Positions 1 to 64,000 of a stretch of DNA of 64,000 nt are shown here, piece by piece (position 1 is the first letter of the stretch; every line of letters starts with the position of its first letter). Under the pieces are notes generated by a model that was given only the letters and a program-made list of their open reading frames with translations, was not told the origin of the DNA and searched no databases. Location of the stretch: assembly GCF_040802235.1 (NCBI RefSeq), contig NC_133172.1:29283738-29347737 (forward strand), written 5' to 3'. The translations under genes and the position numbers were made by a program. This DNA is from Manis javanica (taxonomy: Eukaryota > Chordata > Mammalia > Pholidota > Manidae).

Positions 1-289
1 TTGAGTTGCTTTCAACTCAAGCTTGACATCTATCTAGAGCAAGGACCTGCAGAAATGGGCTGCAGGATTGATATGTAGGAAGGACAGGGTATACTTACAC
101 TGCTGATGACCAGTCCTAGAAAGAAAACATGATAGAGTACAAAAAAGCATGGGTTTTGAAGTTGAGTAGGTCAGTCACTCTAAAAGGTTTTTGCGACTGA
201 CACTATTTCCACTCAGCCCACTTTTGAGTTAGGCTGTAATTTTGGTAGCAGGTCCATATACACAGACAGCATTTCTCTCAAAGGCCAAC
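1..289. other. No recognised feature
   Basis: Non-repetitive-looking sequence at the window edge. No long open frame, splice-flanked exon or repeat family was recognised. Confidence 0.5.
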
Positions 290-640
290 TGAATCAGTCT
301 ATCAGCCTTCCAGGGTTCGGTCTCCTCCAAAGCTAGGGGCACTCTGTCTGCTCCCATGTAGAAATAGCCCAGAAGTGCAGGAGATTAATATTCAACCTCT
401 CATCCTTTCAAGGGATGATCCTGAAGCACATTCTACACAGTTTCTCAAAGAGTCCCCATTGGGATTGAGGTCAGTAGGCCACAGCAGTTATCAGTTCAAT
501 AAGGTACTTTGGGTTGGCTTTTTCTCCCTTCCTGTGTCACTCTCCCTACTCCCCACTCTTGTTTACTGAGATCCCTTTGAAATAAACTAACTGCACTCAA
601 GTCTTTGCCTCAAGTTCTGATATGGGGACAAACTGATACA
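290..640 (+). mobile_element. LTR-like relic (ERVL/MaLR-like 3' part)
   Basis: The distal part (about 520-635) reads like the polyadenylation end of an old LTR. A pyrimidine-rich stretch leads into GAAATAAACTAACTGCA near 580, then a CAAGTCTTTGCCTCAAG stretch typical of the R/U5 of ERVL-type LTRs. The 5' limit is a guess, and no internal retroviral sequence or target-site duplication is visible. It could instead be a coincidental pyrimidine/AATAAA run. Confidence 0.35.
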
Positions 641-685
641 CTTACTCAACTTTTCTGAGCTATGATTTTTTCATCAGTGAAGGAA

Positions 686-800
686 ATATATGTGTATACA
701 CACATACATATATGTTTATATACATACATATATATATATCAACATTACTGTGTGAAATTAAATATCTATCATCTATCTACCTATCTATCATTTTTATCCA
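686..800. repeat. AT/CA-rich and (CTAT)n simple repeats
   Basis: Alternating TGTATACACACATACATAT-like tracts cover 688-740. A CTAT/CTAC tetranucleotide array follows at about 765-795. These are ordinary microsatellites. Confidence 0.8.
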
Positions 801-2281
801 CCCTGCACATTTTAAGTGTTCAACAAATAGAGACTAGTTCCCAGGCAGAGAGCATCCTTCCCCCAATCTTGACCCAAATTCTTCAACTCTTCCTGAGTCA
901 GTGAATCTCTGCTTTTTATATCTGGAGTTTTGCCTCATATATGCAGAGGCACAGTGGAACATAGACGTTTAGTTAGTAAAGCATGTCTTAGCTCTTGGAA
1001 TTTATCACTCGACCTTCAGCCTTCTGTCTGCTGCGCCTTGCAAGTTTCATTTCTGTGAGGAGAGCATGCTTTCCAAAAGGATGCTTGGGGAGCAGAGGCG
1101 GTGCGCCCAGTTTCACCATGTAATCATGACTTTTAGGGAAAAACCTGCTCAGCTCTTCAATTAGCAGCCCTGCTGGTGGCTTAGGCAATGGTTTTCAGAA
1201 ACTAGCAGCAAGAAATCCAATGAGAAGCTACTGTTTATGTAGAAGAGTGAAAGATCCTAGCTGTCCATCTATAACCAGTGATCCTGGCAGGCAGAACTGA
1301 ATTCATGATGACCATGCTGTACTTAATTAAGAATACCTTTATTCCTTTGGAATGGCCTATACATTCTAATATAGGTCTTTTGAGAAAAATTAGATTTATT
1401 CAATGGAGCAGCCATTTATTTGGTTGTAATGTTCTGTAAGAATAACTTGGGGTGTGTTTTGTGTGTGTGTGTGTGTGTGTGTAAGATAGAGGAGAGAATG
1501 GCTTATCAGTAATTTTTCACCTCTAGACTCTCAGACTGTGGTCTTTTTATCAGGGGCTTTTTTGTCCATGATTCCGAAACATATTTTTGAAACTTTAATA
1601 CTTTTCCACTTTGTATCATCATTATTTGCAGACTGAGATCTCAGTAGAGAAGTTATTCTGACATTTATTTCCCCATGCTCCAGCCCCTGTTTCCCCAACC
1701 CCAATGCATAATTTGATTTTCCCAGGATAGAAAGGAAAAGAAGGAAATGTCTTTTCTTTGGCTATCCTCTGTCTCTATGTGGGAAATCAGGTAAACTGCA
1801 ATCATCCTGTTAGATGGATATGATGACAGGACACAGTCACTTTCCTGCCCTGGGCTTTGCACCAAGTCAGGGTCTTGAGGGTATAGAGGGAAGGAATTGG
1901 TCTCTGCATTAAATATGACAGGATGGAGGAAATTTGTGATCAAATGGGGATCCTATTGCCCTTACTCATTTAGAAAGGAAACAATTAGTCCTGGAATATA
2001 AAAGGCAGACCTTGCTAACTCAGGACATGCTGTAGGTGTGTGGTTTAAAATGGAGCCTCTCTGACTTTCTGATTTGATCCAAGGCAAGATTCAATGTCAG
2101 GCTCTCAGAGTGGGTGCAGATCAAGTCTTTCCCCTGACATCCTGATGACAGTATCATGATCATATATATCTATATATCTTGCCTGTCACTTCTGATGGGG
2201 AAACCTTAGGTAAGGGAGGTAATAATGAAACATTATGCAAAATCAGTTCTAACCCCTATTAGAGCTGTGACAGTGCTACCC
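801..2281. other. No gene; one (GT)n microsatellite
   Basis: A GT dinucleotide run lies at about 1460-1482. The rest shows no recognised repeat family, exon or RNA gene. Confidence 0.5.
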
Positions 2282-2334
2282 TACAGTCACTTTGAAAGAC
2301 TGGTGGTTTCTTACAAAACTAAATATACCTTATC
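2282..2334 (+). repeat. 53-bp segment duplicated at 3342-3394
   Basis: The segment starting TACAGTCACTTTGAAAGACT recurs at 3342-3394 with one mismatch (A to G in the TTTGAAAGA part). The second copy lies at the start of an L1M 3'-end relic; this one has no L1 sequence after it. The flanks differ immediately on both sides. Confidence 0.75.
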
Positions 2335-3334
2335 TGGACTGCAAGTGTGGAAACCTGAGTTCAAATCCTCAGTGTTTGGGTTTGCTTCTGCAGATATGAA
2401 CATTTGCGTCTGGGCTTTAAGGGTTGTTAAATCCCTTTCTGGTCCGCTGTTTTGTGAATCTAAGTAGGAAACCTATCTCCCATCTCTCTCCTGCTGTGGG
2501 ATGGGAATTGCTACAGAAGAGATTGCTTCACTCATCAGGCTATGTGGCAATAGCTCCAGTTAGCGTGCATTCTCTTTCTAGGACAATATCAACTCTTCTT
2601 TTCACACAGTGAATAATCCAGATTACGGATTTTTCATATATTAGATTTCTCCTTGTTTTTCCTTCCTTCTGAACATTTTTAGGGCATTTAAAGCCAAGTA
2701 TTCATAACAGCTTAATAACAGAAACATGGAAGGGAAAAATAATTGATGTTCTTTGAATTATATTTTCTGTGAAATTAACCTCTGCAGTAAGCTGCTTAGT
2801 TACAAATTTGACAATAGGGAAACCAGTCTTCTGGACAGAGAATGACACAATTATAGTCTGGGGCAAGAATGTCTCTCAGGAGATCTGTTATTGTGGCCCC
2901 CAGACATCAAGCAGAGAAGATGTATCCCTATTTCACAGATGAGGAACTAATATTGGAAGACAAGAGAATAGAGAAAGTGCCTTTTTGGATTGTTTCAGTA
3001 GAAAAGATTAACCTTCAAGATAAGAAGTGTTAAGGTAGAAAGATGGGTAGAAAATTGTGTTTTCCTGATTTCTGCTACCCACTCCATATTCAGCCTAATT
3101 CCCAAAGAGACCTGCACATTAAAGTTACACTGGTATAAAATCACTCTTTTATGTTAAGCAAATAAATTTTTAGTACAGTTTATGTGCCAGGCCTATGCTA
3201 CACAATGGAAATAGAGCGCTGAACAAAAAATTAGGGTGTTTTTCCATACAGAATTAGGGATAGATATTTAATAAACACAGAATTAAACACATCACCATTG
3301 TGAATGCAACAAATGACATGGAAGAGGAAAAGCA
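2335..3334. other. No gene; possible MIR trace
   Basis: About 2925-2980 contains CTATTTCACAGATGAGGAAC followed by a purine-rich run, which resembles the core of a minus-strand MIR. Nothing else is recognised. Confidence 0.35.
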
Positions 3335-4032
3335 AAGTGTGTACAGTCACTTTGGAAGACTGGTGGTTTCTTACAAAACTAAATATACCTTATCATACGA
3401 TCCAGCAATTATGCTCCTGTGTATTTGCCCAAAGAAATTGAAAACTTATATCTACACAACAACCTGCATGTGGATGTTTATAAGTCAAAATTTGGAAGCA
3501 AGCAAGAGGTCCTTCAGTAGGTAAATGGCCAAATAAACTGGTACACTTAGAAAACTGAATATTACTCAGCACTGAAAAAGAATGAGCTATCAAGTCATGA
3601 GAAGATATGGAGGAAACTTTAATGCATATTACCAAGTGAAAGAAACCAATCAGAAAAGATTACACACTGTATAGCTTCAACTGTATGATATTCTGTAAAA
3701 GGCAAAACTATGGAAATTGCAAAAAGATCATTACCCAAGGGGTAGGGGTTAGATGAGTAGGTGGAGCATAGAGTATTTTTAGGGCAGTGAAAACACTCTG
3801 TATGATATTATAATAATGGGTATGTGTCATTATATATTTGCTCAAATCCATAGAATGTACACCAAAAGTGAACTTTGAATGTTTCAATGTAGATTCATCC
3901 TTGGTGAAAATCATACCAAGCAATGTTAATAACAGAGGATGCCATGCATGTGTGGGGGTAAGGAGTATATGGGAAATCTCCATACCTTCCTTTCAATTTT
4001 GTTGTACACCTAAAAATGGTCTAAAAAATGTT
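3335..4032 (+). mobile_element. L1M-type LINE, 3' end only
   Basis: The ORF2-tail/3'UTR wording of an old L1 is recognisable. It runs from a 'TTACAAAACTAAATATACCT...GATCCAGCAATTATG' region through 'GAAACCAATCAGAAAAGAT'. It ends in a 3'UTR part with GTGTGGGGGTAAGGAGTATA and GTTGTACACCTAAAAATGG. Frames are destroyed by stops and indels. The copy is 5'-truncated and ancient. Confidence 0.75.
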
Positions 4033-4139
4033 TCTTCACTGTCTATGATTTCATAGGCTCTGTGATAATGTAAAATTTAATTAAGCAGTATGCAAAAAAA
4101 GTGTATGATAATAGGTTAATTATTAGGAAGAGTTAAGAA

Positions 4140-5135
4140 AATCTGAAGGATGAATAGGAGACAGAGAATGAGGGAATGTTCCAGGCAGGGGAATACCATA
4201 AGTAAAGCCTTGAGGTTGCAAAGTGCTCACTCATTTGAGGAAATGAGAAGAAGGCCTATGTGGCTGGAGTGTAATGACAGGGGGAGGGAGAAGCATGTGA
4301 GAAGGTTGGAAACAGTGCTCAGACCCAGTCAAGAAGAGCTTTGTAGACCTCCACAGGAAGTTTGGGCTTTACTCAGAAGCAGTGGGAAACCTTTGAAGCA
4401 GAACCACCCAATTGAATGTTTCTATGTTTTACAAACTGTGTTGTCCAATTTTGAGCAGTGGTAATATGGTTAGTGCAACATGGAACTGAATGTTTACTTT
4501 TACCTAATTTTAATTAACTTAAATGTAAATAGTCACATGTGGCTAATAGCTATTACATTAGCTTAGCTCTGCAGAGTTTTACAGAAGAGTTACAAAACCA
4601 GATTTATCTTTTAAGAGAAAAATCACTGGCTGTAGTTCAGAGAATGAATTAGAGAGGGCAGGAGTGGGAATAGAATGGCCAGTCAGGAGCTTGGGGTGGA
4701 ATGGAGGAAGTGGATATGGGGAAGTGTGGATGCATCTATGATATATTCTGGGTTAGACCTACAGGACTCAGTTATGGAGAGGGTCTACAGGGTAAAGGAA
4801 AGAGAGGTAGAGAGGTATCAACAATGATGCCCAATGCTCTGGTTTGAAAAACTGGTGGATGAGGGTGCTATTCACCAAGGCAGAAATGAGGGTAAGGGAA
4901 ACAGATTTGAGGGTTGGGATTTGGACAGGAAATGTTTAGTTTTGAATATTTAAGCATTGTGATACTGGTAGGATGTAGAAGTGGAGATGTTAATAGGCTG
5001 CTGAATACAGGAACCTGGGGCTCAGAAAACATTCAATGGACATCCTGGGACTCAAAGACTATTAAGAGAAGGAGGGTAACCATTATGTTGGTTGGGTGTG
5101 AATGAACTTAAGACAAATAGGGTCAAGTCTAGAGA
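4140..5135 (-). mobile_element. L2 LINE relic
   Basis: Read on the minus strand this resembles the L2 ORF2 3' region, for example the reverse complement of the stretch with AAGAAGAGCTTTGTAGACC and GTGGGAAACCTTTGAAGCA. About 4420-4620 is interrupted by sequence I do not assign. All frames are degraded. Confidence 0.55.
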
Positions 5136-5540
5136 CAATTTAGGGCTTTCAAGTAACAATATTCTCTCTGCACACATTCGCCATTTTGAAGCAATTAGTG
5201 CTTCTTTAATAATAATAAAAAAAGATTATTCTCATAAATCTGTTGAAGCATAAGCATTTATTAAGTATATAGGTGTACTGGTGTTTCATAAAGTGTACAC
5301 CAAACACTACTAGTGGTATAGGAAATGATTTGGAGTAAACACAGAGGATTAATAACATGAAAATGTATCGTGTGAAAGTTATCCTTCTCTTTTCTAATTT
5401 CTTTCACTATTCTGATGACAGAAGAAAATCTCTGTTGTAAGCATGTACTTAACACCAAACACTAGCTAATCTCATTTAAAAAAGATGGAGTAGACTTCAG
5501 GCTCTCAGCCCTTAGCAGGCAACAGAATCTAGCTATTTAA
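5136..5540. other. No recognised feature
   Basis: AT-rich sequence with no recognised repeat, exon or RNA. Confidence 0.4.
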
Positions 5541-5544
5541 TTAT

Positions 5545-6990
5545 TTTGTTTCCATTGTATTTATTTTACAGTTACTTTCTTTTTAAATACTAAGATAACT
5601 TCCCTTTTGAAACAACCTCAAACTCACAGAAAAGTTTAAGGCATCTATATAGTATTTTCCCTGAACCATTTGAGAGTAGGTTGCTGATATTAATGCCTAT
5701 AACCCCTGTATATTTTACTGTAATTCCTACAAACAAGGACATTCTCTTCATTACCATAATATAACCATCAAAATCAGGAAATTAACACTGTTATTTAACT
5801 ACCATGTAAACTGCAGACCTCATTCAAATTTCACCAACTGAAAATATAATCCAATCCAAGATCACTATATTTAGCGGTCATATCTCTTCAGTTTTCTTCA
5901 GTCTGGAACAGTTTCTCAGTCTTTCCTTGACTTTCATAACCTTGACACTTTTAAAGATCCCAGGTGAATTATTTTGTAGAATATCCTTCAACTTACATTT
6001 GTCTGACATTTCTTCATTATTAGATCCAGATGCATCTTTGGCAAAATATCACAGAAGTGAAGTATCATTTCTCTCATTGGATCCTATCAGATGGCATATA
6101 TGTTGATTTGTTCTGTGACTGCTAATGTTAACTCTGATTACTTCATTAAAGTGATGTCTGCCTTGTTTCTCCACTGTAAAGAAAGCTAGTCTTTTATCCT
6201 TTGTAGTTCATAAACATTTTGTAGGGAGGCCTACTGATACCATGTAAATATCCTATTCTTAGTTAAATCTGAAGGACTAGTTTTAGCATATGTTAACGTT
6301 TCTTGGATGAATTCATCTTTACTCTGATGGTTGCCAAACAGTGAATTTTCTCATCCTATCATTCTATCATTTCTTCTGCTCAGAGAAAAAAATCTTTCTC
6401 TCTTCTTCCATGTGTTTATTTATATATCTGTGCACTCGCAGAGTCCTATTTTATTCCATTGGTGATAATCTCTTACTATCATTATTTATTTTGATATTCA
6501 AATTGTTTCAGGTTTGACCAGTGAGAGTCTCTCCCAGTCTGTCCTCTCTCCATTTGACACCATTCTCTGAGAGCTTCCTTGCTTCCTGGCACAATATTCT
6601 CCAGGGTCTTCAGCCGTAGCCCTGGAATTAGCCATTCCTCTCAGGAATTCCGATTACTTTCAGTGGAGAATAGTACTTAGAAACCATGATCTGGGTGTTA
6701 AGTGTGCTCAAAAATTATTAGGATATCATTGTTCCCAAGCCCTCTAATACCTATTATATCTATCTATCATCTATCATTATCTACCTATCATGCATCTCTC
6801 ATCATCATCATCATCTATAAACATTTAAGTATATATCTATGTATAAATACAGATATCTATAAATAAAATACCTATATTTAATTCTGCTGTCTCTCTATTC
6901 ATACTAATTCTAATCCAACACCACAGATTTCATTCAAGTTTTCCCCCTTCTCACATTCATAACTCTCTACACCAAGGTGAGAAAGCTGGC
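5545..6990 (-). mobile_element. L1ME-type LINE 3' region
   Basis: On the minus strand this matches the style of old L1ME 3'UTRs. Landmarks on the plus strand are AAAGTTTAAGGCATCTATAT near 5633, TCTTTGGCAAAATATCACAG near 6034, GATGGTTGCCAAACAGTGAA near 6328 and GAGAATAGTACTTAGAAACC near 6665. CTAT/CATC microsatellites at about 6756-6815 interrupt the end. No coding capacity remains. Confidence 0.65.
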
Positions 6991-7601
6991 TCGCATTAGC
7001 ATTAGTTTATTTACTTCTTGGAGCAGTCCCCCTTTATATAGCCAGTCACCAATCACCACACCTGCCTCATGCACAGATGCCCTTCTTACCTACCTGGGCT
7101 ATTACATCCTACACTGTGTCATGTCTTCTCCATTCCCAGTGTATTTATGCTTTACATCCTTCTCATGCTCCAACATCCCACACTGACTCCTGCTGCCACC
7201 AACCCCCAACACACACAGCTGCCTGCCTCATCTTTCTTGGACCTAACATTCTAAGTTCACTGCTGTTACCTGCACCATGGTTGCCCACTTCACCCAGGTG
7301 GAATTCCAAACTCCACCTTGGCTTCACAGTTGCCTTGTTCATCCCATTTGCTACCCAACAACCCATGGCCCCAGTCAGTACTCCTGCTTCTCCCATGTAT
7401 GAATGCATTTTTCATTCTTCTCAGGCTTCAACACCTGGCATTGGGTTATTGCCACCACTGTCCCCCATCAGCATTCTACCCCATGCTGTGGGGGGGTGTC
7501 CTCCCCTCATAACTCTTGTGACACCTTATACCCGGCTATCCACAACCTACACAGACTTACCTCCCTTGGAATCATCTGATGGTGTTTGGACTGAATTTCT
7601 C
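6991..7601. other. Pyrimidine-rich unique sequence, weak internal repetition
   Basis: Two stretches (about 7110-7200 and 7370-7460) share the pattern CTTCTCA, then GCTC/GCTTCAACA, then GCCACCA about 260 bp apart. This suggests an old diverged tandem duplication. An open frame crosses the block and runs into the GGAA array, but its composition is a by-product of low stop density and gives no protein-family signal. Confidence 0.35.
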
Positions 7602-7716
7602 AGGAAAGGAAGGAAGGAAGGAAGGAAGGAAGGAAGGAAGGAAGGAAGGAAGGAAGGAAGGAAGGAAGGAAGGAAGGAAGGAAGGAAGGAAGGGAGGGAG
7701 GGAGGGAGGGAGGAAG
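7602..7716 (+). repeat. (GGAA)n then (GGGA)n microsatellite
   Basis: About 23 uninterrupted GGAA units run from 7603 to about 7694 and are followed by GGGA units to about 7715. GGAA is the core of ETS-family binding sites, but nothing else here argues for regulatory use. Confidence 0.95.
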
Positions 7717-7779
7717 TAAGTTAGAGTTACTTTCTGTTCATGGCTAACATTGATTTTTCATTTACCAGATATTTAGAAT

Positions 7780-10273
7780 AAACTTTCTTTTTTAAAAAGA
7801 GACTATTATTTAGAGCGATTTTAGGTTCATGGCAAGATTAAGTGGAAGGTACACAGATTTCCCATATATACCCTGCCCCCATGTATTCACAGCCTTCCCC
7901 AATATCAAAATACTGAAATAGAATGGTATACTTGTTAGAATCAGTGAACCTAGGTTGACCCATCATCACCTGAAGTTCATTGTTTACATTAGGTCTTACC
8001 CTTGGTGTTGTATAGTCTATGGGGTTTGACAAATACCGCATGTACCAACCCCTATGGTATCACCCAGAATGATTTCAATGCTCTAGAAATCCTGCATTCT
8101 ACCTACTCATACCTCCCTTCCCTTAAACCATTGACAACCATTGTTCTTTTTACTGTCTCTACAGTTTTGCCTTTTCCAGAATACCATATGGTTGAAATTA
8201 TATAATATGTAGTCTTTCAGATTGACTTCTTTCACATAGTAATATATATTAAATGTTTCTCCATGTCTTTTCATGGCCTGATAGCTCACTTCATTTCAGT
8301 GCTGAGTAATGTTTAATTTTCTCAATGTACTGGTTTATTTTCCCACTCACCTACTAAAGAAACTTAGACTGTTGATTTTAGATCTTTCCTCTTTTCTTAT
8401 ATATGCATTAAATTCTATAAATTTCTCTCTAAACACTGCTTTTTCTGCATCCATAATTTTTGATGTGTTGTATTTTCATTTTAATGCAGTTCAAACTGTA
8501 TTTAAATTTCTTTTGAGATTTCATCTTTGACATGTGTTATTTGTGTTATTTATATAATCTCTAATTTTGGATTTTCCAGCTTTCTGTTATTGATTTCTAG
8601 TTTAATTCCACTGAGGACTTAGAACAGATACGGTATGATTTCTGTTCTTTTAAATCAGTTAAGCTGTGCTTTATGGCCAGATGTGGTCTAGTTTGGTGAA
8701 TGTTCTGTGAACTTCAGAAGAGTACGTGTTCTGTTGATGTTAGACGAAGTATTGTATAAATGTCAATTCTATGTCGTTGATTGACGTGTTGCTGAGTTCG
8801 ATTGTACACTTACTGATTTTCTGCTTGATGGATCTATTTCGGATAGAAGGGTGTTAGAGTCTCCACCTATAATAATGGGTTCTTCTATTTCTCCTTGTAG
8901 TGTTATCAGTTTTTCCCTCATGTATTTTGAGGCATGTTATTAGGCATATGCACATTAAATACTGCTATTTTTTCTTGGAGAATTGACTCCTTATCATCAT
9001 TATGTAATGCCCTTCTTTATGCCTGATAACTTTCCTTGTTCTGATGTCTGTTCTGTCTGAATTAATATAGCTGTTCTGGCTTACTTTTGATTAGTGTAAG
9101 CAGGGTATATTTTCTTCACCCATTTTCTTTTAATCTATATGTCTTTATATTTAAAGTGGATTTCTTATAGACAACATATAACTGGATCTTGTTTTTCTAT
9201 CCACTTGACAATCTCCATCTTTTAATTGGTGCATTTAGACCATTAACATTTAAAGTGGTTATTGATATAGTTGGGGATTAATATCTACCATACTTGTCAA
9301 TGATTTCTTTTTGTTACTATTATTCTTGGTTCCTATTTCTGTCTTTGAGAATATATCTGAGTTTCTAACCTAGATAATTTTCTTCTTCCTGCAAGAGTTC
9401 TTTCAACATTTCTTGCAAGATAGTCACTGGCAACAAATTTCCTCCATTTTGTTTGTCTGATAAAGTCTTTCTTTCTTCTTCACTTTTGAGTTCAACTCAA
9501 TTGCAGATGGTACAAAATTCCAGAATGAGTTTTTTTCTCTCACATGGCAACTATTTTTCTCTCAGTACTTTAAATATCTCACTCTGCTTTCTTCTTGTTT
9601 GTAAGGTTTCTGAGAAGTCAGATATAATTCTTATCTTTGGTAAGTTGGATTTTTTTTCCCTCTGTCTTCTTCCAAGACTTTTTTCTTTGTTCTTTGATTT
9701 TTTTCAGTTTGAATATGATATGCTGTATATATTTAGTCATTTATCCTGATTTGTGTTCTCTGAACTTCCTGGTTCTGTGGTTTTGTATCTAATATTAATT
9801 TGGGGTAAATTCTCAGTCATTATTGTGTCAGTTGTTCTCCTGTTTCTTTTTCTCATTCTTCTCCTTCTGGCATTTCCATTATGCATATGTTATACCCTTT
9901 ATAACTATTCCACAGTTCTTGGATAGTCTGTTCTGTTTTCTTTAGTCTTTTTTCACTCTGCTTTTCAGTTTTGGGAATTTCCATTGGCATATACTCAAAC
10001 TCAGATGTTCTTTTCTCAGCTATCTACTAATGAGACCATCAAAACATTTTTAATTTCCATTATAATGTTTTGTTTTGTTTTTTATCTCTAGCACTTCTTT
10101 TTTATCTCTTTTAGAATTTTCATCTTTCTGCCTACATTGTCCATGTGTTCTTGCATGTTTTCCATTAGAGTCCTTAATATTAATCATGGCTGTTTTAAAT
10201 TCCTGGTCTGTTCGTTACAGCATCCCTGCCATATCTGAGTCTAGTTCTGAAGTTTGCTCTATCTCTTTGTCTT
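7780..10273 (-). mobile_element. Old L1M LINE, minus strand, internally deleted
   Basis: On the minus strand, 3'UTR-like sequence occupies about 7790-8340 (plus-strand landmark CTCCATGTCTTTTCATGGCC near 8261). It joins ORF2 endonuclease/linker-region wording at about 8370-9480 and ORF1/linker wording at about 9480-10270. Most of the ORF2 reverse-transcriptase region is missing, so this is either an internal deletion or two juxtaposed fragments. Dense stops and indels leave no function. Confidence 0.65.
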
Positions 10274-10795
10274 GCCAATGGGTTTCAGTCCCAGGCAAGT
10301 TCGCTATGGATTCAGTGTGACCAGAGAAATTGACAGCAAAACATTCTTGGGGTTAAAGGGTTATACCCAAGTTTAGTTCCAGGTGGCAGGTCAGTCACTA
10401 GAATCCTGTTCACTCAGAGCGAGTCTGCAGGCAGCAAGCTGGTCTCTACCTCTGGGCCCCTCTGTCCACAAAGCTGTCCTCTGGGCCTCTCTGCACAGTT
10501 GTCCCACACAGCCATCCTCTGGGCCTCTCTGTGCAGTCATCCCACACAGCTGTCCTCTGGGCCTGTGTCCTTGGAGCTGCCACCACTCCAGCCTCTGCTC
10601 GGCTCTCCTGCGGCCTTGCAGCCCTGCCACCATGTCCCGCACAGAGCACTGGGCGGAGGAGCTCTTTTTTATAGAGTCAACAGCCATCAGCCATGTAGTG
10701 CCCACAGGGGTGCAGTGAGCCAGTCAACCAAGGCCAGGTGAGAATCCTGGCCACAGGAACTCTCCTTTTATCCACACTCTTCGAACTGTACTTTT
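10274..10795 (-). mobile_element. LTR inserted in the old L1M, with 38-bp repeats
   Basis: On the minus strand a TATA-like CTCTATAAAAAAGAGC box (about 10665-10680) is followed by a GC-rich region. The end resembles the terminus of the element at 46395-46760: an ACCCTTT/CCAAGAA stretch and a GAACTTGCCTGGGACTGAAA end. The GC-rich part contains a 38-bp tandem repeat with unit starts at 10483, 10521 and 10559 on the plus strand. L1M sequence resumes on the far side, supporting an insertion. Family name not assigned. Confidence 0.6.
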
Positions 10796-11222
10796 TTTTT
10801 TTACCTTTTAGTATGTCTCGTAATTTTTTTCTCAATAACCAGACATGATGTTTTGAGTAAAAGGAACAGTTGTAAATAGTCCTTCAGTAATGTTATGGTA
10901 AGGTGTGGGGGAGGGGAAGTATTTTGTAATCCTTTGACTGGATCTCAGTCTTTTGGTGAGCTTGTGCCTCTGGACTTTGAACTCTATAAAGGCTCTGGAC
11001 CCCTCTCTCCACTTAGGTGGGACAGGATACCTAGAAAGGGTTGGAGTTGATTTCCTCCAGGCTGATTGAGCTCTGGTAAAACCCTAATAGTTTAGGCTCT
11101 GGTAAAATTGTCTCTCTTGAGGGCAGGCCTTGTGACGAACAGAGTGCTCTGGCATATTTCAAAATGGTTCCATTTTTCCTCCTCCAGCTGAAAGTATGAG
11201 AAGATTTTTTTCTGATATTTAC
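10796..11222 (-). mobile_element. Old L1M LINE, continuation
   Basis: After a T-rich start, the plus-strand text CTTTTAGTATGTCTCGTAAT and CCAGACATGATGTTTTGAGT matches the 5' region of old L1s in reverse orientation. It continues the element broken at 10273. Confidence 0.55.
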
Positions 11223-11559
11223 TGTGGGAACTTGTTTGAGCTTTGTGGGTAAAATTGTAACATTTCCAGATAATCTCGCCTGGCTTTAGTACATTTGCAT
11301 ATCCTCAGGGGTGGAAAGAAGTTCATCTCCAGGTCAATGGGTAATTACCTGGGCAACCTAGGGCAGGTCTGAACCTGAGAGGTTAAGAGGAGGGGCAGGC
11401 TTGTTTGCGCCCTTGCTTCTTTTCCGAAGAGCCGGGGAGAGAGACTGTGCAGGACTGCAGTTCGTAAGCAATAAACAGGTTTTAAACTTTATTTCTCCCT
11501 TTGACTGTTTCGGTTTTGAGAGGTATTTTGCCCCGGGATTTCCTTTTCTTGGACTTACA
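11223..11559 (+). mobile_element. Solo LTR (ERV1-like)
   Basis: Begins TGTGGGAACTTG and ends GGACTTACA, the usual TG...CA boundaries. An ATTTGCAT octamer lies near 11291. GCAATAAACAGG near 11468, then a T-rich R/U5, looks like a retroviral polyadenylation region. No proviral interior is present and L1M-like text resumes after it, so it is a solo LTR. I could not identify a clean target-site duplication. Confidence 0.65.
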
Positions 11560-11860
11560 AGCTCCTAGAGGTAAAACTCATGAAAGTGCAGAGGATTCCC
11601 ATGACTAAGTCTCCTTGGAGTTTTTAACTCTCAGATTTGTCTGCACTGAGCGACCAGCAATTTGTCAGTTGCAGTTTAAGTTTTCTTAACTGGGTACTGG
11701 TTCTGGAGGAGGTTTCTGCTCTGGTAAGCTGTGATTCCCTATATTTGCTTGTCTGTCTCTCCAGTTTCAGGGGCTTTGGTTTGACTTCTGACTTCACCTC
11801 TTTGCCAGATCGAAAAAGAGTTACTTGTTTTTCAGTTCAGCTTTTTACTTGGGATATAGT
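11560..11860 (-). mobile_element. Old L1M LINE, 5' remainder
   Basis: Minus-strand L1 5'-region-like wording (plus-strand CTTCACCTCTTTGCCAGATC near 11792) resumes after the solo LTR. Divergence is high and the limits are approximate. Confidence 0.45.
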
Positions 11861-13229
11861 GACAATTTTGAAGGTTCTTTACATGCTGGACTAGAAAACA
11901 ACGTTTGAAATCTAAAATATATTTATTTGGATTAAAAAAAATGAGTCCAAATAAGGCCAGCATAATTAAATAATAGCACAGTCGATAATCTAATAGTTTC
12001 AGTTTGGGAAACACTTCTGTGGCCCATGGTGGATGGGGGCAGAAACAAACTGTTTATTTCAGCTCTTTAAACTAATAACCACTCCAGGATACATATGCAG
12101 TAACCACAAAAAATCCACACACATACTCCAGTGGCCATCTGTCCCTGAAACAAAAGGTATGCACAGCAGAGTCCCCACCTCGTCAGCTGTGATTTATGAG
12201 CCCCTGTGTTTGGAGGGGTGGTTGGTCCAGGCTGTGCTGACTCAGCACCCTGAGGGCTGCCCCTCCTGACATCCAGGGTCTCCTGGGGAATATGTGACTA
12301 TATGTCCAGAACCCCAGGCATGCCCCGCTTCTCACTCCTTGTCCCCCTCACCTCCAGCATTTCTCCCCTCTTCCTGCTCTCCCAGCCTGTCTCACATAGC
12401 CTCCCTACCTCCTCTCATCTAAGCCAGTCTGACCAGCCTCCAGTCTTCCTCTGTACAACCATGAAGCTACCTGGGCACCCTATTCAATATCCACCTCCCT
12501 TTTGGTGTCTCTGCCCTCCATACCTCCCCTTTGCAAGAGTCTGTCCTGGAAGGATAGAAAAGGAAGAGGACTGCAAGTCAAACGACCCAGGTTCAAGCCC
12601 TCATTCTCTTCTAAAAGTGTGTGTGTGTGTAGGAGAGAAAGAGAGAGAGCACTTGGGCAAGCCATGAATATCCCCAAATCTATTTCTTTGTGTGATCCTC
12701 TGGTCTTATAGGCTGTCCTGAATCAAACACCCCATATCCTATTTACATCATGATCTCCATTTGGGAAATAGCCCAATGTATGCTTCTAATGAAGAGTATT
12801 TCCTATGCCTACTTCTTACCATGGAAGCTGAGAGGCCCAAATCCTTTCTCTACTTTCCCTCTACCTGCCATTCCAGCCTGGGAACAGGCAACTGACAGAA
12901 GCTCAGTCAATCAGCTGCCCCTTTCTATGACCTTGCTGATTGGTTAAAAACTGTCTGGAGTTGGGACCCGTGTCCATGCTGGCAGGGAGTGTGGGCCAGA
13001 CAGGTCCTGCTGCATGACCTTGGTTCCCACCCACCCCCAAGCATGGTCTTCTGACCTCTCGGTGATTCTTTGAATCCTGATATCCTTTCATTACATTTTC
13101 TTTTTGCCTCAGAGAGCCAATCTCTTTCTGTTTTTGCAGGCAGCAGTCTGACTGGTACAGCCAGTAATAAGAAATTTCATGATGATTAAATGAAATTGTA
13201 TGATAGCCCTCCTAGCTTGGTGCCTGGAA
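11861..13229. other. No gene recognised
   Basis: Mixed-composition sequence with a short (GT)n at about 12618-12631. No repeat family, exon with splice sites or RNA gene was recognised. Confidence 0.45.
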
Positions 13230-13400
13230 TATAAAAACCAAGTTTACTGAAAGCTCAGTATGGCTGAGCCCTGGGTAAGCAATGTGCAGCCTTAGCTCAT
13301 GGAGTCCTCTGCATGATCCCATAAAGGTACTACCATTTTGCCAACATGGAAACTAAGGTGAGAAGAAGTCAGGTAGTTTGCTAAGTCCACCCTGTTGTAA
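13230..13400 (-). mobile_element. MIR SINE
   Basis: CCATTTTGCCAACATGGAAA then CTAAGG...GTAGTTTGCTAAGTC on the plus strand is the reversed MIR core (low-copy, tRNA-derived ancient SINE). Confidence 0.5.
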
Positions 13401-14647
13401 GATGCAAACTGGATTTTGTTTCTGTGTCTGTCCAGTATTAGAAATCTTCATCAACTCTCCTCCTTCCTCATTTCTTCCTGCTCAGCTTAGCTTTAAGGGC
13501 TATCAGTGTGGTTTTGGATGTGAAATCAAAGGCAGTGATAGCGACCATGAATCTCAGACACAGCCCTCAAAGTAAAGGGCGCCACCTCTGTTACTTCCGA
13601 GAGTAAGACCTCTGGTGGGCTGAGGACAGTGTGCGTTCCTTCTGCTCTGAAATATCTCCTAAACACTAGGCCATGAGCTGGAGGAAAACTCAGCCCAGCC
13701 AGCCTTGCTCTGGGGCTCACAGGTTATGAGCCTCTTGAAAATGTGACTGGTGAGAGAGTAGAAGCCAAAATGATTCCCAAGTGTGGATCAGCTAGAGCAA
13801 GTTCCCTGCAACAGTTCTGAAGGTTGATGGGATGTTTCCATGGGAGATAGTTGAAGAAGAGGAAGGAGTGGGTGGGAGAGGAAGTAAAGGAGAGGGTGGG
13901 TGGGCTCTGTGCAGCTGCAGCCCCTGCTCAGGCTCTGCTAACCAAAACAGTCATCTGTTCTCTGAGAGGCCGCAGCTCAGGTCTGCAGCATTCCTGGGGA
14001 CTGTGGAAGCCCCTCCAGGGGACCAGGGCGCTAAAAATTGTAGTACTTTTGTGCCATCTGTCTTGGTATCAGCCAGAACCTCAGCTGCAACAGTCAACTT
14101 AAAACTACCTTTCCAGGGATGAATTCACAATCCTGGCATAGGGCAGGTCAGGGGATGAACTGCCAGCAGCAGCAGCTGGATGTAGAGGCGCAAACTGTGT
14201 CACCAGGATGCTGGCTTTGCTCTTCTCTGTTGGCTTCTTTCCCCCTCTCCCCACAGGGGCAAATAGTCCCCAGCACCCCAGCCTACTATCTCTAGCTGGG
14301 CAGTCCCAGAGGACGAGAGCACTTACTCTCCAGTAGTGCCCAGAGCAAGTCCTGGGCCTGATCCTTACTGGTATGGCTTGATCACATGCACACCTGAGCA
14401 ATCACTGTGGTCAAAGGTATGCACTGCCCTGATAGGCCTTGCCCAGGAAAGAGTTGGGGGTGGGGGAGGAGCCCTACCCATACTCCAGGGACTCAGTGGG
14501 GACAGGTGTTCCTTACAGCTTTCTGGCTTTGAGGTGAATTGCCTTCCCATCACTGAAGGAGAAGGAGGACTGGTCTTCCCTCTCCACTTCCTTTACCAGC
14601 TGTTGTTACCTGTGTCCAGCTGAAATCCCCTGGAATTTGGACAATGT
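13401..14647. other. GC-moderate unique sequence, no gene recognised
   Basis: Relatively repeat-free. Short open frames exist on both strands, but none has recognisable domains and none shows consistent splice-site bracketing. A promoter-proximal or regulatory role cannot be excluded. Confidence 0.4.
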
Positions 14648-14726
14648 AAGAAGAGCAGAAGACTGACATTAGACTTTTCATAATGGGCCACTATGAAAAG
14701 TCTAATGTGGGTCTTCTGCTCTTCTT
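14648..14726. repeat. 79-nt near-perfect palindrome (hairpin)
   Basis: The left arm 14648-14682 (starts AAGAAGAGCAGAAGAC) pairs with 14692-14726 (ends GTCTTCTGCTCTTCTT). Together they form a 35-bp stem with one G-G mismatch and one G-U wobble around a 9-nt loop. Either strand could fold into a pre-miRNA-sized hairpin. A palindromic MITE, as MADE1 is, is the main alternative, but no TA duplication is evident at the ends. Confidence 0.9.
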
Positions 14727-15084
14727 CCTGAAGCCTCTCTATGTATTCTGAGGATCAAGGCTGTCCTTTCTCTCTTTGTATCTCATCCTCTCTCTGCTAG
14801 TAATTTGAACATAGTAGATGCTCAGAAAAACTTCTTGAATTTGATGGTGGAATATTAAGAGAAGAAAGCAAATGAAGGCAGGCCTTGTCAACCAATTCCC
14901 AGCCACCCTAGTCTAGTCAGAGCAGAGCGGAGGCTCCTCTCCCAGTTCCAGTGCCTTGTCGTAGCCATGTTCCCTGCTGGTTCCATGCTCTGTTCTGAGG
15001 AACTAGAGCAAAGGGGATGTGCTATTTGGAGAACTGGTCAAGTCCAAGGCACTTCCACCTCCTTCCCACCACGGAGGCCCTGGG
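14727..15084. other. No recognised feature
   Basis: Unique-looking sequence between the hairpin and the AT-rich block; no repeat or exon recognised. Confidence 0.4.
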
Positions 15085-15375
15085 CTATTGAGCTGGCTGC
15101 AAACATTAATTGGACACAGCTTAACTTTATGTGGCTGCATTAGCACAACTGTAATAATCCATAAAGCACAGAATGTGCATCAGATGCAACTTTATTGTGT
15201 AAGAGCTATATCTTAATCATATTAATTGAAGTTTCACAGCAGATGGGTTTCCTTTTCAAGCCATGTTTTATAACATTTCATTAGCATCATGTTAATGGCA
15301 GCACAATAGCAGAGACTCTGGACATTAAAACCATTTTCTGATGGCTCAATGACATTTTCTGTGCCATTAACTAGA
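15085..15375. promoter_or_regulatory. Candidate conserved non-coding element
   Basis: An AT-rich, low-complexity-free block unlike any repeat I know. It is packed with homeodomain- and POU-like cores: ATTAATTGGA at 15105, TAATAATCC at 15151, ATTAATTGAA at 15220, TTCATTAGCA at 15278 and CCATTAACTA at 15363. Such texture is common in vertebrate developmental enhancers. Without an alignment this is only a candidate. Confidence 0.3.
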
Positions 15376-15619
15376 GTGCTAGCCTGGTTAGTCAGAAATT
15401 CTCAGCCTCCTCTTTTTTGTCTGAAGAAATTCCTGAAGCAGTGGACAAACCCAGGTTACAACATTTAGACTGATTTTTACTAACATAACTGATTTTCTGG
15501 CCTCCAAAGAATCCAAAATTGCCTGCTTTAACTTCTTTCCTTCCTTCCTTGCTTGATTATTTGAAAATGGATTTGAGGTGGCTTATAAAATATATACAAC
15601 CAGGTAAAAATAAAGAAGA

Positions 15620-15785
15620 TGAGAGTTAAGGGATACTTGAATATAAATCCTGATCCTATCACTTCCTATCTCTGTGACCTCACTTCCTATCTGCTTTACC
15701 TCTCTGAGCCAGTTCCCTCATCTTTAAAATGGTATGAGAGTCCACTCCTCATAGGGCTGCTGTGAAGGCGAACCGTGATCTGTGC
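15620..15785 (+). mobile_element. MIR SINE
   Basis: Plus-strand MIR wording: TCTCTGTGACCTCACTTCC, then CCAGTTCCCTCATCTTTAAAA, then a CTCATAGGGCTGCTGTGAAG-like tail. The tRNA-like 5' part is eroded. Confidence 0.65.
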
Positions 15786-15829
15786 AGCTGGGGTTAAAAA
15801 GGTAGAGAGGGAGCAGGGAGTCAGTTCAG

Positions 15830-16190
15830 GCAAGTCTGTGAGGTCCCTAGTAGGGCCCAGCTTCATCCTCAAGGAGGTGGAGCACCACTGAAGTGTTGTC
15901 GATAGAGCAGAGAGGGTGCTCCAGTCTGACTTACATTATGAAAAATGCTTCTGGTTATTGTGTGGAGTGGACAGTAGGAAAGTTGGAAGCAGGGACAAGT
16001 GAGGAGGCTGTTTTGTTGTGAAGGATGCTGATCGATGGCTGCGACTAATGAGGTGGTTATGAGTGGGATCCCTTTTGATCAGGGAGCCAGCAGGGTTTGC
16101 TGAGAGACTGGATGGGGGTGTGAGAGAAAGGGAGGAGCAGAAGGCTGGCTCAGGGAGTGGAAAAGCACAGTAAGAGCTCATCCTGCTGGC
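15830..16190 (-). mobile_element. L2 LINE fragment
   Basis: Resembles the reverse complement of the L2 ORF2 end/3'UTR (plus-strand pattern GTGTGGAGTGGACAG...GGGACAAGTGAGGAGGCTGTTT). Degraded and non-coding. Confidence 0.5.
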
Positions 16191-18664
16191 CCCGTTGCAG
16201 CTCATACCCTGCCCCTGACTATTTGCTTTGCTCCAGAGCAGGGTTCAGCCTCAGCTTCTGAGGAGCAGGGCCTGAGCCACACTAGCTGGATGACAGGACA
16301 GGAGGCTTCCAGGAAATCACAAATGAACTAGGGGATCAGACTCATGTCCTGACTTTGCATATTGTTTTTTATATTCTTTAAAGTGCATTCACAGAGCTTA
16401 CCACACTTTTCCTCCTATACCAGTCCTGTGCATTAGATAGAGCATTCAATTATTCCACTTCACAAACAAACAAAACAAAAAGAGACACACCCAGGGGCAT
16501 ATATTCAGCCATTACTCTGTGAAGATGCATGAATAACAACATGAAAATTTAGGGTTCCTAAGGAAGAAAGATGTTAGACAAAACTAAGATATTCTAATTT
16601 TATGAAAGACATTTATGTAAAATCTAATAAATTTTTTAATGTTTAAGGTATAAAATATAATAAATGTAATTCTTCCCTCCCCACTTATCCAATGATTTGG
16701 GGATAAAATTTTCCAGATAAGAAACAGAATGGAATTGATGTTTGATCTCTTCTTATATACCTGAATGTACATTTCTCAGTTAACCCCAGTAAGGACCCAA
16801 AGAATAAGCATTATTATCCCCATTTTACTGTCATGGTTCTGGAGGTACTTGTGGCCTCAAATAGCTTCCATTCTCTAAGATGCCCAAGTCTCGCTGTCTG
16901 TGAAATAGGCTTCATAGAAAGTTGAGCCAGGAAGCAGTTTGTGCATGACATGGCATCTCTTCAGAAGGGACATCATATCAGGATGCCTGGATATTTCTCC
17001 AGGAGCCTTCTAATATCAGCCCTAAATATGGATGTCAAAACACATCACCCTCTGGGGAAACTGCAGCCATCTCCAGATTGTATGTTTAAATGACTAAAAG
17101 GGAAAAAATACAGCCTTTAGATTCTGACAAAAAGCTGAAAGTTTTCATCTTGGGCAGAGCCGTGTATGAGGCAGCCCACGAGGGGAGGGAGGAGGCAGCC
17201 AGCACTCTCCCAGTCCCCAGGGGGTCCTGCAGGGAGCAATGGGCCAGGCCTGTGGCTGGTAATCCATCCGACTGTCAAGTCCTGTCTTGTTGTTTGTCAA
17301 GCAAACAGGCTATGTCACAGTAGACTATGCTGGTGTCAAACAGAACATCCCAGCTGAAAACACATCTGAGATTGAAAAATATTCCTCTTCAAAAAATGGA
17401 GCAGTTTTGAGGACCAAATGTTCTAGAGAGGATAGGTAGGCAGGTGTGGATGTAAATTCTGCTCCAGTAATGACACAGGGGCAGGCATCCTTCAATGCTG
17501 TGTTTGCTGGTTACAAGACAGGGCTTCTCGAAAGATGCCCTGTGACTCTGCACTAGCAGAGCAGTCTGGAAACACCACAGTGAGTAAGAGAGTAGGCCAA
17601 GGACAAAGTGCGTAAATCAGAGATCACAAAACTGTTACCCCTGGATCAAATGTGGCCCACGGATGTGTTGTGTTGGTCAGGGAAGTGTAATACTAAAATT
17701 GTGAACCAGAAAGAAATTGCAAATAAAAATCCATATTTTAGGCTTTTCTGGAAAGATGTGAGATCTGGCAATTCTGGGCCCATTTTCCAACGTGAAGAGT
17801 TGGCTGGGTTAAGCAGCAGCTGCCTCCTTCTAGCTGGAGAATGGGCTGTCCTGTCGGTTATGTTCTTCACTTATTTATTTAAATTGCCTGCCTAGTCCTG
17901 TTGGCATTCAAGGTTGCAGCGCTGATTTACATGTGGAATGGCAATCCCAGGTTCTTCAAGGGACGTCCCCCAGTGTTCCCCTCCTTTTGCAGTTTCTTCC
18001 TCCTCCCCACCCCGCAACCACCCCCACTACCGTCAAAGCAAACCCATGAGGCAAACTCCTGTTGTATCTCAGTCCGCCCCCTGCCCTGGGGGCTTTATAA
18101 AGAAGAACAAAATTCTTTAAAGGGTCCCCATGAGTAGATCAAAGGCTTGTTAGTTCTTTCTCTTTCCATCTGGTCTTGAATGAGGAGGGATATAGTTTCA
18201 AAATTTAAAGAGCAACCATTTCATTGTTATTTTGAAGCTGCAGATAAGGGAGAGGAGCCCCCCTTCTCCTCCCCCAGTTCTTTCTGCCTACTTTGTTCTT
18301 CTAATAGCAAGAAAGGGTAGAATTTTAATAATATCTCCCTGGAATGACTTTCTTCGTGCATGAATTATTTCTCATTTACAGAGGTTTGGGAGATGTTTTT
18401 TCGCTTTCCTTTTTTGCTGTGGAAAACGATGACTGTTTTCATTGCTAGACACATTACTGTCAGCAGTCATGAAGCTGATGGGCAGCCTTATTTTCCCACA
18501 GAGTCCCTCTCCAGCTACCAGCTCAGCTTGTCATGTCCCTGAAATAGCAACTCTTATCAAGGCACATATAGGAATGTCGCAGTCAGGTGGCTAATGACAG
18601 GTGACTGCTGTGGTTACACTGCTGGTGTAGAATAAAAGCAGATGAAAGGCTGTGGAGGGCTGGC
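16191..18664. other. Low-repeat region, no gene recognised
   Basis: No recognised transposon over most of the span. About 17600-17870 could be a diverged DNA-transposon piece. About 18210-18620 is non-repetitive with AT-rich motif clusters and might include a conserved element. No splice-bracketed exon was found. Confidence 0.35.
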
Positions 18665-18840
18665 TCTCTTATAATCTTCACAAAAACCTTTGGGGAGTAG
18701 GTATTATTATCATCATTTTTGTAGACAAAGAAGTTCGAAAAAGTGAAGCCACTTTCCCAAGGTTACCCAGCCAATATATAGCAGAACTAGTATTGAAATG
18801 GGGCTTTGTCAAATCCTAAAATTTCAACCACTATAGTGGG
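18665..18840 (-). mobile_element. MIR SINE
   Basis: Reversed MIR pattern: TTTTTGTAGACAAAGAAGTT, then CACTTTCCCAAGGTTACCCA, then an AGAACTAGTATTGAA motif and CAACCACTAT at the end, as in the reversed A-box end of MIR. Confidence 0.65.
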
Positions 18841-19185
18841 CTGCTGTTCCTGTGTTCTCTTGGGGGAATTTCATGAGCCTGGTTCACCTTGAGGGTTGGG
18901 GGATAATTTCAGAGATGTGTGAGCACAGGATGGTGCCAAGATGAACGAGCAGTGGTGATCTTGCTGGACCTATGCATACTCTTGAAAGTATCACTAGGTT
19001 TGAGCCCCTGCAGTATTCACAGTGTGCCCAGCACTTCCTAAACTTCATCTTATTTAAGCCTTTTAACACCCTCTTGAGGTGCGGATTGTCCTTCCCTACT
19101 TTACAAATGCAAAAAATTATAATCACTGTGCTGTACATGAGATCTCCAGAATTTATGCATCTTCTAGTTGCAAGTTTATATCCTT

Positions 19186-19645
19186 AAACACCTCCCTAAT
19201 TCCCCCACCCCCAGTCCCTTGGTAACTACCATTCTCTCGGTTTCTATGACTTCAGCTTTTTAAAATTCCACATGTAAGTGACAGTATATGGTATTTGTCT
19301 CTCTGTCTGACTTATCTCACTGAACATAATGCCCTGAAGGGCCATCCATGCTGTCACAAATGGCAAAATTATCGTGGCTGAATAATATTGTATTGTGTGG
19401 GCGTGTGTGGATACTACATACATATATATACACACACACACATCTTTATGCATTCTTCCCTGACACTTCAAAGTTGCTGAGAAATTAGAACTTACGTGTT
19501 CTCACTATATAAAAGAAATAATTATGTGACATGATAGAGGCATTAGCTGATGCTACAGTGGTCATCACATTGCGATATATAATCAACACGTTGTACACCT
19601 AAATCTTACATAATATGTTAATTTCAAATCAATTAAAACATTTTT
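19186..19645 (+). mobile_element. L1 3' end with internal 5' inversion (twin priming)
   Basis: Bases 19186-19470 read as L1 3'-region sequence on the minus strand (AACTACCATTCTCTCGGTTT; CTGACTTATCTCACTGAACA). Bases 19476-19645 read as L1 3'UTR on the plus strand (GAAATAATTATGTGACATGA; CACGTTGTACACCTAAATCT). The inverted half is the upstream part of the element. This is the standard twin-priming arrangement. A CA/TA microsatellite lies near the junction at about 19410-19442. Confidence 0.65.
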
Positions 19646-20059
19646 TAATGCAAAAACAGTCTTACAGAGTTTTTGGAAATTGCCAGAGACTTAATAGCCT
19701 AGAAAGGGAGTTTGAACTCAGACCTGTGTGGCCCCCAAAACCGCCATCCTTCTGAGGGCAATGGCTCCAAAGTACGCTCACCATTCATGTCACTGAGGGT
19801 ATGTGAGATCCTTTCAAGAATTCATGGACAGACTTTCTTTTTATTTTGATGGTGTGCACTTATTATAATGTATGCCAGAAAAGATATTTTAAAAACACAC
19901 CAAACCCACAGTTTTATGACTATTATGGCTCAGGCAAAGACCAAAATTTACTTAAGTAAAACAAGTGAGTTGATTTTTTTTAAATCTAATTTATTTTTTC
20001 TATTAAGGTGTCATTTTTATATACACTCTTATGAATGTTTCACATGAAAACCTTGCAGT
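19646..20059. other. No recognised feature
   Basis: Mostly AT-rich sequence without a recognised family or exon. Confidence 0.4.
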
Positions 20060-20560
20060 CACTGATGCCAGGGTTCTTATTCACAGAGTCAAAGAATGAA
20101 CTTCGCAAACACTCAAGGTAGGAGAGTCAGGCAGAGGCTTTTATTTAGAGAAAGTGAGAGGACAGAGTTCCTAGCTCAGGCCAGGAGGGGACAAGATGGC
20201 AAGTGAGTTGATTTTTTAGAAAAATAGATAACAGGAGAGGTGGTTCTCAGAGATGGCAAGAATTGTCAAGAAGGTCTGTGAAGGACTAAAGCCTGGAAAC
20301 AGGATGATCATCCGGCGACACTGAAGACCCAGATTCTGTGTCTGGGTGCCCTGCACAGTGAGGCCACAGGGGTGACTTTTGGGGGTGTCTCCCCCTCACT
20401 GTGTGAACACCCCTTCTCTGATGACTGTCTCCTCCCTTCTCTGAGCTTCTTTCTTACAAGGAGCCATGTGTATATAGTAGGACCATGCCCCACAGGCCAC
20501 AATTGGTGGTTGGTACACAGTGGCCACTGCTGGCTGGGCCAATCAGGTGCTTCTCAATAA
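20060..20560 (-). mobile_element. LTR-like element (ERV1-like)
   Basis: On the minus strand an AATAAAAGCCTCTGCCTGAC polyadenylation region (about 20136-20155) leads into a U5-like end near 20065 (plus strand GCCAGGGTTCTTATTCACAG). A TATA-like TACTATATACAC sits upstream near 20470. The outer boundaries are uncertain. A plus-strand AATAAA near 20555 is an alternative reading. Confidence 0.45.
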
Positions 20561-22224
20561 ACACAGACTGGAACTAAAAGATGTCAGGTTCAGTGGGATT
20601 GCTCTCTTGAAAGTAGGCCATGTGAACTTGGAGGCTGTTGGTGACTACTGTTCTGCTTTATGAACAGGAAAGGGGAACTGGCTACACTGTTGGATGGAAA
20701 AGAATGAAGTAAGCATGCCAAAAATTGGTGATGGGGTGCAGAGAGAGAGGGCCCTCTGAGTTCCCTACAGAACTCCAGTACCTGGCTTTGTGCTGTCCCT
20801 GAAACCCAGTGGGTTCTATGAGACACTTTGTATCCTTTCTGTTATTTCTCCTTTTGACCAATGCCAGCCCTAGGGAGGATCCGTAAGTGCAACCAGAAGA
20901 GTTTTGATCAGAAGAGATGTAACCGGTGCAAAGGTACTTCTACACTGGTATGGTTGCTAAACACTCACCTTTGCCAGCTCCCTTCATCACCTTCATGCCC
21001 TCCCCTGCATGCTATTTTAGTACTCAACAGACAGGAAAGGCAGCCAGGATACATGCTCCAACTTCCAGCATGGGCCTTTGAGATAACACAGGTCTGTTCC
21101 ACTTCTCAAAATGGCAATGAGAGTCGGTTGGCACATCCCCATCTGGAGGCCTAGAAATCTCAATGTGTACCTGCCATGGCTGTCAGGAGATGCAGGGTCT
21201 CCATTCCTCTGGGTGCTGAGGAAGGGCAGCCTCTATAATGAGAAGAGGCAGGTCATTAAACTGCTCACAACAGTACTTCTTTGCCTAGAATATGGTTCTG
21301 CAACTGAGCCCCGGATTGCTTGGGTTTACTCTCCCTGGTCTTCCTTGGGAAGGCATTTCTAGGAGGAGCATCAGGTATACCCTAGGGAACTGGAGCTTAG
21401 TATTAAAGTATGTCTATACCACAAGCTCGCTCTTGCCTGAAAGATGCTGTACATAATGCCGCTGGGCCTTCAGCTGGTTAACCTCAGTGATCCAACCCCG
21501 TCTCCAGTTCTTTTCAACACAAATCCTCTAATCTGGCCCACTGATCTCCTCAGTATGCCCTGTAGTTGACATAGCTGTGGAGTTCCTGACACAATGAGGC
21601 CTCCTCTGAAAACTGCCCCTTCTCTGCTGTGGGAGCAGCCCCTGCAGTCCTAGATATCCCCTTTGCCACACCACAGCTGACTGGACCTGGAGTGGATCTG
21701 GGGAGCCTCATGGAGACTCTAGCTAGTTTCAGAGTTGGACTGGAAGGTCTCATGGATCTCGGGGGACAGGGAGGGCTATGGGAGTGAGCTGGGGATGTCC
21801 AGGCTGCACCTTGTGCAAGTGGAATAAAATAGAGAACTTGGGTGTGGAGAGAGCAAGAGATAAGGTGCCATTTGTCTGCCATCTTCCCAACATTCCAGAA
21901 CCTTGTTTCTGTTGTCTTGACAATAAGCCATATTTCCTTAAGTTGGATATCAGAATAGAAGCTTATAGTAAGTTCACTTTTTGATTGAATTACAGTTTAT
22001 ATAATAAATTGCTCAAATCTTGAGTGGGTTGTTGTTTCTAGAGACCGAATGAAGTGTGATGAGCCATTTCCCCGTGTGACGCTGGCCTCACTGTGCCGGT
22101 TGCGCTGCCCCAGCCTCAGTGGTATCTGCCTTGCTGCTCTCCGCTCACCAGAGCCCTTCCTTCCCCCCTTCCGTGAAGCCCCTACTCCATCTCGCCTACC
22201 CAGAAAGGGTTCCCTGTGCTTTGA
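20561..22224. other. No gene recognised
   Basis: Unique-looking sequence of mixed composition. Several short open frames occur on both strands, none with recognisable domains. No repeat family was confidently assigned. Confidence 0.4.
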
Positions 22225-22576
22225 GCCTGTATTAGTTTGCACTTCTATAACAAAAACGCCATGGACTATACAGCTTAAACAACAGAAATTTATTCCTCAC
22301 AGTTTTGAAGGCTGGGAAGTCCAAGATCAAGGCTCTAGGCAATCTGGTTCCTGGTGACAGCTCTCTTCATGGTGTGCAAGACAGCTGCCTTCTTGCTGTG
22401 TGATCACATGGCCAAAAGAGGGGTCATTTCTCTCATGTCTCTTCTAATAAGGTCACTAATCCCATTCAGGAGGGCCTAATTACCTCCCAGCGGCCCCACC
22501 TGCAAATACTGTCACACTGGGGATCACGTTTCAATATATGAATTCATGGAAATATATGAATTCAGTCCATAGCAAG
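22225..22576 (-). mobile_element. MLT1-type MaLR LTR
   Basis: On the plus strand it begins TGTATTAGTTTGCACTTCTA, continues AACAACAGAAATTTATTCC and GGAAGTCCAAGATCAAGG, and ends GAATTCAGTCCATAGCA. That is the reverse complement of MLT1/MaLR LTR wording. The AATAAA-like signal is the reversed TTTATT near 22289. It is ancient and non-functional. Confidence 0.85.
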
Positions 22577-23095
22577 ACCTAAGGACTTGATTCCACATGA
22601 AGCAGTTCAGCTAAGTGTTAAAGTGAGCTTCCTGTCTGTTCCTGGACTATGCTGGGCACTGGGGACACAAAGATGAAAGACAGTCTTCCCTCTAGGAGCT
22701 CACAGCAGAGGAAACAGACATGTAAAAAAACCCAACCATAATGGTATGTGACACGTGCTAAAACAACAGGAGGCTTTCCTCCTGTTAGAAGAGGCATGGG
22801 GTCCTCTGGGAAGGATGGAAAACAAAGTGATATTGGAATCTGAGCATGAATGAAGCTGCCAGGTGCACAAGGGGACACATGACCTTCCACACTCTTCATG
22901 GATAGTTAGTGAAAAAGTTATTCTGACATTTGTTAAAATTGTAAGGAAGAATTTATGCAAGACTATTGCAACAGGAGTAATAGGCAGAAAGGTAGACATA
23001 AGTGGGTGGAGGGAGAATGAAACCAGTAAAGTCCACTAAAAGGGACTCAAAGAGTTAACCAGACAAAACCAGAGAGCCAGAAAAGACTCAGAGCA
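22577..23095. other. No gene recognised
   Basis: Unique-looking sequence; no family, exon or RNA recognised. Confidence 0.4.
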
Positions 23096-23099
23096 TTAA

Positions 23100-23520
23100 T
23101 TAGTTGACGTTTCAAAGACTAGGAGTTACTTGGAATATCTAAGCATTGTCCAGATGAAAAAAAAAACAACATATCCAGATGAGAAGTCTTTAAGCACAGA
23201 CTCTCCCCAGGTAAGAGAAAATAAAACATCCAAACACAGGCATAGAAATCATCAGAGCAGCTCCTGTCTTCTTTTTATCAATTAGACCAGTCCTCTAAGG
23301 CCAAAGACCATCAATCAAGGATTTCTCTGTCCTGCCAAAAACCCCTAAAAAGAAGCCTCACAGCGAGCAGTCTGCCTTTGTCTCCCTTGACTCTAGCCCA
23401 TTCCTCCCTTGGAGTGTATTCAAATAAAACTTTGATTCTGCTTTGCTACTGTGTCTCTGCCTTTCAATTTTTTGTTGAGGCAGGGACAAGGACCAAGGAG
23501 AATGAACTCAGCTCATAACA
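23100..23520 (+). mobile_element. LTR-like element (ERV1-like)
   Basis: The 3' half has the layout of a gammaretroviral-type LTR. CTAGCCCATTCCTCCCTTGG is followed by CAAATAAAACTTTGATTCTG near 23420, then a T-rich U5 ending near 23470-23475. The 5' boundary is approximate. Sequence after it could be a leader remnant, but no primer-binding site was identified. Confidence 0.5.
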
Positions 23521-23836
23521 GGGGTATTGCAATAAGGGTGAGAGCTCAGGCTCAGCTCCAAATACAGCCAGGACAAGTGGGGATTTATAGCCAAGAAGCA
23601 GGGTGAGGGTGCCAGTGGACAGAAAATTGCTAAGAGGAGGCATCAAGCACAGGGGATTCTTGCTAAACTGACTTAACAGTTTAAAAATAGGCATCCAAGC
23701 TGAAGGATGAAGAACTTGATCAGATATCAAAGGTAGGGGGATTACTAAGCAGGATTCTTGGCTTAGACTGGTCTGAGCAGGCCAAAGACAAGACAAAGGC
23801 CAAGGTTGAGGCCTAGTAGAAAAGAGAGCTCAGAGC

Positions 23837-23884
23837 TGTTCAAAATTTAGTCAAATTTTAGTCAAATTTAGTCGAAATTTAGAC
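23837..23884 (+). repeat. Short tandem repeat, 10-12 bp unit, about four copies
   Basis: CAAAATTTAGT-like units repeat with small length changes (TCAAATTTTAG, TCAAATTTAG, TCGAAATTTAG). A local slippage-type repeat. Confidence 0.75.
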
Positions 23885-24121
23885 AAGAAGTCTTTGTCAC
23901 AATCCAGGTCCTGCAACATTCTCTACTTATTATGTATAAGACAGATTTCTCTCTCTGGCTGTCCCAGCCATGGGCCCAGGGTGAAGGAACTCTTGTTCCC
24001 TGATGTGAGGTCTCTCTTCTCTTCAAACCCCTTCCCCCACACCTTCACCCTCTTCCTTGTCTCAACTACTTTGATTTCCAGTTTCCTTTCAGAGATCTAG
24101 GAATCTCACCATCTGGAAATC

Positions 24122-24157
24122 ATACACACCCACGCGCACACACACATACACACACTA
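24122..24157. repeat. CA-rich microsatellite
   Basis: Imperfect (CA)n with CG and TA interruptions. Confidence 0.85.
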
Positions 24158-24742
24158 TGGTAATGCAACCATCTTGGCAGTGTATTGAGATGTAAAGTAG
24201 GAAAAGGAAAAAACCCTATTTCCTGCAGTCATTATAAAAGAGTAGGAATTGAAGCTAACAGGAATGGAGTCAGTCTCCTAGAATAGACAAAGGCTGGTAA
24301 GTAAAGAAACCCCCCCATGTAGGAACATGGGGACACAGCTTTAGGATCAAGGTGCCAAGGCAATGTTGGGCTTTTAATTTTGCAGAAAAGAAGAAGCAAG
24401 CCTGATTTATTTATATGAGGCACTGTTGACTCAGCTCCATTCCCACCTCAGCCATCAGTACGGCCCCTCGGTGCTTTGCACAAGTAGTGCTTCAGTAAGC
24501 ATTTGTCATATGGAATGAAATTTAAGAAGAAATCACTGGTTAGTTACTCTACTCACAAATGATAGCATGATTTATTGTCAGGACCCAAGGTAAATTGAAT
24601 GATGAACCAAAATTATACTATAAGGCATTAAAAGGAATTTAGAACAGCCTGCCTCTCTTTTCAAATATCTTTTCTTCTATTCTTTTTTCTTGACAAGGAG
24701 TTTTGAAATAACTAATGCTAGTAGGCAATACATGAACTCCTT
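24158..24742. other. No gene recognised
   Basis: Unique-looking sequence upstream of the 171-bp duplicated block. Confidence 0.4.
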
Positions 24743-24913
24743 CCTGCTGGAAGGAGGGGCTCAAACCTCATACCCGCGCAATAGCATGTCTGAGCACAAA
24801 TGTTCTCACAGCTGTTGCTCCTTCACAGGATACCAGGCATACTATGTGCTATTTAAGCTGTGATTCCACATTCCTCCTCTTTATTCCTGGGCTTTTCTGT
24901 TCTTAAAACAGAT
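24743..24913 (+). repeat. 171-bp exact direct duplication, copy A
   Basis: Identical by eye to 26509-26679 (offset 1766 bp, same orientation). It starts CCTGCTGGAAGGAGGGG and ends CTTAAAACAGAT. Flanks diverge at once on both sides. The block has no A-tail and no target-site duplication that I can see, so it does not look like a retrotransposon. It could be a recent local duplication or an assembly artefact. Confidence 0.9.
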
Positions 24914-24954
24914 TTCTTATAGGTTGGCTAAAGCCCATCTTTGTTATCTACCTT

Positions 24955-25062
24955 TGGTGGATATGTGAACTGGTACAGCCTTCAGGAAGGAAGTTTGACA
25001 GTATCTATCAAAATCAAAAGAGCCCCTTTCATTACATCCAGCAATCCTAATTCTAAGTATTC
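24955..25062 (+). mobile_element. L1 3'-region fragment
   Basis: GTGAACTGGTACAGCC, then TGACAGTATCTATCAAAATC and ACATCCAGCAATCCTAATTC, is the degraded L1 ORF2-tail pattern. Short and non-coding. Confidence 0.5.
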
Positions 25063-25064
25063 TG

Positions 25065-25545
25065 TTCTATTACTGCATTAGAAACCATCCCAAAACTTAG
25101 TGGCTTACAATAATAATTTATTGTTATTGCACAGACTTCTGCAGGTTGACCAGGTGAATCTCACCTAGGATCTCTCATGTGGTTGTAGTCAGATGGAGGC
25201 GTGGGCTGTGGTCACCTGAAGGCTCCACTGGGCTAGCACAGTGCACTCCCAAGGTGGGCGGCTGGTGCTGGCTGGCAGCTGAGAGCTCTGTTGGGGCTGC
25301 TTGCTGAACTACTGCACGTGCCCTCTCCATGTGAATTGGCTATTCACAGCATGGTGCTGGATTCCAAGAGGGAGTGTCTCATGAGTATGTGTTCCAATGG
25401 AAGATTCCAGGCCAGTTAAGGGCAATGCCCAGAGCCGGCACACTGTCACTTCTGCCACATTCTATTGGTCAGAATAGTCATGGGTCCACCTCCCACCAAG
25501 GACCCGTATGCCCCCCACTCCCTCAGTAAATTCTTTGAAATGTTC
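25065..25545 (-). mobile_element. MaLR-like LTR (MLT1-related)
   Basis: On the plus strand, CCAAAACTTAGTGGCTTACA with AATAATTTATTGTTATTGC leads to TGCAGGTTGACCAGGTGA and GCCACATTCTATTGGTCAGA near 25458. This is the reversed layout of an MLT1-like or related ERVL LTR. Subfamily uncertain. Confidence 0.55.
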
Positions 25546-26089
25546 TCCCAGATTCTTTCTCTTTCTTGTTTTAGAAAATACTAGAACTACTCTACATACT
25601 AATTTTTTTCAGTTAAGGTTCTTCAACTGCAAACAACAGAAACTGGTTGCAAGTAGAGAATCTACTGGATGAGAAGAGGTTGAGGAACAGGAGGAAAGTG
25701 CTCAGTAGTCTTTCCTGGGTCCTGTTGCTGGAACGAATGAACTGTATAATTGAGTTTCTCCTTGCTTCTCAGCTTGGGAGTTAATATCCCAGAAGAAAGA
25801 CCCTCTTTGGCAGAGTTTACGTCAAAAATCAAGCCCTTATCTGCGAGATGTGGAAGACAGATGTGGCAGATGGAGTTTCTGGGGATTCCTTCAGCTTCCA
25901 TGGTGGAGGACAGGTACCTACATTTCCATTCCAGCATGATTTAAAACAATGGGGAAAAAGCAATATCCCAAAAAGGACACCAGATGCTGGATTAGTGAAC
26001 AGTAAAAAATATCCCCTCCACTGAGCTTACTTTCTAATGCCTCCTCCTCCTGTTATACACTGTATCTACAACCAGGTGTGAGTCTGGGG
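25546..26089. other. No gene recognised
   Basis: About 25612-25670 (CAACTGCAAACAACAGAAAC) may belong to an old repeat I cannot name. The remainder is unassigned. Confidence 0.35.
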
Positions 26090-26290
26090 TGCAGTCCAAG
26101 GAGGATGGACTTTGGAGCCAGACATGGACAGTCACTTAATCTTCCCTGGACTCAGTGTTCTTATCTGTAAAAGGAAGGTAAAATAGAGCTTAATTTTCAG
26201 ATTTCTTTGTAGAATTAGAAATAATCTATAAAAAGTGCTTTGCACAGTCTCTATCCCACAGAACCCTAATAAATGGCAGCCATTGCATCA
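26090..26290 (+). mobile_element. MIR SINE
   Basis: TTTGGAGCCAGACATGGACA...CAGTGTTCTTATCTGTAAAA...AAAAAGTGCTTTGCACAGTC...CCCTAATAAATGGCAGCC follows the MIR body in forward orientation. Confidence 0.65.
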
Positions 26291-26508
26291 TTCCTCATGA
26301 CAGAGTAGCAACCTGCTTCTCTCTCCCTCAGACTACCACCATCAGACCTCTGTCCTTCATCCATGATGGATGATGAATTCACTAGCTACCCAAAGCGGAG
26401 AGGCACTCGGGCCCAATCACTGTGTGCATTGGGTATGAGCTGGGAGCTTCAGAGCGCACTAGGAAGGGAGCCCCCTGCCTACCCAAGAACAGTGGTGATT
26501 GCCTGCAG

Positions 26509-26679
26509 CCTGCTGGAAGGAGGGGCTCAAACCTCATACCCGCGCAATAGCATGTCTGAGCACAAATGTTCTCACAGCTGTTGCTCCTTCACAGGATACC
26601 AGGCATACTATGTGCTATTTAAGCTGTGATTCCACATTCCTCCTCTTTATTCCTGGGCTTTTCTGTTCTTAAAACAGAT
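26509..26679 (+). repeat. 171-bp exact direct duplication, copy B
   Basis: Second copy of 24743-24913. Here the upstream flank (CCTGCAG before CCTGCTGG) provides a short local microhomology of CCTGC. Confidence 0.9.
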
Positions 26680-27399
26680 CTTTATTCTTTTTTAAAAAAT
26701 GTATTCTGCCCTTCTAAAGGTAATGGGATGAGTTCATGACTCCTCCCATCTTCAGAGTTGCCTGTCTGAGATTGTACTGTGAATTCTTTCATGGTGCTTT
26801 AATGTCAGGTGCAAAACGAAGCCTTTCCTAAGTCTTTACAACATGCTTGAAGGGATAGAGTGGTCTTGTCATAGGATGCTGCACTGCTCTCGGAGCTTTG
26901 CCACAATTCAGCTTGTAACAGATGGACTCTTCATTAGGTGTGCACATTGCATCCACCTGGGAATTCACCACCGTTGGCCGAGAGATTTGGTTTCAGCTGC
27001 AGATAATTACTCCCTTTCTTGTCTTGACCTTTAGATCAAAGATTATCAACAAATTCAAATTCTTCTGTCCTTTCCTTTTCTGCTAGATTGAAAAGCTAGA
27101 AATAGGTTGGATGAAACCAGCTTTCATTCAAACAGTGTGGTTCAGACTCAAATATCAGGACCAAATTTGTTAGTTTTTGGCAGAGACTGCAACATGAAGT
27201 TTCTGGCATTCATGTCATGAAAATCACTGATGACAACAGATTCCATTTCTATTGCTTTTGGTATCACTCTTCTGCAAAGCTCAGGTTAAGGTCCCAGTGA
27301 CCTCCACATTGTGAAATCATCCTTAAAATGCTACCTTCCTTATTCTGATTGTCTTCCTGCCTCTCTGAGCATCATTTCTATCTTTTTACGGGTTTCTCT
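26680..27399. other. No gene recognised
   Basis: Unique-looking sequence; no repeat or exon confidently recognised. Confidence 0.4.
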
Positions 27400-28395
27400 T
27401 GACCATTAAATATTGAGGAAGCTCAGGCTTAGTCCAATCCCCTTTCTATTTTCATTATTCAATCTCTTTTTATTAATTTCATCCATGCCCATAACTTCAA
27501 TTACGTCCTATGGGCAGATGACTCACAAACTCTAGTTTGAAGAGCCCAGACAAATACTGAGTCAAATGCATATGCCTAATTGCCTTCCTGACATTTCCAT
27601 GTGGATATGTCAAAGGCTCCTCAAACTTGGTATTCCCCCTTAATTCTCATTTTATTCCAAGATTCCCATCTCAATGAATGGTGGCTCCATCCACCAACCT
27701 TCAAACAAAAAACCAAGGTGTCTGCCTTGGATATCTCCTTATCATTCTATCATAAATCCCTGCAATTCTCTCCCTTGAATCTCTCACATTGGTACACTTG
27801 TTTGCAGCCCATACCTGGCACCCTGGCCCACATCATCTTTCTGGCCTAGTGGTCTACTTCACACATGGCCCAAATCTGTTTTTCACATTATAAGCTTTCT
27901 AAAACATAAATCTAATTATGTTACCCTCTTCCTAAAAATCTTCAGGGTTCTCTAGATCATTTTAGGATAAAAACCTAAATCCTTAACATGTCCGTAAGGC
28001 CATTCTCATTCTGACCCCTCTCCAGCCACAACTGCCATCCCTTCACATTTTATGTGACCATCACATCAAGGCTTTGGCATATGCTGTTTGCTCTGCATTC
28101 TGCACCCCATCCTTTATTTTAGATAATGTTCACTCTTGTTCAGATCTCTGCTCAATTATCATTCCCTCAAGGAAGGCTTTCCCTTACCTCCCAGACAGGT
28201 CAAGTCCCTCTTGTGCACATTCTTACAATATCTGTTGCCTCTTGATCAACAGTACTTATCATAATGAATTTGGGAGATGCTCTGATTACTTGACTGTTGA
28301 AAGCAAGGACTGTTTCAATAGCTCATCATTATTCGATAGCACTTAGCACAGCAACCACACACCTAGTGGGTGCTCAATAAATATATGTAAATGAT
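27400..28395 (+). mobile_element. L2 LINE, ORF2 3' part and 3'UTR
   Basis: A long forward L2 relic. Landmarks are GCAGATGACTCACAAACTCT near 27514, the clipped CATCCACCAACCTTCAAAC near 27688 and AAATCTTCAGGGTTCTCTAG near 27935. TCACATCAAGGCTTTGGCAT lies near 28062, GGAAGGCTTTCCCTTACCTC near 28170, and GCTCAATAAATATATG closes it near 28371. Reading frames are broken throughout. Confidence 0.8.
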
Positions 28396-28795
28396 AAATA
28401 ATTAAAGGAAGTCCAAAAGAAACTGATGCCATTCAAAAATTAAATGATATAAGCCTCTGTGGGACCCCAGATTCCTGATAGAAATAGAGAGGAAAGGGGA
28501 CAGCTTACTCAAAGTCTGGTTTGTGGGGTGGGGGACACTGTGATTTTGCTCTTTATCATGAGGTTTTTATGCAGTATCCCCAGTTTCAGTCTATGCTCAA
28601 TGGATCAATTGTACAAGCTGAGTTTGTGATGGGAGGGAAGGTTCTATCAGAGTGCAGAGTTCTGTCTGAAGGACTTCTGTATTGGCTGTGAAATGTTTAG
28701 TTGTGCTGTATCCCATTCCTGTGCTCACTGAATTCAAGGAACTAAAAGTCTAGTAGGGGGGCCAGGACAAATGAACATGAAATGAGTGTACAAGT
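28396..28795. other. No gene recognised
   Basis: Unassigned sequence between the L2 and the Tigger1-type element. Confidence 0.4.
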
Positions 28796-29256
28796 GTACC
28801 TCAGAGATGTTGTAGGTTCAGTTCCAGATCACCCGGATGAAGTGAACATCACAATAAGGTGAATATCACAATAAGGTAATCCAAATGAAGTTTTTGGTTT
28901 CTCAGTGCACATAAAAGTTATGTTTACACTATACCATAGTCTATTAAGTGTGCAATAGCAATAGGTCTAAAAAATATACATACCTTAATTAAAAAACACT
29001 TTATTGCTATGAAGTGCTAACCATCATTTGAGTTTTCAACTGAGTCATGATCACCTGATCACTGGTCTCCATATCAAATGTAATAACAAACTTTGAAATA
29101 TTGTGAGAATTACCAAAATGTTACACAGAGACAGACACTGAGCAAATGCTGGGAAAATGGCACTGACAGACTGGCTCCAGGCAGGGTTGCCACAAACCTT
29201 CAATTGTAAAAAGCAGAATATCTGCAAGTGCAATAAAATGAGGTATGCCGGAATGC
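28796..29256. mobile_element. Tigger1-type DNA transposon, internally deleted
   Basis: The left end reads TACCTCAGAGATGTTGTAGG and the right end AATAAAATGAGGTATGCC, the two inverted termini of a Tigger1-like (pogo/Tc1-mariner) element. Both subterminal regions are present (ATAAAAGTTATGTTTACACT near 28912; CTTTGAAATATTGTGAGAAT near 29091). The transposase gene is absent, so this is a non-autonomous deletion derivative of about 460 bp. Confidence 0.8.
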
Positions 29257-29261
29257 ACAAG

Positions 29262-29410
29262 GTGAAAGAATTAGGCTTGGAGTCAGCCGTTCCAGTGTCT
29301 AGGTGTGGGAACTCCAGCATGTTTCTTAATCCCTCTGAGCCCAAATGTCTTCATCTGTAAAGTGAGGATCAAAAAATCAAGGTGGTTTTGAGCATTCAAT
29401 GGGTTATAAT
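29262..29410 (+). mobile_element. MIR SINE
   Basis: TTGGAGTCAGCCGTTCCAGT...AATGTCTTCATCTGTAAAGT is forward MIR. The 3' tail is eroded. Confidence 0.6.
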
Positions 29411-29925
29411 CTGGGTGGGGTGCTGAGTGCAGTGAGCAAAGGCTTGCTGTAGTTACAAGCACTGACTACATGGGTCCCAAGAAGGGGGAGGGGGGAAAGA
29501 AGGTGCTCAGGGAGTCATAGAAGAGGGAGCCTGCTGGCTTTGGCATATGGAGAGATGTAGGACAGGAAAGAGAAGGAACAGGAGGGAGGTGAGAGAGGAA
29601 AACGCATGGAGGGAGGAAGGGAGCTTGCCTTGGATGAGGGGGAATCGGCCCAGAGGCCCAGTGAACAGACCCACAGAGGCTTGGATTCCATGCTGTGCTG
29701 AGCCTGGGTAGGTCTGTGACCAGAGGAGGAACTTAATGTTTCTTACAACTTACCCTTTTATCAAAAATAATCAGTAAATAAAACCAACCATGTGGAATTT
29801 CAGTTTGGGTTTGTTAAGTATTTTGATAATGCAAACAGAACAGTAAATTGCTTGGGATCTATGCTAAGTATTTCAGCACTTGATTTTATAAGCAAAGAGA
29901 AGAAAGTACCCAGGTTTGGTGTCTA
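29411..29925. other. Purine-rich unique sequence, no gene
   Basis: A G/A-rich stretch at about 29480-29660; no recognised family. Confidence 0.4.
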
Positions 29926-30002
29926 GCTATGCTATGAATGCATAACATTAATCGCTCTCAACCTCAGTTTTTTCATCTTTAAAATAGAATTAAAATGCCT
30001 TC
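29926..30002 (+). mobile_element. MIR SINE fragment
   Basis: CTCAACCTCAGTTTTTTCATC followed by TTTAAAATAGAATTAAAATG is the MIR core. Confidence 0.55.
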
Positions 30003-30124
30003 TAACAATGATAAATAGCTTCTATGTGTCAGGTACTGAAGTGTGGCAATTAAGATACACATTCATTTAACAGTGTGCTATGTACTTTACATGAATTTGA
30101 AACTCACATTAACTGAGGTAGGAT

Positions 30125-30230
30125 TGTTACTCTCCCTGTTTACCCATGAGCCAGCCACAGGCAGGTTAAGCAAATTGCCCTGGCAGACTCCAGAGCTGAG
30201 ACTGACCCGTGAAGCTGGACTGCCCTAATT
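30125..30230 (-). mobile_element. MIR SINE fragment
   Basis: Reversed MIR pattern: CCCTGTTTACCCATGAG, then GGTTAAGCAAATTGCCCTGG and CCAGAGCTGAGACTGACCC. Confidence 0.5.
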
Positions 30231-31268
30231 ATTACCTATAGGGTTGCATCAGGGATGTGTGAGATAGTGTGTGGAAAACACTGGCCTGCTGCCTGGTTTG
30301 CATTAAGTATTCAACACACGTTAGTTCCCTCACATTTGATTGTATTTTGCTCAGTAATTTATCAATACTGCTCCTTATTTGATGAAGGTGTTTCTCTTGT
30401 CATACAATAATAATGGTAAATACATTTCTTGAGAGAGGAAGGGCATTATGGCTTATGTTTCCTTTGCAGTTTTCACTGTGTACCTAGAGGTTCTTGGTAG
30501 AAATTTCTTATAGAATGGAATAAATGCTTATGGGTTGAATAAATGAAGGATCCAATTTTAAAAAGGCAAATGGAGAATACGACTGATTGGCTTTATAACT
30601 TCTTTTTATTTTACCCCACCAAATTCTAAAAGAGGATTTGAGGATAATTATAAAAATATGAAAAACTCAACAGGCTAAAAGCAAACAAGTCAAGAAAATT
30701 GGAGCAAAGGGACAATAAAATAAACCCAGGGATGTTTATTTCTTTGTCATTTCTTGATAGAGATTTGTCAGCAAATCACCAAGATGAAACCCAGAAAATG
30801 TGCTAGAATCTGGAACTTAGGCCTGTCGGGTGCTCCTTGATCTCTGATGGGACACAGCGTGAATCTCAAAGGGAGTTTGGGTAGAAAACAGAGAATCTGA
30901 ATCTGAAACTGTCTCTGGTCTGGTTGCCATGAAAATACCAAGCTTTGAGAGCAATGCACCCAGACCTCACTTTATAAAGAGGCAGTTTTCTCAGAGGTAG
31001 AGTTATATTCTCCTGGCTTACATTACCACATTAAGCCTCCTTTATTTCTACTTCTGTCTGATCTCCAAGATCTATGAACATGTCTGAAATGTTTGGAAGA
31101 GCTGTATTAATGACCCCTCTTCTCTCCTGGACTTAGATTCAACTAGGAATAGGCACAGTAGGGTCCTGTGGAAACCAAAGATGGTGGAAGAAGGTTCAAA
31201 TGCTGCCAAGGTTCAAAACCTGGCCCTCCCATCTAACTTGGCCTTTCTGTTTAATAATCCCTCTAAAT
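30231..31268. other. No gene recognised
   Basis: AT-rich unassigned sequence without recognised exons or repeats. Confidence 0.4.
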
Positions 31269-31269
31269 C

Positions 31270-31430
31270 TATAGATCTCAGTCTTGGCTGCACATTAGAA
31301 TCACCTAGTAGTTTTTAAAACTTACCAGTGCCTGAATACCACCTGTGGAGCATCTGATTTAACTGATCTGGGTGGAGCTAGGCATCGTCATCTTTTAAAC
31401 TCTGAAAATGACTCAAATATGCATCTAATG
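31270..31430. mobile_element. hAT-Charlie/MER-type DNA transposon relic
   Basis: CTTGGCTGCACATTAGAATC then ACCTAGTAGTTTTTAAAACTT is the terminal wording of a MER5/Charlie-group non-autonomous element. Confidence 0.6.
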
Positions 31431-31431
31431 T

Positions 31432-31625
31432 TAAGAATCACTTAGCATGCATCAGATCCTCTCCAAGATTTGTTAAAACACAGATTGCTAGACCCAAATC
31501 CAAGGTTTTTGATGTAGAATGTCTAGAGTGGGGCCTGAGAATTTGCATTTCTGACAGCGTTGTAGGTGATATGCTGATGTTGCTGGTCCTGGGCCCATAC
31601 TTTTGAAGCCACTGCTTTAAACCAA
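31432..31625. mobile_element. MER5-type hAT relic
   Basis: AAGAATCACTTAGCATGCAT, GTTAAAACACAGATTGCTAG, GGGGCCTGAGAATTTGCATT and GATATGCTGATGTTGCTGGT follow the MER5A-like order end to end. It sits directly next to the previous hAT relic. Confidence 0.75.
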
Positions 31626-31799
31626 GAATTTGGCCAGAGGACTTCAAAGCTTACAAAAATTCCATTATATAATATAAATGTTTCTTTATGGTTATGGAGA
31701 CAATTTTTTGTGTCTGATTTTTTGATTTATTGAATGAGTAACACAAAAAATGGAAATGGGACACACCAAATCCCACATTTACACACATACTATTTTGTA

Positions 31800-31960
31800 A
31801 TGGAAACAGCAGTAGCTAGCACTTACTGCACACTTACTATGTCTCAGGCACGAGCTAAAATTTTCAGTTATTGTTTCCTTCTATGAGGTAGCTACTTTAC
31901 TATCCCATTTTATAGATGGGAAATTTGCAACAAAAAGAGATTATAATGGCTGTTTTACAT
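31800..31960 (-). mobile_element. MIR-like SINE fragment
   Basis: CTAGCACTTACTGCACACTT, ACTATGTCTCAGGCACG and CATTTTATAGATGGGAAATT fit a reversed MIR-related element. Confidence 0.5.
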
Positions 31961-33984
31961 ACTTGTAAACAGAGCATAAAGTCAGCTTCTTAGTACACTG
32001 GCATATTTTCCATATTGTTCATACTATTCCATTGCATTTGTATATCACTATTTTCTTCTCTTTGGGCATTTAGAGAATTTCCATTTTCCACAATTACAGT
32101 TAAGCAGCAGTAATCAATTTCATTTAGTGCTTGTCTTAAATTATTTTCTTAGAATAGAGCCTCAATCAATCAAAAGGTAAAATTGCCTCATTTGATTACA
32201 ACATACTAGAGCAGAAAATACTTCTTTTCCAAATCAAAATTTTTTCAAACCAAATCATTCTCTGGATGGTATTAGATTGTCATACATTTAAGATAATGGT
32301 ACTGCAGGAAAATAGTTAGGAAAGTATTCCCTATAATTTAGCCTATCCCAAATTCACTCCAGTGAGGGTTATCTCTTAGGCAGACAAGCATTTGAAGAAA
32401 ACTTCTAGATTTCTTACAGCAAAAAGAAGGTTCTGTCCTGTTCTATTATAATCACCCCAAACAACAGAGGAATAAGAACTGGAAACACAATGTCATTTTA
32501 GACAACAGCAGAAGACATCTGTAACTCAGAAACCCCCTGAATAAGCAGAGGGAGTGGGAGGGAATTCCAGCCCTGGCACCTGAAGACTCAGGAAACTGAG
32601 TGAGCAAGGTATGCAAGAGGTAGCAGCTGCAAACGAGGGACTTACGTGAAAGTGTGTTTAAGGCACAGGCAGGGCCCCACATCTCTCCACTGACTGACGA
32701 GAAGCAGGCGGTAATTCTCTAGAGAAACTGAACAGCCAGCCTCCAGTTAACGGGACACCAGACACAGAGAGGGCAGGTGCCAGACCAGACCCAGGGGATC
32801 AGGAGAAGGTCTGAATCTTGAATGGGGAGGTCTCCAGGCCCTTGTCCACATGAGATCATATCTTGCGGTTCCCTGATTGACGCTGAAAACACTTCATATG
32901 GATTTATTCAAAAGTTGTGATATAATCAAATTAGAAGGTTGAGTTGCAGAGAGGATGTGAGGAGCTTTATGTTCTCTAATAGGAAATTACATGAAATATG
33001 AAATATTTGGAAATACTAAGGTTAACTGAAAGATACACAGCTAAAGTTGTTAAAAGTGGTTGCCCCTAGGAACAGGGGCAGGGGCGGAGGTGTCCTGTGT
33101 GGGGGGATAGCTGTTTTTCCTTATAACTTTTAAATGACGTGAGTGTATTTCTTTGATAAATTAAAATTGAAGACGAGGGGGAAATTGCTTGGGCAGTTAG
33201 TTGTCTGCTACTTAATTTATGTGCCTTATGAGTTGGATTTCCATAAATGGATTTTGTTCAAGAAAGCCACTCATGGGGACTGCAGGTCATAAATACAAAT
33301 TAATGATATTGGGGAGGTAATTAGTTGGTCAGTATCCAAAGAGAACACTGATTCCTTAGGAAGAAGTCCAGGCTCCAGGTTGAAGGGTTAGGCTCTCCAC
33401 TGTAGGCTTCCTTCTGGCCAAAATTCTAAAAGAAGTCCCTCACTAATCCGCCTGACAAGTCACCCCTACTGCTGGTGAGAGTCTAACCGTCATTCCAGCT
33501 AGGAAAGTGCTCCGGCCTGCTCTCTGTTGCCATAGAAACAGTGCAGCTCACATCTCCCTGTTGCTTTGGTAACCCACCCCTATTTCCTCACATCACTACT
33601 GCTGGGGTATTTTGAAGCCAAGATAATGGCCTCTATTGTGGATTGAATGTTAATAGGGCAATGCTCTACCCCAGCCCCCCTCCACAGCTCCACAGTTTGA
33701 AGCTGTGTCTAAGTGGCATCTCTGTGAGATGATAATAGACACTCAAATCAGATGGAGGGGAGTTGTAATGGTGGCGGTGGTGGGAATCCCTTATTATGGT
33801 GAAAGAGGGGCTCAGTTCCTAATCTTGAAAAGGGAAGAATGATGTCTAAGAACTCAGAGGCAGGTATGGGAAGATGACCCATTAAGAGGGCCTCAGCTGT
33901 GTCTCAGGGTCTGAGGCCATTTCTCCCAATCAATAAAGGGTAATGAATGTAAATAAAGCTTACTGGGTAGTGAATATGGGCTAG
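31961..33984. other. No gene recognised
   Basis: Mostly unassigned. About 33045-33175 (GTTGCCCCTAGGAACAGGGG and a T/A-rich end) may be a LINE 3'UTR scrap. No exon was recognised. Confidence 0.35.
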
Positions 33985-34115
33985 GCTCTGGACTGAGCAC
34001 TCCATGCACATTTAATCCCTATTTTATAGAAGAAAAGAGTAAGTAACCTATTCAGTATCATAGAGACTCAGAATTCAAACTCAAATCTCAATCACTGCAC
34101 TAAGCTGCCCCTCAG
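33985..34115 (-). mobile_element. MIR SINE fragment
   Basis: ATTTTATAGAAGAAAAGAGTAA, ATTCAAACTCAAATCTCAA and CACTGCACTAAGCTGCC match the reversed MIR core and its A-box end. Degraded. Confidence 0.5.
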
Positions 34116-35059
34116 CTGAGATGGGAGAAGCATCAGGGAGTGCTCTTGCGCCAAAGAAGCACACTCTGCAGCTGGAAAAAGAAATTTAATACAAAGGGAA
34201 AAAATGAGAAGATAATACCTTACAGGGCGTGGTAAAGTGTGAAGTTCAGGTGCCATATTCACCAAGAGGCTGAAATAGCTGCAGAACTCAGACTTTCCAT
34301 GGGGAAAAAGGAAAAGGATGACCCTGCAAGCACCGTGAGAGATGGAGGATCAGGGTCAAGTTCAGGCTCGAGCCCGGAGCAGGTGGTTAACTCAAGTCAC
34401 CTCCTGCTAATGGCAGCCTTCCCGCTGCTTAGCAAAGGGAAACCTTTCGTTCCTCTCCTTATTTCTTGTGTCCTCAAGCCTTAAAAGATTCAAATTTACT
34501 TGATATTATCTGACCCTTTTACTTTGAAAAAAAAATTGGTTTCACATAACATTGTTTTAAATTTTATGGCCATCAATTTCACGATTCAATAATTCTGTTT
34601 GCTTTACAAGTGGATTTCTTTTTTAGCCACCTCAAGTTTTCATGGCATTAAGTGGAGATAAATCTTCAGAAATAGAATTTTTATGATGTCTTGATTTTTT
34701 GTAACAGAATTATAATATTTAGACTTGTCCTTGTGTCTCTTCTAATTTGTTCCCACTCTTCTCCCTTTAAATCTCCAGGGCTTGACAGCAGACTGGACCC
34801 CATGCAGAGCTATAATGGAGACACTGAATTCTCCAAGGGGAACTCAAGGGTGAGGTATCCTAACATCCTCTTCTGTGGGGTCTTTTAAAGCTCAAAACAG
34901 TGGTTCTCAATCCTGAGCTCTTTCCAGTCATCTCAAAGGACAAAACATTCTCAACTGTCAAAGCCAAATGAATATAAACTTGTTTTTAATTTTTATAATA
35001 TAAATGTATCTTAGAATTGAAGGCAAAGGTTCATTTGAAAGTAGTTAATTGTTGGCTAA
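34116..35059. other. No gene recognised
   Basis: Unassigned sequence. Short open frames lack recognisable domains. Confidence 0.4.
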
Positions 35060-35335
35060 CACGGTGGCTTGTAAGTAAGACTGTCTAGATTTGAATCCAG
35101 CTCAACTTCTCTCTGTCCCTATTTCTTTCTCTCTCTCGCTCTCCCAGTAGCTCTCTTCTCTCCTAATAGCTGTGTGACCTTGGGCAAGTCACTTCATGTT
35201 CTTAAGCCTCAGTTTCCTCACCTGCATAATGGGGTAAGTCATTTTTGTAGATTAAGTGAGCCTATGCATGTAAAGAGCCTGCAGTGGTGCTTAGCACATA
35301 ATGCTTAGCAGAAATGAACAGTTTTTATTCTAAAA
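35060..35335 (+). mobile_element. MIR SINE, nearly full length
   Basis: The tRNA-like B-box region (AGATTTGAATCCAGCTC) is followed, after a CT-rich expansion, by AGCTGTGTGACCTTGGGCAA, CCTCAGTTTCCTCACCTGCA and ATGTAAAGAGCCTGCAGTGG. This is the best preserved MIR in the window. The CT-microsatellite at about 35110-35160 splits it. Confidence 0.85.
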
Positions 35336-36849
35336 AAAGGAACCCACTAAGTGCTTAAGGTCTTTAGAAAAAACTCCTCTTCCTTAGAGGTTGGCTTCTT
35401 TCTGCAGTGTCAACCTGTTTAAGCATGTGAACTTTGGAATATGGCACTTACCAACTCCTCCTGTAGCTTCTTTTCTACATTCCTACCTGCATTTGGTAGT
35501 TCAGACTGATGTCTCACACTTCTGACCTTGCATACACACACTTCAAAATTCTATATTCTGCCTGAGTTCTGTGGTTCTGCTTCTGGATCCAGGACTAGAT
35601 CCTGAATCTTAGTGGCTTCCTAACTTACCCATAAATTTCTGATATTCTCAAGGGTGAACTGTATCCTGGACTATAATTAGCATGATTACAGAATGGATGC
35701 AGGGCCCCTGTAGGATGAAATCAGGTGTCTTAGCATCAGGTGAACTGGACATCACTACACCAGAGTGCAAAGGAAAATTAATGACTGTGTGTCTGGTTTC
35801 AGGGCTGACTTTAGGAAATTTCTATCAAGAGTAAATAGCTAGTTTTGAAGAGCTTTGTCTGAGTAATAATCTCCTAATACATGGAAAGTCTTTATTATTA
35901 ACTGAGCATTCAGCCTAAAGTATTGAGGAGAGAAAGGGACCCACCTAGCCACTAGAGTACCGGGATCAGTTTTGGTGACTCACTAGGTGACAGGTGGCAG
36001 GGCCACAACATGCTCACATACCCACTATTTTATAGGTTTAAAAAAAAGGAGAAAACTTACATATTGCCCTCAATAAACTGAGGAAATTGTTGGGGATGGG
36101 CAAACAGAATCAGATAATTATATAGAGACTATGTATGCAATATATATATATATATGTGTGTGTGCATGTACAAAGTCTAAAGGCTTAGAGTTCAAAAGAT
36201 ACTTGAAAAATGTGACAGAGCTGAAACAGAGTGGTTTGAGAGTAAGGTGGGATGGTATTCAAGGTAACTGTTTATGTTTGGTGTTTGAGAGGAATCAATA
36301 TACAGTGGAAAGAGCATGCCAGTTTAGGTCCTGTTCCAGCTGAACCCTCACCATGCTGTGGCTTGTCTATCATTTTACCTCTCATGTGATGCATGCATCT
36401 CCTGTAGTTGGGTGAAAAAGCAGACAATGAATGTGAATGTGATTTGTAAACATGGAACTGCCGCAGAGTTGGTAGTTCAATTATTGTTGTGAGTCTGTGT
36501 CTTGAGTTTAACATATCTAGCCATTCTTTGTACTTGTTCATGATTCTATTAAGGAAAATTTTACTGTCTACTATGTATACAGACTGGTGCCAGGTGCTGG
36601 GCAGATGCTACTGGTGGTCTCTGGACCCTCTTTCAGACCTCCTGGAGTGTGCACAGTGGAAGATTTGAAATGTTTTGCCTGAGAGACTGAAATAGCCCCT
36701 GACTAGTCTCACTGCTTCTTCTCGTGTTTCCCTCAAATCTGTCCTCCATGCAGTAGGCAGAATGACCCATTTTTCTCTTAAATATAATGTATGACATATT
36801 ATATGTATTATGATTGTAATTTATATGTGTGTATTATATGATAAATCAT
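35336..36849. other. No gene; TA/TG microsatellite
   Basis: A (TA)n(TG)n run lies at about 36137-36164. The rest holds no recognised repeat, exon or RNA. Confidence 0.45.
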
Positions 36850-37007
36850 AATGAAATGAACACTCAAACCAACCATCCAACTTAAGGACTAGGACACAAA
36901 CCTGGTGACTACCTATGTGTCACCTACCTCACCTCCTGTCCTCTTCCCAGAGGTAACCACCATCCTGAATGTTATGTTTATAGCTCACTTTAAAAAATAT
37001 TCTTTCA
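36850..37007 (-). mobile_element. Older L1 3' region, left half (insertion target)
   Basis: Plus-strand text AACCATCCAACTTAAGGACT and CCCAGAGGTAACCACCATCC is an old L1 3'UTR in reverse. It continues after the young composite at 45633. The young L1 therefore landed inside an older L1. Bases 36992-37007 (AAAAAATATTCTTTCA) are the left target-site copy. Confidence 0.65.
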
Positions 37008-38393
37008 GGATGGCGGCGTGAGTAGAGCAGTGGAAATCTCCTCCCAAAAACACATAGAGCTATGAAAATATAACAAAGAAAAATCTTCCTAAAATAGAGA
37101 CCACAGGACACAGGACAACATCCAGACCACATCCACACCTGCAAGAACCCAGCGCCTTGCGAAGGGGGTAAGATACAAGCCCCGGCCCTGCGGGACCCGA
37201 GCGCCCCTCCCCCCGGCTCCCGGCGGGTGGAAAGAAACCGGAGCGGTTTTTTTTTTTGGCGAGCGCTTTTTGGAAACCTTAAAGGGACGGGCCCCCGTTG
37301 CTAGGGAGGCAGGGTGGCGGGACCGGTGAACAGGAGCCTGGGACCAGCGCCTGAGGACAAAGAATATCCTGCGTTTCTCCCTGCAGGACCGGCGGGCGGG
37401 TGCCTGAGACCGGTGCCTGAGGACAGAGGAAATCGCGCGTTTTCCCCCTTTTTTTTTTCTCTTTTTGGCGAGCGCTTTTTGGAAGCCTTAAAGGGACAGG
37501 GACCCCAGTGCTAGGGAGGCAGGGTGGCGGGACTGGTGAGTAGGTGCCTGGGAACGGCGCCTGAGGACAAAGAATATCCCACGTTTTTCCCTGCGGGACC
37601 GGTGGGCGGGTGCCTGAGACCGGCACTTGAGGACGGAGAAAATCGCGCGTTTTTCCCCTTTTTTTTTTCTCTTTTCTGCGAGTGCTTTTGGAAGCCTAAA
37701 AGGGACAGGGACCCCGGTGCTAGGGAGGCAGGGTGGCGGGACTGGTGAGCGGGTGCCTGGGACCAGTGCCTGATGACAAAGAATATCGAGCGTTCCTTCC
37801 CTGCGGGACCGGTGGGTGGGTGCTTTTTGGAAGCCTTGAAAGGACAGGGACCCTGGTGCTAGGGAGACAGGGCAGCAGGACCAGTGAGTGGGTGCCTGGG
37901 ACCGGCACCTGAGGACAAAAAAAAGAAAAAAAAATCGCTTGTTTTTTCCTTTTTTTTTTTTTCGTTCTTTCTGTTCCCTCTCTCATTGTTGCTGTTGTTG
38001 TTTTGGTTTGGAGAGTGCTTTTTGGAAGTCTTAAAGGGGCAGGACAGGTCACTTAGACCAGAGGCAGGGAATCTGGGGATCTCTGGGCACTCTAACCCCC
38101 CGGGCAGCAGGGAGCACAGAGACCCCTTACGGAGATAAATAGCCTCCTGGCCGCTCCCCCTCCAACGGGGCTCCACCATTTTGGAGGAACAGCCCCAGCC
38201 AGGCCAAGCCCACAGCAACAGCGGAGATAAACCCCAAAGCAACTGGGCAGGAAGCAGAAGCCCTGTCTGCGCACAGCTGCCCAGCACAAGCCACTACAGG
38301 TCGCTATTCTCCCAGGAAAAGGCTACAAAGCAACAAGAAGGGAAGCTCTTCCAGCGGTCACTTGTACCAGCTCTGCAAACTATCTCTATCACC
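37008..38393 (+). promoter_or_regulatory. L1 5'UTR with ~210-bp monomers (left)
   Basis: The internal-promoter region. GC-rich units begin at 37259, 37468 and 37678 (GCGAGCGCTTTTTGG-like, 209-210 bp apart). A shortened unit follows near 37820 and then a non-repeated tether. Each unit ends in a T-rich run before the next GCGAG motif. Monomeric L1 promoters are known in rodents, where copy number scales promoter strength. That role is inferred here. The right-hand copy has one unit more. Confidence 0.8.
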
Positions 38394-39332
38394 ATGAAAA
38401 GGCAAAACTACAGGCAGACAAAGATCACAGAGACAACACCTGAGAAGGAGACAGACCTAACTAGTCCTCCTGAAAAAGAATTCAAAATAAAAATCATGAA
38501 CATGCTGACAGAGATGCAGAGAAAAATGCAAGAGCAATGGGATGAGATGCAGAGAAAAATGCAAGAGCAGTGGGATGAGATGAAGAGGAAAATGCAAGAG
38601 CAGTGGGATGAAGTCCGGAAGGAGATCACAGATGTCAGGAAGGAGATCACAGAAGTGAAACAATCCCTGGAAGGATTTATAAGCAGAATGGATAAGATGC
38701 AAGAGGCCATCGAAGGAATAGAAGCCAGAGAACAGGAACGTATAGAAGCTGACATAGAGAGAGATAAAAGGATATCCAGGAATGAAACAACACTAAGAGA
38801 AATATGTGACCAACACAAAAGGAATAACATTCGTATTATAGGGATACCAGAAGAGGAAGAAAGAGGAAAAGGGATAGAAAGTGTCTTTGAAGAAATAATT
38901 GCTGAAAACTTCCCCAAACTGGGGGAAGAAATAATCGAACAGACCATGGAATTACACAGAACCCCCAACAGAAAGGATCCAAGGAGGACAACACCAAGAC
39001 ACATAGTAATTAAAATGGCAAGGATCAAGGACAAGGAAAGAGTTTTAAAGGCAGCTAGAGAGAAAAAGGTCACCTATAAAGGAAAACCAATCAGGCTAAC
39101 ATCAGACTTCTCAACAGAAACCCTACAGGCCAGAAGAGAATGGCATGATATACTTAATGCAATGAAACAGAAGGGCCTTGAACCAAGGATACTGTATCCA
39201 GCACGACTATCATTTAAATATGATGCTGGGATTAAACAATTCCCAGACAAGCAAAAGCTGAGGGAATTTGCTTCCCACAAACCACCTCTACAGGGCATCC
39301 TACAGGACTGCTCTAGATGGGAGCATCCCTAA
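38394..39332 (+). CDS. L1 ORF1 protein (left copy), altered C-terminus
   Basis: Encodes 312 residues of the L1 RNA-binding chaperone that coats L1 RNA in the cytoplasmic RNP. I start at MKRQNYRQ because the right copy starts there; an open frame upstream is 5'UTR read-through. Order: a basic N-terminus, then a coiled coil including three 11-residue repeats (residues 41-73, MQRKMQEQWDE type) and the KEITDVRKEITEVKQ stretch. Next come an RRM-like domain around NNIRIIGIPEEEERGKG and a C-terminal domain ending near FPDKQKLREF. Compared with the right copy, one G is missing just before the stop. The last residues read DCSRWEHP instead of GLL and run slightly longer. The damage is probably mild. 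Confidence 0.85.
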   Translation: MKRQNYRQTKITETTPEKETDLTSPPEKEFKIKIMNMLTEMQRKMQEQWDEMQRKMQEQWDEMKRKMQEQWDEVRKEITDVRKEITEVKQSLEGFISRMDKMQEAIEGIEAREQERIEADIERDKRISRNETTLREICDQHKRNNIRIIGIPEEEERGKGIESVFEEIIAENFPKLGEEIIEQTMELHRTPNRKDPRRTTPRHIVIKMARIKDKERVLKAAREKKVTYKGKPIRLTSDFSTETLQARREWHDILNAMKQKGLEPRILYPARLSFKYDAGIKQFPDKQKLREFASHKPPLQGILQDCSRWEHP

Positions 39333-39511
39333 AAAGAGCACAGAACAAAACACACAACATATGAAGAATGGAGGAGGAGGAATAAGAAGGGAGAGAAGAA
39401 AAGAATCTCCAGACAGTGTATATAACAGCTCAATAAGCGAGCTAAGTTAGGCAGTAAGATACTAAAGAAGCTAACCTTGAACCTTTGGTAACCATGAATC
39501 TAAAGCCTGAA
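39333..39511 (+). other. L1 inter-ORF spacer (left)
   Basis: About 180 bp of A/G-rich spacer between ORF1 and the conserved ORF2 start. An ATG at 39494 lies in frame upstream of the shared start at 39512; in the right copy the equivalent codon is ACG, so 39512 is preferred. Confidence 0.7.
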
Positions 39512-42500
39512 ATGGCAATAAGTACATATCTCTCAATAGTCACGCTAAATGTAAATGGACTTAATGCACCAATCAAAAGACATAGAGTAATAGAATGGAT
39601 AAAAAAGCAAGACCCATCTATATGCTGCTTACAAGAAACTCACCTTAAACCCAAAGATAAGCATAGACTAAAAGTCAAGGGATGGAAAAACATATTTCAG
39701 GCAAACAACAGTGAGAAGAAAGCAGGGGTTGCAGTACTAATATCAGACAAAATAGACTTCAAAACAAAGAAAGTAACAAGAGATAAAGAAGGACACTACA
39801 TAATGATAAAGGGCTCAGTCCAATAAGAGGATATAACCATTCTAAATATATATGCACCCAATACAGGAGCACCAGCATATGTGAAGCAAATACTAACAGA
39901 ACTAAAGAGGGAAATAGACGGCAATGCATTCATTGTAGGAGACTTCAACACACCACTCACCCCAAAGGATAGATCCACCGGGCAGAAAATAAGTAAAGAC
40001 ACACAGGCACTGAACAACACACTAGAACAGATGGACCTAATAGACATGTATAGAACTCTACATCCAAAAGCAACAGGATATACATTCTTCTCAAGTGCAC
40101 ATGGAACATTCTCCAGAATAGACCACATACTAGCTCACAAAAAGAGCCTCAGTAAATTCCAAAATATTGAAATTCTACCAACCAATTTTTCAGACCACAA
40201 AGGTATGAAAGTAGAAATGAATTCTACAAAGAAAACAAAAAGGCTCACAAACACATGGAGGCTTAACAACATGCTACTAAATAATCAATGGATCAATGAA
40301 CAAATCAAAATAGAGATCAAGGAATATATAGAAACAAATGACAACAACAACACTAAGCCCCAACTTCTGTGGGATGCAGCGAAAGCAGTCTTAAGAGGAA
40401 AGTATATAGCAATCCAGGCACACTTGAAGAAGGAAGAACAATCCCAAATGAATAGTCTAACATCACAATTATTAAAACTGGAAAAAGAAGAACAAAGGAG
40501 GCCTAAAGTCAGCAGAAGGAGGGACATAATAAAGATCAGAGAAGAAATAAACAAAATTGAGAAGAATAAAACAATAGCAAAAATCAATGAAACCAAGAGC
40601 TGGTTCTTTGAGAAAATAAACAAAATAGATAAGCCTCTAGCCCAACTTATTAAGAGAAAAAGAGAGTCAACACAAATCAACATAATCAGAAATGAGAATG
40701 GAAAAATCACGACAGACTCCACAGAAATACAAAGAATTATTAAAGACTACTATGAAAACCTATATGCCAACAAGCTGGAAAACCTAGAAGAAATGGACAA
40801 CTTCCTAGAAAAATACAACCTCTCAAGATTGACCAAGGAAGAAACACAAAAGTTAAACAAACCAATTACAAGCAAAGAAATTGAAACAGTAATCAAAAAA
40901 CTACCCAAGAACAAAACCCCGGGGCTGGACGGATTTACCTCGGAATTTCATCAGACACACAGAGAAGACATAATACCCATTCTCCTTAAAGTGTTCCACA
41001 AAATAGAAGAAGAGGGAATACTCCCAAACTCATTCTATGAGGCCAACATCACCCTAATATCAAAACCAGGCAAAGACCCCACCAAAAAAGAAAATTACAG
41101 ACCAATATCCCTGATGAATGTAGATGCAAAAATACTCAATAAAATATTAGCAAACAGAATTCAACAGTATATCAAAAGGATCATACACCATGACCAAGTG
41201 GGGTTCATCCCAGGGATGCAAGGATGGTACAACATTCGAAAATCCATCAACATCATCCACCACATCAACAAAAAGAAAGACAAAAACCACATGATCATCT
41301 CCATAGATGCTGAAAAAGCATTTGACAAAATTCAACATCCATTCAGGATAAAAACTCTCAGCAAAATGGGTATAGAGGGCAAGTACCTCAACATAATAAA
41401 GGCCATATATGATAAACCCACAGCCAGCATTATACTGAACAGCGAGAAGCTGAAAGCATTTCCACTGAGATCGGGAACCAGACAGGGATGCCCACTCTCC
41501 CCACTGTTATTTAACATAGTACTGGAGGTCCTAGCCACGGCAATCAGACAAAACAAAGAAATACAAGGAATCCAGATTGGTAAAGAAGAAGTTAAACTGT
41601 CACTATTTGCAGATGATATGATACTGTACATAAAAAACCCTAAAGTCTCCACTCCAAAACTACTAGAACTGATATCGGAATACAGCAAAGTTGCAGGATA
41701 CAAAATTAACACACAGAAATCTGTAGCTTTCCTATACACTAACAATGAATCAATAGAAAGAGAAATCAGGAAAACAATTCCATTCACCATTGCATCAAAA
41801 AGAATAAAATACCTAGGAATAAACCTAACCAAAGAAGTGAAAGACTTATACTCTGAAAACTACAAGTCACTCTTAAGAGAAATTAAAGGGGACACTAATA
41901 AATGGGAACTCATCCCATGCTCATGGCTAGGAAGAATTAATATCATCAAAATGGCCATCCTGCCCAAAGCAATATACAGATTTGATGCAATCCCTCTCAA
42001 ATTACCAGCAACATTCTTCAATGAATTGGAACAAATAATTCAAAAATTCAAATGGAAACACCAAAGACCCCGAATAGCCAAAGCAATCCTGAAAAAGAAG
42101 AATAAAGTAGGGGGGATCTCACTCCCCAACTTCAAGCTCTACTACAAAGCCATAGTAATCAAGACAATTTGGTACTGGCACAAGAACAGGGCCACAGACC
42201 AGTGGAACAGATTAGAGACCCCAGAAATTAACCCAAACATATATGGTCAATTAATATTTGATAAAGGAGCCATGGACATACAATGGCAAAATGACAGTCT
42301 CTTCAACAGATGGTGCTGGCAAAACTGCACAGTTACATGTAGGAGAATGAAACTGGACCATTGTCTAACCCCATATACAAAGGTAAACTCAAAATGGATC
42401 AAAGACCTGAATGTAAGTCATGAAACCATTAAACTCTTGGAAAAAATCATAGGCAAAAACCTCTTAGACATAAACATGAGTGATCTCTTCTTGAACATAT

Positions 42501-43327
42501 CTCCCCGGGCAAGGAAAACAACAGCAAAAATGAGCAAGTGGGACTACATTAAGCTGAAAAGCTTCTGTACAGCGAAAGACACCATCAATAGAACAAAAAG
42601 GAACCCTACAGTATGAGAGAATATATTTGAAAATGACAGATCCGATAAAGGCTTGACGTCCAGAATATATAAAGAGCTCACACGCCTCAACAAACAAAAA
42701 ACAAATAACCCAATTAAAAAATGGGCAGAGGAACTGAACAGACAATTCTCCAAAAAAGAAATACAGATGGCCAAGAGACACATGAAAAGATGCTCCACAT
42801 CGCTAATTATCAGAGAAATGCAAATTAAAACTACAATGAGGTATCACCTCACACCAGTAAGGATAGCTGCCATCCAAAAGACAAACAACAACAAATGTTG
42901 GCGAGGCTGTGGAGAAAGGGGAACCCTCCTACACTGCTGGTGGGAATGTAAATTAGTTCAACCACCGTGGAAAGCAGTATGGAGGTGCATCAAAATGCTC
43001 AAAACAGACCTACCATTTGACCCAGGAATTCCACTCCTAGGAATTTACCCTAAGAACGCAGCAATCAAGTTTGAGAAAGACAGATGCACTCCTATGTTTA
43101 TCGCAGCACTATTTACAATAGCCAAGAATTGGAAGCAACCTAAATGTCCATCGGTAGATGAATGGATAAAGAAGATGTGGTACATATACACAATGGAATA
43201 CTACTCAGCCATAAGAAGTGGAAAAATCCAACCATTTGCAGCAACATGGATGGAGCTGGAGAGTATTATGCTCAGTGAAATAAGCCAAGTGGAGCAAGAG
43301 AAATACCAAATGATTTCACTCATCTGA
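39512..43327 (+). pseudogene. L1 ORF2 (endonuclease/reverse transcriptase), two nonsense mutations
   Basis: A full-length frame of 1271 codons with two stops. Residue numbers count from MAISTYLS. The apurinic-like endonuclease domain shows LNVNGLN (Asn15) and CLQETHL (Glu42), then VGDFNTPL and FSDHKGMK. The RT has [25 protein letters not shown] and the FADD catalytic motif at residues 699-702 (41606-41617). The C-terminal zinc knuckle [18 protein letters not shown] (C-x3-C-x7-H-x4-C) starts near residue 1129. Codon 105 is TAA (39824-39826) where the right copy has CAA; codon 1035 is TGA (42614-42616) where it has TGG. The first stop lies within the endonuclease domain, so no active protein is expected. 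Confidence 0.9.
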
Positions 43328-43682
43328 GGAGTATAGGAACAAAGGAAAAACTGAAGGAACAAAACAGCAGCAGAATTACAGAACCCAAAAATGGACTAAC
43401 AGGTACCAAAGGGAAAGGAACTGGGGAGGATGGGTGGGCAGGGAGGGATAAGGGGGGGAAGAAGAAGGGGGGTATTAAGATTAGCATGCATGGGGGGAGG
43501 GAGAAAGGGGAGGGTGGGCTGCACAACATAGAGAGGACAAGTAGTGACTCTACAACATTTTGCAAAGCTGATGGACAGTAACTGTAATGTGGTTGTTAGG
43601 GGGGACCTGATATAGGGGAGAGCATAGTCAACATAGTATTCTTCATGTAAGTGTAGATTAAAAATTAAAAAAAAAAAAAAAA
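43328..43682 (+). other. L1 3'UTR with G-rich tract and A-tract (left)
   Basis: Contains a strongly G-rich stretch at 43411-43520 with repeated GGG-GGGGGGG runs, typical of the G-quadruplex-prone polypurine tract of L1 3'UTRs. It ends with GATTAAAAATTAAAA and an A-run to 43682. There is no canonical AATAAA immediately before the A-run (ATTAAA is present near 43658). A weak signal fits the read-through inferred downstream. Confidence 0.8.
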
Positions 43683-43880
43683 GAAAGAAAGAAAGCGGGA
43701 TTACTCCTTAACAGGATAAAACTATTGGTAAATCAAAGATAAACGCATGCTTTAAATATCCTTAATGTTGATCACTTAAAGGGTGTCAGATGATCAGCTA
43801 TGGAGGTACTCTTTTCTGATAATATTCCTTTCTCTTAATTAAAAAAAAAAAAAATAGCAGTTACTGTGTGCTGACCTCCA

Positions 43881-44156
43881 ATGAGTTCTGCACAGTGGTA
43901 TAGAGGGCATGTCAAAGTGTGGGCAAAGGGTCTGTTTGTTTCTACGCAGAAGATCAAGGCCTAGCTTGGATACCCAGAAAATGAACTAAGATACGATATG
44001 AGGAGGAGCTTCCGGCATCAGCACTCTCTGGAGGACTTGTGCCAGGGGATGATCATCAAAAAGCCTCCACAGGGATCCGGACGATGCTGCGGTTGTGGCT
44101 GCATCCAGCCCACCATCTCCTGGACTTGCCATAAGAATGAGGAGGGAGATGTCTAG
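43881..44156 (+). pseudogene. Retroviral integrase-tail-like remnant (left)
   Basis: Frame reading QWYRGHVKVWAKGLFV, then a PENELRYDMRRS stretch. The W-Y-x-G-x-V-x-V-W-x-K-G pattern resembles the small SH3-like domain at the end of some retroviral integrases. The following SLEDLCQGMIIKK and CCGCGC may be the overlapping start of env. In this copy a TAG interrupts the frame near 43962, where the right copy has TTG. Assignment rests on motif impression only. Confidence 0.4.
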
Positions 44157-44382
44157 GCTGACATGTGCATACAGTGAGACAACGAATTTGACCGGATCTG
44201 TACTGTTGGAACTCAACCAGGAGTTGGGAGGGGTGCAAGTTGTAGCACTCCAAAATCTCATGACTATAGACTATCTATGGTTAAAAGAACATATGGGATG
44301 TGAACAGATCCCAGAAATGGGCTGCTTTAATTTGTCTGATGGTTCAAGTACAGTTGGACAATATCCATCATATCATAGATAA
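44095..44382 (+). pseudogene. Retroviral env TM-like remnant (left)
   Basis: A 95-codon frame with LNQELGGVQVVALQNLMTID, then YLWLKEHMGC and a second Cys eight residues on (MGCF). The QN-x(3)-D-x(4)-L spacing followed by a Cys pair resembles the heptad/immunosuppressive-type and C-x-C region of retroviral transmembrane subunits. A hydrophobic run after it is in another frame (about 44390-44460, WFSWLHWRWMVIIDLLCL), consistent with a frameshifted membrane anchor. Heavily truncated; not a functional envelope. Confidence 0.5.
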
Positions 44383-44539
44383 ATTTTCACAAATGCCTAG
44401 GGTGCCTAAATGGTTTTCTTGGCTTCACTGGAGATGGATGGTAATTATAGATTTGCTTTGTTTATGTCACCGTATTCCTATTACGTTAATATGTGTGTGC
44501 AAATTAGTTAGTAGTTTAAAACCTATACATACTTAAGGT

Positions 44540-45173
44540 ACTATATAAGAAGATATGTCAAAGAAATAATCAATCCTCCCATGTTTCCTTCATATGCTAC
44601 ATCTATAGCTTTTCTTCTTCCTTTCTAATTACAACCCTTAAATAGAATTCGTGCCTCATATCGAATTTACCGAGTATCATAATTCCTCCAGGTGGTAAAG
44701 ATACCTCGAGACAAGTGCTGGGCATAGAAGCCACAAGGCATAAATCTGCAAAGAAGTAAAAAGCTAACCTTTGCAAACAATATGGCTTCTCTCTCACTTA
44801 CCAACTTTACATTTCCCTGTATGGCCCCGGAAGATGACTGGTTAGCCAGAGACGGGTAAGATTCCTCAAGGGAGGAACAACCTAAGACAGGCACAGTCAC
44901 AGGGGGGCCATCAGGTGAGAATTTGGGGATCAGCAGAGGTGAGCCTCAGAACCTCACCCCCCCTGCTTTGAGAGAAATCTTCTGCATCCGTGGATGTCTT
45001 GCTGCCCTTGTCTAGCCTGGATTAATACTTAGTCCATAGGCACACACCTGATCATCTGATCATCTACATTTGCCTTCTTACAGCACTAAACTATGTTTTC
45101 TACCTTTATCTTGCATCTACCTACCACTTCAGCATTTTATTAAAAATAAAAATAATAATAATAATAGGAGAAA
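44540..45173 (+). other. Degenerate retroviral 3' sequence before the LTR (left)
   Basis: No frame is recognisable. The stretch ends with an (AAT)n run (about 45145-45165) and the purine tract AGGAGAAA immediately before the LTR TG, the expected position of a polypurine tract. Confidence 0.5.
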
Positions 45174-45496
45174 TGTGGGATCAACATATAAATCAAGTAC
45201 AAAAATCAAACGAATATTCATATTTGACCTGATTGTTTATAGGTCATATTGCATGATCAAAACCGAAAGTTTCTGTGATGAATGCCCTTGTACTGTTCAC
45301 CATGTAAGAATTTATTCACTATGTAAGAATTCATTCACCATGTAAGAACTTGTTCGTTATGCTTCAGAAGATTGGAGACTGACGAGAATTAGGCTTGAGA
45401 TGGATTAATGATTGTACATTGAGCGTTGACCCCCCTATACTGAATTTTATTGTTGTTAACAACCATTTGATCAATAAATATGAGAGATGCCCTCTC
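45174..45496 (+). mobile_element. Partial LTR (U3-R) with ~19-bp repeats (left)
   Basis: Starts TGTGGGATCAAC right after a polypurine tract. It contains three to four tandem ~19-bp units (TTCACCATGTAAGAA-like) at about 45297-45361. It ends 18 nt after AATAAA at GCCCTCTC, directly followed by A-rich tail. It appears to stop at the R/poly(A) site, so U5 is absent, as expected if the segment was copied from a polyadenylated RNA. Confidence 0.7.
45473..45496 (+). terminator. Captured LTR polyadenylation signal and cleavage site (left)
   Basis: AATAAA at 45473-45478, cleavage inferred at about 45496 where the A-rich tail starts. The mirror-image signal occurs at 52187-52192 in the right copy with the same end point. 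Confidence 0.8.
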
Positions 45497-45617
45497 AAAA
45501 AAAAATAAAAATAAAAATAAAAATAAATAAAAGTTAAAGCCAAAACTTAAAAAAAAAAAAAAAAAAGAAAAGAAAGTGGTGGCGAAAATATTATAATGAA
45601 GATTAAACTTAAAAAAA
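45497..45617 (+). other. Three-part A-rich tail (left)
   Basis: (A4-9T)n A-tail to about 45532; then GTTAAAGCCAAAACTT and about 18 A; then a ~45-bp unique piece (contains GTGGTGGCGAAAATATTATA) ending AAACTT and about 14 A. Each unique piece followed by A looks like a short serial 3' transduction, or local tail rearrangement. The right copy has only the first A-rich part. Confidence 0.7.
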
Positions 45618-45632
45618 AAAAAAATTCTTTCA

Positions 45633-45829
45633 TCCCCTCTGTATCCTCAAATAATATATAACATAGTTTTGCTTGTTTTGAGCTTTGAAAAGATGGAATC
45701 TCACAATGTGTAGTCTTCTGGGGTTGCTTTTTAAATTTATCACCTTTCTAAGATGTTCCATGGTGTTGTGTGTAGTATTTGCTCTTTGATTTTCACCACT
45801 GTCTACCCATTGTGATCTTTAAAAAAATT
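45633..45829 (-). mobile_element. Older L1 3' region, right half
   Basis: TCCTCAAATAATATATAACA, GAAAAGATGGAATCTCACAA and AAGATGTTCCATGGTGTTGT continue the reversed L1 3' region interrupted at 37007. Confidence 0.6.
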
Positions 45830-46390
45830 ATCAAGTCTATTGCTCTCCCTCTAAAATACTTAAGTGGCCTCCCCTTGAATTTAGGGTAAATCCCAAACTC
45901 TTTGCCTTCACTACAAGGCTTTCCATTATTTATTCAAGTACTTAAGTCCTCAGGCAGCCTCTTTTAGTCCATGGAATCTGCTCTGTGCCATTCTTGGGAC
46001 ATGCTATCTCCTACCTTCTCCTGCTCCCTCTCTCCTGTTCCTAACTGGCCTTTGTAATTCAAGGCACTCCCCCCACTCCACCTCTACAGGCTCGTCCCCA
46101 CTCTTAACGCCTATCTTACATTCTAACTGCACTGCCCTGGCTTCCCTGCTCCTGCAGCCCATCTCAGCTGCTTTACACAAAATGTACCTCCCACTTGGAA
46201 CCTCCCTATTCTCAGTCATGTTAGCTCCTATCCACTAGGAAACCCTGCCTTCTCATCCATAACCCCTTTGCTGGCCCCATTCAATCTCTAATCCTGCACT
46301 AATCATTCTCTTCATTGTATTCATTTAAGTGTGAGCTTTAATTATATTTACTCATTTGTGTGATTATTTAGTTAAGTTCATTTTCCTCAG
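45830..46390 (+). mobile_element. L2 LINE fragment
   Basis: Forward L2 3' wording: TAAAATACTTAAGTGGCCTC, TTGCCTTCACTACAAGGCTT, CTCTGTGCCATTCTTGGGAC and CTATCCACTAGGAAACCCTG. It ends in an AT-rich 3'UTR. Non-coding. Confidence 0.6.
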
Positions 46391-46394
46391 GAAA

Positions 46395-46760
46395 GTCAAT
46401 GGAGCCAATCACTATCTTTTCACCACTTGTGGAGAAAATGGAAGTGCCTATGGCCAGGATCCTCACCCGAACCTAACCTGCTTGATGATGCAATTGGCCT
46501 ACTGCTAGGCCATAAGCTATTATTGACTGAGTCACTATATAAAGAGCCCTGCCCAGTGCTCTGGATGGAGGTAGAGACAGAGGAGGATTACAGACCTGAG
46601 GACTGCTGGATGCTTACATGATTCTAGTGCTTGACATGCCACTATGGGAATAAAGTCAGGTAATAAACCCTTTTATACCAAGAACGTTTCGTTGTCATTC
46701 TTCAGTCTCACTAATTCCGTAACAAACTTGTCCAGGGCTGAAACCCTCAGGCAAGACACC
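46395..46760 (+). mobile_element. LTR related to the one at 10274-10795
   Basis: CACTATATAAAGAGCCCTGC near 46533 is a TATA region. GGGAATAAAGTCAGGTAATA near 46645 carries AATAAA. The end reads AACAAACTTGTCCAGGGCTG. TATA region, CCCAGTGCTCTG motif and terminal part all parallel the minus-strand LTR at 10.3-10.8 kb. No interior provirus follows. Confidence 0.6.
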
Positions 46761-49364
46761 ACTGTATCCCTAGAACCTAGAAGCACAAGTGACAAAAAGT
46801 AGATTCTCAGAAAATATCTGTTAACTGCATACATGCTTGAGTGCACGAGTGATAACAAACGAATTTGTTAATAGGAATCTGGATGGACTCAGAATTTATT
46901 TACAAGATCCACTGCTATGGGTAGCCATGTCTCTTAGCCTCTCCCTGACCCTCCCCAAAGAAATCTGACCTTTCTGTTCCTTACCTCTGAACTTCAGAGA
47001 GCTGTATTTCTGTCTGTTGTGCAAGACCTGTTCCCTATTGAAGCCCACAGTTAGGTCATGTAGTTAAAGTTGTGCTGCAGGACATCCCTGATACAAGCCC
47101 CTACAGCTGGGGCTCAATAGCTGCCACTGGTTTCCTTTTTCCGAGGCATTAAACCTCTCCTATATGTGTTTCTTCCTTCTTGGAAAAAGTGAGTGGTACA
47201 TAAAAGTATGGTGAGGGTTAACATGGCATAGTCTCTTGCTGGAGCCTGAAAAGACATTTTTTGCTTTGACCTGTCAAGTCCTTGTGACTTTCCAGAAATG
47301 GATTTGGGTAATGACTTGTCATTATGAGTAATTAGAATCTGTGGAAGTCTGAGAAGACCTGCCCTTTTTTTAGCTTTGGAAACTTTACTACCCTTTTGAC
47401 ACTTCTACTGAGGTTGCACATTTGGTAAGGGGTAAGATAAAATCATGGAAATAAAAGGTTATTCACCAATGCCTATAATTAACCCTTAACCATTCTGAAA
47501 GAAATGAAAATTTATATTTCTAGAGGTATCTAGATATATCTTTCAGACTAGGCCAGATTTACTTTAAACACTTCAAATTAAAGTTAGCATTTATAAGCTG
47601 ATATTTGGAAGCAAAGGAGAGAGCCATAGCTCTCATTTCTTATTCAGTATGTTTGATGATGTACCAGAGAGTCTGTGACTGCTAGTGCTACCAGATATTC
47701 CTGTTGATTCATGAGCTGTTGAAGCCAGAATGAATCTTAGGTTCCAACTTGTCCAGTCCTCTCATTTTACAGATGAAGAAACCAAGGCCCCCCAAAAGAT
47801 AAAGTGACTTTGGTTTTTAGCACTTAGTCATAGTTTGGAGATTGAACTAGATGATCTTTAAAGTTGTTCCAAATTTTTGAAATACAGAGCAAAGTATTTT
47901 AAACAGTTTCAGCACTTATGGGGATTCTCCGGGTTCACAATAGTATTGACCCTATTCAGTTCTATTAAGACAAATTCTGGCATGTTCACAAATGGATTGT
48001 TTCCATTTAGACACAATAAGTACCTTGTCTGTTCAGTTATCATGGCTGCATTGTGCTCAAGTCTCAGTCAAGTGCCTGGAAACTGAATGATGAAAACCAA
48101 ACAGTGCTGCTAGACTGCTTTCTATAATAGAGATACTGGCCGTTGACATGATTGGGGGCTCTCACAAGCATCACGGGAGCCATGAAGGAGAGACATTGTT
48201 GCTCTGTTTTACTGAAGTCACTATATTACAGATTGGAATGAGGAAAGTGTGGGAAATGGCCAATCAGATCTTGATGTTGTCCCTTTAACGAATCCAAGTT
48301 TGTTGCTTGCAAGTTAGAATAACAATATCATAAAATGACCCTGTGTATACTGCAGTTGGCTCCCCACCCCCAAAATTCTGTGTGTGGCTTCAGACCCTCA
48401 CCCTTTCTTTCTCCTCCCCTCCTTCCTCCCTCACCTTCTTGTTCCTTCCCTCCTTCCCTTTCTGCATTCTCCCTTATCTCTTTTCTGTCTCCTTCCCTTC
48501 CCACCCCTCCCTGTTTTCTGTCTTTCCTCTTTCCTTTCTGCATTATTATCCTAGGCTTCTTTCCCTTTTGGTCCCCAAAATACATTTTCCTGCTTTAATG
48601 ATGAGTGCTGATACCATCTAGGAATTCCCGAAGTGGAGTGATTACAAGAGGACCCATTCTTATGCATAAGCAGAAATTCTAGTTCTATTTAATGTATCTG
48701 CAGTATGAAAAATTAGGTTTTACTAATATAGCATTATATATTTAATGATAGCAGCAAAAGATAAAGATGTTTGGATTTCTTAGGTGGTGATCAGAGCAAT
48801 AAGGAATTGATATAAAGTAAAAAAAAATTATACTTCTAGTCTTAGATCTGAGCACCTTGCTCTGTGATCTTCACCAAGACAATTTAATTATTTCAGATTT
48901 CATATCTTTATTTGCTAGATGAACATGGGCCTATATCAATAATTTAACTCCATTCTTGCAATGTGCCTTGTCACTTTTTCCAGCTGCCAGGTCAACTATG
49001 GCTTTTATGAAGCCTTCCTTCTTATCATACTGCAGAAGCATGTGTTCATGCCAGGTACCCTGTAGTGGTACAGAGCTAGGGCCGGCTCTTTCCATGGGAA
49101 TACAGTGGGTGTGAATGTGTGTGTTTATGACTAATGTGGAGTTGGGCTCATCTTCATATATTTGATAATCATTTGCTGAATGTCTCTCAGCAGGGTACTC
49201 TGAGCCAGGTACTTGAGCTGCAAAAACAACTAGAAATGGGTTTCACTATCTGGTGGCAAAGACAGACAATCACAATGGAGTGTGCTAAGTGCTTTGGCAG
49301 GAGTACCAAGAGTGCAGCTATAACACAGAAATTCCTGGAGTGTTCAGTATACTCTCTCTCCCAT
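46761..49364. other. No gene; MIR trace and pyrimidine tract
   Basis: A reversed MIR fragment lies at about 47745-47835 (CATTTTACAGATGAAGAAAC). A long CT-rich tract runs at about 48390-48545. The open frames seen in the CT-rich part are composition artefacts. Nothing else recognised. Confidence 0.45.
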
Positions 49365-49530
49365 ATACCAATGCTTTTCAGAAATGTGGTGCATGGACCC
49401 TGGAAAGCTTGCTGAATATGCAGATTCCTGGCCAACACCTCAGAACAATAGAGTCTCATAAGGTGAAATCTGGAAACATGCATTTGTAGCAAGCTCCCAG
49501 ATGCTCTATAAATGATTCCAAGGAATATAT
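49365..49530. mobile_element. hAT/MER5-type relic
   Basis: GAAATGTGGTGCATGGACCC, GAATATGCAGATTCCTGGCC and GGAAACATGCATTTGTAGCA are the usual wording of a MER5-like non-autonomous hAT element. Confidence 0.55.
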
Positions 49531-49535
49531 CATTT

Positions 49536-51518
49536 AAAATATACCTTAAAATAAGATACAAATTAACATACAGAACACTAATAAAGGCTGTCAAAAAGAG
49601 AAAACAATCCCATTTATAATTGCATCAAAAAGAATAAAATACCTAGAAATAAAGTAAATTTAACCAAGGAGGTGAAAGACCTGTACACTGAAAACTATCA
49701 GACATTGATAAAAAAAAAAAAGATGACACAAATAAATGGAAAGATATACCATGCTCATGGACTGGAGGAATATTGTTAAAATGGCCATACTAACCAAAGC
49801 AATCTATAGACTCAAATGAAATCCCTTTTAAAATTCCAAAGACATTTTCACAGAACTAGTACAAGAATCCTAAGATTTTTAGGGGAATGCAAAAGACACT
49901 GGATAGTCAAAGCAATCTTCAGAAAGAAGAACAAAGCTGGAGGGTTCATGCTTCCTGATTTCAAACTATACTACAAAGTTAGAGTAATCAATAAAGAATG
50001 ATATTGGCATGAAAACAGACACATAGATCAGTGGGCCAGAATAGAGAACACAGAAACAAACCCATGCATATATAATTAATTAATCTGTGGCAAAGGAAGC
50101 AAGAATATACAATGGGGAAAAGACAACACTTCATGATGTTGGAAAACTCGACAGCCACATGCAAAAGAATGAAAGTAAACCACTATATTACATCATGTAC
50201 AAAAATAAATTCAAAATGGATTAAAGACTTGAATGTAAGACCTGAAACCACAAAACTCCTGGAAGAAAACATAGGCAATAATTCTATGACATTGGTCTTA
50301 GCAATATTTTTTTGGATCAGTCTCTTCAGGCCAGGGCAACAAAAGCTGAAATAAACAAATGGGATTGCATCAAACTGAAAAGCTTTTGCACAGCAACATA
50401 ATCTATTAGCAAAATGAAAAGGCAACCTACTGCATGGGAGAAGACATTTTCAAATCATACATCTGATAAGGGAATAATATTCAAAAACTATAAAGAACTT
50501 AACACAACACAATATCAAAAAGAAACTAATTAAAGTGGCCAGAGGACTTGAATAGACATTTTTCCAGAGAAGTCATACAGATGGCCAATAGGTACATGAA
50601 AAGATGCTCCACATCAGTAATGATCAGAGAAATGCAAATCAAAACCACAATGAAATTACCACTTCACACCTGTCAGCATGGCTATTATCAAAAAGATTAA
50701 AAAATAACAAGAGTTGGCAAGGATATGGAGAAAAGGGAATCTTCATTCACTATTGATGGGAATGTAAATTGGTTCAGCCACTATGGAGAGCAGTGCGGAG
50801 TTCCTGCAAAAAAATAGGACTACCACATAATCCCGCTATTCCACTGCTTGGGTATTTATCTGGAGAAAATGAATCACCAGCTTGAAGAGATAAAGGCACC
50901 CCTATGCTCATTGCAGTGTTATTTGCAATAGTCTAGATATGGAAGCAAACTACCCATCAACAGATTAATGAAGAAGATGTGATATATGCTATATGATATA
51001 TTAGATATATGTGCACACAGAAATACTACTCAGCCATAAAAAAAAAAGAATGAGATCTTGCAATTTGGGACAACATGGATGGATGTAGAGGGTATTGTGC
51101 TAAGTAAAATAAGTCAGACAGACATAAACAACTACCGTATGATTTCACTTACATGTGGAGTCTAACAAACAAAATGAACAAACAAAAAAAAAAGAAACAG
51201 ACTCACAGATGCAGAAAATAAACTGTTGGTTATGAGAGCAAGGAGAGGTTGGAGGGTAGGTGAAATAGGTTAGAGATTAAGAGATAGAAACTCAGTTATA
51301 AAATAAAACAAAATAAAATAAATGTACAGCATAGAGAATATAATCAGTAATATTTTAATAACTTTGTGTGGTGACAGATGGTAACTAGGCTTATTATGGG
51401 AATCATTTTGTAATGTCTCAAAGTATTAAATCACTATAATTACACATGATTCTAATAGGATATTATATGTCAATCACACTTCAATAAACAAACAAATACA
51501 TAAAATATACCTGAAAAT
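49536..51518 (+). mobile_element. Older 5'-truncated L1 with target-site duplication
   Basis: L1 body 49553-51501, flanked by 17-bp repeats at 49536-49552 and 51502-51518 (AAAATATACCT, then T or G, then AAAAT). It covers the ORF2 C-terminal third and the 3'UTR: RIKYLEIK-like, then [13 protein letters not shown], then a knuckle region with indels. It ends near TCAATAAACAAACAAATAC. Many frameshifts and stops; older than the two composites flanking it but still with a legible duplication. Confidence 0.85.
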
Positions 51519-52095
51519 CCATCATTTGAGATTAATCTTTCAGGCCCTAAAGTCTTTTTAGGCTTAACAAATCCCAGTTTAAAGTGCAAATGCAGGTGCC
51601 TGTTGGGATCGAGCCTGTGTCATGTCTTCATTTATATACTTTCCCATGCCTGTACCATTCTCAGAATCCTCTAGGTGTTCAGTGATCAATGACTGCATAG
51701 AAAAGATATGCCAAGTATCCTTAGCTGACCTCTAAGCTTTGGGGGTAGGAACACAGAGGTTAAGACAGATAGTTGTGGTTAAATAACTGAAAGCATGCAA
51801 GAGAGAGGACTATGGGTGATAAATTAGGGGCATCAGGAGTGGAGAGAAGGACCGTGAGAGGAAAAGTGGGAGTGACGTAAGGAAAAATTCTGTCTCATGA
51901 TTCCAATAACCTTTATCAGGTGAGACTGGGGACAACTGAGGACAAATTTTACCTTTAACTTCTATATTCTATCACTAGCACTATTTTTTATTAGAATATG
52001 GTCAAATTATAATATATATATGTATATTTTAAACTTAAAGGTGAGTCCTATCAGGTTTGATATTCTGACTCCATCCCCCAATACATAACTTGGAT
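51519..52095. other. No gene recognised
   Basis: Unassigned AT-rich sequence with a TATATATGTATATT run near 52012. Confidence 0.4.
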
Positions 52096-52168
52096 AACTC
52101 CTAACTTTTTTTTTTTGTTGTTGTTGTTTTATTTTTTTATTTTTATTTTTATTTTTTTATTTTTTTTT

Positions 52169-52491
52169 GAGAGGGCATCTCTCATATTTATTGATCAAAT
52201 GGTTGTTAACAACAATAAAATTCAGTATAGGGGGGTCAATGCTCAATGTACAATCATTAATCCATCTCAAGCCTAATTCTCGTCAGTCTCCAATCTTCTG
52301 AAGCATAACGAACAAGTTCTTACATGGTGAACGAATTCTTACAGAGTGAATAAATTCTTACATGGTGAACAGTACAAGGGCATTCACCACAGAAACTTTC
52401 GGTTTTGATCATGCAATATGACCTATAAACCATCAGGTCAAATATGAATATTCATTTGATTTTTGTACTTGATTTATATGTTGATCCCACA
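52169..52491 (-). mobile_element. Partial LTR (U3-R) with captured poly(A) signal (right)
   Basis: Minus-strand TG starts at 52491 after a reversed AGGAGAAA tract. AATAAA lies at 52192-52187 and the end at 52169. The ~19-bp repeats lie at about 52310-52375. Confidence 0.7.
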
Positions 52492-53282
52492 TTTCTCCTA
52501 TTATTATTATTATTTTTATTTTTAATAAAATGCTGAAGTGGTAGGTAGATGCAAGATAAAGGTAGAAAACATAGTTTAGTGCTGTAAGAAGGCAAATATA
52601 GATGATCAGATGATCAGGTGTGTGCCTATGGACTAAGTATTAATCCAGGCTAGACAAGGGCAGCAAGACATCCACGGATGCAGAAGATTTCTCTCAAAGC
52701 AGGGGGGGTGAGGTTCTGAGCCTCACCTCTGTTGATCCCCAAATTCTCACCTGATGGCCCCCCTGCGACTGTGCCTGTCTTAGGTTGTTCCTCCCTTGAG
52801 GAATCTTACCCGTCTCTGGCTAACCAGTCATCTTCCGGGGCCATACAGGGAAATGTAAAGTTGGTAAGTGAGAGAGAAGCCATATTGTTTGCAAAGGTTA
52901 GCTTTTTACTTCTTTGCAGATTTATGCCCTGTGGCTTCTATGCCCAGCACTTGTCTCGAGGTATCTTTACCACCTGGAGGAATTATGATACTCGGTAAAT
53001 TCGATATGAGGCACGAATTCTATTTAAGGTTTGTAATTAGGAAGGAAGAAGAAAAGCTATAGATGTAGCATATGAAGGAAACTTGGGAGGATTGATTATT
53101 TCTTTGACATATCTTCTTGTATAGTACCTTAAGTATGTATAGGTTTTAAACTACTAACTAATTTACACACACATATTAACATAATAGGAATACGGTGACA
53201 TAAACAAAGCAAATCTATAATTACCAGCCATCTCCAGTGAAGCCAAGAAAACCATTTAGGCACCCTAGGCATTTGTGAAAAT

Positions 53283-53570
53283 TTATCTATGATATGATGG
53301 ATATTGTCCAACTGTACTTGAACCATCAGACAAATTAAAGCAGCCCATTTCTGGGATCTGTTCACATCCCATATGTTCTTTTAACCATAGATAGTCTATA
53401 GTCATGAGATTTTGGGGTGCTACAACTTGCACCCCTCCCAACTCCTGATTGAGTTCCAACAGTACAGATCCAGTCAAATTCGTTGTCTCACTGTATGCAC
53501 ATGCCAGCCTAGACATCTCCCTCCTCCTTCTTATGGCAAGTCCAGGAGACGGTGGGCTGGATGCAGCCAC
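53283..53570 (-). pseudogene. Retroviral env TM-like remnant (right)
   Basis: Same 95-codon frame as 44095-44382. Differences include Pro for Leu before QNLMTID and Arg for Met/Arg changes near the start. The truncation and downstream frameshift are shared, so the decay predates the split of the two copies. Confidence 0.5.
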
Positions 53571-53784
53571 AACCGCAGCATCGTCCGGATCCCTGTGGAG
53601 GCTTTTTGATGATCATCCCCCGGCACGAGTCCTCCAGAGAGTGCTGATGCCGGAAGCTCCTCCTCATATCGTATCTTAGTTCATTTTCTGGGTATCCAAG
53701 CAAGGCCTTGATCTTCTGCGTAGAAACAAACAGACCCTTTGCCCACACTTTGACATGCCCTCTATACCACTGTGCAGAACTCAT
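53509..53784 (-). pseudogene. Retroviral integrase-tail-like remnant (right)
   Basis: 91-codon frame with QWYRGHVKVWAKGLFV, open here because TTG replaces the TAG of the left copy. It has no initiation context of its own and is only the end of a longer lost gene. Confidence 0.4.
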
Positions 53785-53987
53785 TGGAGGTCAGCACACA
53801 GTAACTGCTTTTTTTTTTTTTTTTTAATTAAGAGAAAGGAATATTATCAGAAAAGAGTACCTCCATAGCTGATCATCTGACACCCTTTAAGTGATCAACA
53901 TTAAGGATATTTAAAGCATGCGTTGATCTTTGATTTACCAATAGTTTTATCCTGTTAAGGAGTAATCCCCCTTTTCTTTCTTTCTTT

Positions 53988-54340
53988 CTTTTTTTTTTAA
54001 ATTTTTAATCTACACTTACCTGAAGAATACTATGTTTACTATGCTCTCCCCTATATCAGGTCCCCCCTAACAACCATATTACGGTTACTGTCCATCAGCT
54101 TAGCAAAATGTGGTAGAGTCACTACTTGTCCTCTCTGTGTTGTGCAGCCCACCCTCCCCTTTCTCCCTCCCCCCCATGCATGCTAATCTTAATACCCCCC
54201 TTCTTCTTCCCCCCCCTTATCCCTCCCTGCCCACCCATCCTCCCCAGTTCCTTTCCCTTTGGTACCTGTTAGTCCATTTTTGGGTTCTGTAATTCTGCTG
54301 CTGTTTTGTTCCTTCAGTTTTTCCTTTGTTCCTATACTCC
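53988..54340 (-). other. L1 3'UTR and A-tract (right)
   Basis: Reverse of the G-rich 3'UTR described for the left copy. The polypurine tract appears as C-rich runs at about 54146-54254. Confidence 0.8.
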
Positions 54341-57300
54341 TCAGATGAGTGAAATCATTTGGTATTTCTCTTTCTCCGCTTGGCTTATTTCACTGAGCAT
54401 AATACTCTCCAGCTCCATCCATGTTGCTGCAAATGGTTGGATTTTTCCACTTCTTATGGCTGAGTAGTATTCCATTGTGTATATGTACCACATCTTCTTT
54501 ATCCATTCATCTACAGATGGACATTTAGGTTGCTTCCAATTCTTGGCTATTGTAAATAGTGCTGCGATAAACATAGGAGTGCATCTGTCTTTCTCAAACT
54601 TGATTGCTGCGTTCTTAGGGTAAATTCCTAGGAGTGGAATTCCTGGGTCAAATGGTAGGTCTGTTTTGAGCATTTTGATGCACCTCCGTACTGCTTTCCA
54701 CAATGGTTGAACTAATTTACATTCCCACCAGCAGTGTAGGAGGGTTCCCCTTTCTCCACAGCCTCGCCAACATTTGTTGTTGTTTGTCTTTTGGATGGCA
54801 GCTATCCTTACTGGTGTGAGGTGATACCTCATTGTAGTTTTAATTTGCATTTCTCTGATAATTAGCGATGTGGAGCATCTTTTCATGTGTCTCTTGGCCA
54901 TCTGTATTTCTTTTTTGGAGAACTGTCTGTTCAGTTCCTCTGCCCATTTTTTAATTGGGTTATTTGTTTTTTGTTTGTTGAGGTGTGTGAGCTCTTTATA
55001 TATTCTGGACGTCAAGCCTTTATCAGATCTGTCATTTTCAAATATATTCTCCCATACTGTAGGGTTCCTTTTTGTTCTATTGATGGTGTCTTTCGCTGTA
55101 CAGAAGCTTTTCAGCTTAATGTAGTCCCACTTGCTCATTTTTGCTGTTGTTTTCCTTGCCCGGGGAGATATGTTCAAGAAGAGATCACTCATGTTTATAT
55201 CTAAGAGGTTTTTGCCTATGTTTTTTTCCAAGAGTTTAATGGTTTCGTGACTTACATTCAGGTCTTTGATCCATTTTGAGTTTACCTTTGTATATGGGGT
55301 TAGACAATGGTCCAGCTTCATTCTCCTACATGTAGCTGTCCAGTTTTGCCAGCACCATCTGTTGAAGAGACTGTCATTTTGCCATTGTATGTCCATGGCT
55401 CCTTTATCAAATATTAATTGACCATATATGTTTGGGTTAATTTCTGGGATCTCTAATCTGTTCCACTGGTCTGTGGCCCTGTTCTTGTGCCAGTACCAAA
55501 TTGTCTTGATTACTATGGCTTTGTAGTAGAGCTTGAAGTTGGGGAGTGAGATCCCCCCTACTTTATTCTTCTTTTTCAGGATTGCTTTGGCTATTCGGGG
55601 TCTTTGGTGTTTCCATTTGAATTTTTGAATTATTTGTTCCAATTCATTGAAGAATGTTGCTGGTAATTTGAGAGCGATTGCATCAAATTTGTATATTGCT
55701 TTCGGCAGGATGGCCATTTTGACGATATTAATTCTTCCTAGCCATGAGCATGGGATGAGTTTCCATTTATTAGTGTCCCCTTTAATTTCTCTTAAGAGTG
55801 ACTTGTAGTTTTCAGAGTATAAGTCTTTCACTTCCTTGGTTAGGTTTATTCCTAGGTATTTTATTCTTTTTGATGCAATGGTGAATGGAATTGTTTTCCT
55901 GATTTCTCTTTCTATTGATTCGTTGTTAGTGTATAGGAAAGCTACAGATTTCTGTGTGTTGATTTTGTATCCTGCAACTTTGCTGTATTCCGATATCAGT
56001 TCTAGTAGTTTTGGAGTGGAGTCTTTAGGGTTTTTTATGTACAGTATCATATCATCTGCAAATAGTGACAGTTTAACTTCTTCTTTACCAATCTGGATTC
56101 CTTGTATTTCTTTGTTTTGTCTGATTGCCGTGGCTAGGACCTCCAGTACTATGTTAAATAACAGTGGGGAGAGTGGGCATCCCTGTCTGGTTCCCGATCT
56201 CAGTGGAAATGCTTTCAGCTTCCGCTGTTCAGTATAATGCTGGCTGTGGGTTTATCATATATGGCCTTTATTATGTTGAGGTACTTGCCCTCTATTCCCA
56301 TTTTGCTGAGAGTTTTTATCATGAATGGATGTTGAATTTTGTCAAATGCTTTTTCAGCATCTATGGAGATGATCATGTGGTTTTTGTCTTTCTTTTTGTT
56401 GATGTGGTGGATGATGTTGATGGATTTTCGAATGTTGTACCATCCTTGCATCCCTGGGATGAACCCCACTTGGTCATGGTGTATGATCCTTTTGATATAC
56501 TGTTGAATTCTGTTTGCTAATATTTTATTGAGTATTTTTGCATCTACATTCATCAGGGATATTGGTCTGTAATTTTCTTTTTTGGTGGGGTCTTTTCCTG
56601 GTTTTGGTATTAGGGTGATGTTGGCTTCATAGAATGAGTTTGGGAGTATTCCCTCTTCTTCTATTTTGTGGAACACTTTAAGGAGAATGGGTATTATGTC
56701 TTCTCTGTGTGTCTGATAAAATTCCGAGGTAAATCCGTCCGGCCCCGGGGTTTTGTTCTTGGGTAGTTTTTTGATTACTGTTTCAATTTCTTTGCTTGTA
56801 ATTGGTTTGTTTAACTTTTGTGTTTCTTCCTTGGTCAGTCTTGGGAGGTTGTATTTTTCTAGGAAGTTGTCCATTTCTTCTAGGTTTTCCAGCTTGTTGG
56901 CATATAGGTTTTCATAGTAGTCTTTAATAATTCTTTGTATTTCTGTGGAGTCTGTCGTGATTTTTCCATTCTCATTTCTGATTATGTTGATTTGTGTTGA
57001 CTCTCTTTTTCTCTTAATAAGTTGGGCTAGAGGCTTATCTATTTTGTTTATTTTCTCAAAGAACCAGCTCTTGGTTTCGTTGATTTTTGCTATTGTTTTA
57101 TTCTTCTCAATTTTGTTTATTTCTTCTCTGATCTTTATTATGTCCCTCCTTCTGCTGACTTTAGGCCTCATTTGTTCTTCTTTTTCCAGTTTTAATAGTT
57201 GTGATGTTAGACTATTCATTTGGGATTGTTCTTCCTTCTTCAAGTGTGCCTGGATTGCTATATACTTTCCTCTTAAGACTGCTTTCGCTGCATCCCACAG

Positions 57301-58155
57301 AAGTTGGGGCTTAGTGTTGTTGTTGTCATTTGTTTCTATATATTCCTTGATCTCTATTTTGATTTGTTCATTGATCCATTGATTATTTAGTAGCATGTTG
57401 TTAAGCCTCCATGTGTTTGTGAGCCTTTTTGTTTTCTTTGTAGAATTTATTTCTACTTTCATACCTTTGTGGTCTGAAAAATTGGTTGGTAGAATTTCAA
57501 TATTTTGGAATTTACTGAGGCTCTTTTTGTGAGCTAGTATGTGGTCTATTCTGGAGAATGTTCCATGTGCACTTGAGAAGAATGTATATCCTGTTGCTTT
57601 TGGATGTAAAGTTCTATAGATGTCTATTAGGTCCATCTGTTCTAGTGTGTTGTTCAGTGCCTGTGTGTCTTTACTTATTTTCTGCCCGGTGGATCTATCC
57701 TTTGGGGTGAGTGGTGTGTTGAAGTCTCCTACAATGAATGCATTGCAGTCTATTTCCCTCTTTAGTTCTGTTAGTATTTGCTTCACATATGCTGGTGCTC
57801 CTGTATTGGGTGCATATATATTTAGAATGGTTATATCCTCTTGTTGGACTAAGCCCTTTATCATTATGTAGTGGCCTTCTTTATCTCTTGTTACTTTCTT
57901 TGTTTTGAAGTCTATTTTGTCTGATATTAGTACTGCAACCCCTGCTTTCTTCTCACTGTTGTTTGCCTGAAATATGTTTTTCCATCCCTTGACTTTTAGT
58001 CTATGCTTATCTTTGGGTTTAAGGTGAGTTTCTTGTAAGCAGCATATAGATGGGTCTTGCTTTTTTATCCATTCTATTACTCTATGTCTTTTGATTGGTG
58101 CATTAAGTCCATTTACATTTAGGGTGACTATTGAGAGATATGTACTTATTGCCAT
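54341..58155 (-). pseudogene. L1 ORF2, single 1-nt frameshift (right)
   Basis: 3815 nt from the shared MAISTYLS start (58155) to the TGA, one base short of 1272 codons. The endonuclease motifs ([29 protein letters not shown]) and early RT ([11 protein letters not shown]) are open to about residue 645. There a base missing near 56221-56223, relative to the left copy, shifts the frame and meets a stop at 56215. The downstream part is open to the end: FADD motif, RT thumb and the C-x3-C-x7-H-x4-C knuckle. Both left-copy stop positions are sense here (CAA, TGG). The deletion could be real or a consensus error. Confidence 0.9.
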
Positions 58156-58350
58156 TGCAGGCTTTAGATTCGTGGTTACCAAAGGTTCAAGGTTAGCTTC
58201 TTTAGTATCTTACTGCCTAACTTAGCTCGCTTATTGAGCTGTTATATACACTGTCTGGAGATTCTTTTCTTCTCTCCCTTCTTATTCCTCCTCCTCCATT
58301 CTTCATATGTTGTGTGTTTTGTTCTGTGCTCTTTTTAGGGGTGCTCCCAT
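58156..58350 (-). other. L1 inter-ORF spacer (right)
   Basis: A/G-rich on the minus strand. The upstream ATG seen in the left spacer is ACG here. Confidence 0.7.
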
Positions 58351-59241
58351 CTAGAGCAGTCCCTGTAGGATGCCCTGTAGAGGTGGTTTGTGGGAAGCAA
58401 ATTCCCTCAGCTTTTGCTTGTCTGGGAATTGTTTGATCCCAGCATCATATTTAAATGATAGTCGTGCTGGATACAGTATCCTTGTTTCAAGGCCCTTCTG
58501 TTTCATTGCATTAAGTATATCATGCCATTCTCTTCTGGTCTGTAGGGTTTCTGTTGAGAAGTCTGATGTTAGCCTGATTGGTTTTCCTTTATAGGTGACC
58601 TTTTTCTCTCTAGCTGCCTTTAAAACTCTTTCCTTGTCCTTGATCCTTGCCATTTTAATTATTATGTGTCTTGGTGTTGTCCTCCTTGGATCCTTTCTGT
58701 TGGGGGTTCTGTATAATTCCATGGTCTGTTCGATTATTTCCTCCCCCAGTTTGGGGAAGTTTTCAGCAATTATTTCTTCAAAGACACTTTCTATCCCTTT
58801 TCCTCTTTCTTCCTCTTCTGGTATCCCTATAATACGAATGTTTTTCCTTTTGTATTGGTCACATATTTCTCTTAGTGTTGTTTCATTCCTGGAGATCCTT
58901 TTATCTCTCTCTATGTCAGCTTCTATACGTTCCTGTTCTCTGGCTTCTATTCCTTCAATGGCCTCTTGCATCTTATCCATTCTGCTTATAAATCCTTCCA
59001 GGGATTGTTTCACTTCTGTGATCTCTTTCCTGACATCTGTGATCTCCTTCCGGACTTCATCCCACTGCTCTTGCATTTTTCTCTGCATTTCATCCCATTG
59101 CTCTTGCATTTTTTTCTGCATCTCTGTCAGCATGTTCATGATTTTTATTTTGAATTCTTTTTCAGGAAGACTAGTTAGGTCTGTCTCCTTCTCAGGTGTT
59201 GTCTCTGTGATCTTTGTCTGCCTGTAGTTTTGCCTTTTCAT
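58351..59241 (-). CDS. L1 ORF1 protein (right copy), intact
   Basis: 296 residues, start MKRQNYRQ, stop after LQGLL. Nucleic-acid chaperone of the L1 RNP. A coiled coil with two 11-residue repeats (residues 41-62, MQKKMQEQWDE and MQRKMQEQWDE) is followed by RKEITDVRKEITEVKQ. The RRM-like domain has KNIRIIGIPEEEERG and the C-terminal domain TYKGKPIRLTSDFSTE. One 11-residue repeat fewer than the left copy. Open throughout, so the protein could be made if the 5'UTR promoter is active. No evidence of expression can be seen from DNA. Confidence 0.9.
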   Translation of the reverse strand: MKRQNYRQTKITETTPEKETDLTSLPEKEFKIKIMNMLTEMQKKMQEQWDEMQRKMQEQWDEVRKEITDVRKEITEVKQSLEGFISRMDKMQEAIEGIEAREQERIEADIERDKRISRNETTLREICDQYKRKNIRIIGIPEEEERGKGIESVFEEIIAENFPKLGEEIIEQTMELYRTPNRKDPRRTTPRHIIIKMARIKDKERVLKAAREKKVTYKGKPIRLTSDFSTETLQTRREWHDILNAMKQKGLETRILYPARLSFKYDAGIKQFPDKQKLREFASHKPPLQGILQGLL

Positions 59242-60872
59242 GGTGATAGAGATAGTTTGCAGAGCTGGTACAAGTGACCGCTGGAAGAGCTTCCCTTCTT
59301 GTTGGTTTGTAGCCTTTTCCTGGGAGAATAGCGACCTCTAGTGGCTTGTGCTGGGCAGCTGTGCGTAGACAGGGCTTCTGCTTCCTGCCCAGTTGCTTTG
59401 GGGTTTATCTCCGCTGTTGCTGTGGGCTTGGCCTGGCTGGGGCTGTTCCTCCAAAATGGTGGAGCCCCGTTGGAGGGGGAGCAGCCAGGAGACTATTTAT
59501 CTCCATAAGGGGCCTCTGTGCTCCCTGCTGCCCAGGGGGTTAGAGTGCCCAGAGATCCCCAGATTCCCTGCTTCTGGTCTAAGTGACCTGTCCTGCCCCT
59601 TTAAGATTTCCAAAAAGCACTCTCCAAACCAAAACAACAGCAGCAACAATGAGAGAGGGAACAGAAACAAAGAGAAAAAAAAAAGGAAAAAAAAGGAAAA
59701 AACAAGCGATTTTTTTTTTTTTTTTTTTGTCCTCAGGTGCCGGTCCCAGGCACCCGCTCACTGGTCCTGATGCCCTGTCTCCCTAGCACCAGGGTCCCTG
59801 TCCTTTCAAGGCTTCCAAAAAGCACCCACCCACCGGTCCCGCAGGGAAGGAACGCTCAATATTCTTTGTCCTCAGGCACTGGTCCCACGCACCCGCTCAC
59901 CATTCCCGCCGCCCTGCCTCCCTAGCACCGGGGTCCCTGTCCCTTCAAGGCTTCCAAAAAGCACTCGGCAAAAAGAGAGAAAAAAAAGGGGAAAAACGCG
60001 CGATTTCTTCCGTCCTCAGGTGCTGGTCTCAGGCACCCACCCACCGGTCCCACAGGGAAAAATGCGGGATATTCTTTGTCCTCAGGTGCCGGTCCCAGGC
60101 ACCCGCTCACCAGTCCCGCCGCCCTGCCTCCCTAGCACCGGGGTCCCTGTCCCTTTTAGGCTTCCAAAAAGCACTCGCAGAAAAGAGAAAAAAAAAAGGG
60201 GAAAAACGCGCGATTTCCTCTGTCCTCAAGTGCCGGTCTCAGGCACCCGCCCACCGGTCCCGCAGGGAAAAACGGGGGATATTCTTTGTCCTCAGGCGCC
60301 GGTCCCAGCCACCCGCTCACCAGTCCCGCCACCGTGCCTCCCTAGCACTGGGGTCCCCGTCCCTTCAAGGCTTCCAAAAAGCGCTCGCCAAAAAGAGAAA
60401 AAAAAAAAAAGGGGAAAAACGCGCGACCTCCTCCGTCCTCAGGCACCGGTCTCAGGCACCCGCCCCCAGGTCTCGCAGGGAGAAACGCGGGATATTCTTT
60501 GTCCTCCGGCGCCGTTCCCAGGCACCTCCTCACCGGTCCCGCCACCCTGCCTCCCCAGCAACGGGGGCCCGTCCCTCTAAGGCTTCCAAAAAGCGCTCGC
60601 CAAAAAAAAAAAAAAAAAAAACCGCTCCGGTTTCTCTCCACCCGCCGGGAGCCAGGGGGAGGGGCGCTTGGGTCCCACCGGGCTGGGGCTTGTATCTTAC
60701 CCCCTTCACAAGGCGCTGGGTTCTTGCAGGTGTGGATGTGGTCTGGATGTTGTCCTGTGTCCTGTGGTCTCTATTTTAGGAAGATTTTTCTTTGTTATAT
60801 TTTCATAGCTCTATGTGTTTTTGGGAGGAGATTTCCACTGCTCTACTCACGCCGCCATCTTGGCTCCGCCCC
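59242..60872 (-). promoter_or_regulatory. L1 5'UTR with ~210-bp monomers (right)
   Basis: On the minus strand, GCGAGCGC/GCGAGTGC-type unit starts lie at about 60600, 60388, 60178 and 59968 (spacing 212, 210, 210 bp), with a short unit near 59820. That is four units plus a partial. The 5' terminus at 60872 is intact and begins with the GGGGCGGAGCC block and a GATGGCGGC YY1-like site. It could act as an internal promoter; strength cannot be judged here. Confidence 0.85.
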
Positions 60873-60886
60873 AACTCCTAACTTTT

Positions 60887-61174
60887 ATCAGATTTAGTTG
60901 GCTTGTCTATAAAAATTGGCAATGCTTTGCCTGCCTCAGAAGATTTTTATAATGATCAAATGAAATAATACCAACATATTTTTAAGCTATGTTGAGCTAT
61001 TTCTAAAGTATTGGCTCCAGGAATGCGTAGAATTTTGTCCAATATTCACTGCTATGTTACCAGCACCTGGGACATTACTAGCTCATTGCAAGCCCTCAAA
61101 TAATGGCAGATGAATGACTCCTGGTGACTTATCTGATGAGGTAAATGAAAGTTGTGGGGCAAGTATAGACTTCA
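60887..61174. other. No recognised feature
   Basis: Unassigned pre-integration sequence; the start (CTTTGCCTGCCTCAGAAG) may be a MIR scrap. Confidence 0.4.
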
Positions 61175-61350
61175 GACCCAGACACAGCTCTATCTCTGAT
61201 TGCTGTGTGACCTTGGGCAAGTGACTGAGCATTCCTGATCCTCATTTCTCCTCCATTACATGGAAATGATAGTATCTATCCTGTAAAGTTAGATATTACA
61301 TGTAAAGTGCTTAGAACAGTGCCTGGCATTTAGTTGTCAGTCAAGGGAAG
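61175..61350 (+). mobile_element. MIR SINE
   Basis: GCTGTGTGACCTTGGGCAAG, then ATGTAAAGTGCTTAGAACAG and TGCCTGGCATTTAGT are diagnostic of forward MIR. Confidence 0.8.
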
Positions 61351-61611
61351 TTATATTACCAGCCAAAAGCTTAAAAACTGAAGGTGCAAGAAGTGCAGAA
61401 GGCACAGAACTCATTCTGGATTCATAAATACTTCTGATAATTAGATGTAAATAAGACACAGTTTCCAGAAAAGACATACATACATATTATACATAAAATA
61501 TTGCATATAATTTCAGACTTCATTTTGAAGCCATCCATGGACCTATAGTCATTGACTTCTTTTCAAGTCATGATTTTTTTAAACATAGTACATGATCAAG
61601 ATAAAAATGTG

Positions 61612-61800
61612 AACATTGTGCTAAGTGAAATAAGTCAGACAAAGAAAGAAAAATGCTGTATGATCTCTCTTACACGTAGAATCTACAAACAAGAACAAAA
61701 AAATCCCACAAGCTTGCAGATACAAAGAACAGATTGACGGTTGCCAGAGGTGAGAAGTGGGTGCTGGAGAAATGGGTGAAGGGTGTCAAAAGGTAAAAAG
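61612..61800 (+). mobile_element. L1M-type 3' fragment
   Basis: TGTGCTAAGTGAAATAAGTC, CTTACACGTAGAATCTACAA and GGTTGCCAGAGGTGAGAAGT follow old L1 3'-end wording. Confidence 0.65.
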
Positions 61801-63339
61801 AAAAAAATGCAAACAAGATAGGAAAGATCAAATATTGAAGCAACTAATTAACTAAATTCCCACTGCCTAGAAATGACTAATATCAGCACTTGGTGAACAT
61901 GTTGCCAGACATCTCTGTGTGAATATACATATGGAACAAGAGAGAGAAATCTGTAAGGATACATTCTTTTCAGAAAATAAAAAATATTTATATTTAATTT
62001 TGTATGAATTTAGTAGAAAGGAAAGAAACTTTTTTCTTCTTTTTTTCAATGTTTGCAAAATCCCAGGGATTCCCAAACCTCTACTAAACACTTTTTTATT
62101 ATAGGAATCATTAATTCCCAAAAGATTCTCTATAGCCAAGAAAATACTATGAAAACTTTATGAGCTAAATCTATTGTTGATTTTATTGTTAGAAGAGACT
62201 TTTGATCATTACTGTGGTGGATGAGTTGATTATCCTAATTGTCCATTTCCCTTCACAACTCAATTTCTTTTGGTTTTATTTATTTTGGTTACATTGATCA
62301 GGGTGTTATATGTTTATATTCTAAACAGAATCACAATCCCCTCAATAATTTAATGTTTATTCTATGTTTCTGAACTCTTTTCAGTAGTTTTTTATAGTAC
62401 TTATCCTGTTTTATTGGAAGTCAGTTTGGGGGTAAAATAGTAAATGGGAGTGTCAGGGTATGGATACTAATTATATTATCTTCAAGATGGTCCACAGGAT
62501 GCAAAATATTAACACAAAGTCTTGGACCAATGGACAGAAGGTTAGGATGTTATCTAATCAAATTATATGAAGAATGCAGGTGAAAAGCTGGAGAACAGGC
62601 CTACTGGTCAACCACAGCTTTGACAAGTTGGGTTCCAAGTTCTGGGAGAAGCCACTGGCTGCCAAGTTCCCTGGAGAAGACCATCCTCAACCTGCTCCAC
62701 CAAGTCCCTTCCTCAAGCTGAGCTGAGTGGGCCTCCTGTGGTATTGTATCTAATCTAAACCTACTGCTTGGCTGATGCTTGTTATTCTTTTAATGATGCT
62801 ATTCCCCCTTTTTCTACAAATTTCAACAAAATATTTAAAATGAGGCAGTGAACATGCCTAACCCAGCCTTTGTTACATAGGTGTGAGTTAACATTTACTC
62901 CAGATGCAAGTTGAAGTTTTATCTGCAGTCATTCAGCCAACACTTAAGGGTTAGGGTCTGCCATCAGCTCCTTCTCAATATAAAGTGGAGGAAGGATCAG
63001 GAGTGTGAAGTGAGGTAAGAGGGCCCATGTGGGGAGAGAAGGAAGCCAGAAAGATAGGCTGAGGTCATAGATGATGGAGCTCATGCTCTGCATTAGAAGG
63101 GTGCTGTTTATCAAGAAGGGAGAAATAGATGTTGTGCAGTGAGGTATTTTTGTCGTGCAGCTGCATAAGCAGGCAGTTCACTTTGCATGATTTATAAGGA
63201 TCTTTCTGGTTTGTTTTTAACCTAGCTGACTCTGTGAGAAAGAGCTCCATGCCCAGGGGAATCTAATTGAGGTATCCCCCCAAATAGGAACAGATCCAGA
63301 GAAGCATGGATCTGAAGTGGTCGCTTAGGGACCATCCCA
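61801..63339. other. No gene recognised
   Basis: AT-rich unassigned sequence; no exon, RNA gene or named repeat recognised with confidence. Confidence 0.4.
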
Positions 63340-63530
63340 TTGAGTGGTCTCAGTCCTGGCTACACATGGGAATCTCCTGAGGTGTTTTTAACAATACGGA
63401 TGCCTGGAATCTACCCCTAGGGAATTATAAATTATTAATTTATCTGTAGAAAAGGCCATGTGTATACTTAAATGATCCCCTCACATGGTTCCCAGAGTAT
63501 AGCCAGAGTTGAGAACTTCTGATTTATTTC
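63340..63530. mobile_element. hAT/MER-type DNA transposon relic
   Basis: GTGGTCTCAGTCCTGGCTAC at the left and AGCCAGAGTTGAGAACTTCT at the right are imperfect inverted ends of a MER-type hAT element. The centre is degraded. Confidence 0.55.
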
Positions 63531-64000
63531 AACCCTTTCATGATTCAAAGGGAAAGTGCAGCTCAAAGAGAAAGGGTTGCCCAGTGTCACACAATTTAGT
63601 GAGTTGTCCAGTTGGGACAAGACTCAGGGTTTCTAACTCCCATGTCCTTGTTCTTTGGAATACTGTCATGCCCTATTATGATTGGACCCTTGGAAATAGC
63701 AACTTATCTCCTCTTACTCCTTCTTACAAGGCTTAGAAGTGAATTTCAACTGTTACTACCAGACAACTCTCTCTCCAACCCTGCAGGGGATATTTTAATG
63801 AAATTAATTCTCATCCAGACTCCTACTTAGAGTTTATCAAGAACAACAAATACTCTTGCTTCCCCATAAGAGAAATGACCAGAGGATGTCACAGTTCGAG
63901 AAAGGATATTGTTGTGGCCACATTAACTTTTGTTTAAGGCAGAGGTTGCCTAACCCATCTTCAAGGTCTTGTTTTTGTCTGGCCTTCTCTTGGAGTAAGA
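63531..64000. other. No gene recognised
   Basis: A reversed MIR trace may lie at about 63550-63640 (GTTGCCCAGTGTCACACAAT). The rest is unassigned. Confidence 0.4.

Follow-up and report, generated by a model that had tools for sequence, protein, structure and literature searches.

An L1 lineage of Manis javanica with a captured retroviral 3' end and polyadenylation site

Transduction of downstream sequence by L1 elements is a familiar process, usually a by-product that tags small families. The window analysed here, a 64,000-nucleotide stretch of the Manis javanica genome, raises the question of whether such an event can provide an L1 lineage with a lasting 3' end. A reading of this DNA made without database searches (the sequence-only reading) had described two L1s that each pass their own A-tracts into the same non-L1 segment of about 1.8 kb, and this arrangement was indeed found at both places. 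The two are independent full-length L1 insertions, copy A (37008-45622, forward strand) and copy B (52110-60872, reverse strand), whose parts are collected in Table 1. We consider it probable, at roughly 0.87, that a sense-oriented L1 inside a provirus was read through to the poly(A) site of the long terminal repeat (LTR), and that the resulting 3' transduction founded a lasting lineage.

Table 1. Parts of the two L1-retroviral composites in the window
Feature	Position	Strand	Basis or remark
Copy A, 5' target-site duplication ATTCTTTCA	36999..37007	+	Direct reading; identical to 45623-45631
Copy A, L1 5'UTR with ~210-bp tandem monomers	37008..38393	+	Period-210 tandem repeats at 37253-37823
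Copy A, L1 ORF1, open, 312 aa	38394..39332	+	Pfam PF02994 (E 3.9e-25), PF17490 (E 3e-19)
Copy A, L1 ORF2	39496..43327	+	Pfam RVT_1 (PF00078), Exo_endo_phos (PF03372); pieces searched separately
Copy A, L1 3'UTR, including a G-rich polypurine stretch	43328..43663	+	Sequence reading, hexamer scan
Copy A, A-rich tract where the L1 itself formerly ended	43664..43696	+	Four older tail-less L1s stop at the equivalent place
Copy A, captured pol, integrase C-terminus (secondary A-tract 43842-43855)	43697..44061	+	Native provirus piece L070, 74% over 372 positions
Copy A, captured env TM fragment, surface subunit absent	44062..44530	+	ASLV TM 4jpr (E 2.3e-7), 5h9c; relatives
Copy A, captured non-coding retroviral 3' sequence, as far as the purine-rich tract that precedes the LTR	44531..45173	+	Native L052 matches partly
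Copy A, captured LTR U3-R, presumed R/U5 cleavage point at its end	45174..45496	+	Related native LTRs run on further
Copy A, A-rich (AAAAT)n tail with additional AATAAA hexamers	45497..45532	+	Copy B similar
Copy A, two serial 3' transductions (45533-45548, 45567-45610)	45533..45622	+	Own A-run after each
Copy A, 3' target-site duplication ATTCTTTCA	45623..45631	+	Pairs with 36999-37007
Copy B, L1, 5' end at 60872, first letters GGGGCGGAGCCAAGATGG	54002..60872	-	Alignment to copy A, Pfam
Copy B, retroviral capture from the A-tract edge through the end of R	52169..53984	-	98% to copy A in each of three parts
Copy B, A-rich tail	52106..52168	-	Reading and tandem-repeat scan
Copy B, 3' target-site duplication AAAAGTTAGGAGTT	52096..52109	-	Partner copy at 60873-60886

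The body of the composite is that of an L1. ORF1 contains both the RRM-like and the C-terminal domain, and ORF2, which in copy A matches human L1 ORF2p in the PDB (8uw3, 1373 bits), contains endonuclease and reverse transcriptase domains. ORF2 is broken in both window copies, by two in-frame stops in copy A (39824-39826 and 42614-42616) and by a frameshift in copy B, where ORF1 is frameshifted as well. Elements of the L1 type are recognized in part by ending at the poly(A) of their own 3'UTR; here, 40 of 40 sites read with this 3'UTR run into a retroviral tail. The unit is still classed as L1 by its ORFs and its marks of transposition, and what is new is the 3' end.

Copies A and B align over 8,335 bp at 97.1% identity. 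ORF2 differs by 1.2% between them, the body of the retroviral segment by 1.7% and its LTR part by 1.9%. Such identity, together with the inverted orientation and a spacing of 6.5 kb, might suggest an inverted segmental duplication. Against this, the two loci have unrelated flanks and different target-site duplications, which enclose the full composite at each locus as the sequence-only reading had observed; their 5' starts are not alike, and neither are their 3' extensions. The two copies are therefore not one duplicated block, and we rejected this explanation as having almost no probability. Among seven further young copies (L003-L009), six likewise hold the non-L1 downstream segment inside a whole-unit target-site duplication, the 5' end of L009 not having been found, and the flanks and duplications of these six differ from one another. 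Identical flanks, the outcome that had been named as fatal to the idea of a mobile composite, are thus found neither in the window nor among these copies. The suggestion that the extended form is itself mobile is upheld by these duplications and by the thousands of copies in the genome.

The abundance of the composite also bears on whether L1 and tail belong together. In the 2.56 Gb of host genome searched, one 20-mer from the L1 3'UTR occurs exactly 12,366 times and one from the tail 10,646 times, so that the remark that this "may be a successful subfamily" was an understatement. Since native proviral and solo LTRs of related families are present in the genome, the tail might be imagined as an abundant independent retroviral repeat beside which L1s landed by chance. 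However, the tail follows in the same order at all 40 of the L1 3'UTR sites read (first 9 Mb of one contig; 30 clusters at 0.6%), target-site duplications span both parts, and L1 distances and tail distances rise together (r = 0.83, a value reached in 0 of 2000 permutations). Chance adjacency was discarded on this evidence as wholly implausible. The segment does not occur mainly without L1, a distribution that had been proposed as counting against a composite lineage: the exact L1 3'UTR 20-mer lies 330-430 nt upstream at 34 of 42 exact tail 20-mer sites in the first 9.43 Mb of the contig, the other eight being unread. Among 30 loci retrieved with the TM query, no L1 was seen within the examined stretch of three (L025, L030 and L038), where 5' truncation and L1-free copies are indistinguishable. 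Four older L1s without the tail were met by chance.

The tail itself was traced to an endogenous retrovirus, running from the C-terminus of integrase through an alpharetrovirus-like env TM to the U3 and R of an LTR. The sequence-only reading had placed the end of the segment inside an LTR-like sequence, 18 nt after an AATAAA; the LTR and the end point stand (hexamer at 45473-45478, last non-A base at 45496), but the segment is not LTR alone, as it includes the integrase C-terminus and env TM. The reading frame of the native piece L070 matches retroviral integrases in the PDB (7usf, E 7e-14), and the env TM of copy A is frameshifted, its longest open piece being 44053-44382. No complete LTR with U5 is present in the tail, which halts at R where native LTRs go on into U5. 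Outside R, the native LTRs read are 72-77% identical to the captured one and are its relatives rather than the donor itself. After four of the nine native LTRs shown (L054, L058, L060 and L064) there is a site resembling TGGCGCCCGAACAGGGAC, each with changes, which is presumably a primer site of the tRNA-Lys type. About 900 bp of env are absent from the tail relative to the single native provirus read, and thus the donor would have been already deleted or a spliced form. Tail motifs had no matches in viral contigs or in prokaryote genomes; a protein-to-DNA search of the viral contigs gave a single weak stretch (L001, 52% over residues 6-31), and an Rfam scan and a tRNA scan returned no matches.

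The 3' ends of the copies would fit the LTR as the probable place of RNA termination. A hexamer scan found no AATAAA in the L1 3'UTR of copy A, only ATTAAA at 43657 and 43664. At the far end, the A-rich tail reported after the segment was recovered in both window copies, and in nine of nine copies inspected (A, B and L003-L009, all young and all judged by their genomic ends) an A-run directly follows the end of R; one listing of the tail-end motif was restricted by design to copies without a plain A-run after it. The proposal of an L1 lineage with an LTR poly(A) site as its terminator is supported, and the LTR signal is probably the site used in the RNA. Copy A has further AATAAA hexamers at 45145 and within the (AAAAT)n run, so the LTR site is perhaps not the sole site used. 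In copies A, L003, L004 and L008 the ends lie beyond the LTR poly(A) site. Both short segments that follow the LTR in copy A also follow it in L003 and L008, for which reason we regard them as serial 3' transductions and not as noise.

How the composite arose may be approached from the junction. The composite probably originated by L1 insertion into a provirus. An L1 without an AATAAA at its own 3' end would have inserted in sense orientation within the integrase portion of a provirus from which part of env was gone. A transcript from the L1 promoter would then have passed the weak L1 end, to be cleaved and polyadenylated at the R/U5 site of the 3' LTR, and this extended RNA would have reached a new genomic site by L1 target-primed reverse transcription. 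The outcome would be an autonomous L1 that ends in 1.8 kb of retroviral sequence and that gave rise to a lineage of which young copies are still present. In the only native provirus read, the junction site is TTGTTAAAACAAAAAGGGGG, which includes the L1 endonuclease motif TT/AAAA and is a plausible insertion site.

Alternatively, the first composite may have been made by template switching, the L1 reverse transcriptase passing from a polyadenylated retroviral RNA to the poly(A) of L1 RNA, with the same lineage afterwards. The oldest-looking junctions (L069 and L067) are a short A-run that could derive from either partner, and PMC12593883 gives template switching as the source of some transductions. 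Yet the junction falls on an L1-endonuclease-like site in native integrase, which template switching does not need, and we consider this route unlikely, if still worth keeping in mind. A separate idea, that the captured env TM fragment was retained as a third L1 protein and drove the success of the family, is far more doubtful. Its frame is open over the matched 135-136 codons in 17 of 24 older-type copies with a TM match, a count that includes near-identical mates and some copies with in-frame 3-nt deletions. Gaps per 100 substitutions are fewer in TM (1.8) than in the flanking tail (4.7-6.4) or the L1 3'UTR (12.5), and the median dN/dS is 0.48 versus 0.69-0.78 in the wrong frames (ten sequences). 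However, shared variable sites in TM are spread evenly over codon positions (21/22/26, p = 0.74), whereas those of ORF2 in the same family are not (22/11/44, p = 1.7e-5; 31 of the 37 loci L003-L039); the youngest group carries a frameshift in TM and the surface subunit is missing. A conserved third ORF was therefore rejected on the codon-position test, although the gap and dN/dS results leaned the opposite way, and protein constraint on the env fragment is not detectable.

The protein constraint on ORF2 accords with replication of the tailed lineage itself. Composite lineages are up to about 15% apart and the youngest group about 0.8%, and the family looks to have spread with its borrowed retroviral end for tens of millions of years. 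The tailed lineage appears to be the main recent L1 line. L071, L078, L083 and L024 have fused break points in common, the L1's own 3' end being wholly lost. On balance, we favour the view that the LTR has served an autonomous mammalian L1 as a functional and lasting substitute for its terminator over some 24-48 My, with one sublineage now lacking the L1 3' end and newer ones adding 3' extensions. In this family, 3' transduction appears to have given a large and long-lived group of L1s its lasting 3' end. Separate LINE and LTR masking libraries could mislabel thousands of L1 tails as ERV in the host genome.

No report of an autonomous L1 whose 3' end is retroviral was found in the titles and abstract openings of open-licence literature, but several known systems share features with the composite. 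The source of the tail lies among ERV-K-like (Lys primer) retroviruses with an alpharetrovirus-like TM, of which the composite holds the last part only, lacks U5 and is moved by L1. In human chimeric L1 insertions, L1 RNA and other RNAs form new composites, and those of hg38 are joined at the L1 5' side to small RNAs, Alu or mRNA; the part of PMC13174262 from which this account is drawn describes no retroviral 3' capture. In L1 3' transduction, bypass of the element's own signal carries the downstream flank along (PMC12593883). The composite resembles such transduction families in its serial extensions and whole-unit target-site duplications, but there the transduced piece marks a small recent family, whereas here it stands at every one of the 40 same-3'UTR sites read, across about 15% divergence. 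A further likeness is to SVA, which is mobilized through L1 proteins (PMC7353768) and whose 3' end likewise consists of an ERV env 3' end and a 3' LTR followed by poly(A). The composite works alike but is not a member: SVA is a non-autonomous element confined to hominids that includes hexamer, Alu-like and VNTR parts, whereas the composite has ORF1, ORF2 and a 5'UTR of 210-bp monomers, and its capture extends back into integrase. If our view is correct, this L1 is a convergent counterpart, in an autonomous element, of the SINE-R of SVA, suggesting a real advantage of LTR ends for L1-mobilized RNAs in 3' end formation, export or escape from silencing. The two would represent independent uptakes of ERV env/LTR ends by L1-mobilized elements, making the benefit of an LTR to L1 RNAs a testable proposition.

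The two window composites (L1 plus retroviral tail), copies A and B, each contain 5'UTR monomers of about 210 bp and an ORF2 encoding endonuclease and reverse transcriptase, which is broken in both, by two stops in A and a frameshift in B. The ORF1 domains, tested in copy A, match PF02994 and PF17490. As the sequence-only reading had described, both L1s continue past a short A-rich tract behind the 3'UTR into a common non-L1 segment of 1.8 kb, which is followed by an A-rich tail. The target-site duplications that it had placed around the full composites are also present: the 3' terminal duplication of copy A (ATTCTTTCA) equals the bases immediately 5' of its L1 start, as does that of copy B (AAAAGTTAGGAGTT). 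Because each has its own matching end duplications and their flanks bear no relation to each other, A and B are two separate insertions, each of one unit, and not one duplicated block with identical flanks.

The two L1s and other features observed in the window
Feature	Positions	Strand	Remark
Copy A L1	37008-43663	+	full-length
Copy B L1	60872 to about 54002	-	full-length
ORF1 coiled coil, 33-bp repeat, copy A	38511-38611		~3 units
ORF1 coiled coil, 33-bp repeat, copy B	59056-59121		two units
Direct repeat, 171 bp	24743-24913 / 26509-26679		100% identical, 1766 bp apart
Palindrome, 79 bp	14648-14726		91%; resembles a small inverted-repeat DNA transposon remnant

The expected 5' ends of seven young composites elsewhere in the host genome (L003-L009) were retrieved, and six of the seven yielded an L1 start and a duplication around the entire composite. 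That of L007 is short (7 nt) and was identified by eye, the script's best string lying elsewhere; L006 has eight extra bases between duplication and L1 start; the 5' end of L009 was sought and not found. The two extra 3' segments of copy A recur in L003 and L008, while L004 carries a different one of about 140 nt. These whole-unit duplications and additional 3' segments show that the extended form moves and gains further extensions. Its mobility, proposed earlier, is also borne out by the correlation between L1 and tail distances (r = 0.83; 0 of 2000 permutations as high) among 31 sequences: the 30 of 38 loci (L002-L039) in which both parts are almost complete, and the window copy. Since L002 is that same copy, it enters twice.

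In the host genome (2,559,957,944 bases, 63 contigs), searching with the 1.8-kb segment produced 4,074 first-look candidates, of which 40 were scored; identity was 98-100%, and 38 of the 40 extended across the full span (1-1814). A query with the protein of the tail's env TM fragment gave 31,317 candidates, 150 of them scored, and 30 loci were extracted (L010-L039). In 25 of the 30, a complete or partial L1 3' end is followed by the first tail segment (the integrase part) and then by the body of the tail; L024 and L032 lack the first segment but have L1 end and body, and L025, L030 and L038 show no L1 within the stretch examined.

Tail-independent sampling used sites of an exact L1 3'UTR 20-mer, from 100 listed places on one contig (C1): the first 20 sites and 20 of the 34 listed at 5.37-9.43 Mb, the latter batch including all 13 without the exact tail 20-mer at its predicted spacing. 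Apart from 33 places in a tandem array, which were left out, all but 8 of the remaining 67 were read or paired by position. The retroviral tail is present at 40/40 sites, which include near-identical neighbours (30 clusters at 0.6%). The first tail segment is kept at 33, among them L132, where 64 bp of it are all that is present and the stretch contains no body; at the other seven (L071, L078, L083, L090, L118, L123, L136) it is absent and the body present. Conversely, the exact L1 20-mer lies 330-430 nt upstream at 34 of 42 tail 20-mer sites in the first 9.43 Mb of C1, so that the segment does not occur mainly without L1. With 12,366 genomic occurrences of the L1 20-mer and 10,646 of an exact first-tail-segment 20-mer, the scale exceeds the earlier guess of a possibly successful subfamily.

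The array, at C1:5.02-5.24 Mb and thus outside the window, contains an L1 end; the 20-mer recurs there 33 times among the places listed, mostly at 5.64-kb spacing and on one strand. Large L1 arrays are known from mammals (PMC5848613). Several of the first 20 sites, at C1:0.7-2.6 Mb, lie just 0.1-0.3% apart (for example L072, L076, L087), which suggests segmental duplications.

At its start the tail aligns with a native provirus piece of the host genome, L070, at 74% identity across 372 positions; within the first 140 the identity is 79%. The L070 frame in this region has 7usf as its best retroviral integrase match in PDB (E 7e-14), its own Pfam match being weak and below cut-off; directly upstream lies an integrase core (PF00665). 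The next part is the env TM fragment, matching avian sarcoma-leukosis TM (4jpr, E 2.3e-7), and the final 323 bp are LTR U3-R. By L070 and L052 positions, an env portion of about 900 bp in the native provirus is missing from the tail. In the env surface region of L070 (858-1343) there is a weak match to an immunoglobulin domain (PF13927) at E 0.0023, short of the curated cut-off.

A search for the LTR end with bases other than A behind it (at most 2 mismatches) gave 504 + 454 matches, from which 30 loci were extracted (L040-L069). Nine are native-type LTRs, 72-77% identical to the captured LTR where alignment exceeds R, with R at about 95%. Eight of them start with TGTGGG; all nine extend further than the composite end, and in four a primer-binding-like site lies behind U5. 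The remaining 21 have a composite-type LTR (81-96%) with A-rich or other sequence after it, in keeping with the search pattern. L063 (contig C5) is a solo LTR with U5, a donor relative (77% to the captured LTR), inside L1 coding sequence.

The simplest reading of the capture is that an L1 sat in sense orientation inside a provirus, that its transcription would have run through into the provirus, and that the read-through RNA would have been polyadenylated at the LTR. The main rival is an origin of the composite by template switching. The oldest-looking junctions seen (L069, L067) have a short A-run between L1 end and integrase, and in the one native copy read the junction site TTGTTAAAACAAAAAGGGGG contains the L1 nick motif. 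The tail is absent from four of four older L1s (the second L1 of L009, L044, L052, L063), which are chance encounters rather than a random sample and 75-86% alike, the end of L052 not being a clean A-run; this is consistent with the tail having been acquired within this L1 line. Copy A has ATTAAA but no AATAAA in its 3'UTR; at the ends of the tail-less L1s, AATAAA is lacking in L044 and L063, occurs once in L052, and lies solely in the A-rich tail of the second L1 of L009.

At assumed rates of 1.5 to 3.0 x 10^-9 substitutions per site per year, the divergence of the youngest group (0.8%) would correspond to ~1.3-2.6 My and the deepest composite split (14%) to ~24-48 My (1.2 kb around the junction; non-CpG, Jukes-Cantor).

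In three of the 40 C1 sites (L071, L078, L083; 1-3% apart) the last part of the L1 3'UTR is deleted together with the A-tract and first tail segment; L024 has the same break points. With the L1 A-tract and 3'UTR end deleted, only the retroviral side remains for ending in these four, which probably inserted separately.

Of the 24 older-type copies giving a match (near-identical mates included), 17 have an open TM frame; in the youngest group it is frameshifted. TM stretches were obtained for 38 of the 40 C1 sites; a TM search of L150 gave no match. Gaps are rarer in the TM region, and its dN/dS is below wrong-frame values. The codon test retained 32 of 40 sequences (38 sites and two window copies, after removal of seven cluster mates and of one sequence lacking a match), 18 of the 32 being older-type. 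Shared variable sites fall evenly on the codon positions in TM (21/22/26), with 30/29/32 in the non-coding tail (36 of the 37 loci L003-L039) and 22/11/44 in ORF2 (31 of the 37; p = 1.7e-5). No constraint on the TM protein was detectable by this test in the 32 sequences; any gain from the tail, if there is one, would come from the RNA end.

The observation made in the sequence-only reading is thus confirmed, and its interpretation, that a retroviral LTR poly(A) site has in effect replaced the terminator of this lineage, is supported. Among known systems, a section of PMC12593883 gives the source of the SINE-R of SVA as the 3' end of env together with the 3' LTR of HERV-K10, and human L1 chimeras are described as 5' joins in a part of PMC13174262. 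Our literature search found no report of a retroviral end on an autonomous L1; the novelty here is an L1 3' transduction that has become the regular 3' end in a large family of L1s.
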